Positions 1 through 51,710 of a stretch of DNA of 51,710 nucleotides are shown here, in pieces. Numbering within the stretch: the first letter of the stretch is position 1; each line of letters starts with the position of its first letter. The position numbers were made by a program, and so were the translations under genes. The stretch spans positions 1 to 51,710 of the forward strand of contig MTND01000002.1 of NCBI GenBank assembly GCA_002010305.1, read 5' to 3'. The notes under the pieces were generated by a model. The model ran no database searches. It had not been told where the DNA came from and worked only from the letters and a program-made list of their open reading frames with translations. The stretch comes from Archaeoglobi archaeon JdFR-42 (GTDB lineage Archaea > Halobacteriota > Archaeoglobi > Archaeoglobales > JdFR-42).

Positions 1-833
1 GCCTGGAATTCCGCTATAGACCTTCCAAACTGCTTTCTCTCCCTTGCATACCTCAAAGCCTTCTCATAGGCTCCCTGGGCAGTGCCTACTGCCTGTGCAG
101 CAGCTATCAATCGGCTCTCATTGAAGAAGTCCATTAGGTGATAGAAACCTTTACCAAGCTGTCCAACCAGATTCTCTTCTGGTACCCTGACATTACTGAA
201 AGAAAGTTCTGCTGTATCAGAAGGCCTTATCCCTAGTTTCCCATACATTTTAGTGGCTTTAAAACCTTTAGTATCGGCATCTACTAGAAACAGGCTCAAA
301 CCCTCGTTTCTCTTTTCTTCCTTTGAGGTTCTGCACACCACCAGGATGAAATCAGCGATAGTACCATTAGTGATAAAGATCTTACTTCCATTGATAACGT
401 ATTCATCCCCATCTTTCTCTGCTCTTGTGGTTATGGAAGCAACATCGCTGCCTGCATTGGGCTCTGTAATGGCTGTAGCCATGATGGCATCACCAGTGGG
501 CAGTTTAGCCAGGTAGTTCTCCTTCTGCTCCTCAGTCCCAACTTTCTGAAGAATCTCGCAACCAAATGTGGTTGAAAGGATATGGGCCATTCCAAGATCC
601 ACTCTGCAGAATTCTTCTATAACAAGAACGTTTTCCATTGGAGTGAGCCCCATTCCATTGTATTTTTCATCGATGGTAACTCCAACAAATCCAAGTTCAC
701 ATGCTTTTTTCCATACATCCTTTGGGAATCTCTCTTCTCTGTCGTATTCCCTTACATTTTCAAACTCTTTTTCTGCAAAATCTCTCGCAGCCTTTCGAAT
801 CATCTTTTGGTCTTTACTCAGTTCAAACTTCAT
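1..833 (-). CDS. Acyl-CoA dehydrogenase, partial (C terminus beyond window)
   Basis: This gene encodes an FAD-dependent acyl-CoA dehydrogenase, which introduces the alpha-beta double bond into acyl-CoA and passes electrons to electron-transfer flavoprotein. I read 277 residues from ATG at 833. They hold the N-terminal helical domain, the central signature MATAITEPNAGSDV near residue 120, the following NGSKIFITNG strand, and the start of the C-terminal helical domain (RERKQFG). About 100 residues of a usual 380-residue protein, including the catalytic base region, lie beyond base 1. The start is fixed by GGAGGGATGA, which is also the 3' end of the upstream gene, so the two are translationally coupled three bases apart. 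The neighbour is an ETF-linked-type membrane Fe-S protein, which supports a role in beta-oxidation or a related acyl-CoA or branched amino acid pathway. The chain length of the substrate cannot be told. Confidence 0.95.
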   Translation of the reverse strand, partial: MKFELSKDQKMIRKAARDFAEKEFENVREYDREERFPKDVWKKACELGFVGVTIDEKYNGMGLTPMENVLVIEEFCRVDLGMAHILSTTFGCEILQKVGTEEQKENYLAKLPTGDAIMATAITEPNAGSDVASITTRAEKDGDEYVINGSKIFITNGTIADFILVVCRTSKEEKRNEGLSLFLVDADTKGFKATKMYGKLGIRPSDTAELSFSNVRVPEENLVGQLGKGFYHLMDFFNESRLIAAAQAVGTAQGAYEKALRYARERKQFGRSIAEFQ

Positions 834-836
834 TTT

Positions 837-2822
837 TCATCCCTCCAAAGATTGCATTATAAGCTCTACCACATCTACCACTTCAATCACATCATCCAGC
901 TTTTGAGTTTTTACCGCATCTTCAAGCATGATATAGCAAAAGGGACAGCTAACCACCAGTATCTCGGCTCCGGTGTCAGCAGCCTCTCTGATCCGTATTT
1001 CAGATGGTCTCATCTCTCCGGGATATTCCACCCATAGATTCCCACCTCCCCCTCCACAACAGAAAGATCTCTCTCTATTTCTCTCCATTTCAACCAGTTC
1101 TACTCCTGGAATCGACTGAATTATTTCTCTAGGTATATCGTAGATTCCGTTATACCGACCCAAAAAGCAAGGGTCATGATATGTGACCTTCTTCTCGATT
1201 TTCTTTTTGGGTCTAATTTTCCCATCCTTTATTAGCTGATGGAGTATCTCGGTGATATGATACACATCATAGTCTCTACCCTTTAAAGGATATTCGTTTT
1301 TCAGAGTGTTATAACAATGGGGTGAGGTTGCTATAATCTTTTCTATCCCATATTTCTCAAATGTTTTCATGTTTTTCTCTACAAGAAGCTGAAAAAGCCC
1401 CTCTTCTCCCATTCGACGTGGATCATTGCCACAGCAATCTTCTTCCCTTCCAAGAATTGCAAAATCAATTCCAGCATTGTTGAAAAGTTGGACGATATCC
1501 TTTGAAACCTCAATACATTTTGAATCATAGGCATTTGCACATCCGACATACCACAGATATTCGAATTCACCATCTCTGGGTTTTTTCACTTCTAATCCTT
1601 TAGCCCACTTCTCTCTCTTAAATCTTGACTCACCCCATGGATTTCCCTGTTTTTGTATGTTCTGGAGAACATCCCTGACCATGGGTGGAATTTCTCCTGT
1701 GTCAACCATTCCTCTTCTCATCTCTCCAAGTAGATCCATTGGTTCAACATAAACTGGGCATTGCTCCACGCAGGCTCTGCAAGTGGTGCAACTCCAAAGA
1801 CCCTCCTGATCAATAACTTCTGGTACCAGTTCATCGTTCTGTCCTCTTCTGAAGAAATTGTTGATTGAACATTTTTTACGGATCCCTTGAATTACATATA
1901 GAGGGGAAAGACTGGTTCCTGAGTTATAGGCTGGACATGCATCGTGACATCTTCCACATTTCATGCAGGCAAGAGAACTCAAAAGATCCCTTCTGGTGAG
2001 GTCCTTGTAACTTAACGCTCCTATGTATTCCCCTTCCATATCTACATTCCGCATTGTTCCTTCTCTGGTTGAATATTTAAAGAGGATGTTTAATGGAGCC
2101 ATTAGTACGTGGAACATTTTAGTGTACGGTATTATTGCAATGAATATTAAAGCCAGTACTGAATGAATCAACCATAAAGCGGAATGAAGGTACTGGGACT
2201 GAGGCACAATGTAGGAAAGAATTCCGCCTGCATAGGCTCCTTGGACTATCTTGTAGTAAGATATTCGTATGGCCTCGATTATAAATCCAGTAATACCTAT
2301 TACAAAAAGGATCATCAGAGAGATGCCATCATCCTCTTTAAATTTCTCCTTTGAGAATCTTTTCGGCCTTATAACATATCGAATCCATGCCATCCCTATA
2401 AGACCAGCGAGAAAAAGAAGTCCAAAAGTGTCCATTGCAAATTCATAAACCACAAAAAAGGTTCCTTTAAAAAAGTCAGCCTCACTTCTTTCGACGATTG
2501 TAAGTATAATGGTTCCAATGGTTAATATTATAAATCCCCATAGAACGAGCAAATGGAAAAATGCTGATCTTCTTTCCCGTCTTATCAGTCTAAGATTTAC
2601 AGCAGCATCTTTGAGGAGAATTATGAATCCCTGCCAGAAAGGAACTGTGGTGGATGGTTTTCCCTGCATGATTAAAAAGAATCTAAACGCTACACCAACC
2701 AAGAAAATTGCAAGGGCAAGAAAACTAAGCTGGTAATGTAATGCTTTAAAGACATCCTGAATATTCCAGAAAATCTCTCTCGTGGGTAGAGTTGCAAGAA
2801 TGGCTGGTAGAGCTAGGCTCAT
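837..2822 (-). CDS. Membrane Fe-S oxidoreductase (FadF/EtfD-like, HdrDE-type fusion)
   Basis: This is a 661-residue fusion of a NarI/HdrE-like membrane domain and an HdrD-like domain. The first 250 residues contain about six hydrophobic segments with histidines suited to heme b. Two 4Fe-4S motifs follow, CMKCGRCHDAC near 285 and CTTCRACVEQC near 343. Two cysteine-rich CCG domains come last, with CCGNDPRR near 462 and CCGGGGG near 587. In the family such proteins take electrons from ETF, or link thiol/disulfide chemistry to the membrane quinone or methanophenazine pool. The coupled acyl-CoA dehydrogenase favours the ETF-oxidising role, but etfAB is not in the window. A TATA-like sequence about 28 bases before the ATG suggests a leaderless start. 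A stand-alone heterodisulfide reductase role cannot be excluded. Confidence 0.88.
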   Translation of the reverse strand: MSLALPAILATLPTREIFWNIQDVFKALHYQLSFLALAIFLVGVAFRFFLIMQGKPSTTVPFWQGFIILLKDAAVNLRLIRRERRSAFFHLLVLWGFIILTIGTIILTIVERSEADFFKGTFFVVYEFAMDTFGLLFLAGLIGMAWIRYVIRPKRFSKEKFKEDDGISLMILFVIGITGFIIEAIRISYYKIVQGAYAGGILSYIVPQSQYLHSALWLIHSVLALIFIAIIPYTKMFHVLMAPLNILFKYSTREGTMRNVDMEGEYIGALSYKDLTRRDLLSSLACMKCGRCHDACPAYNSGTSLSPLYVIQGIRKKCSINNFFRRGQNDELVPEVIDQEGLWSCTTCRACVEQCPVYVEPMDLLGEMRRGMVDTGEIPPMVRDVLQNIQKQGNPWGESRFKREKWAKGLEVKKPRDGEFEYLWYVGCANAYDSKCIEVSKDIVQLFNNAGIDFAILGREEDCCGNDPRRMGEEGLFQLLVEKNMKTFEKYGIEKIIATSPHCYNTLKNEYPLKGRDYDVYHITEILHQLIKDGKIRPKKKIEKKVTYHDPCFLGRYNGIYDIPREIIQSIPGVELVEMERNRERSFCCGGGGGNLWVEYPGEMRPSEIRIREAADTGAEILVVSCPFCYIMLEDAVKTQKLDDVIEVVDVVELIMQSLEG

Positions 2823-2830
2823 AGGTGGTG

Positions 2831-2856
2831 GTTTTATAAAACAGTATAAAAATTTT
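2831..2856 (-). promoter_or_regulatory. Promoter with 12-base palindrome before the Fe-S/acyl-CoA dehydrogenase operon
   Basis: Reading the minus strand, a TATA-like TTTTATACTG is centred about 28 bases before the ATG at 2822. Between it and the start lies the perfect palindrome GTTTTATAAAAC (2831-2842). The palindrome could be an operator or a second AT-rich promoter element. AT-rich palindromes are common by chance in archaeal spacers. Confidence 0.4.
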
Positions 2857-3075
2857 ATTATTCTGTATTGATAATAATATTTATTCCCTCTCCCTTCTGT
2901 GGGTGTTGAGTATTTTTTTCGGGTCTTTGACTTAGAAGAGCTGATTCATAATAATTTTCATAAAAAAAAGTTATAATACACGAGCAACACGGGATTTTAA
3001 AGAGGAAAACATTTTATATAGTAGAAATACACATAATGAATCCCTTGTGAGTTTTTTCTTTACAAGGTGAGACAC

Positions 3076-3591
3076 ATGGTAAGGCGAATGAAAATTATCA
3101 ATGACCCCTCTGACTTAGTTCCCTTGCTTCAGATCTTCTCGTCTCGTATTTACCGTGGCGTATATGATGAATTGAGTAAAGGATGGAGAACCCTTGAAGA
3201 GTTAAAAGCTGTGGTTGATGGAAATGTTGAAGAGGCTTTGAAAGTTCTTAAAAAGGGGGGATTAATTGAAACACAATGGAGGATGCCTGAAAATCCAGGA
3301 GATGCCCCAGTTAAAGAGTATAGAAGTACGTATTCCCTTGTAACTGCCAACTTTCAGTGTTCGATGAAACACCTAAATGAATTGCTTAACGTGGCCTTCA
3401 TGCCTGAAAACATTCTTGAAGAGTTCAATTCTAAGATTGTTGATGAAATACGGAAGGGTAATTCTTCTATTATTCATATAAGTCGAGATCTTGGTCTTGA
3501 CCCAATGTTTGTTAAAGGTATAGCAAAACGATCCCTTAAGCTCAATGTCAAAGGCCAGAGAGTTGAAATTGCTAGAGAAGAAGAGATATAA
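3076..3591 (+). CDS. Winged-helix (ArsR-like) transcriptional regulator
   Basis: The protein has 171 residues. The N-terminal part carries the pattern of an archaeal winged-helix domain: a helix RIYRGVYDEL, then EELKAVVDGNVEEALKVLKKGGLIETQW as recognition-helix region and wing, with a charged, proline-containing loop and a hydrophobic C-terminal half with further helices. It is likely a DNA-binding regulator; the target and ligand are unknown. I prefer ATG 3076 because GGTGAG at 3066-3071 then acts as its ribosome binding site; the upstream GTG at 3067 sits inside that site. A TATA box (TTTATATA, 3013-3020) lies upstream and implies a short leader. It is divergent from the Fe-S/acyl-CoA dehydrogenase operon, so it may control that operon, but nothing in the sequence proves this. 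Confidence 0.75.
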   Translation: MVRRMKIINDPSDLVPLLQIFSSRIYRGVYDELSKGWRTLEELKAVVDGNVEEALKVLKKGGLIETQWRMPENPGDAPVKEYRSTYSLVTANFQCSMKHLNELLNVAFMPENILEEFNSKIVDEIRKGNSSIIHISRDLGLDPMFVKGIAKRSLKLNVKGQRVEIAREEEI

Positions 3592-3621
3592 AAATTATAA
3601 AATTAAGATTTTAGAGAGATA

Positions 3622-3867
3622 ATGACTACCATACGGGATATACTTAATAAATTAAAGTGGCACCCAGATTACGATTTTAGTCAGGTAGAAATATCATATC
3701 TTTCTAGGCCAGAAGGCATTTTAACCATTTGGGGAGATGAGGTTGAGGATATTGGAACTATGTTCGTCGAGCTTCGCGATGGTACCATGATTCCACTCCA
3801 TCGTCTAGTCAGGATAGCTCATGATGGAAAGACGATCTGGGATCGAAAACAAAGAAGAAAAATCTGA
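3622..3867 (+). CDS. MJ1316 / DUF504 (UPF0248) family protein
   Basis: This is an 81-residue protein matching the small archaeal UPF0248 family. It begins with a conserved IRDILNKLKWHP segment, and the second half has RDGTMIPLHRLVRI followed by a tryptophan-containing tail. The fold has been called an RNA cyclic-group end recognition domain because it resembles part of eukaryotic proteins acting on RNA 2',3'-cyclic phosphate ends; the archaeal function is not established. It starts 30 bases after the regulator gene, with a weak GAGAGAT site before ATG, and may be cotranscribed. The length is normal for the family. Confidence 0.8.
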   Translation: MTTIRDILNKLKWHPDYDFSQVEISYLSRPEGILTIWGDEVEDIGTMFVELRDGTMIPLHRLVRIAHDGKTIWDRKQRRKI

Positions 3868-4005
3868 TGAATTAACTTCATCTGTTAGTCTATTAATAAA
3901 GCGAACGGAATTACAGAAAATTATTTAACTCTTTCAGATGGTAATCCAAGGCTGAAGACTGAACATTTTAAGATGGTTAAGATAATTCATAATGGAGCTG
4001 ATACT

Positions 4006-5472
4006 ATGAAAGACATAATCAGAGGGAGATTTAATCGAGAAATGGATGAAGAAGCCCTTGAGTACACATCTTCTCTTACATTTGACCGGCATCTCTTTTA
4101 TTATGATCTGCTCGTCGATTATGCCCATGTGCTAGGTCTGGTTAAAGAAGGACACATCTCTGACAATGATGCAAAAATTATCTTGAATGGACTCATGAGA
4201 GTGGAACAGGAAGGCATCCCAGAAGGGAATTACGAGGATATACATGTTGCTATAGAATCCAAGTTGATAGATGAAGTTGGGGAAGATATTGGAGGAAAAT
4301 TGCATACCGGGAGATCAAGGAATGATGAAGTTGCTACATGTCTTCGTATGCTTGCAAGGGATTTATTGCTGGAACTCATGGTAAAGCTGAACAACTTGCG
4401 GGAAATTATTTTAAAAAAAGCTGAAGAGAATATTGGAACGATCATGCCAGGATTTACTCATCTTCAGCCTGCTCAACCAACTTCTCTAGCCCACTGGTTG
4501 CTGGCATATCATGACCCCTTAGAAAGGGATTTCCAAAGAGCTAGAGAGATTTTCCAGCGAGTTAATCTTTCCCCTCTCGGATGTGGAGCCTTTGCCTCCA
4601 CTGGGTTTATACTTGATCGAGAATTCACTGCAGAACTGCTGGGGTTCAATGGTATAGTAGAGCATTCCATGGATGGAGTTGCTGGAAGAGATTTTCTTTT
4701 GGAATGTGTATATTTAGCTAGCTCTGTAATGGTTGTCCTGAGCAGAATGGCAGAGGAATTGATAATCTGGAGCTCTTTTCCAGGTTTTGTTGAATTGCCT
4801 GATGAATTTGCCTCTACCAGTTCCATAATGCCTCAGAAGAAAAATCCTGATGTGGCAGAACTTGTGAGAGCTAAAACTGGCTCTGTTATGGGCCATCTTA
4901 TGGCCTTGATGTCCATTTACAAGGCTCTTCCTTTTTCCTACAACAGGGATCTTCAGGAGATGAACATTCATATGTATGGTGCACTCAAGATGGCATGTGA
5001 CTCCGTTGGTGTGATGGCAAAAATGTTTGAGGGCGTGAAATTTAATATCGATGCCTTTAGAAGCAAATCGGTTGATGGATTTACAACCGCTACAGCGCTA
5101 GCGGATACGATAGTAAAAGTATGTGGAATCCCCTTCAGGAGGGCCCACCGGATTGTAGCTAGAGCAGCTATGGAGGCCACTCAACCGAGTTTGAAGTTGC
5201 TCGATGATATTTCGTCAGAGTTAATGGGGAAGAAACTATCTAGCCTTGGTCTTTCACCCGAACATGTTGAATCAAGCCTTGATCCAGAAAAAGTGGTAGA
5301 GAGCAGAATCACAGCGGGTGGGACTTCAACATCAGAAGTTAAAAAGATGATCGTCAGCAGGAAAAAAAGACTTGAAAGAGATAGGAAAAAGGTCTTTTTG
5401 ATGAGAGATGAGATCTCTACGAAGCTTGAAAGGCTAAAGAATATGGTGGCAGGCGTGGTCCATGCTGGGTAA
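4006..5472 (+). CDS. argH: Argininosuccinate lyase
   Basis: ArgH cleaves argininosuccinate to arginine and fumarate, the last step of arginine synthesis. The 488-residue sequence has the superfamily landmarks: GGKLHTGRSRNDEVAT near 100, MPGFTHLQPAQPTSLAHW near 150, and the flexible signature loop GSSIMPQKKNPD as STSSIMPQKKNPDVAE near 275. The start at 4006 (MKDIIRGRF) matches family N termini and has GGAG eight to ten bases upstream. The longer reading from 3973 adds 11 non-family residues. Its last 11 bases overlap gatD, so arginine synthesis and tRNA-dependent glutamine synthesis are cotranscribed. The next upstream gene ends 138 bases before it, with an AT-rich spacer that probably holds the promoter. 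Confidence 0.97.
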   Translation: MKDIIRGRFNREMDEEALEYTSSLTFDRHLFYYDLLVDYAHVLGLVKEGHISDNDAKIILNGLMRVEQEGIPEGNYEDIHVAIESKLIDEVGEDIGGKLHTGRSRNDEVATCLRMLARDLLLELMVKLNNLREIILKKAEENIGTIMPGFTHLQPAQPTSLAHWLLAYHDPLERDFQRAREIFQRVNLSPLGCGAFASTGFILDREFTAELLGFNGIVEHSMDGVAGRDFLLECVYLASSVMVVLSRMAEELIIWSSFPGFVELPDEFASTSSIMPQKKNPDVAELVRAKTGSVMGHLMALMSIYKALPFSYNRDLQEMNIHMYGALKMACDSVGVMAKMFEGVKFNIDAFRSKSVDGFTTATALADTIVKVCGIPFRRAHRIVARAAMEATQPSLKLLDDISSELMGKKLSSLGLSPEHVESSLDPEKVVESRITAGGTSTSEVKKMIVSRKKRLERDRKKVFLMRDEISTKLERLKNMVAGVVHAG

Positions 5473-6697
5473 ACGGGTTAGAGTTAAAAGGGGAGAGAAT
5501 GTGTACGAGGGCATTGTGATGCCCTCTACTACAGGAACTTTTGTGTTGAAGCTGGACAGTGGTTACAATATTGGTTTGAGCTCTTATGATGAGGTTGAGG
5601 TTGTTGAAGAACAGCAGGAGTCTATTAAGACTAAACTTGAGATTCCCCATGTTAAAGGGAAACCTGAGGTTTCTATAATTTCAACCGGTGGAACTATCGC
5701 CAGCAAGGTAGATTACCGGACAGGAGCAGTATCCAGCCAGTTCACTGCGGAAGAAATCGTTAGTGAAGTCCCAGAAATAATGAATTTCTGTAATGTGAGA
5801 GCAAAGCTTCTGTATAATATTCTGAGCGAAAATATGAAGCCGGACTACTGGAGAGAGCTGGCTAGAAACATCTATAAGGATATACAGGATGGAGCTTACG
5901 GTATTATTGTTACACATGGTACAGATACCCTGGCCTATACATCTTCTGCCATCTCTTTTATGGTCTCTACTCCGGTTCCTGTGGTATTTGTCGGAGCACA
6001 GAGAAGCTCAGATAGGCCCTCGAGTGATAATGTGGTTAATCTTGTATGCTCTGCCTCTACTGCAGTAAGTGATATTGGGGAAGTTGTAGTGGTCATGCAT
6101 GGCTCTACATCTGATGACTTCTGCTACATCCATCGAGCAGTTAGAGTAAGGAAAAATCATACATCAAGGAGAGATGCTTTCCAGACGGTGAATGATTTTC
6201 CCATTGGGGTGGTATCCTATCCTTCTGGTTCAATATCATACCAGAACGATTTTATCAGTAGAGGTGAACGAAAGCTGGAGTTGAAAGATACTCTGGAAGA
6301 GAAATGTACTCTGATAAAGTTTTTCCCAGGGTTGGATCCTGATATTATCAGGTTTTTCTACGATCGGGGTTACAGGGGGTTTGTTATAGAAGGTACTGGA
6401 CTTGGGCATGTTTCTTCAGACTGGATAGAAGTGCTTAGAGAGATATCAGACGACTCCCTCATAACTATGACGTCACAGTGTATTAATGGCAGAGTGTGTG
6501 ACAGAGTATATGATACTGGGAGAGACCTTTTAAAAGCTGGGGTGATAGAGGGAGAAGATATGCTTTCTGAGACTGCATTGATCAAGACTATGTGGTTGCT
6601 GGGTAATTACGAGCTTGATGATGCTAAGAAAATGATGAAAAAGAATCTTGTTGGGGAATTCAGAACACGGACAGGGTGGTATAGTGAAAAATGCTGA
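5462..6697 (+). CDS. gatD: Glutamyl-tRNA(Gln) amidotransferase subunit D
   Basis: GatD is the L-asparaginase-like subunit that releases ammonia from an amide donor for the archaeal GatDE complex, which turns Glu-tRNA(Gln) into Gln-tRNA(Gln). The 411 residues begin with the small barrel domain (KRVRVKRGENVYEGIVMP) that GatD has and plain asparaginases lack. The asparaginase motifs STGGTIAS near 75 and VTHGTDTLAYTSSA near 155 provide the catalytic threonines. The ATG at 5462 lies inside the end of argH. The gene is followed by gatE with a short overlap, the standard archaeal pairing. Length and motifs are normal. Confidence 0.96.
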   Translation: MLGKRVRVKRGENVYEGIVMPSTTGTFVLKLDSGYNIGLSSYDEVEVVEEQQESIKTKLEIPHVKGKPEVSIISTGGTIASKVDYRTGAVSSQFTAEEIVSEVPEIMNFCNVRAKLLYNILSENMKPDYWRELARNIYKDIQDGAYGIIVTHGTDTLAYTSSAISFMVSTPVPVVFVGAQRSSDRPSSDNVVNLVCSASTAVSDIGEVVVVMHGSTSDDFCYIHRAVRVRKNHTSRRDAFQTVNDFPIGVVSYPSGSISYQNDFISRGERKLELKDTLEEKCTLIKFFPGLDPDIIRFFYDRGYRGFVIEGTGLGHVSSDWIEVLREISDDSLITMTSQCINGRVCDRVYDTGRDLLKAGVIEGEDMLSETALIKTMWLLGNYELDDAKKMMKKNLVGEFRTRTGWYSEKC

Positions 6698-8582
6698 AAC
6701 TGCCACAACAATTGATTACGAACAAATAGGGCTTAAAGTGGGAATTGAGATCCATCAGCAGCTTGATACTTTCAACAAGCTTTTTTGTGGATGTCCAACA
6801 GTATTGAGGGACAATGAAGAAAGTTGTATGGAGTTTTCAAGGTTTCTAAAAGTCACCAAAAGTGAGATGGGAGAAGAAGATGTTGCGGCCAGAGAAGAGG
6901 TGGCTAGAAGTAGGAAATATGTTTATCTGTTTTACGATACCACCTGTCTGGTAGAAGCAGATGAAGAGCCCCCTTCTGAACTTAACCTTGAAGCTTTAAA
7001 AGTGGCTGTTGAGATCGCCCTTCTGCTTCATATGAGACCAGTAGATGAGGTCCACACTATGAGGAAAATTGTGGTGGATGGATCCAATACCAGTGGTTTC
7101 CAGAGAACCGCCCTTGTTGCCATGGATGGCTATATTGAGACAGAAGATGGTAGAGTGGGGATAGACACTCTCTGCTTGGAAGAAGAAGCAGCCCAGAAAG
7201 TAGAAGAAAAAAGAGGAGTAGTGGTATATTCTCTTGATCGTCTTGGTATCCCTCTGGTGGAAATTGGAACTGCTCCGGATATTCGCACTCCTCATCAGGC
7301 GAAACAGGTGGCAGCAAAGCTGGGGATGATTTTAAGATCTACAGAAAAGATCAAAAGGGGACTTGGAACCATTCGACAGGATGTAAATGTCTCTATCAGG
7401 GACGGAGCAAGAGTAGAGATCAAAGGCGTTCAAGAGCTAGAATTACTAGACACCATAGTGGAAAATGAGGTCATGAGGCAAATAAATCTTCTAGCAATCA
7501 GAGATGAATTAAAGAAAAGAGGGGCATGGGTAGATAAAACAGTTTATGATGTGACCGATATTTTTGCTGATACACAATCCAAGGTCTTAAAAAAAGGGTT
7601 AAAGCAAGGGAGAGCCCTCGCAAGTGTTCTAAAGAGGTTTTCTGGACTTGTTGGAAAGGAAATACAACCAGAACGCAGGTTCGGCTCAGAACTGGCAGAT
7701 ATAGCGAAGTTGTTCGGCCTTGGAGGGATTTTCCATACAGATGAGCTACCAGCATACGGGATTTCTATAGAGGAAGTAGCTCGATTGCGGGATAAAGTCA
7801 ATGCGGATGAAAATGATTGTATCATACTAATTGTGGGAGAGGAAAATCGAGCTAAAAACGCTCTGGAGAGAATACTCAAACGAGCAGAATATGCTCTTGA
7901 AGGTGTTCCAGAAGAGACCAGAAAAGCTCTTGAAAATGGCTCGACAGCTTATTTAAGACCCCTTCCTGGTGCAGCGAGAATGTATCCTGAAACTGATGTC
8001 CCTCCTGTACAAATATCTGGAGAATTTTTGAAGAGTATTAAACTTCCTGAGCTCATAGATGATCGTATTGAAAGATTTAAAAAAGAATATGGTCTGAATG
8101 ATGAACTTGCAACTGTGATGGCTAGATCTTCTAGGCACAGATTATTCGAAGAACTCGTAAGAGATGGTCATTCTCCTCCTCTGGTGGTCAGGATCCTTGA
8201 GATGGTTTTACCTAGCTTGGAAAAAGAGGGTATAAATGTGATTAGTATTACGGATAAGCATTTCAAGATGGTCTTTAACCTTCTTAAGAGTGGAAAAATC
8301 GCAAAAGAAGGCATTGATGAAGTCTTAAAAGTTATAGCAGAAAGACCAGATATTACTGAAAGCGATCTGAACGAGATCGTTTCAGGAGTAGATGTGACAG
8401 AAATTGAGAAATTCATTAAAAAGTTAGTTCAGTCAAAAGAAGAGTTCATAAGAGATAGGAAAGAGCGCGCATTCAGCCCTCTGATGGGGTTGGTGATGAA
8501 AGAATTTAGGGGAAAGGTTGATGGCAAAGTGATAAGTGAGCTTCTCAGGAAAGAGATTCAGACCCTCCTTAATGATCGGTGA
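6684..8582 (+). CDS. gatE: Glutamyl-tRNA(Gln) amidotransferase subunit E
   Basis: GatE is the tRNA-binding and kinase/transamidase subunit of the archaeal GatDE complex. The 632 residues open with the GatB/GatE signature LKVGIEIHQQLDT and a CGCP motif. The shared catalytic core includes EEEAAQKVEE and VEIGTAPDIRTP. An AspRS-like insertion (roughly 270-400) is specific to GatE, and a helical YqeY-like tail closes the protein. I chose GTG at 6684: GGTGGT lies just upstream and the protein then starts a few residues before the family core. This overlaps gatD by 14 bases. A TTG at 6648 in the same frame would add 12 residues and is less likely. Confidence 0.95.
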   Translation: MKNAETATTIDYEQIGLKVGIEIHQQLDTFNKLFCGCPTVLRDNEESCMEFSRFLKVTKSEMGEEDVAAREEVARSRKYVYLFYDTTCLVEADEEPPSELNLEALKVAVEIALLLHMRPVDEVHTMRKIVVDGSNTSGFQRTALVAMDGYIETEDGRVGIDTLCLEEEAAQKVEEKRGVVVYSLDRLGIPLVEIGTAPDIRTPHQAKQVAAKLGMILRSTEKIKRGLGTIRQDVNVSIRDGARVEIKGVQELELLDTIVENEVMRQINLLAIRDELKKRGAWVDKTVYDVTDIFADTQSKVLKKGLKQGRALASVLKRFSGLVGKEIQPERRFGSELADIAKLFGLGGIFHTDELPAYGISIEEVARLRDKVNADENDCIILIVGEENRAKNALERILKRAEYALEGVPEETRKALENGSTAYLRPLPGAARMYPETDVPPVQISGEFLKSIKLPELIDDRIERFKKEYGLNDELATVMARSSRHRLFEELVRDGHSPPLVVRILEMVLPSLEKEGINVISITDKHFKMVFNLLKSGKIAKEGIDEVLKVIAERPDITESDLNEIVSGVDVTEIEKFIKKLVQSKEEFIRDRKERAFSPLMGLVMKEFRGKVDGKVISELLRKEIQTLLNDR

Positions 8583-8590
8583 TTTGGATA

Positions 8591-9511
8591 ATGGGAAAAG
8601 AACATCTGGAAAAAATAAACCCCTCTTTTGTAAGCCACTATGAATCCATTGATCCGACTGATGAATTTTTCGAATTTATGGACAGACCATTAAAAAAAAG
8701 CATACGAATCAATACATTGAAAGTGAATTTGAATTCTTTTGCCCCTTTCTTGGCATCGAAATATAAAGTTGAAAGAATTCCATTCATACCAATCGGATTG
8801 TATATGTATCATGATTCACCTGGCAATACAGTGGAACATCAGCTTGGATATTATTTTGTTCAGGAAACAGCCTCCATGATTCCCCCTCAGATACTTGCTC
8901 CAGAGCCAGGAGAGCTGGTTCTAGATATGTGTGCCGCTCCAGGAGGGAAAACAACTCAAATAGCCCAGTATATGGATAATACCGGTTGTGTGATTGCCAA
9001 TGATGCTCGCAAGAGTAGAGCTAACATCCTTTGCTCAAATTTGCAAAGAATGGGTGTGATAAATACAGTAGTGACTGTGAAAGATGGAAGATTCTTTAAG
9101 CGATTCAAAGATACCTTTGACAAGGTACTCCTTGATGCCCCATGCTCAAATGCAGGGCTGGTGAGAAAAAATTATAAGTATCTCAGAGATTGGAGCTTAA
9201 AATATGTACGCAAGCTTTCTAATCTTCAAAAAGAGTTGATTATGGCGGCCTATGAGGCTCTTAAGCCTGGTGGAATTCTGGTGTATTCGACATGTACCCT
9301 TGAGCCTGATGAAAATGAGGGTGTGGTAGATCATCTCTTGCAAAATACCATGGCAGAAATTGAGCCCATTCGTATAAATGTCAGGTCGCATACACCTTTT
9401 ACCGAATTTGAGGGAAAGATATACACAAGTGAAGTGGAAAAGTGTTTGAGGCTTCACCCCCAGGATAACGATACAGAAGGATTTTTTATTGCCAGGATCC
9501 GGAAAGAATAG
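8591..9511 (+). CDS. NOP2/RsmB-family RNA m5C methyltransferase
   Basis: This is a SAM-dependent RNA (cytosine-C5) methyltransferase of 306 residues. Motif I is LDMCAAPGGKTTQI near 115. The two catalytic cysteine motifs are present: LLDAPCSNAGLVRK (motif IV) near 185 and YSTCTLEPDENE (motif VI) near 235. The substrate, tRNA or rRNA, cannot be told from the sequence; archaeal homologues methylate tRNA or the rRNAs. ATG 8591 follows GGTGAT, which overlaps the gatE stop, so translation is coupled. The longer start at GTG 8579 adds four residues. The next gene encodes a PUA-like domain that bacterial RsmF carries as a fused C terminus, suggesting a two-protein methyltransferase. Confidence 0.92.
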   Translation: MGKEHLEKINPSFVSHYESIDPTDEFFEFMDRPLKKSIRINTLKVNLNSFAPFLASKYKVERIPFIPIGLYMYHDSPGNTVEHQLGYYFVQETASMIPPQILAPEPGELVLDMCAAPGGKTTQIAQYMDNTGCVIANDARKSRANILCSNLQRMGVINTVVTVKDGRFFKRFKDTFDKVLLDAPCSNAGLVRKNYKYLRDWSLKYVRKLSNLQKELIMAAYEALKPGGILVYSTCTLEPDENEGVVDHLLQNTMAEIEPIRINVRSHTPFTEFEGKIYTSEVEKCLRLHPQDNDTEGFFIARIRKE

Positions 9512-9528
9512 GTAGGAAGGGTGAGATA

Positions 9529-9960
9529 GTGAGAATTGTGACTGAAGAGGAACGTGAATTGATAATCACAATTCTACAAAAGTGGTTTGGGATTTCTGAG
9601 GATATATTTAAAGGAAAACGAGTTATGATGTCTAGAGGAGGGAGAATCTATCTTTCTGGATGTGTATTTAATGGCATTACAGAGCCCTACTACACGGGGC
9701 TGTACATAGGTCAACTGGAAAAAGACGGAATTCGTTTATCGGTTGAAGGAGCAGAGTTTGTGGAAAGACATGCATCGAAAGGCATCCTTGAGATATGTGA
9801 AGAGGAAATGCAGGCGTGGATGATGGGGAAGGATCTGGAAAAAGATGTAAGAGGATATGTAATCATTCGATGTGGTCATTATGTTCTGGGGTGTGGGAAA
9901 GGTACAGGGAAGAGAATAATAAATTTTTTACCAAGAACAAGGCGTATCTCGGGTATGTAA
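9529..9960 (+). CDS. PUA-like RNA-binding protein (RsmF C-terminal type, COG3270)
   Basis: The 143 residues resemble the PUA-like domain found at the C terminus of RsmF-type methyltransferases and as a stand-alone protein in archaea. The clearest segments are RIYLSGCVFNGITEPYYTGLYIG and the glycine-rich ending RGYVIIRCGHYVLGCGKGTGKRIINFLPR, typical of PUA folds. The GTG start at 9529 follows GGGTGAG. It lies 17 bases after the m5C methyltransferase and probably helps that enzyme hold its RNA. The sequence does not show its own catalytic motif. The match is by recalled family pattern, not by a database search. Confidence 0.75.
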   Translation: MRIVTEEERELIITILQKWFGISEDIFKGKRVMMSRGGRIYLSGCVFNGITEPYYTGLYIGQLEKDGIRLSVEGAEFVERHASKGILEICEEEMQAWMMGKDLEKDVRGYVIIRCGHYVLGCGKGTGKRIINFLPRTRRISGM

Positions 9961-10016
9961 TCGTATGTACTCTTAATTTGATGAAAATTTTACTGCGGTT
10001 TTCAGTTACTTTTAAT

Positions 10017-10361
10017 ATGAATCATGTTGAGGAAAATTATGTGGAAGTAACGGAAGCAATCAGGCAAAAGGGAGATGATGTCCTGCTTCAGGTAGAAGTC
10101 ATTCCTGGATCGAAACATACCATTATGCCGTATGGGTATAACATTTGGAAAAAAGCACTAGTGGTAAAAATTAAATCTCATCCTACGAAAGGCAAGGCCA
10201 ATAAAGAACTCATCAAAGTCTTTAAGGACTTTTTTGGATGTGATGTGAGTATAGAAAAGGGAGAAAAAAACACTCACAAAGTAATAAGACTACATAGAGT
10301 AAAGGTAAAAGAATGTGAATGGAAAATTAGATCTGCACTGGTGAGTGATAATGAGAGATGA
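10017..10361 (+). CDS. DUF167 / YggU family protein
   Basis: This is a 114-residue protein of the DUF167 (YggU) family, whose biochemical function is not known. The family core is visible: DVLLQVEVIPGSKH, then ALVVKIKSHPTKGKANKELIKVFKDFF, then VSIEKGEKNTHKVIRL. The open frame reaches far upstream into the previous gene, but ATG 10017 gives the expected length and N terminus; no clear ribosome binding site precedes it. Its end overlaps the following Toprim gene by 11 bases, so it belongs to the same transcription unit. Confidence 0.85.
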   Translation: MNHVEENYVEVTEAIRQKGDDVLLQVEVIPGSKHTIMPYGYNIWKKALVVKIKSHPTKGKANKELIKVFKDFFGCDVSIEKGEKNTHKVIRLHRVKVKECEWKIRSALVSDNER

Positions 10362-10782
10362 TGAACGGCTGCGTAGACTCAACACTTTATTTCAAGAATT
10401 AAGAGATAAGGCGAGGGAAGGATGGGTAATCATGGTAGAAGGAGAAAGGGATGTAATAGCTCTCAGAGGTTTGGAGGTGGAAGGGGAGATATGGCCAATT
10501 GGCAGGAGACCAAAAAATGAACTGGTGGATGTAGCAGGTAGGAAAAGACTGGATGTAATTATTATGACTGACTGGGATAGAAGAGGGAATGAGATTGAGA
10601 AAATGCTAGTAAAAAAATTATCAACGTGGGGCAAGATCCCAGATACAATTTTTAAAGATAAATTGAGACATCTGGTTGGTAGGGAGATCAGTTCTCTGGA
10701 GGAAATTGGGAGTTTTATTGCTAGTCTGGAAAAGAGAGTCTGGAATAAAAAGGAAAGGGACCAGAATGACAAAGCAGGATGA
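10351..10782 (+). CDS. Small Toprim-domain protein (UPF0292-like)
   Basis: The protein has 143 residues and is built around one Toprim domain. Its glutamate motif is VIMVEGERDVIALRGL near 27-42, and the DxD-like motif is IIMTDWDRRGNEIE near 70-83. Toprim domains bind metal and act on nucleic acid phosphodiester bonds in primases, topoisomerases and RNase M5. Small archaeal stand-alone versions have no assigned role. ATG 10351 is preferred because GGTGAG (10340-10345) lies five bases upstream. It overlaps the YggU gene before it and the CitG-like gene after it, so it is firmly inside the operon. Confidence 0.85.
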   Translation: MRDDERLRRLNTLFQELRDKAREGWVIMVEGERDVIALRGLEVEGEIWPIGRRPKNELVDVAGRKRLDVIIMTDWDRRGNEIEKMLVKKLSTWGKIPDTIFKDKLRHLVGREISSLEEIGSFIASLEKRVWNKKERDQNDKAG

Positions 10783-11608
10783 TGTGGCTACATGCGCAAT
10801 CCTGGCGATGCTTCTGGAGGTCTCTGCAACTCCAAAAGCGGGAAATGTGGATAGGATTCATGATTTTAACGACATCAGATATGAGCATTTTCTCGCCTCA
10901 GCATCTTCTACCTACAGAGTGTTCAGAAAAGCATCTGTCTCTAACGGTGAAGTGGGACGATTGATCTTGGAAGCTGTAAGGCAATCCATCTCATGGCAGG
11001 AAGGGGGAAATGTTCATTTTGGCACTTTTTTATTGTTGATCCCTCTGAGTATGGGTGCTGGTAAATCAGAAAGTCCGGAGAATATGGTAGATATAGCAAA
11101 AAATATCATTAGAGACACTACAGTAGAGGATTCTCTCCATTTACTTGAGGCTTTCAAGCAGTCCACTCCAAGAGTCCTTTCAACTAGAAAAATGAATCTG
11201 GATGAATTATCTACTAGGGATCAACTGGTCGAAGAGGACATCTCTTTATATGAGTGGATGAAACTTGCTCCGGATGAGAATTTGATAGCACGGGAACTGG
11301 TGGAGGGTTTTCCTATTACATTAAAAGGATATAAGCTCTTTCAATCCATGTCGGAGATAGATATCAATGAGAGAGTGGTTCGATTATATTATCGCCTTCT
11401 TTCTGAGTATCCGGATCCCCTTATAATTGCTAAATTTGGAAAAGATAAGGCCGTAGAGGTGATGAAAAAGGCAAAAAAAGCCACTCACAGGAGTGACTTC
11501 GAAACTCTTGATAGAGAATTGCTGCAAAAAAAAATAAATCCAGGAACAATAGCTGATTTGACCTCATCATCTCTTTTTCTTTCGTTGATCAGGGGGTTGA
11601 GATTTTGA
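10766..11608 (+). CDS. CitG-like (triphosphoribosyl-dephospho-CoA synthase family) protein
   Basis: This 280-residue, mostly helical protein matches the CitG/MdcB family. Shared features are the N-terminal segment LEVSATPKAGNVDR, where the family has a PKPGxVD motif, the stretch GGNVHFGTFLLLIPL, and aspartates near the middle. In bacteria CitG makes the prosthetic group precursor of citrate lyase. Archaea lack that lyase, so the archaeal reaction must differ; homologues occur with tetrahydromethanopterin genes in methylotrophic bacteria, which hints at cofactor biosynthesis. ATG 10766 follows an AG-rich ribosome binding site. The neighbour DUF447 gene overlaps its stop by four bases, a pairing I recall from methanogen genomes. 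Confidence 0.8.
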   Translation: MTKQDDVATCAILAMLLEVSATPKAGNVDRIHDFNDIRYEHFLASASSTYRVFRKASVSNGEVGRLILEAVRQSISWQEGGNVHFGTFLLLIPLSMGAGKSESPENMVDIAKNIIRDTTVEDSLHLLEAFKQSTPRVLSTRKMNLDELSTRDQLVEEDISLYEWMKLAPDENLIARELVEGFPITLKGYKLFQSMSEIDINERVVRLYYRLLSEYPDPLIIAKFGKDKAVEVMKKAKKATHRSDFETLDRELLQKKINPGTIADLTSSSLFLSLIRGLRF

Positions 11609-12156
11609 GTCTTGAAAAGTTTGGGATCTATGAGGGTATAAATGAGATAATAGCCACTACTAGAACCGGAGAAAGTATAAACTCTGCCCCTCTGGGAATA
11701 CGATATTTCAATAAGAAGGCATATGTGATGGCATACTCAGATACTCATACATTTGCCAACCTGAAGGAATCAGGTGTTCTTGTTGCCAATGTAATCCATG
11801 ACCCTGTTATTTTTGCCATATCCTCTTTTGATGACTTGGCAAGGGAATACTATGTGGATGGCAAATATCCAATTTTAAAGGATGCTTTGAGTTATGTGGT
11901 TTTTTCTACTAGTATTTCGGGGAAAAGAGTTGATTTATCATTTATTGAAGGAAAAGTTCTCAGAAAGGAAGTGAGGGCTATAAACCGTGGGCTTAATGCA
12001 ATAATTGAAGCATGCATTTATGGAACGAGATACCTTGCTTTTGGTAGCGATGAATTAAAGAATCGTGTGGTGTATTATCTTTCCATTGCTGAAAAATGTG
12101 GAAGTAATCAGGAAAAAAAGGCAATTGAGTTAATTAAAATGTACCTTGACATCTAA
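11605..12156 (+). CDS. DUF447 family protein
   Basis: The 183-residue protein matches DUF447, a split-barrel, flavin-binding-like family in archaea and H4MPT-using methylotrophic bacteria. It begins with GIYEGINEIIATTR, contains NSAPLGIRY and NVIHDPVIFAISSF, and ends with a helical part (RAINRGLNAIIEA). The TTG start at 11605 overlaps the CitG-like stop and has GGGGG eight bases upstream. Gene pairing with CitG suggests both act in one cofactor pathway, possibly methanopterin related. That is an inference; no catalytic residues can be named. Confidence 0.85.
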   Translation: MSLEKFGIYEGINEIIATTRTGESINSAPLGIRYFNKKAYVMAYSDTHTFANLKESGVLVANVIHDPVIFAISSFDDLAREYYVDGKYPILKDALSYVVFSTSISGKRVDLSFIEGKVLRKEVRAINRGLNAIIEACIYGTRYLAFGSDELKNRVVYYLSIAEKCGSNQEKKAIELIKMYLDI

Positions 12157-12223
12157 AAATCCGATAATTTTTCTAAACACGGAGGAATGAACCTCTAAAA
12201 TGCTTCAAAATTGCTAATTAAAA

Positions 12224-12233
12224 AAATATATAT
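12224..12233 (+). promoter_or_regulatory. TATA box of hdrED, leaderless start
   Basis: AAATATATAT at 12224-12233 is a strong archaeal TATA box. Transcription would begin about 25 bases downstream, at or within a few bases of ATG 12258. That excludes the upstream GTG at 12234, which lies in the TATA element itself. Confidence 0.65.
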
Positions 12234-12257
12234 GTGTTCTTTAACACTGTTAATCCC

Positions 12258-12959
12258 ATGGCTGTGGATGTATTAGATTCAATTGGTGTCATAGCCCTTC
12301 TACTGTTCTTTTTCGGAGTGTATCTAAGAATATCTATCTGGTTTAAGGGAAAAAATACATCTGAGATGAATGACCATTCCCTTCGTGAAAGTTTTGTAAG
12401 GGCTTTAAAGGAAGATACCGGACTCATTTTAAAAATCATTGTTTTCGAATCCCTCTTTCAGAAAAGATTATTCAGCATCTCAAAAATACGTTGGACTGGA
12501 CATATGTTCATATTTTTCGGGTTCATTGGAAAAATCCTTGTTCACTGGGGTTCTTGGAGGTGGTCTCTCGACTTTCTCAATGAAATTTTTGGATTTCTCA
12601 TTTTTGTAGGTATATTGATGGCGGTAATTCGACGAAGTTATGTAAAAGATAGATCTGTGGTCACAAATCTTGAAGATGGAATTGCAGTTGGTTTTCTACT
12701 CATAGTTCTTGTATCCGGATTTTTACTGGAAGGGCTGCGTATGGGTAGTTTCGAGCCAGAATCCTTTTTTGGGAGCATAATTGGAGTCTCGATAGCAGAT
12801 AGTCTGGATTACGGCACCATGTGGTTCATCCATGGTGTGATCTCCTATGCCTTCATAGCCTATATACCCTATGGAAAACTCTTCCACATTATTGCATCTC
12901 CTGTTACGGCTGGATGGACTGCTTACCGAGAAGCAAAAGAGTATGGAGTGATATCATGA
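12258..12959 (+). CDS. hdrE: HdrE-like membrane cytochrome b subunit
   Basis: This 233-residue membrane protein is of the NarI/HdrE type. About five hydrophobic segments are seen (near 5-25, 70-95, 105-120, 138-160, 195-215), with histidines such as WTGHMFIFF, ILVHWGSW and FIHGVISY placed to bind heme b. In Methanosarcina-type archaea HdrE oxidises methanophenazine (or quinone elsewhere) and passes electrons to HdrD on the cytoplasmic side. The hdrE then hdrD order and the ATGA overlap are those of known hdrED operons. Partial resemblance to the N terminus of the protein at 837-2822 shows that the window has this module both split and fused. Confidence 0.85.
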   Translation: MAVDVLDSIGVIALLLFFFGVYLRISIWFKGKNTSEMNDHSLRESFVRALKEDTGLILKIIVFESLFQKRLFSISKIRWTGHMFIFFGFIGKILVHWGSWRWSLDFLNEIFGFLIFVGILMAVIRRSYVKDRSVVTNLEDGIAVGFLLIVLVSGFLLEGLRMGSFEPESFFGSIIGVSIADSLDYGTMWFIHGVISYAFIAYIPYGKLFHIIASPVTAGWTAYREAKEYGVIS

Positions 12960-14170
12960 GAATACCCATAGAGATGTTGTCTTCAAAAAATCTTGCTGAA
13001 ATAGACGCTTGCATGCGATGTGGGGAATGTACTAAATTGTGTTTCATGTGTGAAATGGATTACCATGAGCTAACAGCTCCGAGAGGCAAAATGACTCTTC
13101 TTAGAAATATGATTAGAAGACAGTATGGTCTAAAAGCAAAGATCTTCGGTCCAAAAGAGATTGATGAAAAAGAGTTCAAAGAGTTAATGGAGCATTTTTA
13201 TAAATGCACTATTTGTGGACAATGTCAGGAGGTATGTCCTGCAAACATTCAAACGAGAGAATCATGGGAAGATTTTCGACATGCATTATTCATTTCAACT
13301 GGGTTGGCTCCCATGGAAGTTCACAGGCCTTTTATTAATAGTATCTTAGAATACAACAATCCTTGGCAGCAGTCTCCAACACGGCGGGCAAGATGGACAA
13401 GAAGGCTGGAATTTCAGATAAAAAAACTACCGGAAGAAAAGGCTCAAGTCCTGTATTTTGTTGGATGCACAGCCTCTTATGACACGAATATCAGGATAAT
13501 GGCTCTTTCAACAGCAAGACTTCTAAAAGCTGCTGGGGTAGATTTCGGCATCATGGGAAATGATGAACGGTGCTGTAACTCTACCATGCTGCGAGTGGGG
13601 CTGAAGGAAGAGTTTATGAGAAAATCTAAGGAAAATATTGAAGTCCTTAACAGTACAGGAGTGGACATCATTGTTACCTCGTGTGCAGGTTGCTATAAAA
13701 CCTTAAAGCATGATTATAAGAAAGTTGGCACAATCGATGCAGAGATACTGCACTCGGTTCAGTTTTTTTCTGAGCTTATTGAAGATGGAAAACTTAAACC
13801 TATCAGTCCCATACCCGATAGAGTTGCGTTTCATGACCCCTGTCACCTGGGGAGACATTCTAGGGTATTTGAGTCTCCACGAGACATCCTAACCGCTATT
13901 CCAAAGCTGGATTTAGTTGAAATGGATCGCTCCAGAAAAATGTCTCGTTGTTGTGGAGCAGGTGCAGGTGTTAAGTCTGCATTCCCAGATATAGCGACTA
14001 GAGCAGCGGAAATTCGGGTGAGTGATGCCTTAAAAGTGGATGCTAGCCTTCTTACGAGTGCCTGTCCTTTTTGTTATCAAAGTTTAAGGGATGCATCCCT
14101 GAGAATGGGCAAAATTGAAATGAGAGACCTGACTGAGCTTTTGATACAATCAGTTAGTGGTACTAAATAA
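12956..14170 (+). CDS. hdrD: HdrD-like heterodisulfide reductase subunit
   Basis: HdrD is the catalytic subunit that reduces the CoM-S-S-CoB heterodisulfide, or runs the reverse reaction in methane and alkane oxidisers. The 404 residues contain two 4Fe-4S motifs, CMRCGECTKLC near 19 and CTICGQCQEVCPAN near 84. Two CCG domains for noncubane clusters follow, with cysteine pairs near 206 (ERCCNST) and 333 (RCCGAGAG), each followed by a CxxC. The first pair is CCN rather than CCG; the ligating cysteines remain. ATG 12956 overlaps the hdrE stop. DsrK-like or other CCG-domain partners cannot be excluded, because archaea related to Archaeoglobus carry several such paralogues. Confidence 0.83.
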   Translation: MRIPIEMLSSKNLAEIDACMRCGECTKLCFMCEMDYHELTAPRGKMTLLRNMIRRQYGLKAKIFGPKEIDEKEFKELMEHFYKCTICGQCQEVCPANIQTRESWEDFRHALFISTGLAPMEVHRPFINSILEYNNPWQQSPTRRARWTRRLEFQIKKLPEEKAQVLYFVGCTASYDTNIRIMALSTARLLKAAGVDFGIMGNDERCCNSTMLRVGLKEEFMRKSKENIEVLNSTGVDIIVTSCAGCYKTLKHDYKKVGTIDAEILHSVQFFSELIEDGKLKPISPIPDRVAFHDPCHLGRHSRVFESPRDILTAIPKLDLVEMDRSRKMSRCCGAGAGVKSAFPDIATRAAEIRVSDALKVDASLLTSACPFCYQSLRDASLRMGKIEMRDLTELLIQSVSGTK

Positions 14171-14222
14171 GAGCATAAAGCTTAAATGTGGCTTCGTTTA
14201 TGTCCTTCTGCAATGGTCGTAT

Positions 14223-14295
14223 GGGGCCGTAGGGTAGCCTGGCATCCTCTCACCCTGGGGCGGTGGTGACCCGAGTTCGAATCTCGGCGGCCCCA
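14223..14295 (+). tRNA. tRNA-Pro (anticodon GGG)
   Basis: The 73 bases fold as a cloverleaf. The acceptor stem is GGGGCCG with CGGCCCC and discriminator A. The T arm is CCGAG-TTCGAAT-CTCGG. The anticodon stem is TCACC with GGTGG, one T-G pair, and the loop CTGGGGC, giving anticodon GGG for proline codon CCC. The variable loop is four bases. CCA is not encoded, and no intron is present. A TATA-like CTTAAATG at 14181-14188 lies upstream. Confidence 0.95.
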
Positions 14296-14407
14296 TCTCT
14301 ATCTTAATGGTCTTTATTAGAGTTCGGTAGAGTCTTTAAAAGAATCCAATAAACAATACTTGATTGTAACTCATATCTTATAAAAATAAAAAATTACAAT
14401 TGTTGTT

Positions 14408-15145
14408 TCATTTGGTTAGGTAATCATACAGTAGCGCTGCTACAACTGCTCCAATGACTGGACCCACTATGTATATTGGGAAGTAATACCAGAGGTTAGG
14501 CCCTCCAAAGAGCACATCTCCGAGATAAGGCCCAAAAGTTCTGGCAGGGTTCAGGGAAGATCCTGTAATATTTCCAATTGTGATGATAATACCTCCAACT
14601 GTGAGCCCTATAATCAGTCCTGCCAGCTCTTTTGGTGCTTTTTCATCCACTGCTATACCCATGATAACCAGCATTAGAAGGAATGTTCCAATAGCTTCGA
14701 CAAGAATTGCCTGACTATATCCGATGCCAGGGAATGGTGCGGTAGCTCCAAGTCCTCCTACTGTGGCAGCTACAATCCCAGCCCCTACAACGAAAAGTAT
14801 ACTTGCGAGGGATGCCCCTATGAGCTGAGCTGTTATGTAAGGTACCACTTCCCTGGTGGGAAAACGCTTAGTAGTCCACAAAGCTATTGTTACGGCAGGA
14901 TTTATATGACATCCAGAAATTCTGCCAAACGCATATATTGAGGCAGTAATAGCAAATGCAAAGGCCAGGCCAATGGCTAGCCAGTCTCCAAGGCCTCCTA
15001 GTGCTCCAATGCCTATATTAAATATATTGGGGGTTTCAGCTCCACGGGCAATCATTAAAGTAATAGCAGCAGCCCCAGGACCGAAAAATACGAGTATGAA
15101 TGTTCCTACCAATTCTGCAATACATCTCTTCATTAAGCTAATCAT
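14408..15145 (-). CDS. Aquaporin / MIP-family channel (AqpM-like)
   Basis: This 245-residue channel protein has six membrane helices and the two half-helix motifs of the MIP family, CHINPAVTIA near 80 and SLNPARTFGP near 198. The family conducts water, glycerol or small gases; the second NPA followed by R is normal, so this is a complete, probably functional pore. The N terminus KRCIAELVGTFILVFFG is standard. The start overlaps the DUF2180 stop (15142-15145), and the gene ends a three-gene minus-strand operon with DUF2193 and DUF2180. The partnership suggests movement of a small uncharged metabolite linked to DUF2193, but that is inference. Confidence 0.93.
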   Translation of the reverse strand: MISLMKRCIAELVGTFILVFFGPGAAAITLMIARGAETPNIFNIGIGALGGLGDWLAIGLAFAFAITASIYAFGRISGCHINPAVTIALWTTKRFPTREVVPYITAQLIGASLASILFVVGAGIVAATVGGLGATAPFPGIGYSQAILVEAIGTFLLMLVIMGIAVDEKAPKELAGLIIGLTVGGIIITIGNITGSSLNPARTFGPYLGDVLFGGPNLWYYFPIYIVGPVIGAVVAALLYDYLTK

Positions 15146-15357
15146 TTTGTCTTCTCCTTGAAGGCATCATGACATATTGTGCACAGGATTCTCGGGATAG
15201 TTCTCTTCATTTTCTCAGCTGGAAATGGATAACCGCCTTTCCAGAGCTCCGTCTCTTCCCTAACTAGATGTTCCATACATATGCCCATCCCACATATAAT
15301 ACAAATTGCTACTGCATCACTGGTTTTCCCCTGTTCTGCGCAGATATAACATTTCAT
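15142..15357 (-). CDS. DUF2180 family cysteine-rich protein
   Basis: This 71-residue protein carries four CxxC-like pairs: CYIC at the N terminus, CIIC near 22, a single CMEH, and CTIC-H near 62. It matches DUF2180, a small archaeal family of unknown function, and probably binds two zinc or iron atoms as a treble-clef or rubredoxin-like fold. ATG 15357 (MKCYICAEQGKT) is chosen because GGTGGTC lies upstream; a GTG at 15366 adds three residues. It sits between the DUF2193 gene (34 bases upstream) and the aquaporin gene (four-base overlap). Confidence 0.82.
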   Translation of the reverse strand: MKCYICAEQGKTSDAVAICIICGMGICMEHLVREETELWKGGYPFPAEKMKRTIPRILCTICHDAFKEKTK

Positions 15358-15391
15358 AGAGACCACCTATGTCTTAAAATAAAAAAGAAAG

Positions 15392-16891
15392 TTAAATGGC
15401 CTCTTTCCACTGACAGTAAGCATGCCTTGTATCTATCAGAGCAGCCGTGGCGCAGTCTTTGCACATTCTTGCAGGAGAAGCTGGCATCTCTTTATGTAAC
15501 GCTATTATGTTGGTCATCATGGTCGCTGTAACAGGCTCACTTGTCAGCAGGCACGGGTAATCTGCGAGTCTCATCAGGGCTGAAAATCTAACAGATATAG
15601 CACAGCCAGGATATGCATATCGTTGAGGATTCATGATAACTTCATTCTGGTGGATTGGTGAGAGATCTATGTCAAATCCGGCCACCTTTGCTTTTAGATT
15701 TTCCTCTGAGCCATTACGTGCTCTCATGGCTTTGTCAAGATTTTTCCACCCTCTGTATATCATGTCCATGAAGTCGTGATTATGAAGTTCTGCTGCAGCA
15801 CCACGAGTGGGATATAGCTGGACGTAGTTATGGAACCTTTTTGTAAGGAGATCTACTATCATTGGAGCAGTAAAACCATCCAGTTCGAGGATATATTCAG
15901 TAGCGACAGCAGAAGAACCTGTTGCCAGACTCAGTGGTTGATATTCATTTTCAAATTTATTTAGGTTTGTTCGTAATGTTGAGTCCATAACCTCTGTCAC
16001 AGATTCAATAACGGCCATTACGACATCATCTTTGCACATGTTGAATGTCGACTGGGCAATATGATGGGCTATATCACCGACACAGTATGCAGGAACAGTA
16101 ACAATGTTACCATAATGCACTCCGTCATCAATGGCCTCTTTTATGGCTGGCTTCATTCTCTCTTTATACTGGCGCATGTATTTTCTAACGTCAAAGGACT
16201 CGTGCCCGAAATCATCCATAAGTCTGGCCTGTCCTTCAGAAGGCTGATCATAGATGAACTGAAGCGTCTCTACTTCTTTTTTTATCGCCTCATTCAGTGT
16301 AGCCCCCTTCTCTACTTCATTAGCGAAAGCATCTCCTATGCCATAAGAAGTGTTCATGGCCCATGATTTAGAAGCCAGAATAGCCTGCTTATATGGTAGT
16401 GGTATATCTGTAGTTTGGAGAATACGGTTAACTACATTGCTCGTACTTCCAGGTACAAGAGCAAAGTCCACCACACAGGTTGGTCCATAAAATCCTCCAT
16501 ATCTCCTGACAGATTCACGCCCTATAAGGGCCTCTTTCTTTCCAATAGCCTCAATGAAAACCTCCATATTTTTTCTGAATTTTTCATCTTCTTCATAGAG
16601 TATTTCCAGGATAGGTGGCGTCTGATAATGTTCCACAAAGGGGTCATCTTCTGGTCTTACTGTGTCTGTAAGACCTCTCAACACTTCAAAATGAGTGTTT
16701 ATAGAATCAACATGAAGCCTGAAAACAGCTTTGCTCTGCCCCCCTACTGGTTTCATGTTGTTTGCTGCATCCACATAAGCTTTTACATCATCAATTTTAA
16801 ATTTCTGCCCTCTTTTGCTCTTAATAGTTTCTACATCGGCTCTTTGGGCGGTCATTGCCTCATCTATCATTTTATTAATAATTTCTTTCAT
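15392..16891 (-). CDS. DUF2193 family protein (methanogen-associated, unknown function)
   Basis: The 499-residue soluble protein has the length and pattern I associate with DUF2193, a family from methanogens and relatives with no known function. It opens with helical segments (IINKMIDEAMTAQRADVETIKSK), has a central part with many histidines and aspartates (GDIAHHIAQSTFNMCKD, RGAAAELHNHDFMD), and ends with a cysteine cluster, CKDCATAALIDTRHAYC. No signal peptide or membrane segment is visible, so it is cytoplasmic. The start is firm: GGAGGG precedes ATG at 16891. It heads an operon with DUF2180 and an aquaporin and is divergent from an HTH regulator. The assignment is by memory of the family and should be checked. 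Confidence 0.72.
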   Translation of the reverse strand: MKEIINKMIDEAMTAQRADVETIKSKRGQKFKIDDVKAYVDAANNMKPVGGQSKAVFRLHVDSINTHFEVLRGLTDTVRPEDDPFVEHYQTPPILEILYEEDEKFRKNMEVFIEAIGKKEALIGRESVRRYGGFYGPTCVVDFALVPGSTSNVVNRILQTTDIPLPYKQAILASKSWAMNTSYGIGDAFANEVEKGATLNEAIKKEVETLQFIYDQPSEGQARLMDDFGHESFDVRKYMRQYKERMKPAIKEAIDDGVHYGNIVTVPAYCVGDIAHHIAQSTFNMCKDDVVMAVIESVTEVMDSTLRTNLNKFENEYQPLSLATGSSAVATEYILELDGFTAPMIVDLLTKRFHNYVQLYPTRGAAAELHNHDFMDMIYRGWKNLDKAMRARNGSEENLKAKVAGFDIDLSPIHQNEVIMNPQRYAYPGCAISVRFSALMRLADYPCLLTSEPVTATMMTNIIALHKEMPASPARMCKDCATAALIDTRHAYCQWKEAI

Positions 16892-16975
16892 AAAAATCCC
16901 TCCTTGTTAACTGTTTTTTCATTATAGTCACAGAGAGATAAAGGGATTGTGTGAGACATGTTCGGTCAAATGATT

Positions 16976-17020
16976 GGACATATCCGCCCTCAGGATTAAA
17001 TATGATATTAGGATATGTCC
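16976..17020 (+). promoter_or_regulatory. Inverted 10-base operator pair around the regulator promoter
   Basis: GGACATATCC (16976-16985) and GGATATGTCC (17011-17020) are exact reverse complements, 25 bases apart, and each is itself near-palindromic (GGA, four bases, TCC). Between them lies a TATA-like TTAAATATG (about 16995-17004), and ATG 17026 of the regulator follows 25 bases later. The arrangement is that of an autoregulatory operator; it also lies 85 bases upstream of the divergent DUF2193 operon. Confidence 0.6.
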
Positions 17021-17025
17021 TATGT

Positions 17026-17691
17026 ATGTATCTGGCGACAGTGAGAGTTGAACAGCATACATGTTCTCTTGCAGTGGCAACTAGGGATGGAGAATTGAAA
17101 ATGGATATCCTAGCATATATCATATTGAACGAAGATGATGCGCTTTTTTTAGTCAGAATTGCAGACCCGGATAGAGATGCAGGGAAATATTTCCGGATTA
17201 TGGAAGATCATGAGAGCACGATCTTTATTCAAATACTTGAAAAAACAAAAACCACACTGGATTTTCTTGCTGTAATTAGAGATACTACCGGTATAAGAGC
17301 CTTTGAGGAATCTTTTTGTTTTATTAAACCGCCTATCAGGGTGGAGAATGGAAATAAGGTTTATACAGTTCTTGCACCTGATCTTGCACAGCTAAAGGAG
17401 GCTTATAACAAGCTCAAAGAAGTTGGGAAATGGAAAGTTGTGGAGATTAATAGAGTTACCAAAGGACATAACATTCTTACACAACGACAAAAAGAGGTAA
17501 TTAAAATTGCATATGAAATGGGCTATTTCTCATCTGCCAGACGAGGTGTGACAATACAAGAGATGGCTGATGCCCTGTCGATCTCACGAAGCACTACCCA
17601 TAAGCACTTGAAAGATGGAGTAGGCAAGATTATTCAATACTATATCGATAAACATTCAGTTAAACAGATAATGAATCTAGATGAAGGGTGA
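17026..17691 (+). CDS. Bat-type HTH-10 transcriptional regulator
   Basis: The 221-residue protein has a sensor-like N-terminal beta-rich part (residues 1-155) and a C-terminal HTH of the bacterio-opsin-activator (HTH-10) type: LTQRQKEVIKIAYEMGYF then QEMADALSISRSTTHKHLKDG, residues about 165-205. In haloarchaea and methanogen relatives such proteins activate or repress metabolic operons. The frame is open further upstream, but ATG 17026 fits the family start and the TATA box between the inverted repeats, which implies a leaderless transcript. It probably regulates itself and the divergent DUF2193-DUF2180-aquaporin operon, and might also act on hyuAB downstream. Confidence 0.82.
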   Translation: MYLATVRVEQHTCSLAVATRDGELKMDILAYIILNEDDALFLVRIADPDRDAGKYFRIMEDHESTIFIQILEKTKTTLDFLAVIRDTTGIRAFEESFCFIKPPIRVENGNKVYTVLAPDLAQLKEAYNKLKEVGKWKVVEINRVTKGHNILTQRQKEVIKIAYEMGYFSSARRGVTIQEMADALSISRSTTHKHLKDGVGKIIQYYIDKHSVKQIMNLDEG

Positions 17692-17963
17692 GTTTTGAGT
17701 TGATACTATCTTTATAGTTTTATTGTAGATTTTCTTTTCTTAGTAATATTTGAACAATAGTGGAATCCATAAGTAGATTTGCATTAGATTGTTTATAATT
17801 AAAATAGAGATGAGTGCGAGAAAAATGAAATCTGGCCGAAGATTTTAGCATCAAGCTTAATGTTTCTAGTGAAACGTATGTTTTATGAAAAGAAAAATCA
17901 CAGATTTTAGGACTATCAAACATATACAAAAAAATAAAAAAGATGGAATTCTATCCACTATAA

Positions 17964-19979
17964 ATGTACAGTATGTTCATAGGCACAGATGTTGGCGGGA
18001 CATTCACAGATTTCGTTTACTTTGATGGAAAAGAGATGAATACTTTTAAGGTTTTTTCAACTCCACGAAACCCAGAAAAAGCTGTAGAATATGGTCTTGA
18101 TCTGATAAGAAGTGAAATCAGTCTTGATGAGTTTGAGAATATAATTCTCTCTCATGCAAGCACTGTTGCAACAAATACGATTCTGGAACGGAAAGGAGTA
18201 AAGACGGCTCTCATAACCACTGCCGGTTTCAGGGACGTTATTGAAATTGCAAGGCAGAACAGACCTAGACTATATGATCTCTACTCAGTTCGCCCAAAAC
18301 CACTAATTCCTAGGAATCTCAGGTTTGAGGTTAAAGAAAGGATTGATAAAAATGGAAAGGTCATTAGAGATCTTAAGGAGGATGAAGTAAGAGAGATCGT
18401 GGAAAAACTGAAAAAAGAAGGTGTTGAATCAGTTGCGGTAATATTCCTCTTCTCTTTCCTTTATCCAGATCACGAAAAGAAGGTAAAAGAGATATTGAGA
18501 AAAGAGCTTGACATTGAGGTATCTATTTCAACTGAAGTGTTACCAGAAATAAGAGAATACGAGAGAGGAAGTACAACAGTTCTGGACGCATATATAAAAC
18601 CTATCGTCAAGAACTATCTCTCCAGCTTGGAAATGATTCTTAAGCCTCTTGGAATAAAGGATCTCTATGTGATGCAGTCGAGTGGTGGAGTCGTCAAGGC
18701 GAAAAGCGTGAGGCAGAGACCTGTCTATACTATCCTCTCAGGACCTGCAGGCGGTGTTGCAGCTTCAAAATTTCTTGGTGACCTATTTGGAGAGAAAAAT
18801 CTCCTCACTTTTGACATGGGAGGAACTAGCACAGATGTTTCATCTATCGTCGATGGTGTTTTATCATGGACGTCAGAAGGGTCCATTGTGGGGTATCCAA
18901 TAAAGGTACCGATGATCGAGATCTCTACTATTGGTGCTGGAGGGGGAAGTATTGCTTGGATAGACGAAGGGGGGGCCCTCAGAGTAGGACCGAGATCCGC
19001 TGGATCTGATCCTGGGCCTATATGCTATGGAAAAGGTGGGAAGGATATAACGGTAACGGACAGCAACCTACTTCTTGGATATCTCCATGAAGACCTTTTC
19101 CTGATGGGTAAGATGAGATTGGAAAGAGATCTGGCGTTGAAAGAGGCTGATAAATTTGCTAAGAAGATTTCTATGGATCTCGAGTCTCTTTTGCTTGGTA
19201 TATGGAGTGTTGCGAACTCAAACATGGTAAGGGCTCTCCGAGTAATCTCGGTGGAAAAAGGATATGATCCAGCAGACTTCAAGCTTGTATCCTATGGTGG
19301 AGCAGGGCCCATGCACGCCGGAGTGCTGGCAAAGGAGCTTGGGGTGCCTGAGGTGATAGTTCCGAATTATCCAGGGGTTTTTTCAGCTTTCGGTCTCCTT
19401 GTTTCGGATATCAAACTTGATTACAGTAGATCAGTTCTTCTGGAAGCTGATTCAAGAGCGAAGGAAAAGATAGATTGGACTCTCTCTGAATTCTATACTC
19501 AAGGAGAGAAGGATCTTCAAGAACAGGGTGTTGAGGTAAAAAGAGCGATCTTCATCTCTTCTCTCGATATGAGGTACAAGGGTCAGAGCTACGAAATCAA
19601 TGTACCATATTCGGGAAACCTTCAAGAGGTTATAGAGGAGTTCTATAAAATACATGATCTCAGATATGGTTATTCGGTTAGAGGGGAGGCTGTGGAGATA
19701 GTGAATCTCAGGCTTACTGTACTATCTCCAAGGTACTCTCTTCCGTATTCAAGGCCTCAAAAAGGTAACGGGGAGGAATGGGGAAGGGAAGAGGCAGTGT
19801 TTGAGATAGATGGAGATGTGGAAAGAATAGAAACGCCCCTCTATTTGAGAGATAACCTGTATTCTGGATTTAAAGAGATAGGACCATGTGTAATCTTTGA
19901 TCCTGGATCTACGATAGTCGTGTATCCGGACATGAAATGCAGGGTTGATAAGTATGGAAATTTAAGAATTGAGGTGTAG
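17964..19979 (+). CDS. hyuA: Hydantoinase/oxoprolinase family subunit A
   Basis: HyuA is the ATP-binding subunit of the hydantoinase/5-oxoprolinase/acetone carboxylase superfamily. The 671 residues begin with the phosphate-binding motif GTDVGGTFTDFVYFDG. A second ATPase motif, TFDMGGTSTDVSSIVDG, lies near 285, and GGAGPMHAGVLAKELG near 440, all family hallmarks. Its substrate, an N-methylhydantoin, oxoproline or a ketone, cannot be told from sequence. It is followed two bases later by hyuB, so the two subunits form one enzyme. A 272-base spacer before it holds no gene I can support; an A-rich TATA-like stretch about 25 bases upstream fits a leaderless start. A second ATG at 17973 is also possible. 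Confidence 0.92.
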   Translation: MYSMFIGTDVGGTFTDFVYFDGKEMNTFKVFSTPRNPEKAVEYGLDLIRSEISLDEFENIILSHASTVATNTILERKGVKTALITTAGFRDVIEIARQNRPRLYDLYSVRPKPLIPRNLRFEVKERIDKNGKVIRDLKEDEVREIVEKLKKEGVESVAVIFLFSFLYPDHEKKVKEILRKELDIEVSISTEVLPEIREYERGSTTVLDAYIKPIVKNYLSSLEMILKPLGIKDLYVMQSSGGVVKAKSVRQRPVYTILSGPAGGVAASKFLGDLFGEKNLLTFDMGGTSTDVSSIVDGVLSWTSEGSIVGYPIKVPMIEISTIGAGGGSIAWIDEGGALRVGPRSAGSDPGPICYGKGGKDITVTDSNLLLGYLHEDLFLMGKMRLERDLALKEADKFAKKISMDLESLLLGIWSVANSNMVRALRVISVEKGYDPADFKLVSYGGAGPMHAGVLAKELGVPEVIVPNYPGVFSAFGLLVSDIKLDYSRSVLLEADSRAKEKIDWTLSEFYTQGEKDLQEQGVEVKRAIFISSLDMRYKGQSYEINVPYSGNLQEVIEEFYKIHDLRYGYSVRGEAVEIVNLRLTVLSPRYSLPYSRPQKGNGEEWGREEAVFEIDGDVERIETPLYLRDNLYSGFKEIGPCVIFDPGSTIVVYPDMKCRVDKYGNLRIEV

Positions 19980-19981
19980 CC

Positions 19982-21640
19982 ATGAGAATAGACCCTGTGA
20001 GGCTTGAAGTAATGAAAAATTTGTTTATATCGATAACCGAGGAAATGGGGGCAGTACTTAAAAGGGCTTCCTATTCACCCAATATCAAAGAGAGAATGGA
20101 TGCCAGTTGTGCTCTTTTCGACTGGAAAGGAAGGCTTGTGGCTCAGGCTGAGCATATACCTGTGCACTTGGGTTCTATGCCCTTAGCTATTCAGGTTATA
20201 AAGAAGTTTTATGGAGAGAATGAACTGGAAGAGGGAGATCAGGTAATTCTTAATGACCCGTATAGCGGTGGGTCTCATCTTCCTGATATAACCCTTATTA
20301 AACCTGTGTTTCTGAAGGAAGAAATTGCTGGTTATGTTGTGAATAAAGCTCACCATGCAGATATAGGAGGGATGAGTCCCGGGTCTATGCCTGGGACTAG
20401 TAGTGAAATATTTCAGGAAGGATTGCGAATCCCTCCATCCAAGTTGCTGATAAGGGGGAAAGAGAACAGAGATCTGTTCAGAATAATAGAGTTTAACACA
20501 AGAACACCTGAAGAACGTCTCGGCGATCTCAGGGCTCAGATAGCGGCGAACAACCTTGGAGAGAGGCGGTTAATATCTGCTGTTAAAAAATACGGTGTAG
20601 AGCTCTATAGGCAGTTTGTGGATGAGATGATAGCGTACAGCGAGAGGAGAATGAGGAAAGCGATAAGGGAGATCCCAAATGGAGTCTATTGGGGGGAGGA
20701 TTATATGGATAACGATGGCACTTCTGATGACCCCATAAAAGTTGTATGTACAGTGAAAGTGGAAAATGAAACGATAAGTGTTGATTTCACAGGAACTTCT
20801 ACAGAGAGAGAAGCGAACATAAACGCTCCATATTCTGTAACTCTTTCCTCGGTCTACTATGCGGTAAGGTGTGTAACTGACCCGTACGTCCCCCCTAACC
20901 ATGGTTGCTATATTCCACTTTCAATAAATATCCCAAAAGGAACTTTCCTCAATCCAAGTAGATATCTTGCAGTCTCTGCGGGAAATGTGGAAACATCTCA
21001 GAGGATAGTTGATGTCCTCTTCATCGCATTTTCCAAGGTAATTCCTGAAAGGGTGCCAGCACAGTCATGTGGGTCTATGAACAACGTGCTCATTGGAGGG
21101 AGAAAAGGAAAAGGAGCATTCACATACTATGAAACCATAGGTGGTGGTCAGGGAGCTCGCCCGAAAATGGATGGGCAGGATGGTATTCACGACCATATGA
21201 CCAACACAGCAAACACACCCGTGGAAGTAATAGAGACCGCATACCCAATCTTCATAGAGCGATATGAGTTGATTCCTGACTCATGTGGGCTTGGAAAGAT
21301 GAGAGGCGGTCTAGGGATAAAAAGGGTCATCAGGATTCTTACTGACGCAACCCTTTCAGTTCAGTCAGAGAGGAGAAAATTCAGACCTGTTGGGCTGCAT
21401 GGTGGAAAGGATGGAAGTCCAGGAAGGAACTATGTCATCAGGGAGGGGAAAGTTCTAACTCTTCCATCAAAAGTGACTATTGGGGTAAAAAAGAATGATC
21501 TCATTGTAATAGAAACTCCTGGAGGAGGGGGCTATGGGTTGGTGAAAGAGAGGGATAGAGTACTTATTGAGAGGGATATAGTAGAAGGCAAAGTCACAAT
21601 GGAGAAATATGAGGCTTCTTTTCACGGCCCCTCATTCTAA
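19982..21640 (+). CDS. hyuB: Hydantoinase/oxoprolinase family subunit B
   Basis: HyuB is the partner subunit of HyuA. The 552 residues have the family start (PVRLEVMKNLFISITEEMGAVLKRASYSPNIKERMD), then QAEHIPVHLGSMP, ILNDPYSGGSHLPDITL and HHADIGGMSPGSMPG, with the histidines and aspartates of the metal site. The C-terminal part has GLGKMRGGLGIKRV and ETPGGGGYGL. Length is normal and nothing is missing. It ends the operon. In related enzymes the A and B subunits together hydrolyse a cyclic amide, or carboxylate a ketone, at the expense of ATP. Confidence 0.92.
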   Translation: MRIDPVRLEVMKNLFISITEEMGAVLKRASYSPNIKERMDASCALFDWKGRLVAQAEHIPVHLGSMPLAIQVIKKFYGENELEEGDQVILNDPYSGGSHLPDITLIKPVFLKEEIAGYVVNKAHHADIGGMSPGSMPGTSSEIFQEGLRIPPSKLLIRGKENRDLFRIIEFNTRTPEERLGDLRAQIAANNLGERRLISAVKKYGVELYRQFVDEMIAYSERRMRKAIREIPNGVYWGEDYMDNDGTSDDPIKVVCTVKVENETISVDFTGTSTEREANINAPYSVTLSSVYYAVRCVTDPYVPPNHGCYIPLSINIPKGTFLNPSRYLAVSAGNVETSQRIVDVLFIAFSKVIPERVPAQSCGSMNNVLIGGRKGKGAFTYYETIGGGQGARPKMDGQDGIHDHMTNTANTPVEVIETAYPIFIERYELIPDSCGLGKMRGGLGIKRVIRILTDATLSVQSERRKFRPVGLHGGKDGSPGRNYVIREGKVLTLPSKVTIGVKKNDLIVIETPGGGGYGLVKERDRVLIERDIVEGKVTMEKYEASFHGPSF

Positions 21641-22044
21641 TTTTGAAATCAGGATTTGGTTAATGATGATAAAGTCGTTATAAGCTGCTGGATCTACAGG
21701 AACCAGCAGATCAAATTATAAGTTTTACGGGTAAAACGATTTGACTGAAAATTTTTATTTCAGACAATTCAAGGATTTTGATAAGCTGTATCTGATCTTC
21801 ATGCATTTCTCATCTTACTTCCTTTGACCATCATAATACTTGTATTCAGGTTCATGCCAGCATTGGAGATAGATATACGACTGTTACTGAACTTCCTTTG
21901 GATGGATGACAGAAACAGATTAAAGGGATAACTCTCTCCCACTACCTCCAACTCGTTCTTTCGACAAAGCAAACTTTCTGACTATTTTTTATGGGGAGGA
22001 GGGGATCATAAAAGTAATGTAGTCTGGATAACACCATATAATGG
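21641..22044. other. Intergenic region with several inverted repeats
   Basis: No supportable gene is seen in these 404 bases. Three repeats stand out: CTGCTGG/CCAGCAG (21685-21709, 11-base loop), GTTTTAC-GG-GTAAAAC (21722-21737) and CTGAAA/TTTCAG (21745-21763). The first and third could fold in the hyuAB 3' transcript; the second looks like an operator palindrome. AT-rich stretches before ATG 22045 may hold its promoter. A 25-codon frame at 21854 has no supporting signal. Confidence 0.4.
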
Positions 22045-22671
22045 ATGAACAGGACTTTTCTCAAGATGGTAGAAGGAGTAATTAATAGCGATATGAGTAT
22101 TATTGACCTTGGCTGCGGAGAGGGCAGATTTGAGGTACTTTTCTCACATAAGGTCAAAAAAATACTGGGTATCGACAGGGATCCCCGAAAAATAGAACTG
22201 GCACGAAATAAGGTAAAGGAAATGGGTCTCAGTAATATAGACTTTCTCGTTGATGATGTTTATACGTTGGAAGGTTTTGAAAGTGAATTTGATATAGCGG
22301 TCGCTCACTTTTTTATGGCAGAAGAGGCGGTCAGAACAGCATCAAAAGTGCTTAAACCTGGTGGAATCTTTTTGTTTACATGTTTTGAGAGAAGTCATCT
22401 CATGGAAATTGGGGGTTCTAGGTTTTCCTATTCTGTGGAAGATGTGGTTAGCTGGCTGACAAGATCTGGATTTGCTGTAGATTATATTAATGTGGAAAAG
22501 AATGTTGTTAGAATTTCCAGTAAAAAAGATGCTATAGAATTTTTTGGAATTGAAAAAGTGAATCAGTGGAAGAAGGATGGCAAGTGGGACAGGGTTGAGA
22601 AGCTATTGTTAGATGGAAGCACGAATCTAACTTTGAGTACCTTTATTGGAAAAACAAAAAAGGTAATCTAG
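22045..22671 (+). CDS. Class I SAM-dependent methyltransferase
   Basis: This is a 208-residue class I methyltransferase. Motif I is IIDLGCGEGRFEVLF near 20, the acidic residue after strand 2 is GIDRDPRKIELA near 42, motif post I is DFLVDDVYTLEG, and motif IV/V is DIAVAHFFMAEEAVRTASKVLKPGGIFLFT. The C-terminal third is not typical of a known subfamily, and the substrate is unknown. It stands alone: the hyuAB operon ends 404 bases before it. ATG 22045 follows CATATAATGG; an ATG four bases upstream is out of frame. Confidence 0.85.
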   Translation: MNRTFLKMVEGVINSDMSIIDLGCGEGRFEVLFSHKVKKILGIDRDPRKIELARNKVKEMGLSNIDFLVDDVYTLEGFESEFDIAVAHFFMAEEAVRTASKVLKPGGIFLFTCFERSHLMEIGGSRFSYSVEDVVSWLTRSGFAVDYINVEKNVVRISSKKDAIEFFGIEKVNQWKKDGKWDRVEKLLLDGSTNLTLSTFIGKTKKVI

Positions 22672-22693
22672 TTAGTCCATAGTTATCACGTTA

Positions 22694-22740
22694 TGTTACT
22701 TTGGGTATTGGAAGTAACACCTTATGTTATTATATTTTAT
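22694..22740 (+). terminator. Stem-loop and T-rich tract after the methyltransferase gene
   Basis: TGTTACTT (22694-22701) and AAGTAACA (22712-22719) are perfect reverse complements with a 10-base loop, followed by a T-rich tract. TTATGTTA also occurs twice as a direct repeat (22691, 22722). It may end transcription of the methyltransferase; a regulatory role for the next small gene is also possible. Confidence 0.4.
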
Positions 22741-22821
22741 AAGTTTATTATCAAAAAAATTTTAGCAATTTCTAACATAAACTATAAATAATAAATAATT
22801 AATACTCTTATTGTGGTAACC

Positions 22822-22890
22822 ATGAAAGTGGTTAAAGTATCCAGAAAAGAAGCATATGGCACATGTAAGTGTAAGAGAAGCTGTATGTAA
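22822..22890 (+). CDS. Candidate 22-residue cysteine-rich peptide
   Basis: A short frame encodes a basic, lysine-rich N terminus followed by GTCKCKRSC and a final methionine, so three cysteines fall in the last eight residues. A good TATA box (ACTATAAATA, 22781-22790) predicts a start of transcription near 22812, ten bases before the ATG, and GTGGT precedes it. It stops exactly where the convergent MBL nuclease gene ends. I recognise no family. A thiolate metal-binding peptide is possible; so is a chance frame, given its length. Confidence 0.4.
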   Translation: MKVVKVSRKEAYGTCKCKRSCM

Positions 22891-23853
22891 CTACAATTCT
22901 TTCCAATTTTTTTTAGGTAACTGGTTCAGGGTTATGGCCTCTATGCTCTCTTTCTTAAGAAAATTCACGAGATGTCCTGAGGGATTTCCATGATAAAACA
23001 CCACCACATCAGGCCTGCAATGTTGGATCATTTTAAGTAACCCTAGGAAATCTAGATGGTCGCTCACGACTATTCTGGGCATTCTATAGAAGGGCTGAGC
23101 CGTCAAGATGTATTTTCTTCCTTTAATACTTCGAAGGGTTCTCGGAGATACAACCATCACATCTCCATCATAATTTAATCCACGGATATCTCCCATCAAT
23201 CTTTTACAGATGTTTACAATCTTCTCTTCTGCTCCTACCTCGTATCCGTTAGAAATGAGGTATTCTACTACTTTCTGTGCCTTTCCAATAGGGTATGCTC
23301 CAAAGGAAACGGAACCATGTTCTTCAATCGCAGCAAGAATCCGAGGGTATTCATCTCTGAATATGTATTTTGGATGACCATAAGTGGCTTCTGTAATAAG
23401 GATATTACATTCTGGGAGGGTTTTAAATTTTTTTACGTCACCGGTAACAAGGATTTTCACACCCTCATCCGTCTCCCATGAAAAGGCTGAAGCACCATGC
23501 ATATGCTGAGTTGGATGTGTTGCAACAAATTCCAGTTCTCCGTCAATTCTACTCCCGGGTTCAAAAGTAATACCATTGAACTCCTCACCTGTCACAGCTT
23601 CAAGAATAGAAGACGTCTCTCTGGAAGCAATAGCGTTCCCTCTTTTCATGTTCCTCTGTCCGTAGTGGTCTGAATGGGCATGAGTTATCAGTCCAAACCA
23701 GTTTCTCTTTTCTCTTTTTATAGTTGAGTCTACATGGAATAAGTATTTCTCTCCATTTTGAAAAGCCACAGAAAAGTGAGGAGACATCCTTTCATCATAT
23801 CCAATTCTAAACATTTCAATGTTGAATTCATTTAAGGCTCTCACTGAAAACAT
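22891..23853 (-). CDS. MBL-fold nuclease (YSH1/COG1236-like)
   Basis: This 320-residue metallo-beta-lactamase fold protein has the metal motif ITHAHSDHYGQ near 57 and a later histidine, THPTQHMHGAS. It then has VLVTGDVKKF-type aspartate (ILVTGDVKKF near 135) and AYPIGKAQKV with a C-terminal HGNPSGHL histidine. The pattern matches the exonuclease-like branch of the mRNA 3'-end processing nuclease family. Substrate could be RNA or DNA. The ribosome binding site GAGGT lies inside the end of a small upstream frame (23857-23955), which suggests coupled translation. No KH domain is present, unlike FttA encoded nearby. Confidence 0.85.
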   Translation of the reverse strand: MFSVRALNEFNIEMFRIGYDERMSPHFSVAFQNGEKYLFHVDSTIKREKRNWFGLITHAHSDHYGQRNMKRGNAIASRETSSILEAVTGEEFNGITFEPGSRIDGELEFVATHPTQHMHGASAFSWETDEGVKILVTGDVKKFKTLPECNILITEATYGHPKYIFRDEYPRILAAIEEHGSVSFGAYPIGKAQKVVEYLISNGYEVGAEEKIVNICKRLMGDIRGLNYDGDVMVVSPRTLRSIKGRKYILTAQPFYRMPRIVVSDHLDFLGLLKMIQHCRPDVVVFYHGNPSGHLVNFLKKESIEAITLNQLPKKNWKEL

Positions 23854-23856
23854 GGT

Positions 23857-23955
23857 TTACCTCTGTTTGGGCTTTCTCGGATAACATAGCATACAATCCT
23901 TGCATTTCTGAGGTATGTTTCTGGTGTTTTTAACACGGGCGTTTTCTTTTACCAT
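23857..23955 (-). CDS. Candidate 32-residue CxxCxxC protein upstream of MBL nuclease
   Basis: The minus strand encodes 32 residues with a basic, asparagine-rich start and the motif KCKDCMLCYPRKPK, a CxxCxxC triple followed by a basic tail. It begins at ATG 23955 behind AAGGA and a TATA-like ATATAAATAAC (about 23985-23996), and its stop codon lies three bases before the MBL start and inside that gene's ribosome binding site. A promoter, a binding site and coupling all favour a real gene. Its likely property is metal binding with a basic, possibly RNA-touching surface; the function is unknown. Confidence 0.5.
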   Translation of the reverse strand: MVKENARVKNTRNIPQKCKDCMLCYPRKPKQR

Positions 23956-24021
23956 ATTATCGGGTTCCTTTTAGGTCTATTATGTTATTTATATTTACAA
24001 CATTGTCTGAGATAGTATTTT

Positions 24022-24225
24022 TTAATTTTCTTTTTTTCGGGTCACATCTTTTATCATTTTTACAAGAGACAGAAGAGAAAAAAGAATTAAAATAATACCT
24101 ACATCTGAGTAGTAACCACTCCGGAAATACAGCGTCAATGCTATGCCAAAGGCAAGGATAATAAACACTATTTTTACCTTCAACTTTGCAAGAAAAAATT
24201 TCCATTCTACATCTCTCTTATTCAC
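24022..24225 (-). CDS. Small two-helix membrane protein
   Basis: The frame encodes 67 residues with a charged N terminus, two hydrophobic segments (about 19-35 and 43-57: VFIILAFGIALTLYF and GIILILFSLLSLV) and a basic tail DVTRKKEN, so both ends probably face the cytoplasm. A TATA-like GGTTAAATACC lies about 25 bases before the ATG on the minus strand, consistent with a leaderless transcript. It is divergent from psmB. I do not recognise the family; length and amphipathic charge pattern make it more convincing than overlapping frames. Confidence 0.55.
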   Translation of the reverse strand: MNKRDVEWKFFLAKLKVKIVFIILAFGIALTLYFRSGYYSDVGIILILFSLLSLVKMIKDVTRKKEN

Positions 24226-24281
24226 ATATATGAGTCTGTTTTATGGTATTTAACCGGTTTTGTCCGAATGGAATAATAAAA

Positions 24282-24291
24282 CTTATATAAG
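24282..24291 (+). promoter_or_regulatory. TATA box of psmB-fttA
   Basis: CTTATATAAG at 24282-24291 is a consensus archaeal TATA box. It predicts transcription from about 24312, giving a 40-base leader with GAGGT before ATG 24352. Confidence 0.6.
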
Positions 24292-24351
24292 AGAAATTTG
24301 CAACATAATTTAGCTCTGTTTTGGTGAATCAAAGGGCAAGAGGTATAACAC

Positions 24352-24981
24352 ATGATTTCAAATGCAATATATAAAGGAACAACAACAGTAGGGGTAATTT
24401 GTAAAGATGGAGTGGTCTTAGGGACTGAAAGAAGAGCTACCATGGGCCATTTCATTGCAAGCAAGACTGCAAAAAAGATATATAGAATTGGAGATCGCAT
24501 GGCTCTGACCACTGCTGGATCAGTCGGGGATGCACAGTTTCTGGCGAGGCTGGTTAAAATAGAGTCGGATTTATATCAGTTTAGGCGGGAGAAGTCTATG
24601 AGTGTAGATGCTGTGGCAGCCCTTCTCTCGAACATATTGAATCAAAATCGCTATTTTCCTTATTTCGTTCAGCTTATAGTCGGGGGTGTGGACGAAAAAG
24701 GCTCTAGCTTATATTCCATCGACCCTGTTGGTGGAGCAATAAAAGAGAAAGAGCTGGTAGCTACTGGTTCGGGGAGCCTTACAGCATATGGTGTTCTTGA
24801 AGATCGATATTCTCCTGAACTTACTGTGGAGGAAGCAGCTATTTTGGTGGTAAGAGCCATAAACTCGGCGATGAAGAGAGATTCTGCATCTGGGGATGGG
24901 ATGGATATTGTTAAGATAACAAAGGACGCATACAATGAACTGACTGAAGATGAAATTAATAAGATTTTGAACTCTATCTGA
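24352..24981 (+). CDS. psmB: Proteasome beta subunit
   Basis: PsmB is the proteolytic subunit of the 20S proteasome. After a nine-residue propeptide (MISNAIYKG) the mature chain starts with the catalytic threonine in TTTVGVICKDGVVLGTERRATMG. Lys is present in SKTAKKIYRIGDRM, Asp in the N-terminal strand region, and the Ser/Asp/Ser triad region SASGDGMDIV near 180 is complete. The length of 209 residues is normal. It has its own promoter and precedes fttA by 38 bases, a neighbourhood conserved in many euryarchaea. Confidence 0.97.
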   Translation: MISNAIYKGTTTVGVICKDGVVLGTERRATMGHFIASKTAKKIYRIGDRMALTTAGSVGDAQFLARLVKIESDLYQFRREKSMSVDAVAALLSNILNQNRYFPYFVQLIVGGVDEKGSSLYSIDPVGGAIKEKELVATGSGSLTAYGVLEDRYSPELTVEEAAILVVRAINSAMKRDSASGDGMDIVKITKDAYNELTEDEINKILNSI

Positions 24982-25019
24982 TGTTAATCGGTAGATAAGG
25001 GATAAGGAATACAACTGAA

Positions 25020-26936
25020 GTGAAGTTAATGCTTCCTGAAGAACTCTTGGAGGAGCTTAAAGCAAAAATATCTGAGCATGTCCCCAAAGATGTAGAGATC
25101 ACAGATCTTGATTTTGAGGGGCCGGTCCTAGTTGTTTATGTGAAAAATCCTCAGAAACTGGCGGATAACGGAGACATAGTCAAGAGACTCGCTAAAGAAT
25201 TGAGAAAAAGGATTGTAATTCGTCCAGATATAGTTAGTTTAAAACCACAGGAAGAAGCCAAGAAGTTCATATACAAGATTGTACCTGATGATGCTGAAAT
25301 TACCAGTGTTTTTTTCGATCCAGAAAATGGAGAAGTCATTATTGAAGCTGAAAAACCTGGTGTTGTAATCGGTAAGCAAGGACAAACTCTGCGAGATCTG
25401 ATGAAGCATATAGGGTGGACACCTAAAGTGGTTAGAACTCCACCTATCGAATCAAAGACCGTAAAAAACATTCGTCAGTTCCTTCTTACGGTAAAAGATG
25501 AGCGTAAAGAAATATTGCGCCAGATAGGAAGAAAGATACACCGTGGTAAGATTCATGGTGGGAAATGGGTGAGAGTTACCTTCCTCGGAGGATGCAGAGA
25601 AGTTGGAAGGAGTGCCTATCTCTTATCCACACCTGAAAGCAGGATTCTGGTGGATTGTGGGGTTAATGTAAGTCTTGAGGATGGAACGCCGTATCTGCAT
25701 TTACCTGAGGTCCAACCACTTGACTCTCTTGATGCTGTTATTATAACTCATGCTCATCTGGACCACTGCGGTCTTGTTCCTTTGTTATATAAATACGGGT
25801 ATAATGGTCCGATTTATCTAACTCCTCCGACGAGAGACCTCATGACTCTACTTCAGCTCGATTACATTGATGTTGCAGGCCGTGAAGGTGGAAAGATCCC
25901 CTATGATTCTTCCATGGTGAGGGAGGCTCTGAAACATACTATCACTCTCGATTATGGTGTAGTTACTGATATTGCCCCTGATATAAGGCTTACCTTCCAT
26001 AATGCTGGACACATTCTCGGATCCGCTATTGTCCATCTTCATATAGGTGATGGCCTGTATAATGTAGCCTTTTCTGGGGATTTCAAGTATGAAAAGACAA
26101 GGTTATTCAATAAGGCCAATACAGCATTTCCAAGGCTCGAATCTCTCATCATGGAGGCCACTTATGGTGGTTCAGAAGATTTTCAACCAACAAGAAAGGA
26201 TGCAGAGACTCATTTGTGCGATCTGATTAAAAAGACCATTGAAAGGAAGGGAAAAGTCCTGATACCCACCTTTGCAGTGGGGAGGAGTCAGGAAGTAATG
26301 ATCGTGTTGGAAGAGGCAATAAGGGAAAAAAGGATTGATGAGGTGCCCGTGTACTTGGATGGTATGATATATGAAGCAACAGCCATCCATACAACATACC
26401 CTGAGTACTTGAACAACGATCTTAGAAATATGATATTCCATCAAGGATTGAATCCCTTTAAATCGGAAAGCTTTGTCAGAGTGGATTCATCTTCTAAACG
26501 GGATGAAGTGATGAATGATTCTGGACCAGCAGTGGTTCTTGCCACCTCAGGTATGCTGAACGGAGGTCCAGTGATGGAGTATTTCAGAGCCTTTGCCTCA
26601 GATGAGAAAAACATGCTGGTATTTGTAGGATATCAGGCAGAAGGAACCATGGGCCGTAGAATCCAGAAGGGATGGAAGGAGATTCCAATATCATCCAATG
26701 GGAGGACAGAGACCATAGAACTGAAAATGGATGTGGAAACTGTAGATGGTTTTTCTGGGCACTCAGACAGACGACAGCTCATAGAGTTTATCCGCAGGTT
26801 GAGTACAAGGCCTGAGAGGGTTATAACTGTCCATGGGGATGAAAATAAATGTATCGATCTCGCTTCAAGCATATATAAACAGTTTAGATTTGAAACAAGA
26901 GCCCCAATGAATCTTGAAACTATACGGCTGGTATAG
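25020..26936 (+). CDS. fttA: FttA (aCPSF1) transcription termination ribonuclease
   Basis: FttA is the archaeal CPSF73-like ribonuclease that ends transcription by cleaving nascent RNA. The 638 residues have an N-terminal KH region with GxxG in [14 protein letters not shown] near 120. The MBL domain follows with [13 protein letters not shown] near 240, NAGHILGSA near 330, and FSGDFKYE. The beta-CASP part has [12 protein letters not shown] near 420 and the C-terminal [11 protein letters not shown] and VHGDENKC. All metal ligands are present. The GTG start at 25020 has TAAGGA about 11 bases upstream; ATG 25029 is an alternative. mobB follows directly. Confidence 0.96.
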
Positions 26937-27446
26937 ATGATATCCATAGTAGGAAAATCAGGTTCAGGCAAAACCTATCTCCTGACAAAAATCATCCGAG
27001 AACTAAAGGAGCGAGGACTTAGAGTAGCTATAATAAAACACCATTCTCATGGAGATTTCGAAATCGATAAGGAAGGGAAAGACACGTGGAAGTTTTATCA
27101 GAGTGGTGCTGATGCAGTAATGATCAGCTCTCCAGTCAAACAGGCTCTGATAAGAAGAATGGATGGGGAAGAGAGCTTGGATGAAATAGTTGAAAGATTT
27201 CTGGAAGATTATGATATTGTGCTTACAGAGGGTTTCAATAGAGAAGGTAAACGCAGGATTGTAATCGTAGATTCAGAAGAGGATTTGAGGTATTTCGCCC
27301 ATGGAGAGATCTTGGCTGTAGTGGGAAAGAATCCTGTTGGCGACTTTCTTAGGTTCGATCCAGATGATATTAAAGGAATTGCAGATTTCATTGTAAAAAT
27401 GGAAAAAGGCCATTGCTCTGAAAATTGCTCTGAAAAAAATAAATAA
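26937..27446 (+). CDS. mobB: MobB-type P-loop GTPase (molybdopterin-guanine dinucleotide synthesis)
   Basis: The 169-residue protein begins at once with the P-loop ISIVGKSGSGKTYLLTKII, followed by VAIIKHHSHGDFEIDKEGKDTW, the MobB switch pattern, and ends its core with DIVLTEGFNREGKRRI. MobB binds GTP and helps make the guanylyl form of the molybdenum/tungsten cofactor used by formate dehydrogenases and related enzymes. The tail GHCSENCSEKNK carries two cysteines not usual in the family. ATG 26937 abuts the fttA stop, so it is cotranscribed with it. Confidence 0.9.
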   Translation: MISIVGKSGSGKTYLLTKIIRELKERGLRVAIIKHHSHGDFEIDKEGKDTWKFYQSGADAVMISSPVKQALIRRMDGEESLDEIVERFLEDYDIVLTEGFNREGKRRIVIVDSEEDLRYFAHGEILAVVGKNPVGDFLRFDPDDIKGIADFIVKMEKGHCSENCSEKNK

Positions 27447-27471
27447 AATGGGTTTTTATTATATCAAATTG

Positions 27472-28791
27472 TTATATCAGACCTCCGAGATCTAGGAAGT
27501 ACAGCACAAAGAGGGCTGCAAGACCCCACATTAAAGGATGTATGTCTTTTATTTTTCCAGAGAATGCCTTGATAATTACGTAACTGATGAATCCTATTCC
27601 AATGCCGTCTGCAATAGAAAATGTAAACGGGATTGTAGTCAACACAAGAAAGGCCGGAATCGATTCACTGTAATCTTCAAAGTTGATGTCACGAACTGTG
27701 GTCATCATTAAAAGTCCTACGATAATAAGTGCTGGAGCAGTGGCTGCGGCAGGTATTATGGCGGCTATGGGTGAGACAAATAGTCCAATTACTATAAAGA
27801 GGAGACCCACAACCACAGCAGTAAATCCTGTCCTGCCCCCTTCCTCGATTCCACTGGCGGATTCTATGTATGTGGTAGTAGTCGAAGTTCCAAGTAAAGC
27901 GCCAAAGGAGGTACCTATTGCGTCTGTAGCAAGAATTTTATCTGAGTCTGGTATTCTACCATCTTTATCCAGATATCCAGCTTTAGCTGAAAGACCTGTT
28001 ACCGTCCCGAGGGTATCAAAGAAATCCACCATGAAGAAAGCAAAAATAACCCCGATTACACCAAAGGACATCAATCCTTGGAAGTCTAGTTTGAGGAACG
28101 TATACTGTATTTCTGGTAAGGCCAGAATACCTTCGGGGGCTTGAGTAACTCCAAGAGGAATAGCGATGATAGTTGCAGCCAGGATGGAGATAAGCAGAGC
28201 TCCTCTTATTCTGAGTGTTAGCAGCACTGCTGCGATGAAGAGCGCTATTATAGCAACCCAGAGTGAGGGATTTGCTAGGTTTTCAGCTCCTAGAGTGACC
28301 AGTGTAGCCGGACTACTAACTACTATTCCAGCGTTCTCAAGACCTATGAGGGTGAGGAACAGTCCAATTCCCGCTCCTACTGCATATTTTTGAGAGAGAG
28401 GTATTGCGTTGATCACTGTGGTACGGATTCCAGTAAAGCTCAGAAGGAGGAAAATTATACCCTCTACAAACACAGCAGCTAGAGCTACCTGCCATGGCAC
28501 TCCCATCCCGAGGACTACCGAATAAGTGAAGTAGGCATTGAGCCCCATACCCGGAGCAAGAGCGAAGGGTTTTTTAGCCCATATCCCCATGATAATCGAT
28601 GAAATTCCAGCCGCAAGGGCAGTGGCAGTAACCAGAGAGGGTATGGCTTTCTCTCCAATGGCAGCACTCAGAATGGCTGGATTAACGAAAATAATGTATG
28701 CCATCGTCATAAAGGTTGTAAGACCTGCAATCACTTCGATTCTAAAACTGGTATTGTTTTTATCAAATTCAAAATATTCTTCCAAACCCAT
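27472..28791 (-). CDS. NCS2-family purine permease (AzgA-like)
   Basis: This 439-residue polytopic membrane protein matches the guanine/hypoxanthine (AzgA/PbuG) branch of NCS2 transporters. It starts with the family N terminus (LEEYFEFDKNNTSFRIEVIAGLTTFMTMAYIIFVNPAIL). Further motifs are FALAPGMGLNAYFTYSVVLGMG near 75, VDFFDTLGTVTGL near 255 and GTSTTTTYIESASGIEEGGRTG near 300. About 12 membrane segments can be drawn. It is a single-gene unit convergent with mobB, upstream of a region with a 15-base tandem repeat. Expected function is uptake of adenine, guanine or hypoxanthine with protons. Confidence 0.93.
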   Translation of the reverse strand: MGLEEYFEFDKNNTSFRIEVIAGLTTFMTMAYIIFVNPAILSAAIGEKAIPSLVTATALAAGISSIIMGIWAKKPFALAPGMGLNAYFTYSVVLGMGVPWQVALAAVFVEGIIFLLLSFTGIRTTVINAIPLSQKYAVGAGIGLFLTLIGLENAGIVVSSPATLVTLGAENLANPSLWVAIIALFIAAVLLTLRIRGALLISILAATIIAIPLGVTQAPEGILALPEIQYTFLKLDFQGLMSFGVIGVIFAFFMVDFFDTLGTVTGLSAKAGYLDKDGRIPDSDKILATDAIGTSFGALLGTSTTTTYIESASGIEEGGRTGFTAVVVGLLFIVIGLFVSPIAAIIPAAATAPALIIVGLLMMTTVRDINFEDYSESIPAFLVLTTIPFTFSIADGIGIGFISYVIIKAFSGKIKDIHPLMWGLAALFVLYFLDLGGLI

Positions 28792-28869
28792 GGTATCACC
28801 GTATGGTTTATTGAAGGTGTATTATGGAGTTTACATAACTTCTATAAAAAGATTATATTTTGATAATCT

Positions 28870-28899
28870 GTAAGTATGTAGATAGTAAGTATGTAGATA
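28870..28899. repeat. 15-base tandem duplication in the NCS2-dphB spacer
   Basis: GTAAGTATGTAGATA occurs twice head to tail (28870-28884, 28885-28899), followed by a partial third copy, TGTAG. It lies between the divergent promoters of the permease and dphB. It is either replication slippage or a pair of binding sites. Confidence 0.85.
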
Positions 28900-29028
28900 T
28901 GTAGTGTTTGTATGGAAAGGAGCAACTGGAGTGAGTGATAGGAATTTAAGTTATTTCACGATTTATTTGAGAAGGTCTTAATAATGTAATGGTAAACTAT
29001 AAATCATCTCTGAGTTGTATGAAAAGGG

Positions 29029-29811
29029 ATGCTGATATTTGTGGGACTTGGCCTTTACGACGAGAAAGATGTAACTCTTAAAGGGATTGAAGCTATTAAA
29101 AATGCAGATGTAGTGTATGGGGAGTTCTATACTTCCAGATTGACCGGTACACATCCTGAAAAGTTAGCTCAAATCCTTGATAGAGAGATTACAATTCTCC
29201 CTCGGGAAGAGGTTGAAGATGGGAGAAAAATCCTTGCTGATGCAGAAAAACGTAACGTTGTGTTGCTGGTTGGAGGAGACCCCATGGTGGCAACAACCCA
29301 TGTATCTCTTGCCATCGAGGCTAGAAAAAGAGGTATTGACGTGAAGATCATTCATGGACAGAGTATCATGTCAGCGGTATGTGGGTTAACAGGCCTCCAC
29401 AGCTATAAGTTTGGTCGATCTGCCACGATTCCATTCCCCTATGGTGACTCTGTATCTCTTACTCCCTATGAGGTTATCAAAATGAATAAAAAGGTTAATG
29501 CCCATACCATGTTGTATCTGGACATAAAAGAAGAGCCTATGAGGATTTCTGCTGCTGTAAGAATTCTCGAGAAGATGGAGGAAAAAGTAGAGGAAGGATT
29601 GCTAGATGATATGGTGGGAGTCGGTATAGCAAGAGCTGGAAGCATGAATCCCTCTGTTAAATGTGATTATGTTAGGAATTTAAAAGATTATGATTTTGGC
29701 CCTCCCATGCATGTAATGGTTGTATTAGCTGATAAATTGCACTTCATGGAAGCAGAAGCCCTTAGAATTCTGGCTGAAGCTCCCAAAGAAATTGAGCAAA
29801 TGGTGGAGTGA
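29029..29811 (+). CDS. dphB: Diphthine synthase
   Basis: DphB is the SAM-dependent methyltransferase that methylates the modified histidine of elongation factor 2 on the way to diphthamide. The 260 residues show the tetrapyrrole-methylase fold pattern: MLIFVGLGLYDEKDVTLKGIEAI at the start, VVYGEFYTSRLTG, VLLVGGDPMVATTHVSL near 85, GLHSYKFGRSATIPFP near 125, and GVGIARAGSMNPSVKCDYVRNL near 205. A TATA-like AAACTATAAATC lies about 30 bases upstream. It begins a four-gene operon that ends with dph6. Confidence 0.95.
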   Translation: MLIFVGLGLYDEKDVTLKGIEAIKNADVVYGEFYTSRLTGTHPEKLAQILDREITILPREEVEDGRKILADAEKRNVVLLVGGDPMVATTHVSLAIEARKRGIDVKIIHGQSIMSAVCGLTGLHSYKFGRSATIPFPYGDSVSLTPYEVIKMNKKVNAHTMLYLDIKEEPMRISAAVRILEKMEEKVEEGLLDDMVGVGIARAGSMNPSVKCDYVRNLKDYDFGPPMHVMVVLADKLHFMEAEALRILAEAPKEIEQMVE

Positions 29812-29815
29812 TGAT

Positions 29816-31453
29816 ATGAAAATGCGTGGTGCTGTAGGTGTGATATATGGGAGAACAGGCTCTACCGAATTTAAGTTCGCGGTGTATAATCCAAATGATG
29901 TCCGCAGGACGGATTACGTAAAGGTGTGGCATGATACGGATGGCTGGGTTCTATGTCAGGTAATAGATGTAGAGGCTGTGAGCAGGAATAATTCCATAGA
30001 TGCGCTCCTTGAGGATGGTCAGATTACTGATGAAATATATTTGGCAAGAGCAGTTGTAGTTGGAACAAAAGATGATGGAGGGTTATTAAAAACTCCAAAA
30101 ACTCCTTTCAGTCCGGGAGAAAAAGTTTTCCTTGCTGATAAAGAGTTGATATCTGCAACCCTTGGTCTAGGGAGTGGAAATGCTTACATTGGTCTCTTGG
30201 AGGATCACGAAGTAGAAGTTATGCTGGATGTGAATTCTCTTGTCCAGAAACACTGCTGTATTCTTGCAAAAACTGGGAGTGGAAAGAGTTACACAGCAGG
30301 AGTGATTATAGAAGAGTTGCTGGATAAAGATGTCCCTCTTCTGATCATTGACCCTCATGGGGAATACTGCTCTATGAAAGAGCCCAACGACAGCAAGGAA
30401 GAGCTAGAAGCCATGTCTAGGTATGGAATTAAGCCCAGTGGATATATGGAAAAGATTGAGATATTTGTCCCTCCCGGTTCCCCTTTTGAGGCTGTAGCCG
30501 ATAACATTTTAACTTTGGATGGAAAGAATCTCACTGCTTCTGATTTAATCAAATTGCTGGGGATGGAGAATTCCCCGTCCCAGTGCTCTATACTGTATCA
30601 GGGAATAAAAGCAGCAAAAAAACGAGGGGATTACGTCATCCAGGATATAATAGAAGAAATTGAGTATATTAAAAGTAATACACGATGGAGTGTGATAGGG
30701 GCTCTTGAACAACTCGATGATTCAGGATTGTTTTCAGGAGAACCTACTCCAATCAGCACTCTTCTTGAGCAAGGCAAGGCATCAATCATTGACATGAGAG
30801 GTGTCAATCCAGAAGTTCAAGATTTGATAGTGTCAAGGGTTTGTCATGAGGTATTTGAATTGAGAAAGGTCAATGAAGTTCCTCCTGGGATGATAATTGT
30901 AGAAGAAGCTCATAATTTCTGTCCAGAAAGAGGGTATGGAAAAGCGTCAAGTACCTCTGTGATGAGAACCATAGCTTCTGAAGGAAGAAAATTCGGTCTC
31001 GGCCTTATGATCATTTCTCAGAGACCAGCAAGAGTGGATAAAAATGTAATCTCGCAGTGCAATACCCAGATAATCCTGAGAGTAACCAATCCCAATGATC
31101 TACAGGCCATAAAAAAGAGTGTTGAAGGATTAACAGGAGAAATGGTAGATGAAATCAGGAGGTTACCACCAGGCACTGCTCTTGTGGTAAGCACTGATAT
31201 TGAGAAACCAATTCTTGTGGATGTGAGAATCAGAAAAAGCAAACATGGGGGATCATCAGTGACTGTGGTGGAAGAAAAAGAGGATACCAAGTCCATGATT
31301 CAAAGGAAGCTTGCCAGACCGGAGAAAAAAAGGCCTACTATTCGAAAGTCTGACGAATCTCTAAAGAAAGATGGCAAGAGAGAAAAGAAATCAACGGAAT
31401 TTGAAGAGAAGAAGAAAGGAAATCTTTTCCGAAAAATCTTCGGGGGAGGGTAA
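29816..31453 (+). CDS. herA: HerA-type DNA helicase/ATPase
   Basis: HerA is a hexameric DNA-translocating ATPase that in archaea usually works with the nuclease NurA and Mre11-Rad50 in DNA end resection. The 545 residues have an N-terminal beta-barrel (HAS) region (about 1-130), Walker A CILAKTGSGKSYTAG near 150, LLIIDPHGEYCSM, Walker B MIIVEEAHNFCPERGYG near 360, and the SEGRKFGLGLMIISQRPARV segment. The tail after 470 is highly basic and low in complexity. ATG 29816 has GGTGG/GGAG overlapping the dphB end. No nurA, mre11 or rad50 is in the window. Confidence 0.9.
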   Translation: MKMRGAVGVIYGRTGSTEFKFAVYNPNDVRRTDYVKVWHDTDGWVLCQVIDVEAVSRNNSIDALLEDGQITDEIYLARAVVVGTKDDGGLLKTPKTPFSPGEKVFLADKELISATLGLGSGNAYIGLLEDHEVEVMLDVNSLVQKHCCILAKTGSGKSYTAGVIIEELLDKDVPLLIIDPHGEYCSMKEPNDSKEELEAMSRYGIKPSGYMEKIEIFVPPGSPFEAVADNILTLDGKNLTASDLIKLLGMENSPSQCSILYQGIKAAKKRGDYVIQDIIEEIEYIKSNTRWSVIGALEQLDDSGLFSGEPTPISTLLEQGKASIIDMRGVNPEVQDLIVSRVCHEVFELRKVNEVPPGMIIVEEAHNFCPERGYGKASSTSVMRTIASEGRKFGLGLMIISQRPARVDKNVISQCNTQIILRVTNPNDLQAIKKSVEGLTGEMVDEIRRLPPGTALVVSTDIEKPILVDVRIRKSKHGGSSVTVVEEKEDTKSMIQRKLARPEKKRPTIRKSDESLKKDGKREKKSTEFEEKKKGNLFRKIFGGG

Positions 31454-31456
31454 AAC

Positions 31457-31798
31457 ATGTCGAATTATCTAGTGGTGCTGGAAGGGGGATGGTATGTTAA
31501 GAATGCTCGCTCTCCTGAAGATGCTATGAACATCGCTGTGGCGGAGGCTGGAAAGAGGTTGAATCCCGAACTGGATTACGTAGAAATATCAGTTGGGAAA
31601 ACCACCTGTCCCTACTGTGGGAGGGAAATAGACAGTGTGTTTACAGTAGCTAACGTTGCCCTTGTTGGTCTTGAGTTTCAGATGAAAGTGTTTAATGCCA
31701 ACAATGAACTCCATGCAGGAAAGATCGCAAAAGTGAATATTGGTAAAAAACTTGGGGATACGCCCCTTAGAGTTGTGGAAGTTGAAGAACTCGAGTAA
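31457..31798 (+). CDS. DUF555 (UPF0212) family protein
   Basis: The 113-residue protein matches the archaeal UPF0212/DUF555 family across its length. It starts NYLVVLEGGWYVKNARSPEDA, has EAGKRLNPELDYVEISVG, a single zinc-knuckle-like CPYCGREIDSVF near 52, and a C-terminal TPLRVVEVEELE. The function is unknown. It lies three bases after herA and 15 bases before dph6, so it is part of the same operon. The CxxC motif, without a second pair, suggests metal binding in a dimer or with a partner. Confidence 0.88.
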   Translation: MSNYLVVLEGGWYVKNARSPEDAMNIAVAEAGKRLNPELDYVEISVGKTTCPYCGREIDSVFTVANVALVGLEFQMKVFNANNELHAGKIAKVNIGKKLGDTPLRVVEVEELE

Positions 31799-31813
31799 TG
31801 GTGGAGCCGGATA

Positions 31814-32479
31814 ATGCGACTTGCAGCGCTAGTCTCAGGAGGTAAGGACTCTCTGCTAGCACTTCATTGTGCTGCAGAAAGCCATGATGTGACCTGCTTG
31901 GTTAATATGAGGTCTATCAATCCAGATTCATATCTTTTCCATAGTGTAAATGCACCCATAACAGATTATATTGCCAGAGCAATGGAATTGCCCTTGATAA
32001 CAGGGTATACAGAGGGGAAAAAAGAGAAAGAACTAATGGATTTGCTGAGGCTTATCCAGTTGTTGAAGGTGGATGGAATCGTTGTAGGGGGAATTGCGTC
32101 GGTATATCAGAAAGAGAGGTTTAGTAAGATTTGTGAACAGGCTGGGTTGGAAATGGTAGCTCCATTGTGGGATATGGAGCCAGAGGAGATCCTCAGGACT
32201 GTCATTGATAATTTTGAGGTTATAATTGTAAAGGTTGCAGCCATGGGTCTGGATGAGAGTTGGCTTGGAAGAAAACTAGATGAAAATACTCTAAGAGATC
32301 TGATGGAGTTAAACAGGAAGTATGGAGTACACCTTGCTGGAGAAGGAGGAGAGTATGAAACCCTCGTGCTTGATGCCCCCCTCTACAAAAGAAAATTGAA
32401 GATACTTGAAGCAGAAACTAGATATGATGGCATGGCAGGAGATCTCATTGTAAAAAAAATTGAGCTGGAAGAAAAATAG
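31814..32479 (+). CDS. dph6: Diphthine-ammonia ligase (Dph6-type)
   Basis: This 221-residue protein is the ATP-dependent amidase of the diphthamide pathway. The PP-loop is LAALVSGGKDSLLALHCA at the N terminus, which binds ATP. The family signatures are DGIVVGGIASVYQKERFSKIC near 95, LWDMEPEEIL, and HLAGEGGEYETLVLDAPLY near 175. It converts the carboxylate of diphthine to diphthamide on EF2. Finding it in the dphB operon supports the assignment; dph2 and the other step are not in the window. Confidence 0.92.
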   Translation: MRLAALVSGGKDSLLALHCAAESHDVTCLVNMRSINPDSYLFHSVNAPITDYIARAMELPLITGYTEGKKEKELMDLLRLIQLLKVDGIVVGGIASVYQKERFSKICEQAGLEMVAPLWDMEPEEILRTVIDNFEVIIVKVAAMGLDESWLGRKLDENTLRDLMELNRKYGVHLAGEGGEYETLVLDAPLYKRKLKILEAETRYDGMAGDLIVKKIELEEK

Positions 32480-32513
32480 TAATTGAATGAATTGAACGAT
32501 TACCAGTAGTCTG

Positions 32514-33263
32514 TTATGTTGAAGTCAAGTACGTTAGAATTTCCCGTCTTAGATCATTGAATTCTTTTGAAGTTCTATCTCTTGGTCTCGGAAGTTTCAC
32601 GGAAATTTCCTTTTGGATTTTTCCAGGAGACGGAGAAAGGACTACGACTCTGTCACCAAGAAACAGAGCTTCATCAATACTATGGGTGACGAAAAGTATG
32701 GTTTTTGTCTCTTTTTTCCATATTTCTAGTAGTTCAAGCTGCATTTCATTTCTGGTTTGGGCATCCAGAGCTCCAAAGGGCTCATCCATCAAGATAATTC
32801 TAGGATCAGAGGCGAGTGTCCTTGCCAGAGCAACCCTCTGCTTCATCCCGCCTGAAAGCTCATATGGGTAAGCCTGCTCAAACCCAACAAGCCCGACCAT
32901 CTGGATGTATTTCATTGCTGTTTTTACTCTCTCCTCTTTATTGAATCCCTGTATCTCAAGAGGAAATGTTACGTTTCCAAGAACAGTACGCCATGCAAAC
33001 AAGTTAGGGTCCTGAAATACCATCCCGATTTCAGGGACAGGGGACTTTATCGTATTCCCGTTTAATCGTACTTCTCCGTGTGTAGGGGGTTCGAGTCCTG
33101 CAATGATTCTGAGCAACGTTGTTTTTCCACATCCACTTTTGCCAACAATGCATACAAACTCTTTTTCATCCACTTTTAGGTTTATATCTCTGATTGCCTC
33201 TATTTTCCCTTCTTTGTCTGATACAAAGGTTTTAGATAAGTGATTGATCTCCAGCAAAGCCAT
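32514..33263 (-). CDS. ABC transporter ATPase (SsuB/TauB-like)
   Basis: This 249-residue ABC ATPase energises the permease encoded just upstream. It has Walker A VGKSGCGKTTLLRIIAG near 38, Q-loop VFQDPNLF, signature ELSGGMKQRVALARTLA near 135, Walker B IILMDEPFGALD and switch HSIDEALFLGDR. The sequence belongs to the nitrate/sulfonate/taurine group. I start it at ATG 33263 because GGAGGGG lies seven bases upstream and the first base is shared with the permease stop; ATG 33278 adds five residues and ends at that binding site. The operon order is binding protein, permease, ATPase. Confidence 0.95.
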   Translation of the reverse strand: MALLEINHLSKTFVSDKEGKIEAIRDINLKVDEKEFVCIVGKSGCGKTTLLRIIAGLEPPTHGEVRLNGNTIKSPVPEIGMVFQDPNLFAWRTVLGNVTFPLEIQGFNKEERVKTAMKYIQMVGLVGFEQAYPYELSGGMKQRVALARTLASDPRIILMDEPFGALDAQTRNEMQLELLEIWKKETKTILFVTHSIDEALFLGDRVVVLSPSPGKIQKEISVKLPRPRDRTSKEFNDLRREILTYLTST

Positions 33264-34027
33264 TATTTGCCCCTCCATCTAGTAAGTCTGTTCTCAAGCC
33301 ATTTGAAAGCCCTATCTATAATTAAACCAACGAATCCTATAGTGATCATTGCCACTACCATGAGGTCTATCCGGAGTATGTTATAGGCGAAGATTATTAA
33401 AGCTCCAAGTCCAAAATTGTATCCAAAGTATTCTGCCGCCACGACACTCATCCAGCCTATACCAAGTCCTATTCGTATTCCGGTCAATATGTTTGGTGTC
33501 GAATATGGTAAAACTATTTTTGTTGTTATCTCTCTACTGGAGCATCCAAGGGTATATCCAACTTCAATCAGGCCTCTTGGAACTCCTTTAACTCCCGCAA
33601 TGGTATTTAGAAGGATAGGAAAAAAAGCTCCAATAGATACAACAAAAGCAGCAGAAGCAAGTCCACCTCTGAACCAGAGAAGAGCAAAGGGAATCCAGGC
33701 GATAGGTGGGATGTGCCTCAAAATATGCAGTACTCCCTCAAACAGGCTTGAAATCCTTTCAGATCTTCCCATTAGAATTCCGAGGGGAACTCCAGTGAAG
33801 ATTGCTATCGTCAGTCCAGATACTACTCTGTAAAGGCTGGCTGTTATATGCCTGAGGAGTTCACCACTTGTGGCTAAATAATAACCACCGAATATAACCT
33901 CTTTCAATGGGGGCAAGAGATAGGAAGGGAATATATTGGCGATAGAGAGAATTCCCCATACAATAAGAAATAATGCTGGCACTACTAGCAAATGAAAGAT
34001 TCGTTTTGGTAGTCGTCCCATCATCAT
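33263..34027 (-). CDS. ABC transporter permease (SsuC/TauC-like)
   Basis: This 254-residue inner-membrane permease has about six membrane segments and the EAA-type coupling loop in IEVGYTLGCSSREITTKIVLPYSTPNILTGIRIG near 170. The N terminus and the segment GVPLGILMGRSERISSLFEGVLHILRHIPPIAWIPF are typical of SsuC/TauC. Its start codon overlaps the binding protein stop, and its stop overlaps the ATPase start. Three ATG codons in a row stand at the start, any of which could be used. Confidence 0.94.
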   Translation of the reverse strand: MMMGRLPKRIFHLLVVPALFLIVWGILSIANIFPSYLLPPLKEVIFGGYYLATSGELLRHITASLYRVVSGLTIAIFTGVPLGILMGRSERISSLFEGVLHILRHIPPIAWIPFALLWFRGGLASAAFVVSIGAFFPILLNTIAGVKGVPRGLIEVGYTLGCSSREITTKIVLPYSTPNILTGIRIGLGIGWMSVVAAEYFGYNFGLGALIIFAYNILRIDLMVVAMITIGFVGLIIDRAFKWLENRLTRWRGK

Positions 34028-35118
34028 CCCATGACGAATTTATATACTGCCTCCTCTTTTGGTACTTTTCCAACTCCTTCCTCCTCTTTTTCAGGATGCA
34101 CATCATTGATAAACCGGAGGTCAAATATTTCCTCTCTGGTGAGAATATTTTTGGCGTATCCGGACTCATAAAGAGATCGAGAGAATTTTTCAGAGGCTTG
34201 GATGTAATCTTCACTGATTTTTGCACAGTACCTTGGAGCTAGATCAAAGGAAGTCATGATAATCTTTTTGTCAAGTTTAAGCTCTTTTGATGCAAAATCG
34301 GCAGCCACATCAGGGTACATCATTATGAATCGAGAGGCCATGACATGGATTTTAACGAATTCTCTGACAAAGTCCGGGTAATCTCTTGTAAGGTCGGTAT
34401 GTATGGCCAGACAGCAGCATGGAGCATTCCACCACAGGTGCTGGGCGTCGATAATTATTTCTGTGTTTCCTCTGCTGAGAGACACTGCATTAAAGGGAGG
34501 CCATACAACCATGGCGTCGATCTCTCTCTCTTCCAGAAGATCTGGAAGAGACGGAACTGTATTGTAATTCACCAAAAATATATCTTCACCATCTTTCATC
34601 CCCGCACGTCTGACAAGGTCTCTCACTTCAGCATCTTCAATTGAACCTCTTGGGGGTATACCTATTTTTTTGCCTTTGAACTGCCTGATGGTGGCCAGTT
34701 CATCTCCCCCCATCTCATACACATCTTTGTATCCATCCTCTTTTCTTGCAATGAACTGATCCCCGAGAACGTGAGTGGAAGCTACAGCCTTCATAGGGAC
34801 GCCCTTATCGATTCCTATCATCAGAGGGGGCACTCCAAGGTACCCGATCTGGATCTGATTCTGGGCAAAAGCTTGGACAATGGCTGGGCCAGCATTGTAC
34901 ATACTCCATTGTGTCTGAATCCCCATGTGGTTCTCTACAAGTCTGGCTGGTTTTGTAACGATCCATGCCTGACAGAGAGCTGGCAGATGTCCTATACTCA
35001 GAGTCTCAGGTCTTTTTATTTTTCGGTCAGTACAGCCCGTAACACTTATTGTCAGGAATCCAGTAGCCAGTATGCCTGTGTTTTTCAAAAAATCTCTTCT
35101 TGTAAGCTTTTTATTCAT
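34024..35118 (-). CDS. ABC transporter substrate-binding lipoprotein (NMT1/TauA-like)
   Basis: This is the 364-residue extracellular binding protein of the transporter. The N terminus has a Tat-like LTRRDFLKNTG followed by a hydrophobic stretch and a lipobox-like SVTGC, so it is probably exported folded and anchored by lipid. The body follows the NMT1/THI5/TauA pattern: IGHLPALCQAWIVTKPA, QFKGKKIGIPPRGSIEDAEVRD, and DAMVVWPPFNAVSL. An odd run of three cysteines occurs in WWNAPCCCLAIH near 240. The ligand may be a sulfonate, taurine, nitrate, or a pyrimidine; sequence alone cannot tell. A strong GGAGGAGG precedes ATG 35118, and two palindromic operators lie upstream. Confidence 0.9.
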   Translation of the reverse strand: MNKKLTRRDFLKNTGILATGFLTISVTGCTDRKIKRPETLSIGHLPALCQAWIVTKPARLVENHMGIQTQWSMYNAGPAIVQAFAQNQIQIGYLGVPPLMIGIDKGVPMKAVASTHVLGDQFIARKEDGYKDVYEMGGDELATIRQFKGKKIGIPPRGSIEDAEVRDLVRRAGMKDGEDIFLVNYNTVPSLPDLLEEREIDAMVVWPPFNAVSLSRGNTEIIIDAQHLWWNAPCCCLAIHTDLTRDYPDFVREFVKIHVMASRFIMMYPDVAADFASKELKLDKKIIMTSFDLAPRYCAKISEDYIQASEKFSRSLYESGYAKNILTREEIFDLRFINDVHPEKEEEGVGKVPKEEAVYKFVMG

Positions 35119-35142
35119 TTATCCTCCTCCTACCAGATTGTA

Positions 35143-35162
35143 TTGTCAACTACCGTTGACAA
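35143..35162. promoter_or_regulatory. Palindromic operator 1 (TTGTCAAC half-site)
   Basis: TTGTCAAC, TACC, GTTGACAA is a perfect 8+8 palindrome with a four-base spacer. It lies 25 bases before ATG 35118. On the minus strand a TATA-like AATATAG sits near 35182-35188, so this site falls at or near the expected transcription start, a position suited to repression. Confidence 0.65.
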
Positions 35163-35180
35163 GTAGTAAAGCCATCTTTA

Positions 35181-36236
35181 CTATATTGTCAATCTAAATT
35201 GACGATTTGAATTTGTAAACCACTGGTTTGCAATATTAAGGTCTTTTCCACATTCAGGGCAAGATGGATCATGATGGATTATATCAACACTGTTAAAAAA
35301 AGGACAATGCTGACTGAAATCTCCACTTTTTGGTGTAGACTTTCTTGAGATTATCATGGTTCCACATTCAGGGCAATGAGTATCTTGGTTTTTTTCAGTG
35401 TAGACAAAATCAAGATACTTTTTTGCCTCTTTTCGAAGAGCTTCGATTATCTCAGATGAAACTGCTGGACCTGAAAATTTTAATGCCGGCTTGACAGTGA
35501 ATATGTGGAGTGGTACACTGGGTGAAAGTTTTTTAGCCATCCACCTGCTAAGATCTCCGATCTCATCCCTTTTGTCATTAAATCCTCTGACGACAGGGAA
35601 GGTAATCTCAAGATGTGTTTGACTTTCCCATGTGGATATAATGGTCTCCTTGACCGTTTCAAGATTTCCTCCAAGTCTTTGATATCCATTCTTTTTGAAT
35701 GACTTAATATCCACATTCATCGCATCGGTTTTTTTAAGAAGCTTAGATAGTGGTTCAGGCATAATCATACCATTGGTGTTAAGTGCAGTAAACATGGAAC
35801 CTGCTCCTGAAAAAGTATCCATCACAAACTCATAACAGACGACAGGCTCATTTACTGAAAAAGCAATTCCATCCATCTTTGCTACAATAGCATGATTGAT
35901 TATTTCCTCTGGAGATAGATTTTTCATTGGTATCCCATTCCAGGAGTGGGCCTGAGTATAGTTCTGGCAGTAAAAGCAGTTCATATTACATCCAAAACTA
36001 CCGACAGACAGAACTTTACTTCCTGGTCTGTAATGGAAGATTATTCTGTTCTCGATGGCGTCACACAACAGAGCTGTTACCATTGCGTGATTAGTAGATC
36101 TGATATTACCACGGAAGTTCTCTCTAACCCCACAGCGCCCAAACTGACCAGAAGGAATAATGCAGGCATGTGGACAAAGGTTACAGGTCGTGGAATGAGA
36201 CTCATCCTTCATTTTCAATATTTTACTAAGAGGCAC
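35181..36236 (-). CDS. AmmeMemoRadiSam-type radical SAM enzyme
   Basis: This 351-residue radical SAM protein resembles pyruvate formate-lyase activating enzymes and the AmmeMemoRadiSam system enzyme. It has an N-terminal cysteine set TTCNLCPHACIIPSGQFGRCGVREN. The cluster motif CNMNCFYCQNY lies near 85, binding the 4Fe-4S cluster that cleaves SAM. A C-terminal pair of zinc knuckles follows, CPECGTMI near 285 and CPECGKDL near 325, an extension that may bind a partner. No AMMECR1 or Memo gene is nearby, so it is an orphan here. GTG 36236 is favoured by an upstream TATA-like element; ATG 36212 is an alternative. It may share the operators downstream but is not clearly in the ABC operon. Confidence 0.82.
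   Translation of the reverse strand: MPLSKILKMKDESHSTTCNLCPHACIIPSGQFGRCGVRENFRGNIRSTNHAMVTALLCDAIENRIIFHYRPGSKVLSVGSFGCNMNCFYCQNYTQAHSWNGIPMKNLSPEEIINHAIVAKMDGIAFSVNEPVVCYEFVMDTFSGAGSMFTALNTNGMIMPEPLSKLLKKTDAMNVDIKSFKKNGYQRLGGNLETVKETIISTWESQTHLEITFPVVRGFNDKRDEIGDLSRWMAKKLSPSVPLHIFTVKPALKFSGPAVSSEIIEALRKEAKKYLDFVYTEKNQDTHCPECGTMIISRKSTPKSGDFSQHCPFFNSVDIIHHDPSCPECGKDLNIANQWFTNSNRQFRLTI
35186..35205. promoter_or_regulatory. Palindromic operator 2 (TTGTCAAT half-site)
   Basis: TTGTCAAT, CTAA, ATTGACGA matches the same plan with seven of eight arms paired. It overlaps the TATA/BRE region of the ABC operon and the last codons of the radical SAM gene. Its centre is 43 bases from operator 1, about four helical turns, so two dimers would bind on the same face. 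Confidence 0.6.
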
Positions 36237-36350
36237 AATGAATATTAATCTTTCGATACAATTAGAATATTTTTGAGTTTTTTATTACAATAAGAAAACT
36301 AGCATCAAAGGCAAAACATTTTTATTATCTTTTGTTCTGACTGCTCATAA

Positions 36351-37430
36351 ATGGATTTACAGGAAGAGATACGGAAAATTGAGGAAGAGATACGAGATAC
36401 TCCATATAACAAAGCTACTCAGCATCATATTGGTAAGTTGAAAGCCAAGCTCGCCAGATTACGAGAACAGCTAGAAAAAAGGGAGACAAGAGGTAGTGGG
36501 AAGGGATACGCAGTTAGGAAAGAGGGAGATGCCACTGTAGTACTTCTGGGCTATCCATCGGTCGGGAAAAGTACGCTACTTAATAGATTGACTAATGCAA
36601 AATCAGAAACGGCTGATTACCCATTTACCACAATAGATGTTATCCCAGGGATAATGGACTATAAGGGGGCGAGAATTCAACTCCTAGATGTACCAGGTAT
36701 CATTGAAGGTGCATCTAAGGGAAAAGGTAGAGGGAGGGAAGTACTATCTGTCGTTAGGAATGCTGATTTGATAATAATCGTGACAGACATTTTCAACACC
36801 TATCAAGTAGATATTGTAGAAAAGGAGTTATATAATGTAGGAATACGTTTGAATGAGACTCCCCCAGCCGTAGCGATCAGGCGAAAAGAAACCGGAGGGA
36901 TATTGATAACAAAAATGGGTGAAGTGAGATTATCTGACAGAACTATCAAAACCATTTTGATGGAAAACCGGATACACAATGCTGACATCGTAATTCGAGA
37001 GGACATCACGGAAGATCAATTAATTGATGCGATCATGGGTAATAGAAAATATTTGCCAGGACTAGTAGTTGTTAATAAAGTTGATCTTATGGATGAGGGT
37101 CACTTGAAGGACATTTTGGCAAAAAAGTGGATTCCTGTGTCTGCTGTGTCAGGGTATAATCTGGATTTTTTGAAGGAGAGGATATATGAAAACCTTGGGT
37201 TTATTAGGGTGTATCTTAAACCAAAAAATGAAAAGCCTGATTTTGATGAACCTTTGATAGTGAGGAGAGGTGCCACTATCAGAGATGTTTGTTCGAAAAT
37301 ACACAGAGACATGGTGCGGAATTTTCGATATGCAAAAGTCTGGGGCAATTCTGCAAGATTTGGAGGTCAGCGAGTTGGACTGGATCATAGAGTGTCCGAT
37401 GAAGACATTGTTACAATTTATACAAAATAA
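36351..37430 (+). CDS. DRG-family GTPase (Obg-like with TGS domain)
   Basis: This is a 359-residue translational GTPase. An N-terminal helical region (LQEEIRKIEEEIRDTPYNKATQHHIGKLKAKLARLREQLEK) is followed by G1 GYPSVGKSTLLNRLTNA near 66, G2 with TTIDV, G3 LLDVPGIIEGA near 105, G4 VVNKVD near 240 and a C-terminal TGS domain from about 285 to the end. DRG proteins bind ribosomes and act in stress or elongation. A TATA-like TTTTTATTAT lies about 25 bases upstream, so the transcript is probably leaderless. Confidence 0.96.
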   Translation: MDLQEEIRKIEEEIRDTPYNKATQHHIGKLKAKLARLREQLEKRETRGSGKGYAVRKEGDATVVLLGYPSVGKSTLLNRLTNAKSETADYPFTTIDVIPGIMDYKGARIQLLDVPGIIEGASKGKGRGREVLSVVRNADLIIIVTDIFNTYQVDIVEKELYNVGIRLNETPPAVAIRRKETGGILITKMGEVRLSDRTIKTILMENRIHNADIVIREDITEDQLIDAIMGNRKYLPGLVVVNKVDLMDEGHLKDILAKKWIPVSAVSGYNLDFLKERIYENLGFIRVYLKPKNEKPDFDEPLIVRRGATIRDVCSKIHRDMVRNFRYAKVWGNSARFGGQRVGLDHRVSDEDIVTIYTK

Positions 37431-37467
37431 AAACAGGTTATTAGGATTATAACTCCTTTCACTGGTC

Positions 37468-38331
37468 TTACTGTTTTTTGAATTCAAGCATGTTGATAAG
37501 TTTGGGGTACATGAAATCTGGCCGAATATTAAGGCGCTCGATATCTCTTTCCTCGTTAACTCCACTCAGCACAAGAACAGTTAAGGCTTTTACTTTTTTA
37601 CCTCCAGCTACATCCGTTTCAAGCTGATCTCCTATCACGACACTCTTTTCAGTAGAAACACCAAGTTTTTTTGCTGCAACAGTGAATATCACAGGAGAAG
37701 GTTTGCCCACAATGACATCGGGCATTCTTCCTGTCATCCAGTACAGGGCTCCAATCATCATCCCGGTGCCAGGAGTGACTCCCTTACTTCCAGGAAAAAT
37801 CTTGTCAGGATTTGTTGCTATATACTTGATCCCGGAACGGACAGCCCTCAATGCGAGAGTTATTTTATCGAAAGTTAAATCGGGATCTGAACCCACGACG
37901 AGATAATCTGCGTTCTGATAGTCATCGACTATCTCCAGACCAGCCAATTCGATCTCTTCTTTAAGTCCATTAGCTCCAATTAAAAAGATCTTTGCTTCTG
38001 GATTTTCACTCTGTATAAATTCTGCTGTACTGGATGTGGCAAGGACAAATTCTTCTGCAGAGGCCGGGATTTTGTTGGCCTTGAACTTCTTCATATAAGC
38101 TCTACGACTCATAGTTGAGTTGTTGGATAAAAAAATTAATTTTTTCCCACCTTTTTTTAATCTTTGGATGGCCTCTCTCGATCCCTCGATTATCCTGTTC
38201 CCCCTAAATATCACACCATCTACATCGATAATAAAGGCATCTCGATGTAGTGGGTGTAGTACCCCTTTTTCCTTTATTTTTTTCAAAGTCTCTATAGCAG
38301 GACTGTCCGGGAAAAGTCTTACAGAGCTCAT
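37468..38331 (-). CDS. HAD-IIA family phosphatase (NagD-like)
   Basis: This 287-residue hydrolase has the HAD motifs FIIDVDGVIFRG near 32, with nucleophile Asp; IFLSNNSTMSRR near 65; lysine near VGKPSPVIFTVA; and VVIGDQLETDVAGG near 235. The cap is of C2/IIA type. It likely acts on a small phosphorylated metabolite; the family includes glycerol-1-phosphate, phosphoglycolate and nucleotide phosphatases. It is convergent with the DRG gene and divergent from the ribonucleotide reductase. A TATA box about 28 bases from the start suggests a leaderless transcript. Confidence 0.93.
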   Translation of the reverse strand: MSSVRLFPDSPAIETLKKIKEKGVLHPLHRDAFIIDVDGVIFRGNRIIEGSREAIQRLKKGGKKLIFLSNNSTMSRRAYMKKFKANKIPASAEEFVLATSSTAEFIQSENPEAKIFLIGANGLKEEIELAGLEIVDDYQNADYLVVGSDPDLTFDKITLALRAVRSGIKYIATNPDKIFPGSKGVTPGTGMMIGALYWMTGRMPDVIVGKPSPVIFTVAAKKLGVSTEKSVVIGDQLETDVAGGKKVKALTVLVLSGVNEERDIERLNIRPDFMYPKLINMLEFKKQ

Positions 38332-38486
38332 ATGACGTCAAAGCAAATCTTTTATGCTTTATAAACTATGCCCTTTCATCTGAAATTCCACTTCAGCAGG
38401 TAAACATTTAAATTGAAGTATTCCATTAGTTTCAGACTGTATACAATGTTTATTAATGTATAGTGTTTGTCCTATCAGGGGGCAGT

Positions 38487-40739
38487 ATGATGGAGCTGAC
38501 GAAAACAGCAGAAACCGTGCTAAAAAAACGATACCTGCTAAAGGATGAGCAGGGGAATGTGGTTGAGACACCAGAAGAGATGGTAGATCGGGTTGCAAGC
38601 AATATAGCTCTTGCAGAAGAGCAGTATGGAGGAGATGTTGAATCCATACGGAAGAAATTCTATGAAATAATGTACAATCAGGAATTTATGCCCAATTCAC
38701 CGACTTTGATGAATGCTGGTACACCCCTGCAACAGCTATCTGCATGTTTTGTTTTGCCTGTGGAAGACTCAATGGATGGGATATTTAAGTCCTTGAGAGA
38801 TATGGCTGTTATACAGAAAAGTGGTGGTGGTACAGGTTTTAGCTTTTCAAAGCTCAGGCCAAAAGGAGATGTAGTAAAATCCACCATGGGTGTTGCAAGT
38901 GGACCCGTATCCTTTATGAAAATATTTGATTCGGCTACTGAGCAAATCAAACAAGGCGGTAAACGTAGAGGAGCCAATATGGGCATTTTGAGAGTTGATC
39001 ACCCAGATATAGAGGAATTTATCACTGCAAAACGAGAAGAAGGGGTTCTTAGGAATTTCAACATTTCAGTTGCGGTCACTGACAGGTTCATGAAAGCGTT
39101 AGAGGAGGATGGAGAATATGAGCTGATTAATCCACGAGATGGGTCTGTGAGCGGAAAGATGCGGGCTAAAAAAATCTTTGATTTGATTGTAGACGGTGCA
39201 TGGAGGAATGGAGAGCCAGGAGTAGTGTTTATTGATGAGATAGATCGTCATAATCCAACTCCCCATATTGGAGAAATTGAGTCTACTAATCCCTGCGGTG
39301 AACAACCCCTTCTCCCATATGAATCCTGTAATCTCGGGAGTATAAATCTCTCTAGGTTTGTGGAAAAGAAAAAGATCAGCTGGAAGAGATTGAAGGAAGT
39401 TGTGCATCTGGCAGTCAGATTTCTAGATAATGTGATCGACATGAATCACTATCCACTACCTGAAATCGAAGAACTGACCAAAGGAAACCGTAAGATAGGC
39501 CTTGGTGTAATGGGATTCGCAGATATGCTGATAAAACTGGGCATACCCTACGATTCAGATGAAGGTGTAAAAATGGGAGAGAAAGTCATGAAATTCATCC
39601 AGGAAGAATCTCACAAAGCGTCCATGGATCTGGCTGAAGAAAGAGGTACCTTTCCCAACTGGAAGGGAAGTGTATGGGAAAAGGAAGGTATAAAGATACG
39701 TAATGCTACCACGACAACCATTGCTCCTACAGGGACCATCTCGATTATTGCCAGATGCAGCAGTGGAATCGAGCCTCTGTTTGCCATAGCCTTCAAACGG
39801 TCTAACATCTTGGATGGTGAAGAATTTGTTGAAGTTAACTCCCTTTTTGAGGAAGTGGCTGTGGCTGAAGGATTTTACAGTGAAGAACTCATGGAAAAGG
39901 TTGCAGAAAAAGGTTCAATCCAGTCAATTGATGAGATCCCAGAACATGTGAGGAAAGTTTTTGTTACTGCACTCGATATTGCTCCAGAATGGCATGTCAG
40001 GATGCAAGCGGCTTTCCAGAAATACACGGATAATGCAGTCTCTAAGACAATAAACCTCCCCAATCATGCAACAAGGCAAGATGTGGCTGAGGCCTTCTTA
40101 CTGGCCTACAACCTTAAATGTAAAGGCATCACCGTTTACCGGGATGGTAGCCGTGAACAGCAGGTGTTGAGAACCAAGGAGACTGAAAAAAAGAAGAAAG
40201 TTAAGCTGACTCAACCGTATTCGAGACCCATAGAACCGAGACCCCGTCCAACTGTTACCAACGGAAAAACCATTGAAACTCAAACAGGTTGTGGCAGCTT
40301 GTATATAACCATCAATGAAGATAAGTATGGCCTTGCAGAAGTATTTGTTCAGCTCGGAAAATCGGGTGGTTGTGCAGCCTCACAGACAGAAGCCATAGGT
40401 CGATTGATATCCATAGCCCTAAGGTCTTGGGTTAAGCCAGAGTCCATCATTAAACAGCTCAAAGGTATTAGGTGCCCATCTGTGGGTTTTGACAAGGGAA
40501 ACATAGTTACCTCTTGTGCTGATGCTGTGGCCAAGGTCCTTGAAGGATATCTCAAGGGCGAGTATACTAAACTGACTCCTGATGTTGAAGCCATAAAACC
40601 TCTCACTGAATTTACAAGTGAGGGAGTGGAATCCAATACCAGAATTATAGCTGGGATGTGCCCGGAATGTGGGAATATTCTTGAATACAAGGAAGGATGT
40701 GCAGTGTGCGGGATGTGCGGTTTCACTAAATGCGGATGA
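38487..40739 (+). CDS. nrdJ: Adenosylcobalamin-dependent ribonucleotide reductase (class II)
   Basis: Class II RNR reduces ribonucleotides to deoxyribonucleotides using a B12-generated thiyl radical. The 750 residues have the NrdJ pattern: FMPNSPTLMNAGTPLQQLSACFVLPVEDSM near 70-100, SGGGTGFSFSKLRP near 120, NPCGEQPLLPYESCNLGSINL near 270 with the active-site cysteine and glutamate, and TIAPTGTISIIARCSSGIEPLFA near 415. The C-terminal part ends in a cysteine cluster (CPECGNILEYKEGCAVCGMCGFTKCG) that is a zinc/redox tail. The ribosome binding site AGGGGGC places the start at ATG 38487 or 38490; the GTG at 38463 lies before it. No other RNR subunit is needed. Confidence 0.95.
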   Translation: MMELTKTAETVLKKRYLLKDEQGNVVETPEEMVDRVASNIALAEEQYGGDVESIRKKFYEIMYNQEFMPNSPTLMNAGTPLQQLSACFVLPVEDSMDGIFKSLRDMAVIQKSGGGTGFSFSKLRPKGDVVKSTMGVASGPVSFMKIFDSATEQIKQGGKRRGANMGILRVDHPDIEEFITAKREEGVLRNFNISVAVTDRFMKALEEDGEYELINPRDGSVSGKMRAKKIFDLIVDGAWRNGEPGVVFIDEIDRHNPTPHIGEIESTNPCGEQPLLPYESCNLGSINLSRFVEKKKISWKRLKEVVHLAVRFLDNVIDMNHYPLPEIEELTKGNRKIGLGVMGFADMLIKLGIPYDSDEGVKMGEKVMKFIQEESHKASMDLAEERGTFPNWKGSVWEKEGIKIRNATTTTIAPTGTISIIARCSSGIEPLFAIAFKRSNILDGEEFVEVNSLFEEVAVAEGFYSEELMEKVAEKGSIQSIDEIPEHVRKVFVTALDIAPEWHVRMQAAFQKYTDNAVSKTINLPNHATRQDVAEAFLLAYNLKCKGITVYRDGSREQQVLRTKETEKKKKVKLTQPYSRPIEPRPRPTVTNGKTIETQTGCGSLYITINEDKYGLAEVFVQLGKSGGCAASQTEAIGRLISIALRSWVKPESIIKQLKGIRCPSVGFDKGNIVTSCADAVAKVLEGYLKGEYTKLTPDVEAIKPLTEFTSEGVESNTRIIAGMCPECGNILEYKEGCAVCGMCGFTKCG

Positions 40740-40762
40740 TAAATCCATAATATATAATCACA

Positions 40763-40777
40763 TTTTTTCGTTTTTTC
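40763..40777 (+). terminator. T-rich terminator after nrdJ
   Basis: ATTTTTTCGTTTTTT lies 24 bases after the stop codon. T-rich tracts of this kind end archaeal transcripts without a needed hairpin. Confidence 0.5.
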
Positions 40778-40836
40778 TACATCTAGCAATACGAAAAACA
40801 TTATATGGATGGATTTAAAGAGACCAGATTGGGATC

Positions 40837-41928
40837 ATGAGTTGGAAAATTAAACTGGAGCTGATGATTGTAATTCTGGTTTCTGTAATAGTAGCGGTAA
40901 ATGGATTTACCCCAGCCATATCGGTTACCATCTTTCCAGATGATCCTGTTAAGGATGATATAGTTGAAGCCTATATTCAGGGAACTGGGTATGAGAAATA
41001 TGTCTTGGTAGAGTGGTATGCAGAAGGAAAACTCAAAAAATCATCATATCTATATTTTAAAGGATCAAATTTAATCAAAGACAGTTTTCAGGTTGATTTA
41101 TCTGGCTCTTGGGTAGTCCGAGCCATTTCTTTTGATTACTATGATCAGTTCATATTTTCTAAAGAAGTCGGGTTTATAGTGCTAACCCCCTCTGGTGAAA
41201 CGATAACTACGGGGAATGTGACTCTACCCCCTCCATCAATACCTAAAAAACCCTTCTTGCCTGTACTGACACCTACTCCAGTTCCAGAGACAACACCGGT
41301 ACAAGAGGAAGAAGAGGTCAATGAAACTCAGTCACAGGTTAATGAAAGTGAATCACAGGTTAATGAGAGTGAGTTGAATGTCACCCCCTCTCAACCCTCA
41401 ATTGAAATTCCAACCTTTACGTATATGGACGTCTCGTACCCTGAAGAAGTAAGGCCTGGAGAAACTGTTAATGTTAAAATATCTTTTAAGATAAATTTTG
41501 AGACTGAAAAGTCGATAATATCAGCCATCGTGCCAGAGGGATGGAACGCAGAGTCTGTTTCTGCTTCAATCAGCAATTCCACTGGTAATGCAACTCTTAA
41601 AATCGATATACCTGAAGGGGTGGAAGATGGGTCCTATTCTGTGGTTCTTGTAATCTTCACTCCTGTACTGAAGCGAGAGCAAACTCTTCTTTTTACTGTT
41701 AATGCCAGTAGGACTGAGGGGGTAACTTTAGAAGAAAAAATATCGCAAAAGACCGGAGGAAACGAAACAGAGAAGCCAATCTCGTCTGGAACTGTGGAAC
41801 AGAATGAAAGCAAGAAAGAAGAGCCATCCAGTTATTCAGGAGAACAGACACCAGGATTTGAGTTATCCATTGCACTGATAGCCCTTGTGTTGATTGCCAT
41901 TACAAGAGCTATCAGGTTAAAGAAGTAG
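40837..41928 (+). CDS. Secreted Ig-like surface protein with PGF-CTERM anchor
   Basis: This is a 363-residue exported protein. Signal peptide: residues 1-22. Two beta-sandwich-like parts (about 25-125 and 185-285) are joined by a proline/threonine-rich, acidic linker with the repeat SQVNESE. The C terminus reads TPGF followed by a hydrophobic segment and a basic end (RAIRLKK), the plan of PGF-CTERM tails cut and lipid-anchored by archaeosortases; no archaeosortase is in the window. Numerous N-x-S/T sequons suggest N-glycosylation. A TATA box (GATTTAAAG, about 40812-40820) is 25 bases before ATG 40837, so the transcript is leaderless. It stands at the start of the surface island, and could be a scaffold or S-layer-associated protein; the binding partner is unknown. 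Confidence 0.8.
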   Translation: MSWKIKLELMIVILVSVIVAVNGFTPAISVTIFPDDPVKDDIVEAYIQGTGYEKYVLVEWYAEGKLKKSSYLYFKGSNLIKDSFQVDLSGSWVVRAISFDYYDQFIFSKEVGFIVLTPSGETITTGNVTLPPPSIPKKPFLPVLTPTPVPETTPVQEEEEVNETQSQVNESESQVNESELNVTPSQPSIEIPTFTYMDVSYPEEVRPGETVNVKISFKINFETEKSIISAIVPEGWNAESVSASISNSTGNATLKIDIPEGVEDGSYSVVLVIFTPVLKREQTLLFTVNASRTEGVTLEEKISQKTGGNETEKPISSGTVEQNESKKEEPSSYSGEQTPGFELSIALIALVLIAITRAIRLKK

Positions 41929-42198
41929 CCAGAGGGGCAAGTGTATCATTATTTTTCTCAGTAAGTGGGGAGTTTGCCCCCTGAAGGAATACTTGGTATT
42001 GTTGGTTTTAGTTTTTCAACTATTTTTAGATCTTTAAGACCTGTACTTAAAATACGCTTATTGCTCTTTTTAGAATCTATTATGGTAATTGGTAATCCTC
42101 TGATGAATTTGAGTGGTGATATGGATACAAAGAATCTATAAAGAAATTTGAAGAGGGATTTAGATTAAATGTTCTTGGCAATGTAGGGGAGTTGTGAA

Positions 42199-43404
42199 TC
42201 ATCTCTTTCTCTTTATTAGAAAAGCGGTTAACAGCAGAGATATGATGATTGGTGCAATTCCCACTGGTGTTTTTACTGTTTCTTTAAAGTGCTCTTCTTC
42301 GGGTGGAGCATAAGGCAAAGTTATGTTATATTCAACACTCTGTAACTCTCCCTTGATCTCTGGTTTTCCGGTTACAATCCATAAAGTAGTGTTATTGAAA
42401 ATAGCGGACTGGTATACAACAATTGCATTGCCGTTTTGATCAAAAAAGAGGCTTTTCTGATCACATTTGAAATTATATGGGTTCTCAAGGCTGTTAATGT
42501 ATTCAATATTTCTGGAAAGTCTCTCAGGTCTTGTCCAATGAACACCATCTGGTGATCCCATTATGTAAATTTCTTCATTGCCGTTTATGGTGGATGTGAA
42601 GGCAATCCATAGGTTTCCGTCACTATCTGTTTTAGCATCATTGTACAAGCTAAAATTGAATGGAGGCATGTTTGTCAGCCTAGCCGCTTTTGTCCACTTA
42701 ACTCCATCGTTACTGGGGGCTATAAACAGATCATGGTTGTTCATGAGTTCAGTGATGGAATAATTTCCAGTGTATTTGGCATACTGTAACCAGTATTTCC
42801 CATCTACGTCAATTAGTTTACCAAATATAGCATCAGGAGGAATTGCTTTAATTTCTTCACTCCATCGGTCCCCATCATTGGAGTATCTTAGAACAATCAT
42901 GGAACCTTCTTTCCCTATGTTTTTACTGTAAACAACCCAGAATTTCCCTCTCGAATCTTGGTATATGTAGGGATACCAGTCTATGGTTTCATTGCTACCT
43001 GCTATTGGCACGGGATCACTCCAGTGAATTCCCTCTTTGCTTGTGGTGTACATCACATCGTAATCAAACCCGAAAAAAGCATGGGGATTTATAATCTTAT
43101 GACGAGTGAAAACAAGCCTGAAAATACCATTTTGGTCTATTATCATCCACGGATGATAGTCGTTTTCTCTCGTTACAGGGATTTTTAATGGTTTATTCCA
43201 TGTTTCCAGATCCGTAGAGTTCATTGTGTATATGCCATCAGACTTTACGAACACCAACCAGTATGTCCCACTAGAATCCTGAGCCAACACAGGATATTCT
43301 CCCTCTCCTATCATTTTTGGCTCGGTCCATGCCACAACATCGCCTGAGAGTATTAGAAGCAACAATATTACCAGCAATATTAGTATAGATGTCTTCAGAT
43401 TCAT
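42199..43404 (-). CDS. Surface-anchored BNR/sialidase-like beta-propeller protein
   Basis: This is a 401-residue exported protein with an N-terminal signal peptide, a repeat domain of about 340 residues, and a C-terminal membrane segment (TPVGIAPIIISLLLTAFLIKRKR). The repeats carry four Asp-box-like motifs, S-x-D/E-G-x-x-W, seen at SKEGIHW, SNDGDRW, SNDGVKW and SPDGVHW, so a six- or seven-bladed propeller is likely. Such Asp boxes occur in sialidases, but no catalytic residues can be identified; binding or scaffolding at the surface is more likely than glycan hydrolysis. A TATA-like CTTTAAATAA lies about 25 bases before the ATG on the minus strand, so it is leaderless. Its expression is divergent from the giant cytochrome at 43807. 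Confidence 0.75.
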   Translation of the reverse strand: MNLKTSILILLVILLLLILSGDVVAWTEPKMIGEGEYPVLAQDSSGTYWLVFVKSDGIYTMNSTDLETWNKPLKIPVTRENDYHPWMIIDQNGIFRLVFTRHKIINPHAFFGFDYDVMYTTSKEGIHWSDPVPIAGSNETIDWYPYIYQDSRGKFWVVYSKNIGKEGSMIVLRYSNDGDRWSEEIKAIPPDAIFGKLIDVDGKYWLQYAKYTGNYSITELMNNHDLFIAPSNDGVKWTKAARLTNMPPFNFSLYNDAKTDSDGNLWIAFTSTINGNEEIYIMGSPDGVHWTRPERLSRNIEYINSLENPYNFKCDQKSLFFDQNGNAIVVYQSAIFNNTTLWIVTGKPEIKGELQSVEYNITLPYAPPEEEHFKETVKTPVGIAPIIISLLLTAFLIKRKR

Positions 43405-43806
43405 CTACAAAGGGCTGATGGAAGGTTATTTAAAGATTTTTCTGTTTGATTGCTGGGTACCAGACTGGTTCGTGTATAATTGTTCTCATTAAGGTTGTAT
43501 GATTTTCTGTTATGTTTTTATATTATCAAGTTGATCTCCTAAAAACTTATTAAGATGAGTTTTACAGTATATGTAGATTTTAAGGCATCTAAATTAACAT
43601 AATTAGTAAAAATTTTTATTATTTGAAGATAAAGCATAGAAATTTTTTCATCGATTAAAACATCCTGAGGTTCTTAAATATAAATTCATGACATATATTC
43701 TCGATTTTGGCAAATACATCTTGGAAAGATTTATATATCTGGCTTAAAACATTTACCATTGGGATAAATATAATTTAGATACTTTGAAAATTGGGGTGAA
43801 ATAAAA
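43405..43806. promoter_or_regulatory. 402-base AT-rich divergent promoter region of the giant cytochrome
   Basis: No gene is seen. A strong TATA (TTTATATAT, 43730-43738, after GGAAAGA) and a second, weaker one (ATAAATATAA, about 43763-43772) precede ATG 43807; GGGGTGA (43793-43799) is a good ribosome binding site. The predicted leader is about 20-50 bases. Upstream AT-rich sequence is long and may hold regulator sites. Confidence 0.55.
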
Positions 43807-46800
43807 ATGTTTAATTTCCCGAAAAGGGGACCTATTTTAGTGTTATTGTTAGTTGTAGGTATCATTCTTATCTCTGTTTGTGGAACCGTCTCTGCAGAAC
43901 CAGTAATGAAACTGAACCTTTCTAGGCTTGTCATTCTTGACGATCCAAATAATGGGCAAGCTGGATCGGGTTTTGTGACGCCTCCTAGGAATTGGGGGAC
44001 TGACTACTGGAATGGAGAAGCAACAACAGTGAAAGGTTATGTGCTGATTGTCAATGAAAGTGGTGGAATTTCTGGAGTTCAAGTAACGTTCACTGTTAAA
44101 AAACCCGATGGGAGCACAGCGACTACGATAAATGCTGTTACAAACTCTTCAGGGATCGCATCGTTTAGTTATAATTTAAATGCTAAAAACTATTATGGTA
44201 ACTGGACAGTTGAAGCATCTGCTACTGTTAACGGCCAGAATCTTGTAGATTCCAGAACATTCATGTATAACTGGTGGGGTTGTGCCAATTGTCATGGTAA
44301 AGAAACTGTAACCAAACACGGAACTTATAGTGAAAAATCACCTTACACAATGGGGTATGACTTCCACAGAAATCCACTGAAAGGAGACCATAGAAATCCA
44401 ATGCAAAATGGATTCTGTACGGCCTGCCATCAGGGTTATGATAAGATCCCTTATGATCCAAATGCATATAACGATAAAAACTACATTAAAAATACCGCAA
44501 AGACACAATATAGTGCTGACATCCATAATGGAATAAAGAAGTGTCAGGACTGTCATGTTAATGCCAATGATGGAGCCAAGAGGGCTGAAATAGCGGGGTG
44601 TTATGATACAACCGGCTGTCATGCCCAGAAGAACACCAAACTCACTGAAATTCTTACGACAACAGGCTATAGCGTGGGAGGAAACTATAGAACAATCTAC
44701 TCTCTCGACACTTCAACTAGCCAGCCCAGTAAAGCTCACACACCGTCCCAAACAATTCCATGTCTTAACTGCCATGGACCAGGGCATGATATATGGAAAC
44801 CAGTCGTTTCAGGCACCTCAAACACTTACACCGAAGATTCCCAATGCCTAACTTGTCACGTAAACCAGGGTAAGCACTCTCCAGACAATCCGGTTTATTG
44901 TACCTCCTGTCACTCACAGGATGCCCACGTAATAGGAATTCTGGACAAGACTGCCGGAACACAGCCCACCTATACAACACTCGGTTCAGCTAACGCTGTG
45001 ACGAAGGACGATTGTACCTCATGTCATACTTCAGGGAGCATATCCAACTTTTTCAATGCCCTCACCACTTATGATTCTGCAGCCTATACTAACAACTACC
45101 AGCCTCAGACCGACAGCTTCGGTTACAGTGTAGCGATGCATAATGGAACTGTCAACTGTACAGTCTGTCATGACAACACTGACTTCCATGCAATAACTTT
45201 CCTTAACCATACAGCTCAATATACAACAAATAAATCCCAGGCAGTTGGATGTGAAGATTGTCACGTACAAGGAACAAATGACAGTGTTAAAACGTTCATA
45301 CAGGGTTTAGGGCTAAATCCACCTCAGGTTAATGCAAAGCATAACAATTCTGTACCCTGTGATGTCTGCCATTCTCCTAGCCCTCATGGAGGTGCGAGAT
45401 TCCTGGGTTCAGATCTCTCAACCTATACAACTAACAAGGCTCTGGCTGTTAAGTGTATGGACTGTCATGCGAATTCTGGAGCTTCAGGTAAACAGTACAC
45501 AACAAGAACAGGCACCTACACTATGTACCCACCATATATTGGTAGTTATGCCTTTCAGCATGGAAATGCTACCTGGGAGGGACAAAATTGGGGCAATTAC
45601 TGGACTAAGGCTGATGACAATGCTGCATGTTTATACTGCCATGGAAATGGAAATAATGTTGAGGAAATCCATAGCCAGAGTGCTTTAGGGAGGATTAGTT
45701 ACATTGCGGATGGGGCTACAGACCTTTCTGGGCAATGGTGTGCTAACTGTCACGTCTCTTCTGCCATTAACCCCAGTTATAACGGTTCAGCTTATTCTCC
45801 TGCAACTCCACCACTAAATGATGTAAATAACACTGGAATGAATAGTAACTTTGCCGGAAATAAATGGTTGGATCATTCATCCTTCGTCTCTTCAGATTAC
45901 ACCGATAGTTCATGTTATGGGTGTCATGCCAATACCACCGAGACGCCAAACAATAACCTGACACTTTTTGTACATAATGTTGAAGAAGGGGTTCCAGGAG
46001 GGCCCGATTGTGTCTCCTGCCACGATATTGGAGGTACAGCTCCGAGACATGTTGATGTAAGTACCATGAAACAGGGTATACATGCCACCCTTAATAGTGG
46101 GGCAACCAATAACACTACCCTAACGGATCCTGTGGATAAAGCATGCTGGGCATGTCATGGAGATGGAACGGAACCGGATCAGCACCCAGTAAACTATAAA
46201 TCACCTAAGCAATGCGAAGACTGTCATACTGGTACAACTCAATTTAATGCCCTTCTTGTAGCCGAACATTACTATTCCGGGCAGGATCTTGTGGTTAATG
46301 CAACCTGTCAGGATTGTCATAGCAAGAGTGAGATGCTTAACACTAACAGTGATCCAGATGCTGGTTCGACAAATGCAACCATAAGTCACTATGGAAAGCC
46401 AAGAAGTGACCTCGTTCTGAATATTAATGGGGATACCGTTACAGACTGCTATTACTGCCATCAGAATGCGACAACAGTTTTTGCTTCGGTGATGCAAAAC
46501 ACAAATCATACTTATATGTATAATCACAGTGACAGTTCCAATTCGCCAAGATGCTGGAGCTGTCACAGTGTTGGTAGGATTCATGACCAAAACCATGTCA
46601 AACCTCAGATCAGCAACAGTCTATGCCTTGGATGCCATCAAAGCGGAATAGGTAATATTGGGCCGATACCCACAGCCCATAACGGAACAATGAACTGTTA
46701 CTCCTGTCATATGGATAAAAATGATACCGCCTACAACAGTGTGACTGCACAGATCCACGGAATCAAGTTTATCGACTCTGATGGTACCTATACCAGATGG

Positions 46801-49242
46801 GATAAGACAAATGCTGCAAATTGTGTTGATTGTCATATAAATCAAAATACCACTTCAGCATTGACTACTTGGAATTCAGGATACGTCCCCACACAGATTC
46901 CTTCGCTAACTCACAGTGATGATCCTTTCGCTGGAAAGAAGTGGGGCAACTACTGGGATAACACTTCAGCTGTGACAGCATGCTATTATTGCCATCAGAA
47001 TGGAATTCATAAGAATAAGAACGGTCTCCTTGGTAACGTAACTTTGGTTAAAGGATCCAACAGTTATAATCAGTCTATAACAAATGGCACATGGTGTGCT
47101 AACTGCCATTACACTAATGCAAATGAGTATAATGGCACTGCTTTAAGTCCAGTTCCACCACGGATTGATGTTGATGAGGGAACAGCTACTGATGGTACAG
47201 CGTGGTTCAATCATACAGATGTTATTTCAGGCTCCTATACTGATGACATGTGTAAGAGCTGTCACGGTGGGTTAGCTCAATCTGCCACCTTGATAAGGGA
47301 TTTCGTGCATGCGGTAGGAGAAGGGTCTGGAAGCGGATGTATTGCCTGCCACGAGTCTTATTCTGGAAATCTAGGCTTTAATAATTCGAGCTTTGGTGCC
47401 CATGCCAATGTGAACACGACTGGTGGACTTGGTAACCTAACAGACAACGATTGTAAGACCTGCCATTATGACACCAGTAACATGTTTAATTCGGGATGGA
47501 CTGTAAGCACTTATGGATGTGAGAACTGCCATCAGGGCTCATGGCCTTCATCAGTGGATTCAACACCTCCGAGTATAGGCACAACATTCCTGCATGGGAG
47601 TAATGATTGCTATTCTTGTCATCTTGCCGATAAACAACAGCCATATACTCAAGGAGGTTATCATGTTAACTTCTCCACTCCATTCGGGGCGGTTAAAGAG
47701 CCAGGATGGCAAGGGTGGACTGCTGGAGTCTCGACACAATGTTTTGACTGTCACTTTACACACAGTAAAGCAGATGAACCGTTTAATGCACCGGGAATAA
47801 GCAGATATATGGCCACGAAATATTCTGGCTGTGGTGGAAGTAACTGTCACGGATCTGGAACGATTCATAATACAGATGCACCATTGTATTATACACCTCC
47901 TACGGTTTCTGTAACTCTTAACAGAACAGCAGTAATGGCGGGAGATGCGATAGGGGTGTATGCAGTCGGAAATGGTAATGCTGGGCAGATCTATAATGCT
48001 TCGTATCAGATAATAGATGTCAATGGAAATATTGTTCTCTCTAATCCTCTTTCTCCAGATGACGGAGAGTTTGGTGGAGTGGCAAGTGGACTCCCGGGGC
48101 CTGGAATGGAAAACTTCACCTTTACCCTGAATACCTCGGTTTTAACTCCTGGCGACTATACGCTTAAAGTCATTGTCGAGAAAGACACAGGAGTGTCTGG
48201 ATATGACACAGCTACTTTCAGAGTTGGATCAGAGGGGAGTATCACAGCAAATCTCGATATGGAGGCTTGGAGTGCAGGAAACACAACTTTGGTTAACTGG
48301 GCTCTGTATGGATCTGCGACACTTGAACAGAGTACCAATGCATATACTGGAAATTATTCTGCTAAACTCATTGTGACAGACGGGACGACATCGTACTTGA
48401 AGAGTATGAATATTTCAGTAGAGTCGTCTAAAGAGTATAGGGTAATGGTATGGATAAATGGTAGTGTGACCTACTCTGCTTTAAGTGTTGAGCAATACAA
48501 CAGTTCAACGAGCACAAAACTTCAAGAAACTCATAAAATCGTGCTTACCGGTAACACATCAGGTTGGGTGAGCATTGGAACAGATCTCACCACTTTTGCT
48601 AATGCTGATAATATTACTGTGAAGTTATGGGTTATTGGAAATGGCACAGTCTATTTCGATGCGGTTAGTGTAGTTCCAAAACCGTATGGGAAGAGCGACG
48701 TGGTAAATGGAGGATTCGAAGACGACTGGACATGGTCTACCGGAACCAAATACTTCATCAGAGAAGAACGCCTTCATACTCTTTATGAAATGGTGAAAGG
48801 ATGGGAACCCAAGGACATGACGGCAAGTGAGATGGAGTTAAATACCACTAAAGCTGTTGGAACAAGGTCTGCGGGAATCAACGGATCAGGATACTGGAGT
48901 TCTCCGTATAAAGACCCAACGTATCATAAACAGGCTGCAAGTTATGCAAAGAAATTTGGACTTGATTATTCAGAAGGAACCAATGTCACAATTGAATTCA
49001 AAGTATACTCGGATAGAATGAATGACTTTGCAGGTCTTGGCCTGGTATTCTGGGACACATCCACCTCAGGGCCTTCAGAAGCAACTTATAAGGTGGGAAT
49101 AATCGATACTACGACTGACTGGGCTACAGCGGTAGTGTCAGTTCCAATGCCAATAGGGAAGAACTTCCTCCAGCTCAAATTGTTGAGCCAGACAGACAAT
49201 CATGTGCTGTTCGATGAAGTTAAGGCGTACGAGAGCATTTAA
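43807..49242 (+). CDS. Giant multiheme c-type cytochrome with Ig-like and jelly-roll-like domains
   Basis: This 1811-residue extracellular protein has a signal peptide (residues 1-31, ending VSA-EP). A Big/invasin-like Ig domain follows at about 55-145. A long heme region from residue 159 to 1342 holds 31 CxxCH motifs by my count, plus CX5CH at 265-272 and CX4CH near 1342. Two or more beta-sandwich, carbohydrate-binding-like domains follow (about 1365-1480, 1480-1620, 1630-1811), with the VNGGFEDDW pattern of such modules. Many histidines can serve as distal ligands, and many N-x-S/T sites suggest glycosylation. There is no C-terminal membrane segment or recognisable S-layer domain, so it is probably held at the surface by its glycan-binding-like domains or is free. 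The likely role is long-range extracellular electron transfer. Its heme count is in the range of the large cytochromes of methane- and alkane-oxidising archaea. Confidence 0.92.
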   Translation: MFNFPKRGPILVLLLVVGIILISVCGTVSAEPVMKLNLSRLVILDDPNNGQAGSGFVTPPRNWGTDYWNGEATTVKGYVLIVNESGGISGVQVTFTVKKPDGSTATTINAVTNSSGIASFSYNLNAKNYYGNWTVEASATVNGQNLVDSRTFMYNWWGCANCHGKETVTKHGTYSEKSPYTMGYDFHRNPLKGDHRNPMQNGFCTACHQGYDKIPYDPNAYNDKNYIKNTAKTQYSADIHNGIKKCQDCHVNANDGAKRAEIAGCYDTTGCHAQKNTKLTEILTTTGYSVGGNYRTIYSLDTSTSQPSKAHTPSQTIPCLNCHGPGHDIWKPVVSGTSNTYTEDSQCLTCHVNQGKHSPDNPVYCTSCHSQDAHVIGILDKTAGTQPTYTTLGSANAVTKDDCTSCHTSGSISNFFNALTTYDSAAYTNNYQPQTDSFGYSVAMHNGTVNCTVCHDNTDFHAITFLNHTAQYTTNKSQAVGCEDCHVQGTNDSVKTFIQGLGLNPPQVNAKHNNSVPCDVCHSPSPHGGARFLGSDLSTYTTNKALAVKCMDCHANSGASGKQYTTRTGTYTMYPPYIGSYAFQHGNATWEGQNWGNYWTKADDNAACLYCHGNGNNVEEIHSQSALGRISYIADGATDLSGQWCANCHVSSAINPSYNGSAYSPATPPLNDVNNTGMNSNFAGNKWLDHSSFVSSDYTDSSCYGCHANTTETPNNNLTLFVHNVEEGVPGGPDCVSCHDIGGTAPRHVDVSTMKQGIHATLNSGATNNTTLTDPVDKACWACHGDGTEPDQHPVNYKSPKQCEDCHTGTTQFNALLVAEHYYSGQDLVVNATCQDCHSKSEMLNTNSDPDAGSTNATISHYGKPRSDLVLNINGDTVTDCYYCHQNATTVFASVMQNTNHTYMYNHSDSSNSPRCWSCHSVGRIHDQNHVKPQISNSLCLGCHQSGIGNIGPIPTAHNGTMNCYSCHMDKNDTAYNSVTAQIHGIKFIDSDGTYTRWDKTNAANCVDCHINQNTTSALTTWNSGYVPTQIPSLTHSDDPFAGKKWGNYWDNTSAVTACYYCHQNGIHKNKNGLLGNVTLVKGSNSYNQSITNGTWCANCHYTNANEYNGTALSPVPPRIDVDEGTATDGTAWFNHTDVISGSYTDDMCKSCHGGLAQSATLIRDFVHAVGEGSGSGCIACHESYSGNLGFNNSSFGAHANVNTTGGLGNLTDNDCKTCHYDTSNMFNSGWTVSTYGCENCHQGSWPSSVDSTPPSIGTTFLHGSNDCYSCHLADKQQPYTQGGYHVNFSTPFGAVKEPGWQGWTAGVSTQCFDCHFTHSKADEPFNAPGISRYMATKYSGCGGSNCHGSGTIHNTDAPLYYTPPTVSVTLNRTAVMAGDAIGVYAVGNGNAGQIYNASYQIIDVNGNIVLSNPLSPDDGEFGGVASGLPGPGMENFTFTLNTSVLTPGDYTLKVIVEKDTGVSGYDTATFRVGSEGSITANLDMEAWSAGNTTLVNWALYGSATLEQSTNAYTGNYSAKLIVTDGTTSYLKSMNISVESSKEYRVMVWINGSVTYSALSVEQYNSSTSTKLQETHKIVLTGNTSGWVSIGTDLTTFANADNITVKLWVIGNGTVYFDAVSVVPKPYGKSDVVNGGFEDDWTWSTGTKYFIREERLHTLYEMVKGWEPKDMTASEMELNTTKAVGTRSAGINGSGYWSSPYKDPTYHKQAASYAKKFGLDYSEGTNVTIEFKVYSDRMNDFAGLGLVFWDTSTSGPSEATYKVGIIDTTTDWATAVVSVPMPIGKNFLQLKLLSQTDNHVLFDEVKAYESI
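45571..46024 (+). repeat. First copy of a four-heme module in the giant cytochrome
   Basis: Residues 589-739 contain four CxxCH motifs in the order WGNYW-CLYCH, WCANCH, CYGCH, CVSCH. The same order and flanking patterns (WGNYW, WCANCH, a proline-rich stretch, WxxH, SYTD/SDYTD, FVHxVxEG) recur about 450 residues later. It is an internal duplication at the protein level. Confidence 0.8.
46928..47354 (+). repeat. Second copy of the four-heme module in the giant cytochrome
   Basis: Residues 1041-1182 repeat the module: KKWGNYW-CYYCH, WCANCH, CKSCH, CIACH, with matching flanking patterns (FNHTDVISGSYTDDM, FVHAVGEG). The copies differ in spacing and in most non-motif positions, so the duplication is old. 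Confidence 0.8.
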
Positions 49243-49662
49243 TAATTCAGCCAATTCTTTATATTTTCTCCTTTCTTTTTTGCATATAAAGTTGGAACTT
49301 CTCTTCAAACCATTGGAGTAGGTTATTGAATCTTTTAGGCAGGCTAAGAAATGAGTAGGATGTGTATTGAAATTCCAATACGAATTTATTCAATCTGATT
49401 TTAGCATTTTGAATGAAACTTATAATTATGCATTCAATGCTTACCTCTAAGGATAATGCTCGATAATTTAATCTATTTATTTCTAGTTTTTACATAGTCG
49501 TTAACCAGACTTTTTATTAATTTACATTTTATGGAAACAATTTTTTCAAAAGGTTTTAAAAAGAAAAATTGTTATAAATCTCTTTTTGTGAATTGATTTT
49601 CCGAAAGTTTTTTAAATAGTTCGAATCTGATAGATTAATGGAAATAATTTTGGAGGGATGAA
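49243..49662. other. 420-base spacer between giant and first tetraheme cytochromes
   Basis: T-rich tracts at 49258-49280 after the stop codon probably terminate the giant cytochrome transcript. No convincing gene lies in the rest. A TATA-like TTTTTTAAATAG (49607-49618) and GGAGGG (49652-49657) belong to the next gene, giving it its own promoter. Confidence 0.5.
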
Positions 49663-50382
49663 ATGAGAAATGCAGGAAGACTGGCCTTGTTAATTGTGGT
49701 GGTACTGGCTCTAGGCTTTTTAGTTTTGCCAAGCACAGTATCACTCTTCGCAGGACAGCATGACTGGTATGACATCGATACAGCGGGAAACCAGATTCCA
49801 TGCCAGAAATGCCATGCTGACATCTATGTTGAGCTGAACGGCAGTCCATATCACAAAGGATGGGGTACGTCTAATACGACTGCTGATGAGGGCGACTGTG
49901 TGGCATGTCATCAGGCAAATACCAGTATAACATATGCGAATGGTACCACTAACCAGCCCGGAACTGGAGCTCATGCCGCTGCAACGATAGCATGTATGTA
50001 CTGCCATGGGGATTCAACTACTGGAGCTCCGGTAGCAGGTGGTTTTGGTTTGAGTAATCTTGCAAACGATACTGGTACATATGCGGCCCATTTTGACTTT
50101 GTGAGTACAGCAAATTCCAGCAGTACTATCTTACTGGACGAAAACGAAGCCTGTATAGCCTGTCACACCCATGTTGCGGTTAAGATAAACTTCACTCACT
50201 ACAAGGCTCTGGAGTTCGATGTCACATGGAATACCACAAGCAGTGCTTATGAGACTAGCAACTATGCAATAAATACATCCACAGGTACTGTATACACCAT
50301 CTGGGGTAACGCTAACGGAGATGGAGGATTGCTCAATAACAGTACAACCACAACAACATGGGGAACCGGAACTTGGCCATAA
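49663..50382 (+). CDS. Tetraheme cytochrome c, ECN-like extracellular filament subunit (1)
   Basis: This is a 239-residue exported tetraheme cytochrome. A signal/membrane segment covers residues 6-28, followed by the conserved VSLFAGQHDWYDI. The four CxxCH motifs start at residues 47, 79, 111 and 164 (CQKCH, CVACH, CMYCH, CIACH), and further histidines (PYHKG, GAHAA, AAHFD, CHTHV) can serve as distal ligands. This layout, short signal segment, four hemes, sparse secondary structure and a Ser/Thr-rich tail, is that of the archaeal extracellular cytochrome nanowire subunits described from Archaeoglobus veneficus and Pyrobaculum. The tail has many N-x-S/T sites. Length and the conserved KCHADIYxELN and APVAGGFG stretches match the next cytochrome. 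The likely role is a polymerising electron conduit; polymerisation itself is inferred. Ribosome binding site GGAGGG supports ATG 49663. Confidence 0.85.
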   Translation: MRNAGRLALLIVVVLALGFLVLPSTVSLFAGQHDWYDIDTAGNQIPCQKCHADIYVELNGSPYHKGWGTSNTTADEGDCVACHQANTSITYANGTTNQPGTGAHAAATIACMYCHGDSTTGAPVAGGFGLSNLANDTGTYAAHFDFVSTANSSSTILLDENEACIACHTHVAVKINFTHYKALEFDVTWNTTSSAYETSNYAINTSTGTVYTIWGNANGDGGLLNNSTTTTTWGTGTWP

Positions 50383-50387
50383 TCTAA

Positions 50388-50410
50388 TTTTTTTTTATTT
50401 TATTTCATTT
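50388..50410 (+). terminator. T-rich terminator after the first tetraheme cytochrome
   Basis: A run of nine T (50388-50396) followed by ATTTTATTTC lies six bases after the stop codon. It is the strongest T-tract in the window and separates this gene from the next cytochrome, so the abundant subunit would be made from its own short message. Confidence 0.65.
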
Positions 50411-50592
50411 CTTTAATTTCTCTTTAATTTCTGATTTTTGGGAAGATAAGGTCTCTATAAGATGATCTGGTTGGTTTAACTGTCGTCCTTTTTCGTGGCA
50501 TATCATTTATGGGCATCTTATCTCTATAAATCTTCAGAATTTCAACATCGCACAGTATATTTTACACTTTGAGGAGACATATTTCAGTCTTT

Positions 50593-50620
50593 TTATGGGA
50601 TAAGGGCAGTAATCCCATAA
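50593..50620. promoter_or_regulatory. Perfect 9-base inverted repeat upstream of second tetraheme cytochrome
   Basis: TTATGGGAT (50593-50601) and ATCCCATAA (50612-50620) are perfect reverse complements around a ten-base spacer. It may be a hairpin in RNA or a binding site in DNA. Confidence 0.5.
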
Positions 50621-50737
50621 TGATCAGAGATTAAAGTTGGGAGACTACAGCCGAAGGACGTATAGAAAACTTTGACACCTCTCTACGTTCTGCAAACGTT
50701 AATAGTTCATCGATATTGCAAATTAGAAATTTACAAG

Positions 50738-50757
50738 TAGTCAACATACGTTGACAA
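50738..50757. promoter_or_regulatory. Palindromic operator 3 (TAGTCAAC/GTTGACAA)
   Basis: TAGTCAAC, ATAC, GTTGACAA has the same architecture as the two operators at the ABC transporter; its right arm is identical to operator 1 and the left arm differs at one base. It lies about 115 bases before the likely start of the second tetraheme cytochrome. A common dimeric regulator is inferred. Confidence 0.6.
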
Positions 50758-50870
50758 TATTGTAAATCATAGACTACAAATTGTTACCGTTAAGTGACAA
50801 TAATTTCAATTTGAGTAAAGAACTAGACAGAATACAGAAAATCTTAAAAAGAAACAATCCCAATGCTCTA

Positions 50871-51542
50871 ATGGGTAGAAGCATGACATTTGAAAAAGGC
50901 ATTTTAATAGTAATCATATTTTTCGCTTTGGGTCTATTTGTAATACCCCAGACTGTATCTCTTTTTGAAGGAGAGCATTTCTGGTATAGTATCGAAGGAG
51001 GGTATGGCAGTAAATGCCTCAAATGTCATGCTGATATTTATGAAGAGCTAAATCAAAGTGCTTATCATGATACTATAGATGGAGTGAGTGGTTTCTCCGG
51101 GAACGAGTGCTATTCCTGCCATAGAGCCAATCTAACCATCACATATGCTAACGGCTCTCTGGATCAACCTGGAAGAGAAGCTCACGCTGCTTCTAGTATT
51201 TCCTGTACTTACTGTCATTTTAATGCATCGAACCCTTTCAACGCTCCTGTTGCAGGCGGATTTGGTATGACAGGTCTTGCAAATGATACTGGAACTGAGG
51301 CAGCTCATAGAGGATTTGTATTGTCATCTGCTAATGGAAGTATATCAGGTTCTAGCCTTTTGTTAAATGCGAGTGAAGCATGTATTGCCTGCCACACTCC
51401 TGTGGAGATTACAATTAACTTTTCAGTTCCAACTCAGTTTGACATAACTGTCCGAAACTCGGTGTCTGGGTCGAATTCTCAGTGGAATGTCGAATCGATT
51501 GTTGCCACTAACCTCACAGTCTTCTTGGAGGAAAAGAAATGA
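50871..51542 (+). CDS. Tetraheme cytochrome c, ECN-like extracellular filament subunit (2)
   Basis: This is a 223-residue paralogue of the first tetraheme cytochrome. A membrane/signal segment near residues 9-31 is followed by VSLFEGEHFWYSI. The four CxxCH motifs start at 49, 80, 112 and 171 (CLKCH, CYSCH, CTYCH, CIACH), spacing nearly as in the first. Shared blocks are KCHADIYEELN, TITYANGSLDQPG, APVAGGFGMTGLANDTGT and EACIACHT. It lacks the Gly/Thr-rich tail of the first. The frame is open to TTG 50781, but ATG 50871 or 50883 fits the family; a TATA-like CTTAAAAAG 25 bases before 50871 suggests a leaderless start. The third cytochrome overlaps its stop, so the two are cotranslated and may form one complex. 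Confidence 0.82.
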   Translation: MGRSMTFEKGILIVIIFFALGLFVIPQTVSLFEGEHFWYSIEGGYGSKCLKCHADIYEELNQSAYHDTIDGVSGFSGNECYSCHRANLTITYANGSLDQPGREAHAASSISCTYCHFNASNPFNAPVAGGFGMTGLANDTGTEAAHRGFVLSSANGSISGSSLLLNASEACIACHTPVEITINFSVPTQFDITVRNSVSGSNSQWNVESIVATNLTVFLEEKK

Positions 51543-51710
51543 ATCCAAGAATACTTCTGGCTCTGATAGTAGTAGTAATTTTCTTTCTGATGATTGATAC
51601 GAACATTACATCCATCTTCACAGCCTCCCACTCCCTCACCAACATCTCCCAGCCAGGCAACCAGATCTCGTGTGAAACCTGCCACAGCCAGATCCAGAGA
51701 GAACTGAACA
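51539..51710 (+). CDS. Third cytochrome of the cluster, partial (runs off window end)
   Basis: This frame starts at ATG 51539, which overlaps the stop of the second tetraheme cytochrome (ATGA), and is open to the end of the window (57 codons). A membrane/signal segment (LLALIVVVIFFLMI) is followed by TSIFTASHSL, NISQPGNQ, and the first heme motif SCETCHSQIQRELN. The pattern parallels the N terminus of the two cytochromes upstream (signal segment, aromatic/His motif, CxxCH at about residue 47, then ELN). The rest of the gene is beyond base 51710, so heme number is unknown. Confidence 0.8.
   Translation, partial: MNPRILLALIVVVIFFLMIDTNITSIFTASHSLTNISQPGNQISCETCHSQIQRELN

Follow-up and report, generated by a model that had tools for sequence, protein, structure and literature searches.

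At the end of the contig analysed here lies an uncoupled tetraheme cytochrome gene (P0001) for a subunit of the type found in the extracellular cytochrome filament of Archaeoglobus veneficus (AvECN; UniProt F2KMU8, PDB 8E5G). It is followed by a second tetraheme gene (P0002), which is the coupled partner of a long gene. In the reading that we favour, and to which we give close to an even chance, P0001 is the major subunit of an AvECN-type filament, and P0002 and the long protein are a co-translated accessory pair that would form the end of the filament or a connector. The observations behind this reading are homology, the heme and histidine pattern, the coupling of the two genes, the two domains of the long protein and near-identical N-domain DNA. 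We propose a wider form more tentatively, as somewhat less probable: AvECN-type filaments would have a genetically encoded end piece, i.e., a double-subunit protein co-translated with a tetraheme partner, its docking half kept identical by gene conversion and its outer half exchanged to match different donors or acceptors of electrons. Such an end piece would be shared by lineages ranging from Fe(III)-reducing Archaeoglobales to archaea that oxidise methane or alkanes. To our knowledge, the structures solved so far depict the repeating interior of cytochrome filaments rather than their beginnings, their ends or their links to the cell or an acceptor. A co-translated partner that is conserved and half subunit-like is a concrete candidate for such an end. 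The idea is testable in the culturable species A. veneficus, F. placidus, G. ahangari and G. acetivorans. Since ANME-1, Syntrophoarchaeum and Ethanoperedens have this pair too, it is also relevant to the passage of electrons from methane- and alkane-oxidising archaea to partner bacteria.

The array and its contig

The genome under study is a fragmented draft (42 contigs, 2.15 Mb); by kinship it shares the order, though not the family, of Archaeoglobus and Geoglobus. The window, i.e., the whole stretch of DNA that was analysed, is its contig C18 (51,710 bp). Features of the array are collected in Table 1. P0001 and P0002 are separated by 500 bases and therefore need not share one operon. A scan for sigma-70 promoters, whose consensus is inapplicable to archaea, gave nothing clearly above chance. 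The giant multiheme cytochrome that the earlier note had placed beside the array is indeed there. Relatives of it adjoin such arrays in three other genomes (G005, G004 and G022; 35-58% identity over most of the length), and we infer a possible redox partnership with the array proteins. Two more proteins adjoin the giant cytochrome (40837-41928 on the + strand and 42199-43404 on the - strand); each has a signal segment and, at the C-terminus, a hydrophobic one, so that they look like cell-surface proteins.

Table 1. Features of the cytochrome array in the window (contig C18).
Feature	Position	Strand	Remarks
Giant multiheme cytochrome	43807..49242	+	1811 aa, 31 CXXCH; neighbour, upstream of P0001
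TTTAAATA, possible archaeal TATA box	49611..49618	+	45 nt before P0001; weak (1 match vs 0.55 expected by chance)
P0001, class I tetraheme cytochrome, AvECN-type filament subunit by homology	49663..50382	+	239 aa
P0002, class II tetraheme cytochrome coupled to the third gene	50883..51542	+	219 aa; alternative in-frame start at 50871
GGAGG, Shine-Dalgarno-like site in the last P0002 codons	51527..51531	+	up to full GGAGGTGA at the same position in other pairs
Front of the long class III gene	51539..51710	+	57 codons; gene cut by the contig end; 4-nt overlap with the P0002 stop

P0001 and P0002 are the two complete tetraheme cytochromes that had been described as lying head to tail, both with four CXXCH motifs and both carrying the motifs VSLFxGxH, KCHADIYxELN and APVAGGFG attributed to them. 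The heme starts given earlier agree for P0001 (47/79/111/164); for P0002 they are 45/76/108/167 when counted from the ATG at 50883, the earlier values of 49/80/112/171 being those from the in-frame ATG at 50871. With 52% identity over 193 aa (E=3e-60), the likeness of the two proteins is beyond chance. P0002 has exactly eight His, four in CXXCH motifs and four others (H32, H62, H101 and H142), and all of them align with His of P0001; judging from this alignment, the four others can serve as distal heme ligands. Four CXXCH motifs and four further conserved His are thus present in P0001 as well as in P0002.

Searched with phmmer against all PDB chains, each of the two proteins had a single significant match, 8E5G. 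P0001 aligned with it over residues 3-236 (44% identity, E=2e-47), with all eight AvECN ligand His kept in the aligned columns, and P0002 over residues 7-205 (36% identity, E=6e-30); profile A4 matched 8E5G with E=4e-63. The likeness to archaeal filament subunits for which the earlier note had suggested a profile search therefore holds near full-length for A. veneficus AvECN and does not extend to Pyrobaculum, whose filament 8E5F gave no match to P0001 or P0002 at E<=10, nor to profiles A3 and A4 at E<=1. Comparison with the bacterial OmcE, OmcS and OmcZ families gave no full-length match; the profile covered 57 positions of OmcE (7TFS, E=3e-4), a short weak match of the kind that heme motifs alone can give. 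AlphaFold2 monomers without hemes were modelled for P0002 (24 sequences) and for the Archaeoglobus sp. JdFR-37 long protein (28 sequences), and the best Foldseek match of these low-confidence models (pLDDT 56-57, TM-scores 0.24-0.44) was 8E5G (E=6e-6 and 1e-5). P0001 resembles AvECN in its four CXXCH motifs, ligand His, hydrophobic N-terminal segment and type of C-terminus (its tail is ..WGNxxGxG..WP), and P0002 has the same heme and His pattern but another C-terminal end and the coupling to the long gene. From sequence, we consider it near certain that both belong to the AvECN family, and as family members they would be expected to polymerise.

A review (PMC12203936) states that the distal His of three of the four AvECN hemes comes from another subunit, so that the ends of an AvECN filament have open ligand sites. 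The same arrangement bears on the proposal that nothing polymerises here, i.e., that the proteins are monomeric cell-surface tetraheme shuttles from a family that merely includes one filament former. Small multiheme cytochromes commonly shuttle, and to judge from paper titles there is continuing dispute over what cytochrome filaments do physiologically, but the hemes of a monomer would be ligand-short if a neighbour normally supplies three of the four distal ligands. Given also the identity of P0001 along a proven filament subunit and the conservation of all eight ligand His, we regard monomeric shuttles as quite improbable.

A short gene coupled to a long gene

The earlier note had filed the third gene as a third tetraheme paralogue. 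This is ruled out: the gene is the truncated front of a longer, distinct protein that carries SIFTASH in place of VSLFxGxH and has about eight heme sites (8-10 across the family) in two units. It starts at 51539, inside the P0002 stop (ATGA), and thereby overlaps P0002 by 4 bases. The final 100 bases of C18 recur both as the beginning of contig C10 and as the end of C14, and a further 60 bases of C10 recur at the end of C7; because these contig ends repeat, at least two long genes of the JdFR-42 genome have about 417 bp of identical DNA. Candidate continuations of the third gene are therefore found on C10 (L064) or C7 (L066), and synteny with G005 favours C10, where an AvECN-like N-domain with four hemes is followed by a second domain (CXXCH, CX3CH, CXXCH, CXXCK). 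The long gene of the same genome that has its front on C14 lacks a short gene just upstream.

We define as class I the uncoupled tetraheme genes, as class II the tetraheme genes coupled to a long gene, and as class III the long genes. Alignments of the short (A1) and long (A2) proteins were used for profile searches of 394 genomes of the phylum. The long profile had matches in 57 of them and the short profile in 60; the long-profile count includes fragments as well as short genes, because the N-domain is common to both. Some genomes (e.g., G026) have short genes and no long gene detected by these profiles. In a scan of GTDB contigs, pairs were hosted by Archaeoglobales, Methanophagales (ANME-1), Syntrophoarchaeum and Methanoperedenaceae; GB37, one of the last group, is in our view Ethanoperedens. 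G011 carries the AvECN sequence and is thus A. veneficus or nearly so, the cytochrome list of G006 is that of G. ahangari, and G004 and G005 are presumably F. placidus and G. acetivorans.

Of the complete long genes in other genomes (39 distinct ones), 37 have a same-strand tetraheme gene directly upstream; L125 and the second such gene in L058 are unpaired. The overlap between short and long gene is 4 nt in 29 of the 39 and 1 nt in 2. At least 6 nt of the Shine-Dalgarno consensus GGAGGTGATC were matched before the long start in 28 of 37 pairs, compared to 50 of 2220 control windows, and because of these matches the C-terminal E-V-K of the paired short proteins is largely a ribosome-binding site for the gene that follows. 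All EVK-type tails (39/39) belong to short genes paired with a long gene and nearly all GN-type tails (33/35) to unpaired ones; most unpaired short genes, AvECN and P0001 included, end in ..GNxxGxG..WP. Since the EVK codons largely spell the Shine-Dalgarno site, the association of this tail with pairing is partly trivial, and we dropped the tail as a protein-level marker of class II.

A filament with different subunits (major, minor or tip) had been suggested from the window; what stands of this is the distinction of uncoupled class I genes from coupled class II and III genes, which recurs in many genomes, and the classes may share a filament or provide its tip. In Methanoperedenaceae GB37 (L155:3801-11259, with L155:5848-11259 viewed in detail), four near-identical class I-like tetraheme genes are followed by a class II and then a class III gene. 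The literature passages searched, the founding AvECN paper not among them, contain no description that we could find of the coupled pair, of the two-domain structure or of the shared N-domains. The pair may be new; the genes themselves are already catalogued.

The long protein and a possible filament end

Long proteins have 370-470 aa and 8-10 hemes, and consist of an AvECN-like N-domain fused to a second domain, probably a diverged AvECN-like one; they are thus two units rather than a single tetraheme unit of about 210-290 aa. Compared to AvECN, the N-domain is related and is the only part that matches 8E5G, but the second domain and the number of heme sites differ and the whole is not an AvECN subunit. 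The alignments show all subunit ligand His kept in class II and in the class III N-domain. The second domain opens with a conserved KH where the subunit has its N-terminal His, and follows the pattern His, CXXCH, His, CXXCH, His, CXXCH, CXXC(H/K), the fourth His being less conserved. In profile-profile comparison with the short family it scored 109 over 129 columns. This exceeds the controls (at most 69 for scrambles with fixed heme motifs, 57-78 for other families of multiheme proteins), for which reason the chain probably contains a second subunit-like unit that has diverged. This domain carries zero to two heme sites beyond those of the pattern. Past the last heme site, 36 of 37 long proteins end in a conserved tail with EP (..(S/T)EP(SG)..), which may resemble the first strand of a PEGA domain. 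A subclass has CXXCK as the last heme site, most also with CX3CH (L064:1-1098, L049:7386-8555, L050:9780-10958, L053:6169-7281, L100 and L102), possibly a Lys-ligated heme. No clear link was seen between CXXCK sites and the number of CcmF-type genes (PF01578 matches: four here, two to four in relatives).

Polymerisation, docking, an end position and a partner are what we infer from these features. More specifically, P0001 would polymerise into an extracellular cytochrome filament of the AvECN type, as its major subunit, and P0002 and the long protein would make a specialised end of that filament, either a cell-side connector or a tip. The N-domain of the long protein would mimic a filament subunit and dock through the same swap of heme-ligating His. 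The second domain would then take the place of the next subunit, so that polymerisation stops, and would pass electrons on to a further partner, which may be the adjacent giant cytochrome. Coupled amounts of a protein with a subunit-like and an altered half and of its own tetraheme partner would suit an end or connector.

The main rival to a filament end is a separate, non-filament surface complex, a fixed heterodimer of the class II and class III proteins that would take electrons from the membrane carrier pool and deliver them to the filament or to acceptors outside; the AvECN-like N-domain of class III would then reflect ancestry only. Tight translational coupling suggests a 1:1 complex, and class I genes are often distant from the pair; in A. 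veneficus, three separate loci hold AvECN and the two pairs. Against such a heterodimer, class II and the class III N-domain retain every subunit ligand His, and the bodies of class I and class II proteins interleave in the tree, as expected if mutual fit persists. We judge it rather unlikely. This interleaving also led us to reject class II as a single clade. Long N-domains fall on one side of a branch with a support of only 42, which is a point against an end piece, as are the unpaired long genes and the genomes in which the profiles detected short genes alone.

The earlier note had also raised alternate filaments. Class II proteins might form one of their own, apart from class I filaments and with class III as a regular subunit; the class II heme region is as near to AvECN as that of many class I proteins, with all ligands kept. 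A two-domain partner with a diverged second half and extra heme sites in some copies is, however, ill suited to a regular repeat, and arrays hold several class I genes but one pair (e.g., GB37), which is a point for an end piece. We give an alternate class II filament a small chance.

Long paralogues with near-identical N-domain DNA but different C-domains were found in three genomes, with exact N-domain repeats of 473 bp in G005, 250 bp in G006 and about 417 bp in the JdFR-42 genome. Blocks of tail DNA are common to AvECN and its neighbour gene in A. veneficus. The simplest account is that copies have recently exchanged particular modules (gene conversion); a possible alternative is a recent duplication in which one copy gained a new C-domain.

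Known systems and array neighbours

Related cytochromes have been reported elsewhere. MmcX of the Methanocellales archaeon Met12 is, in the passages seen (PMC11176372), a tetraheme AvECN homologue and proposed nanowire that accepts electrons on heterologous expression; those passages mention no long partner that we could find, and we liken it to the short proteins by description rather than by sequence comparison. Small multiheme cytochromes of ANME, Syntrophoarchaeum and some Archaeoglobales are catalogued, as separate cytochromes, in passages of another study (PMC9012536), which also count them among the top ANME transcripts, many being highly transcribed. Similarly, G. ahangari GAH_00504-00510 are listed as separate cytochromes in PMC4600277, with heme counts (10, 4, 9, 4, 5, 4) that are those of the L051 array. 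In one table (PMC4683180), the c-type cytochrome of Methanoperedens with the highest expression has four CXXCH motifs, an RPKM of 9148 and F. placidus Ferp_0668 as homologue; Ferp_0668 is probably one of the class I genes of L048, judging from gene order. PcECN of Pyrobaculum calidifontis (8E5F) and OmcE, OmcS and OmcZ of Geobacter would work alike, by c-hemes stacked in a protein filament.

Other genes recur beside the arrays. Directly downstream of a class I gene, L059:5084-6013 (- strand) encodes a protein of about 309 aa with relatives in L025, L027, L028, L029 and L037. An N-terminal membrane segment is followed by a surface-type domain, which we read as PGF-pre-PGF-like, and at the C-terminus by an AvECN-like heme core with four CXXCH motifs that scores 153 in profile comparison with the short family; on these features the protein is a candidate membrane-side filament base. 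Recurrent neighbours in L066 (on its own contig, C7), L048, L051, L052 and L057 are a cytochrome of 200-215 aa with 5-6 hemes and a protein of 600-680 aa with membrane segments at both ends, which in L051 has a CARDB domain. The L051 array also adjoins an S26-type signal peptidase.
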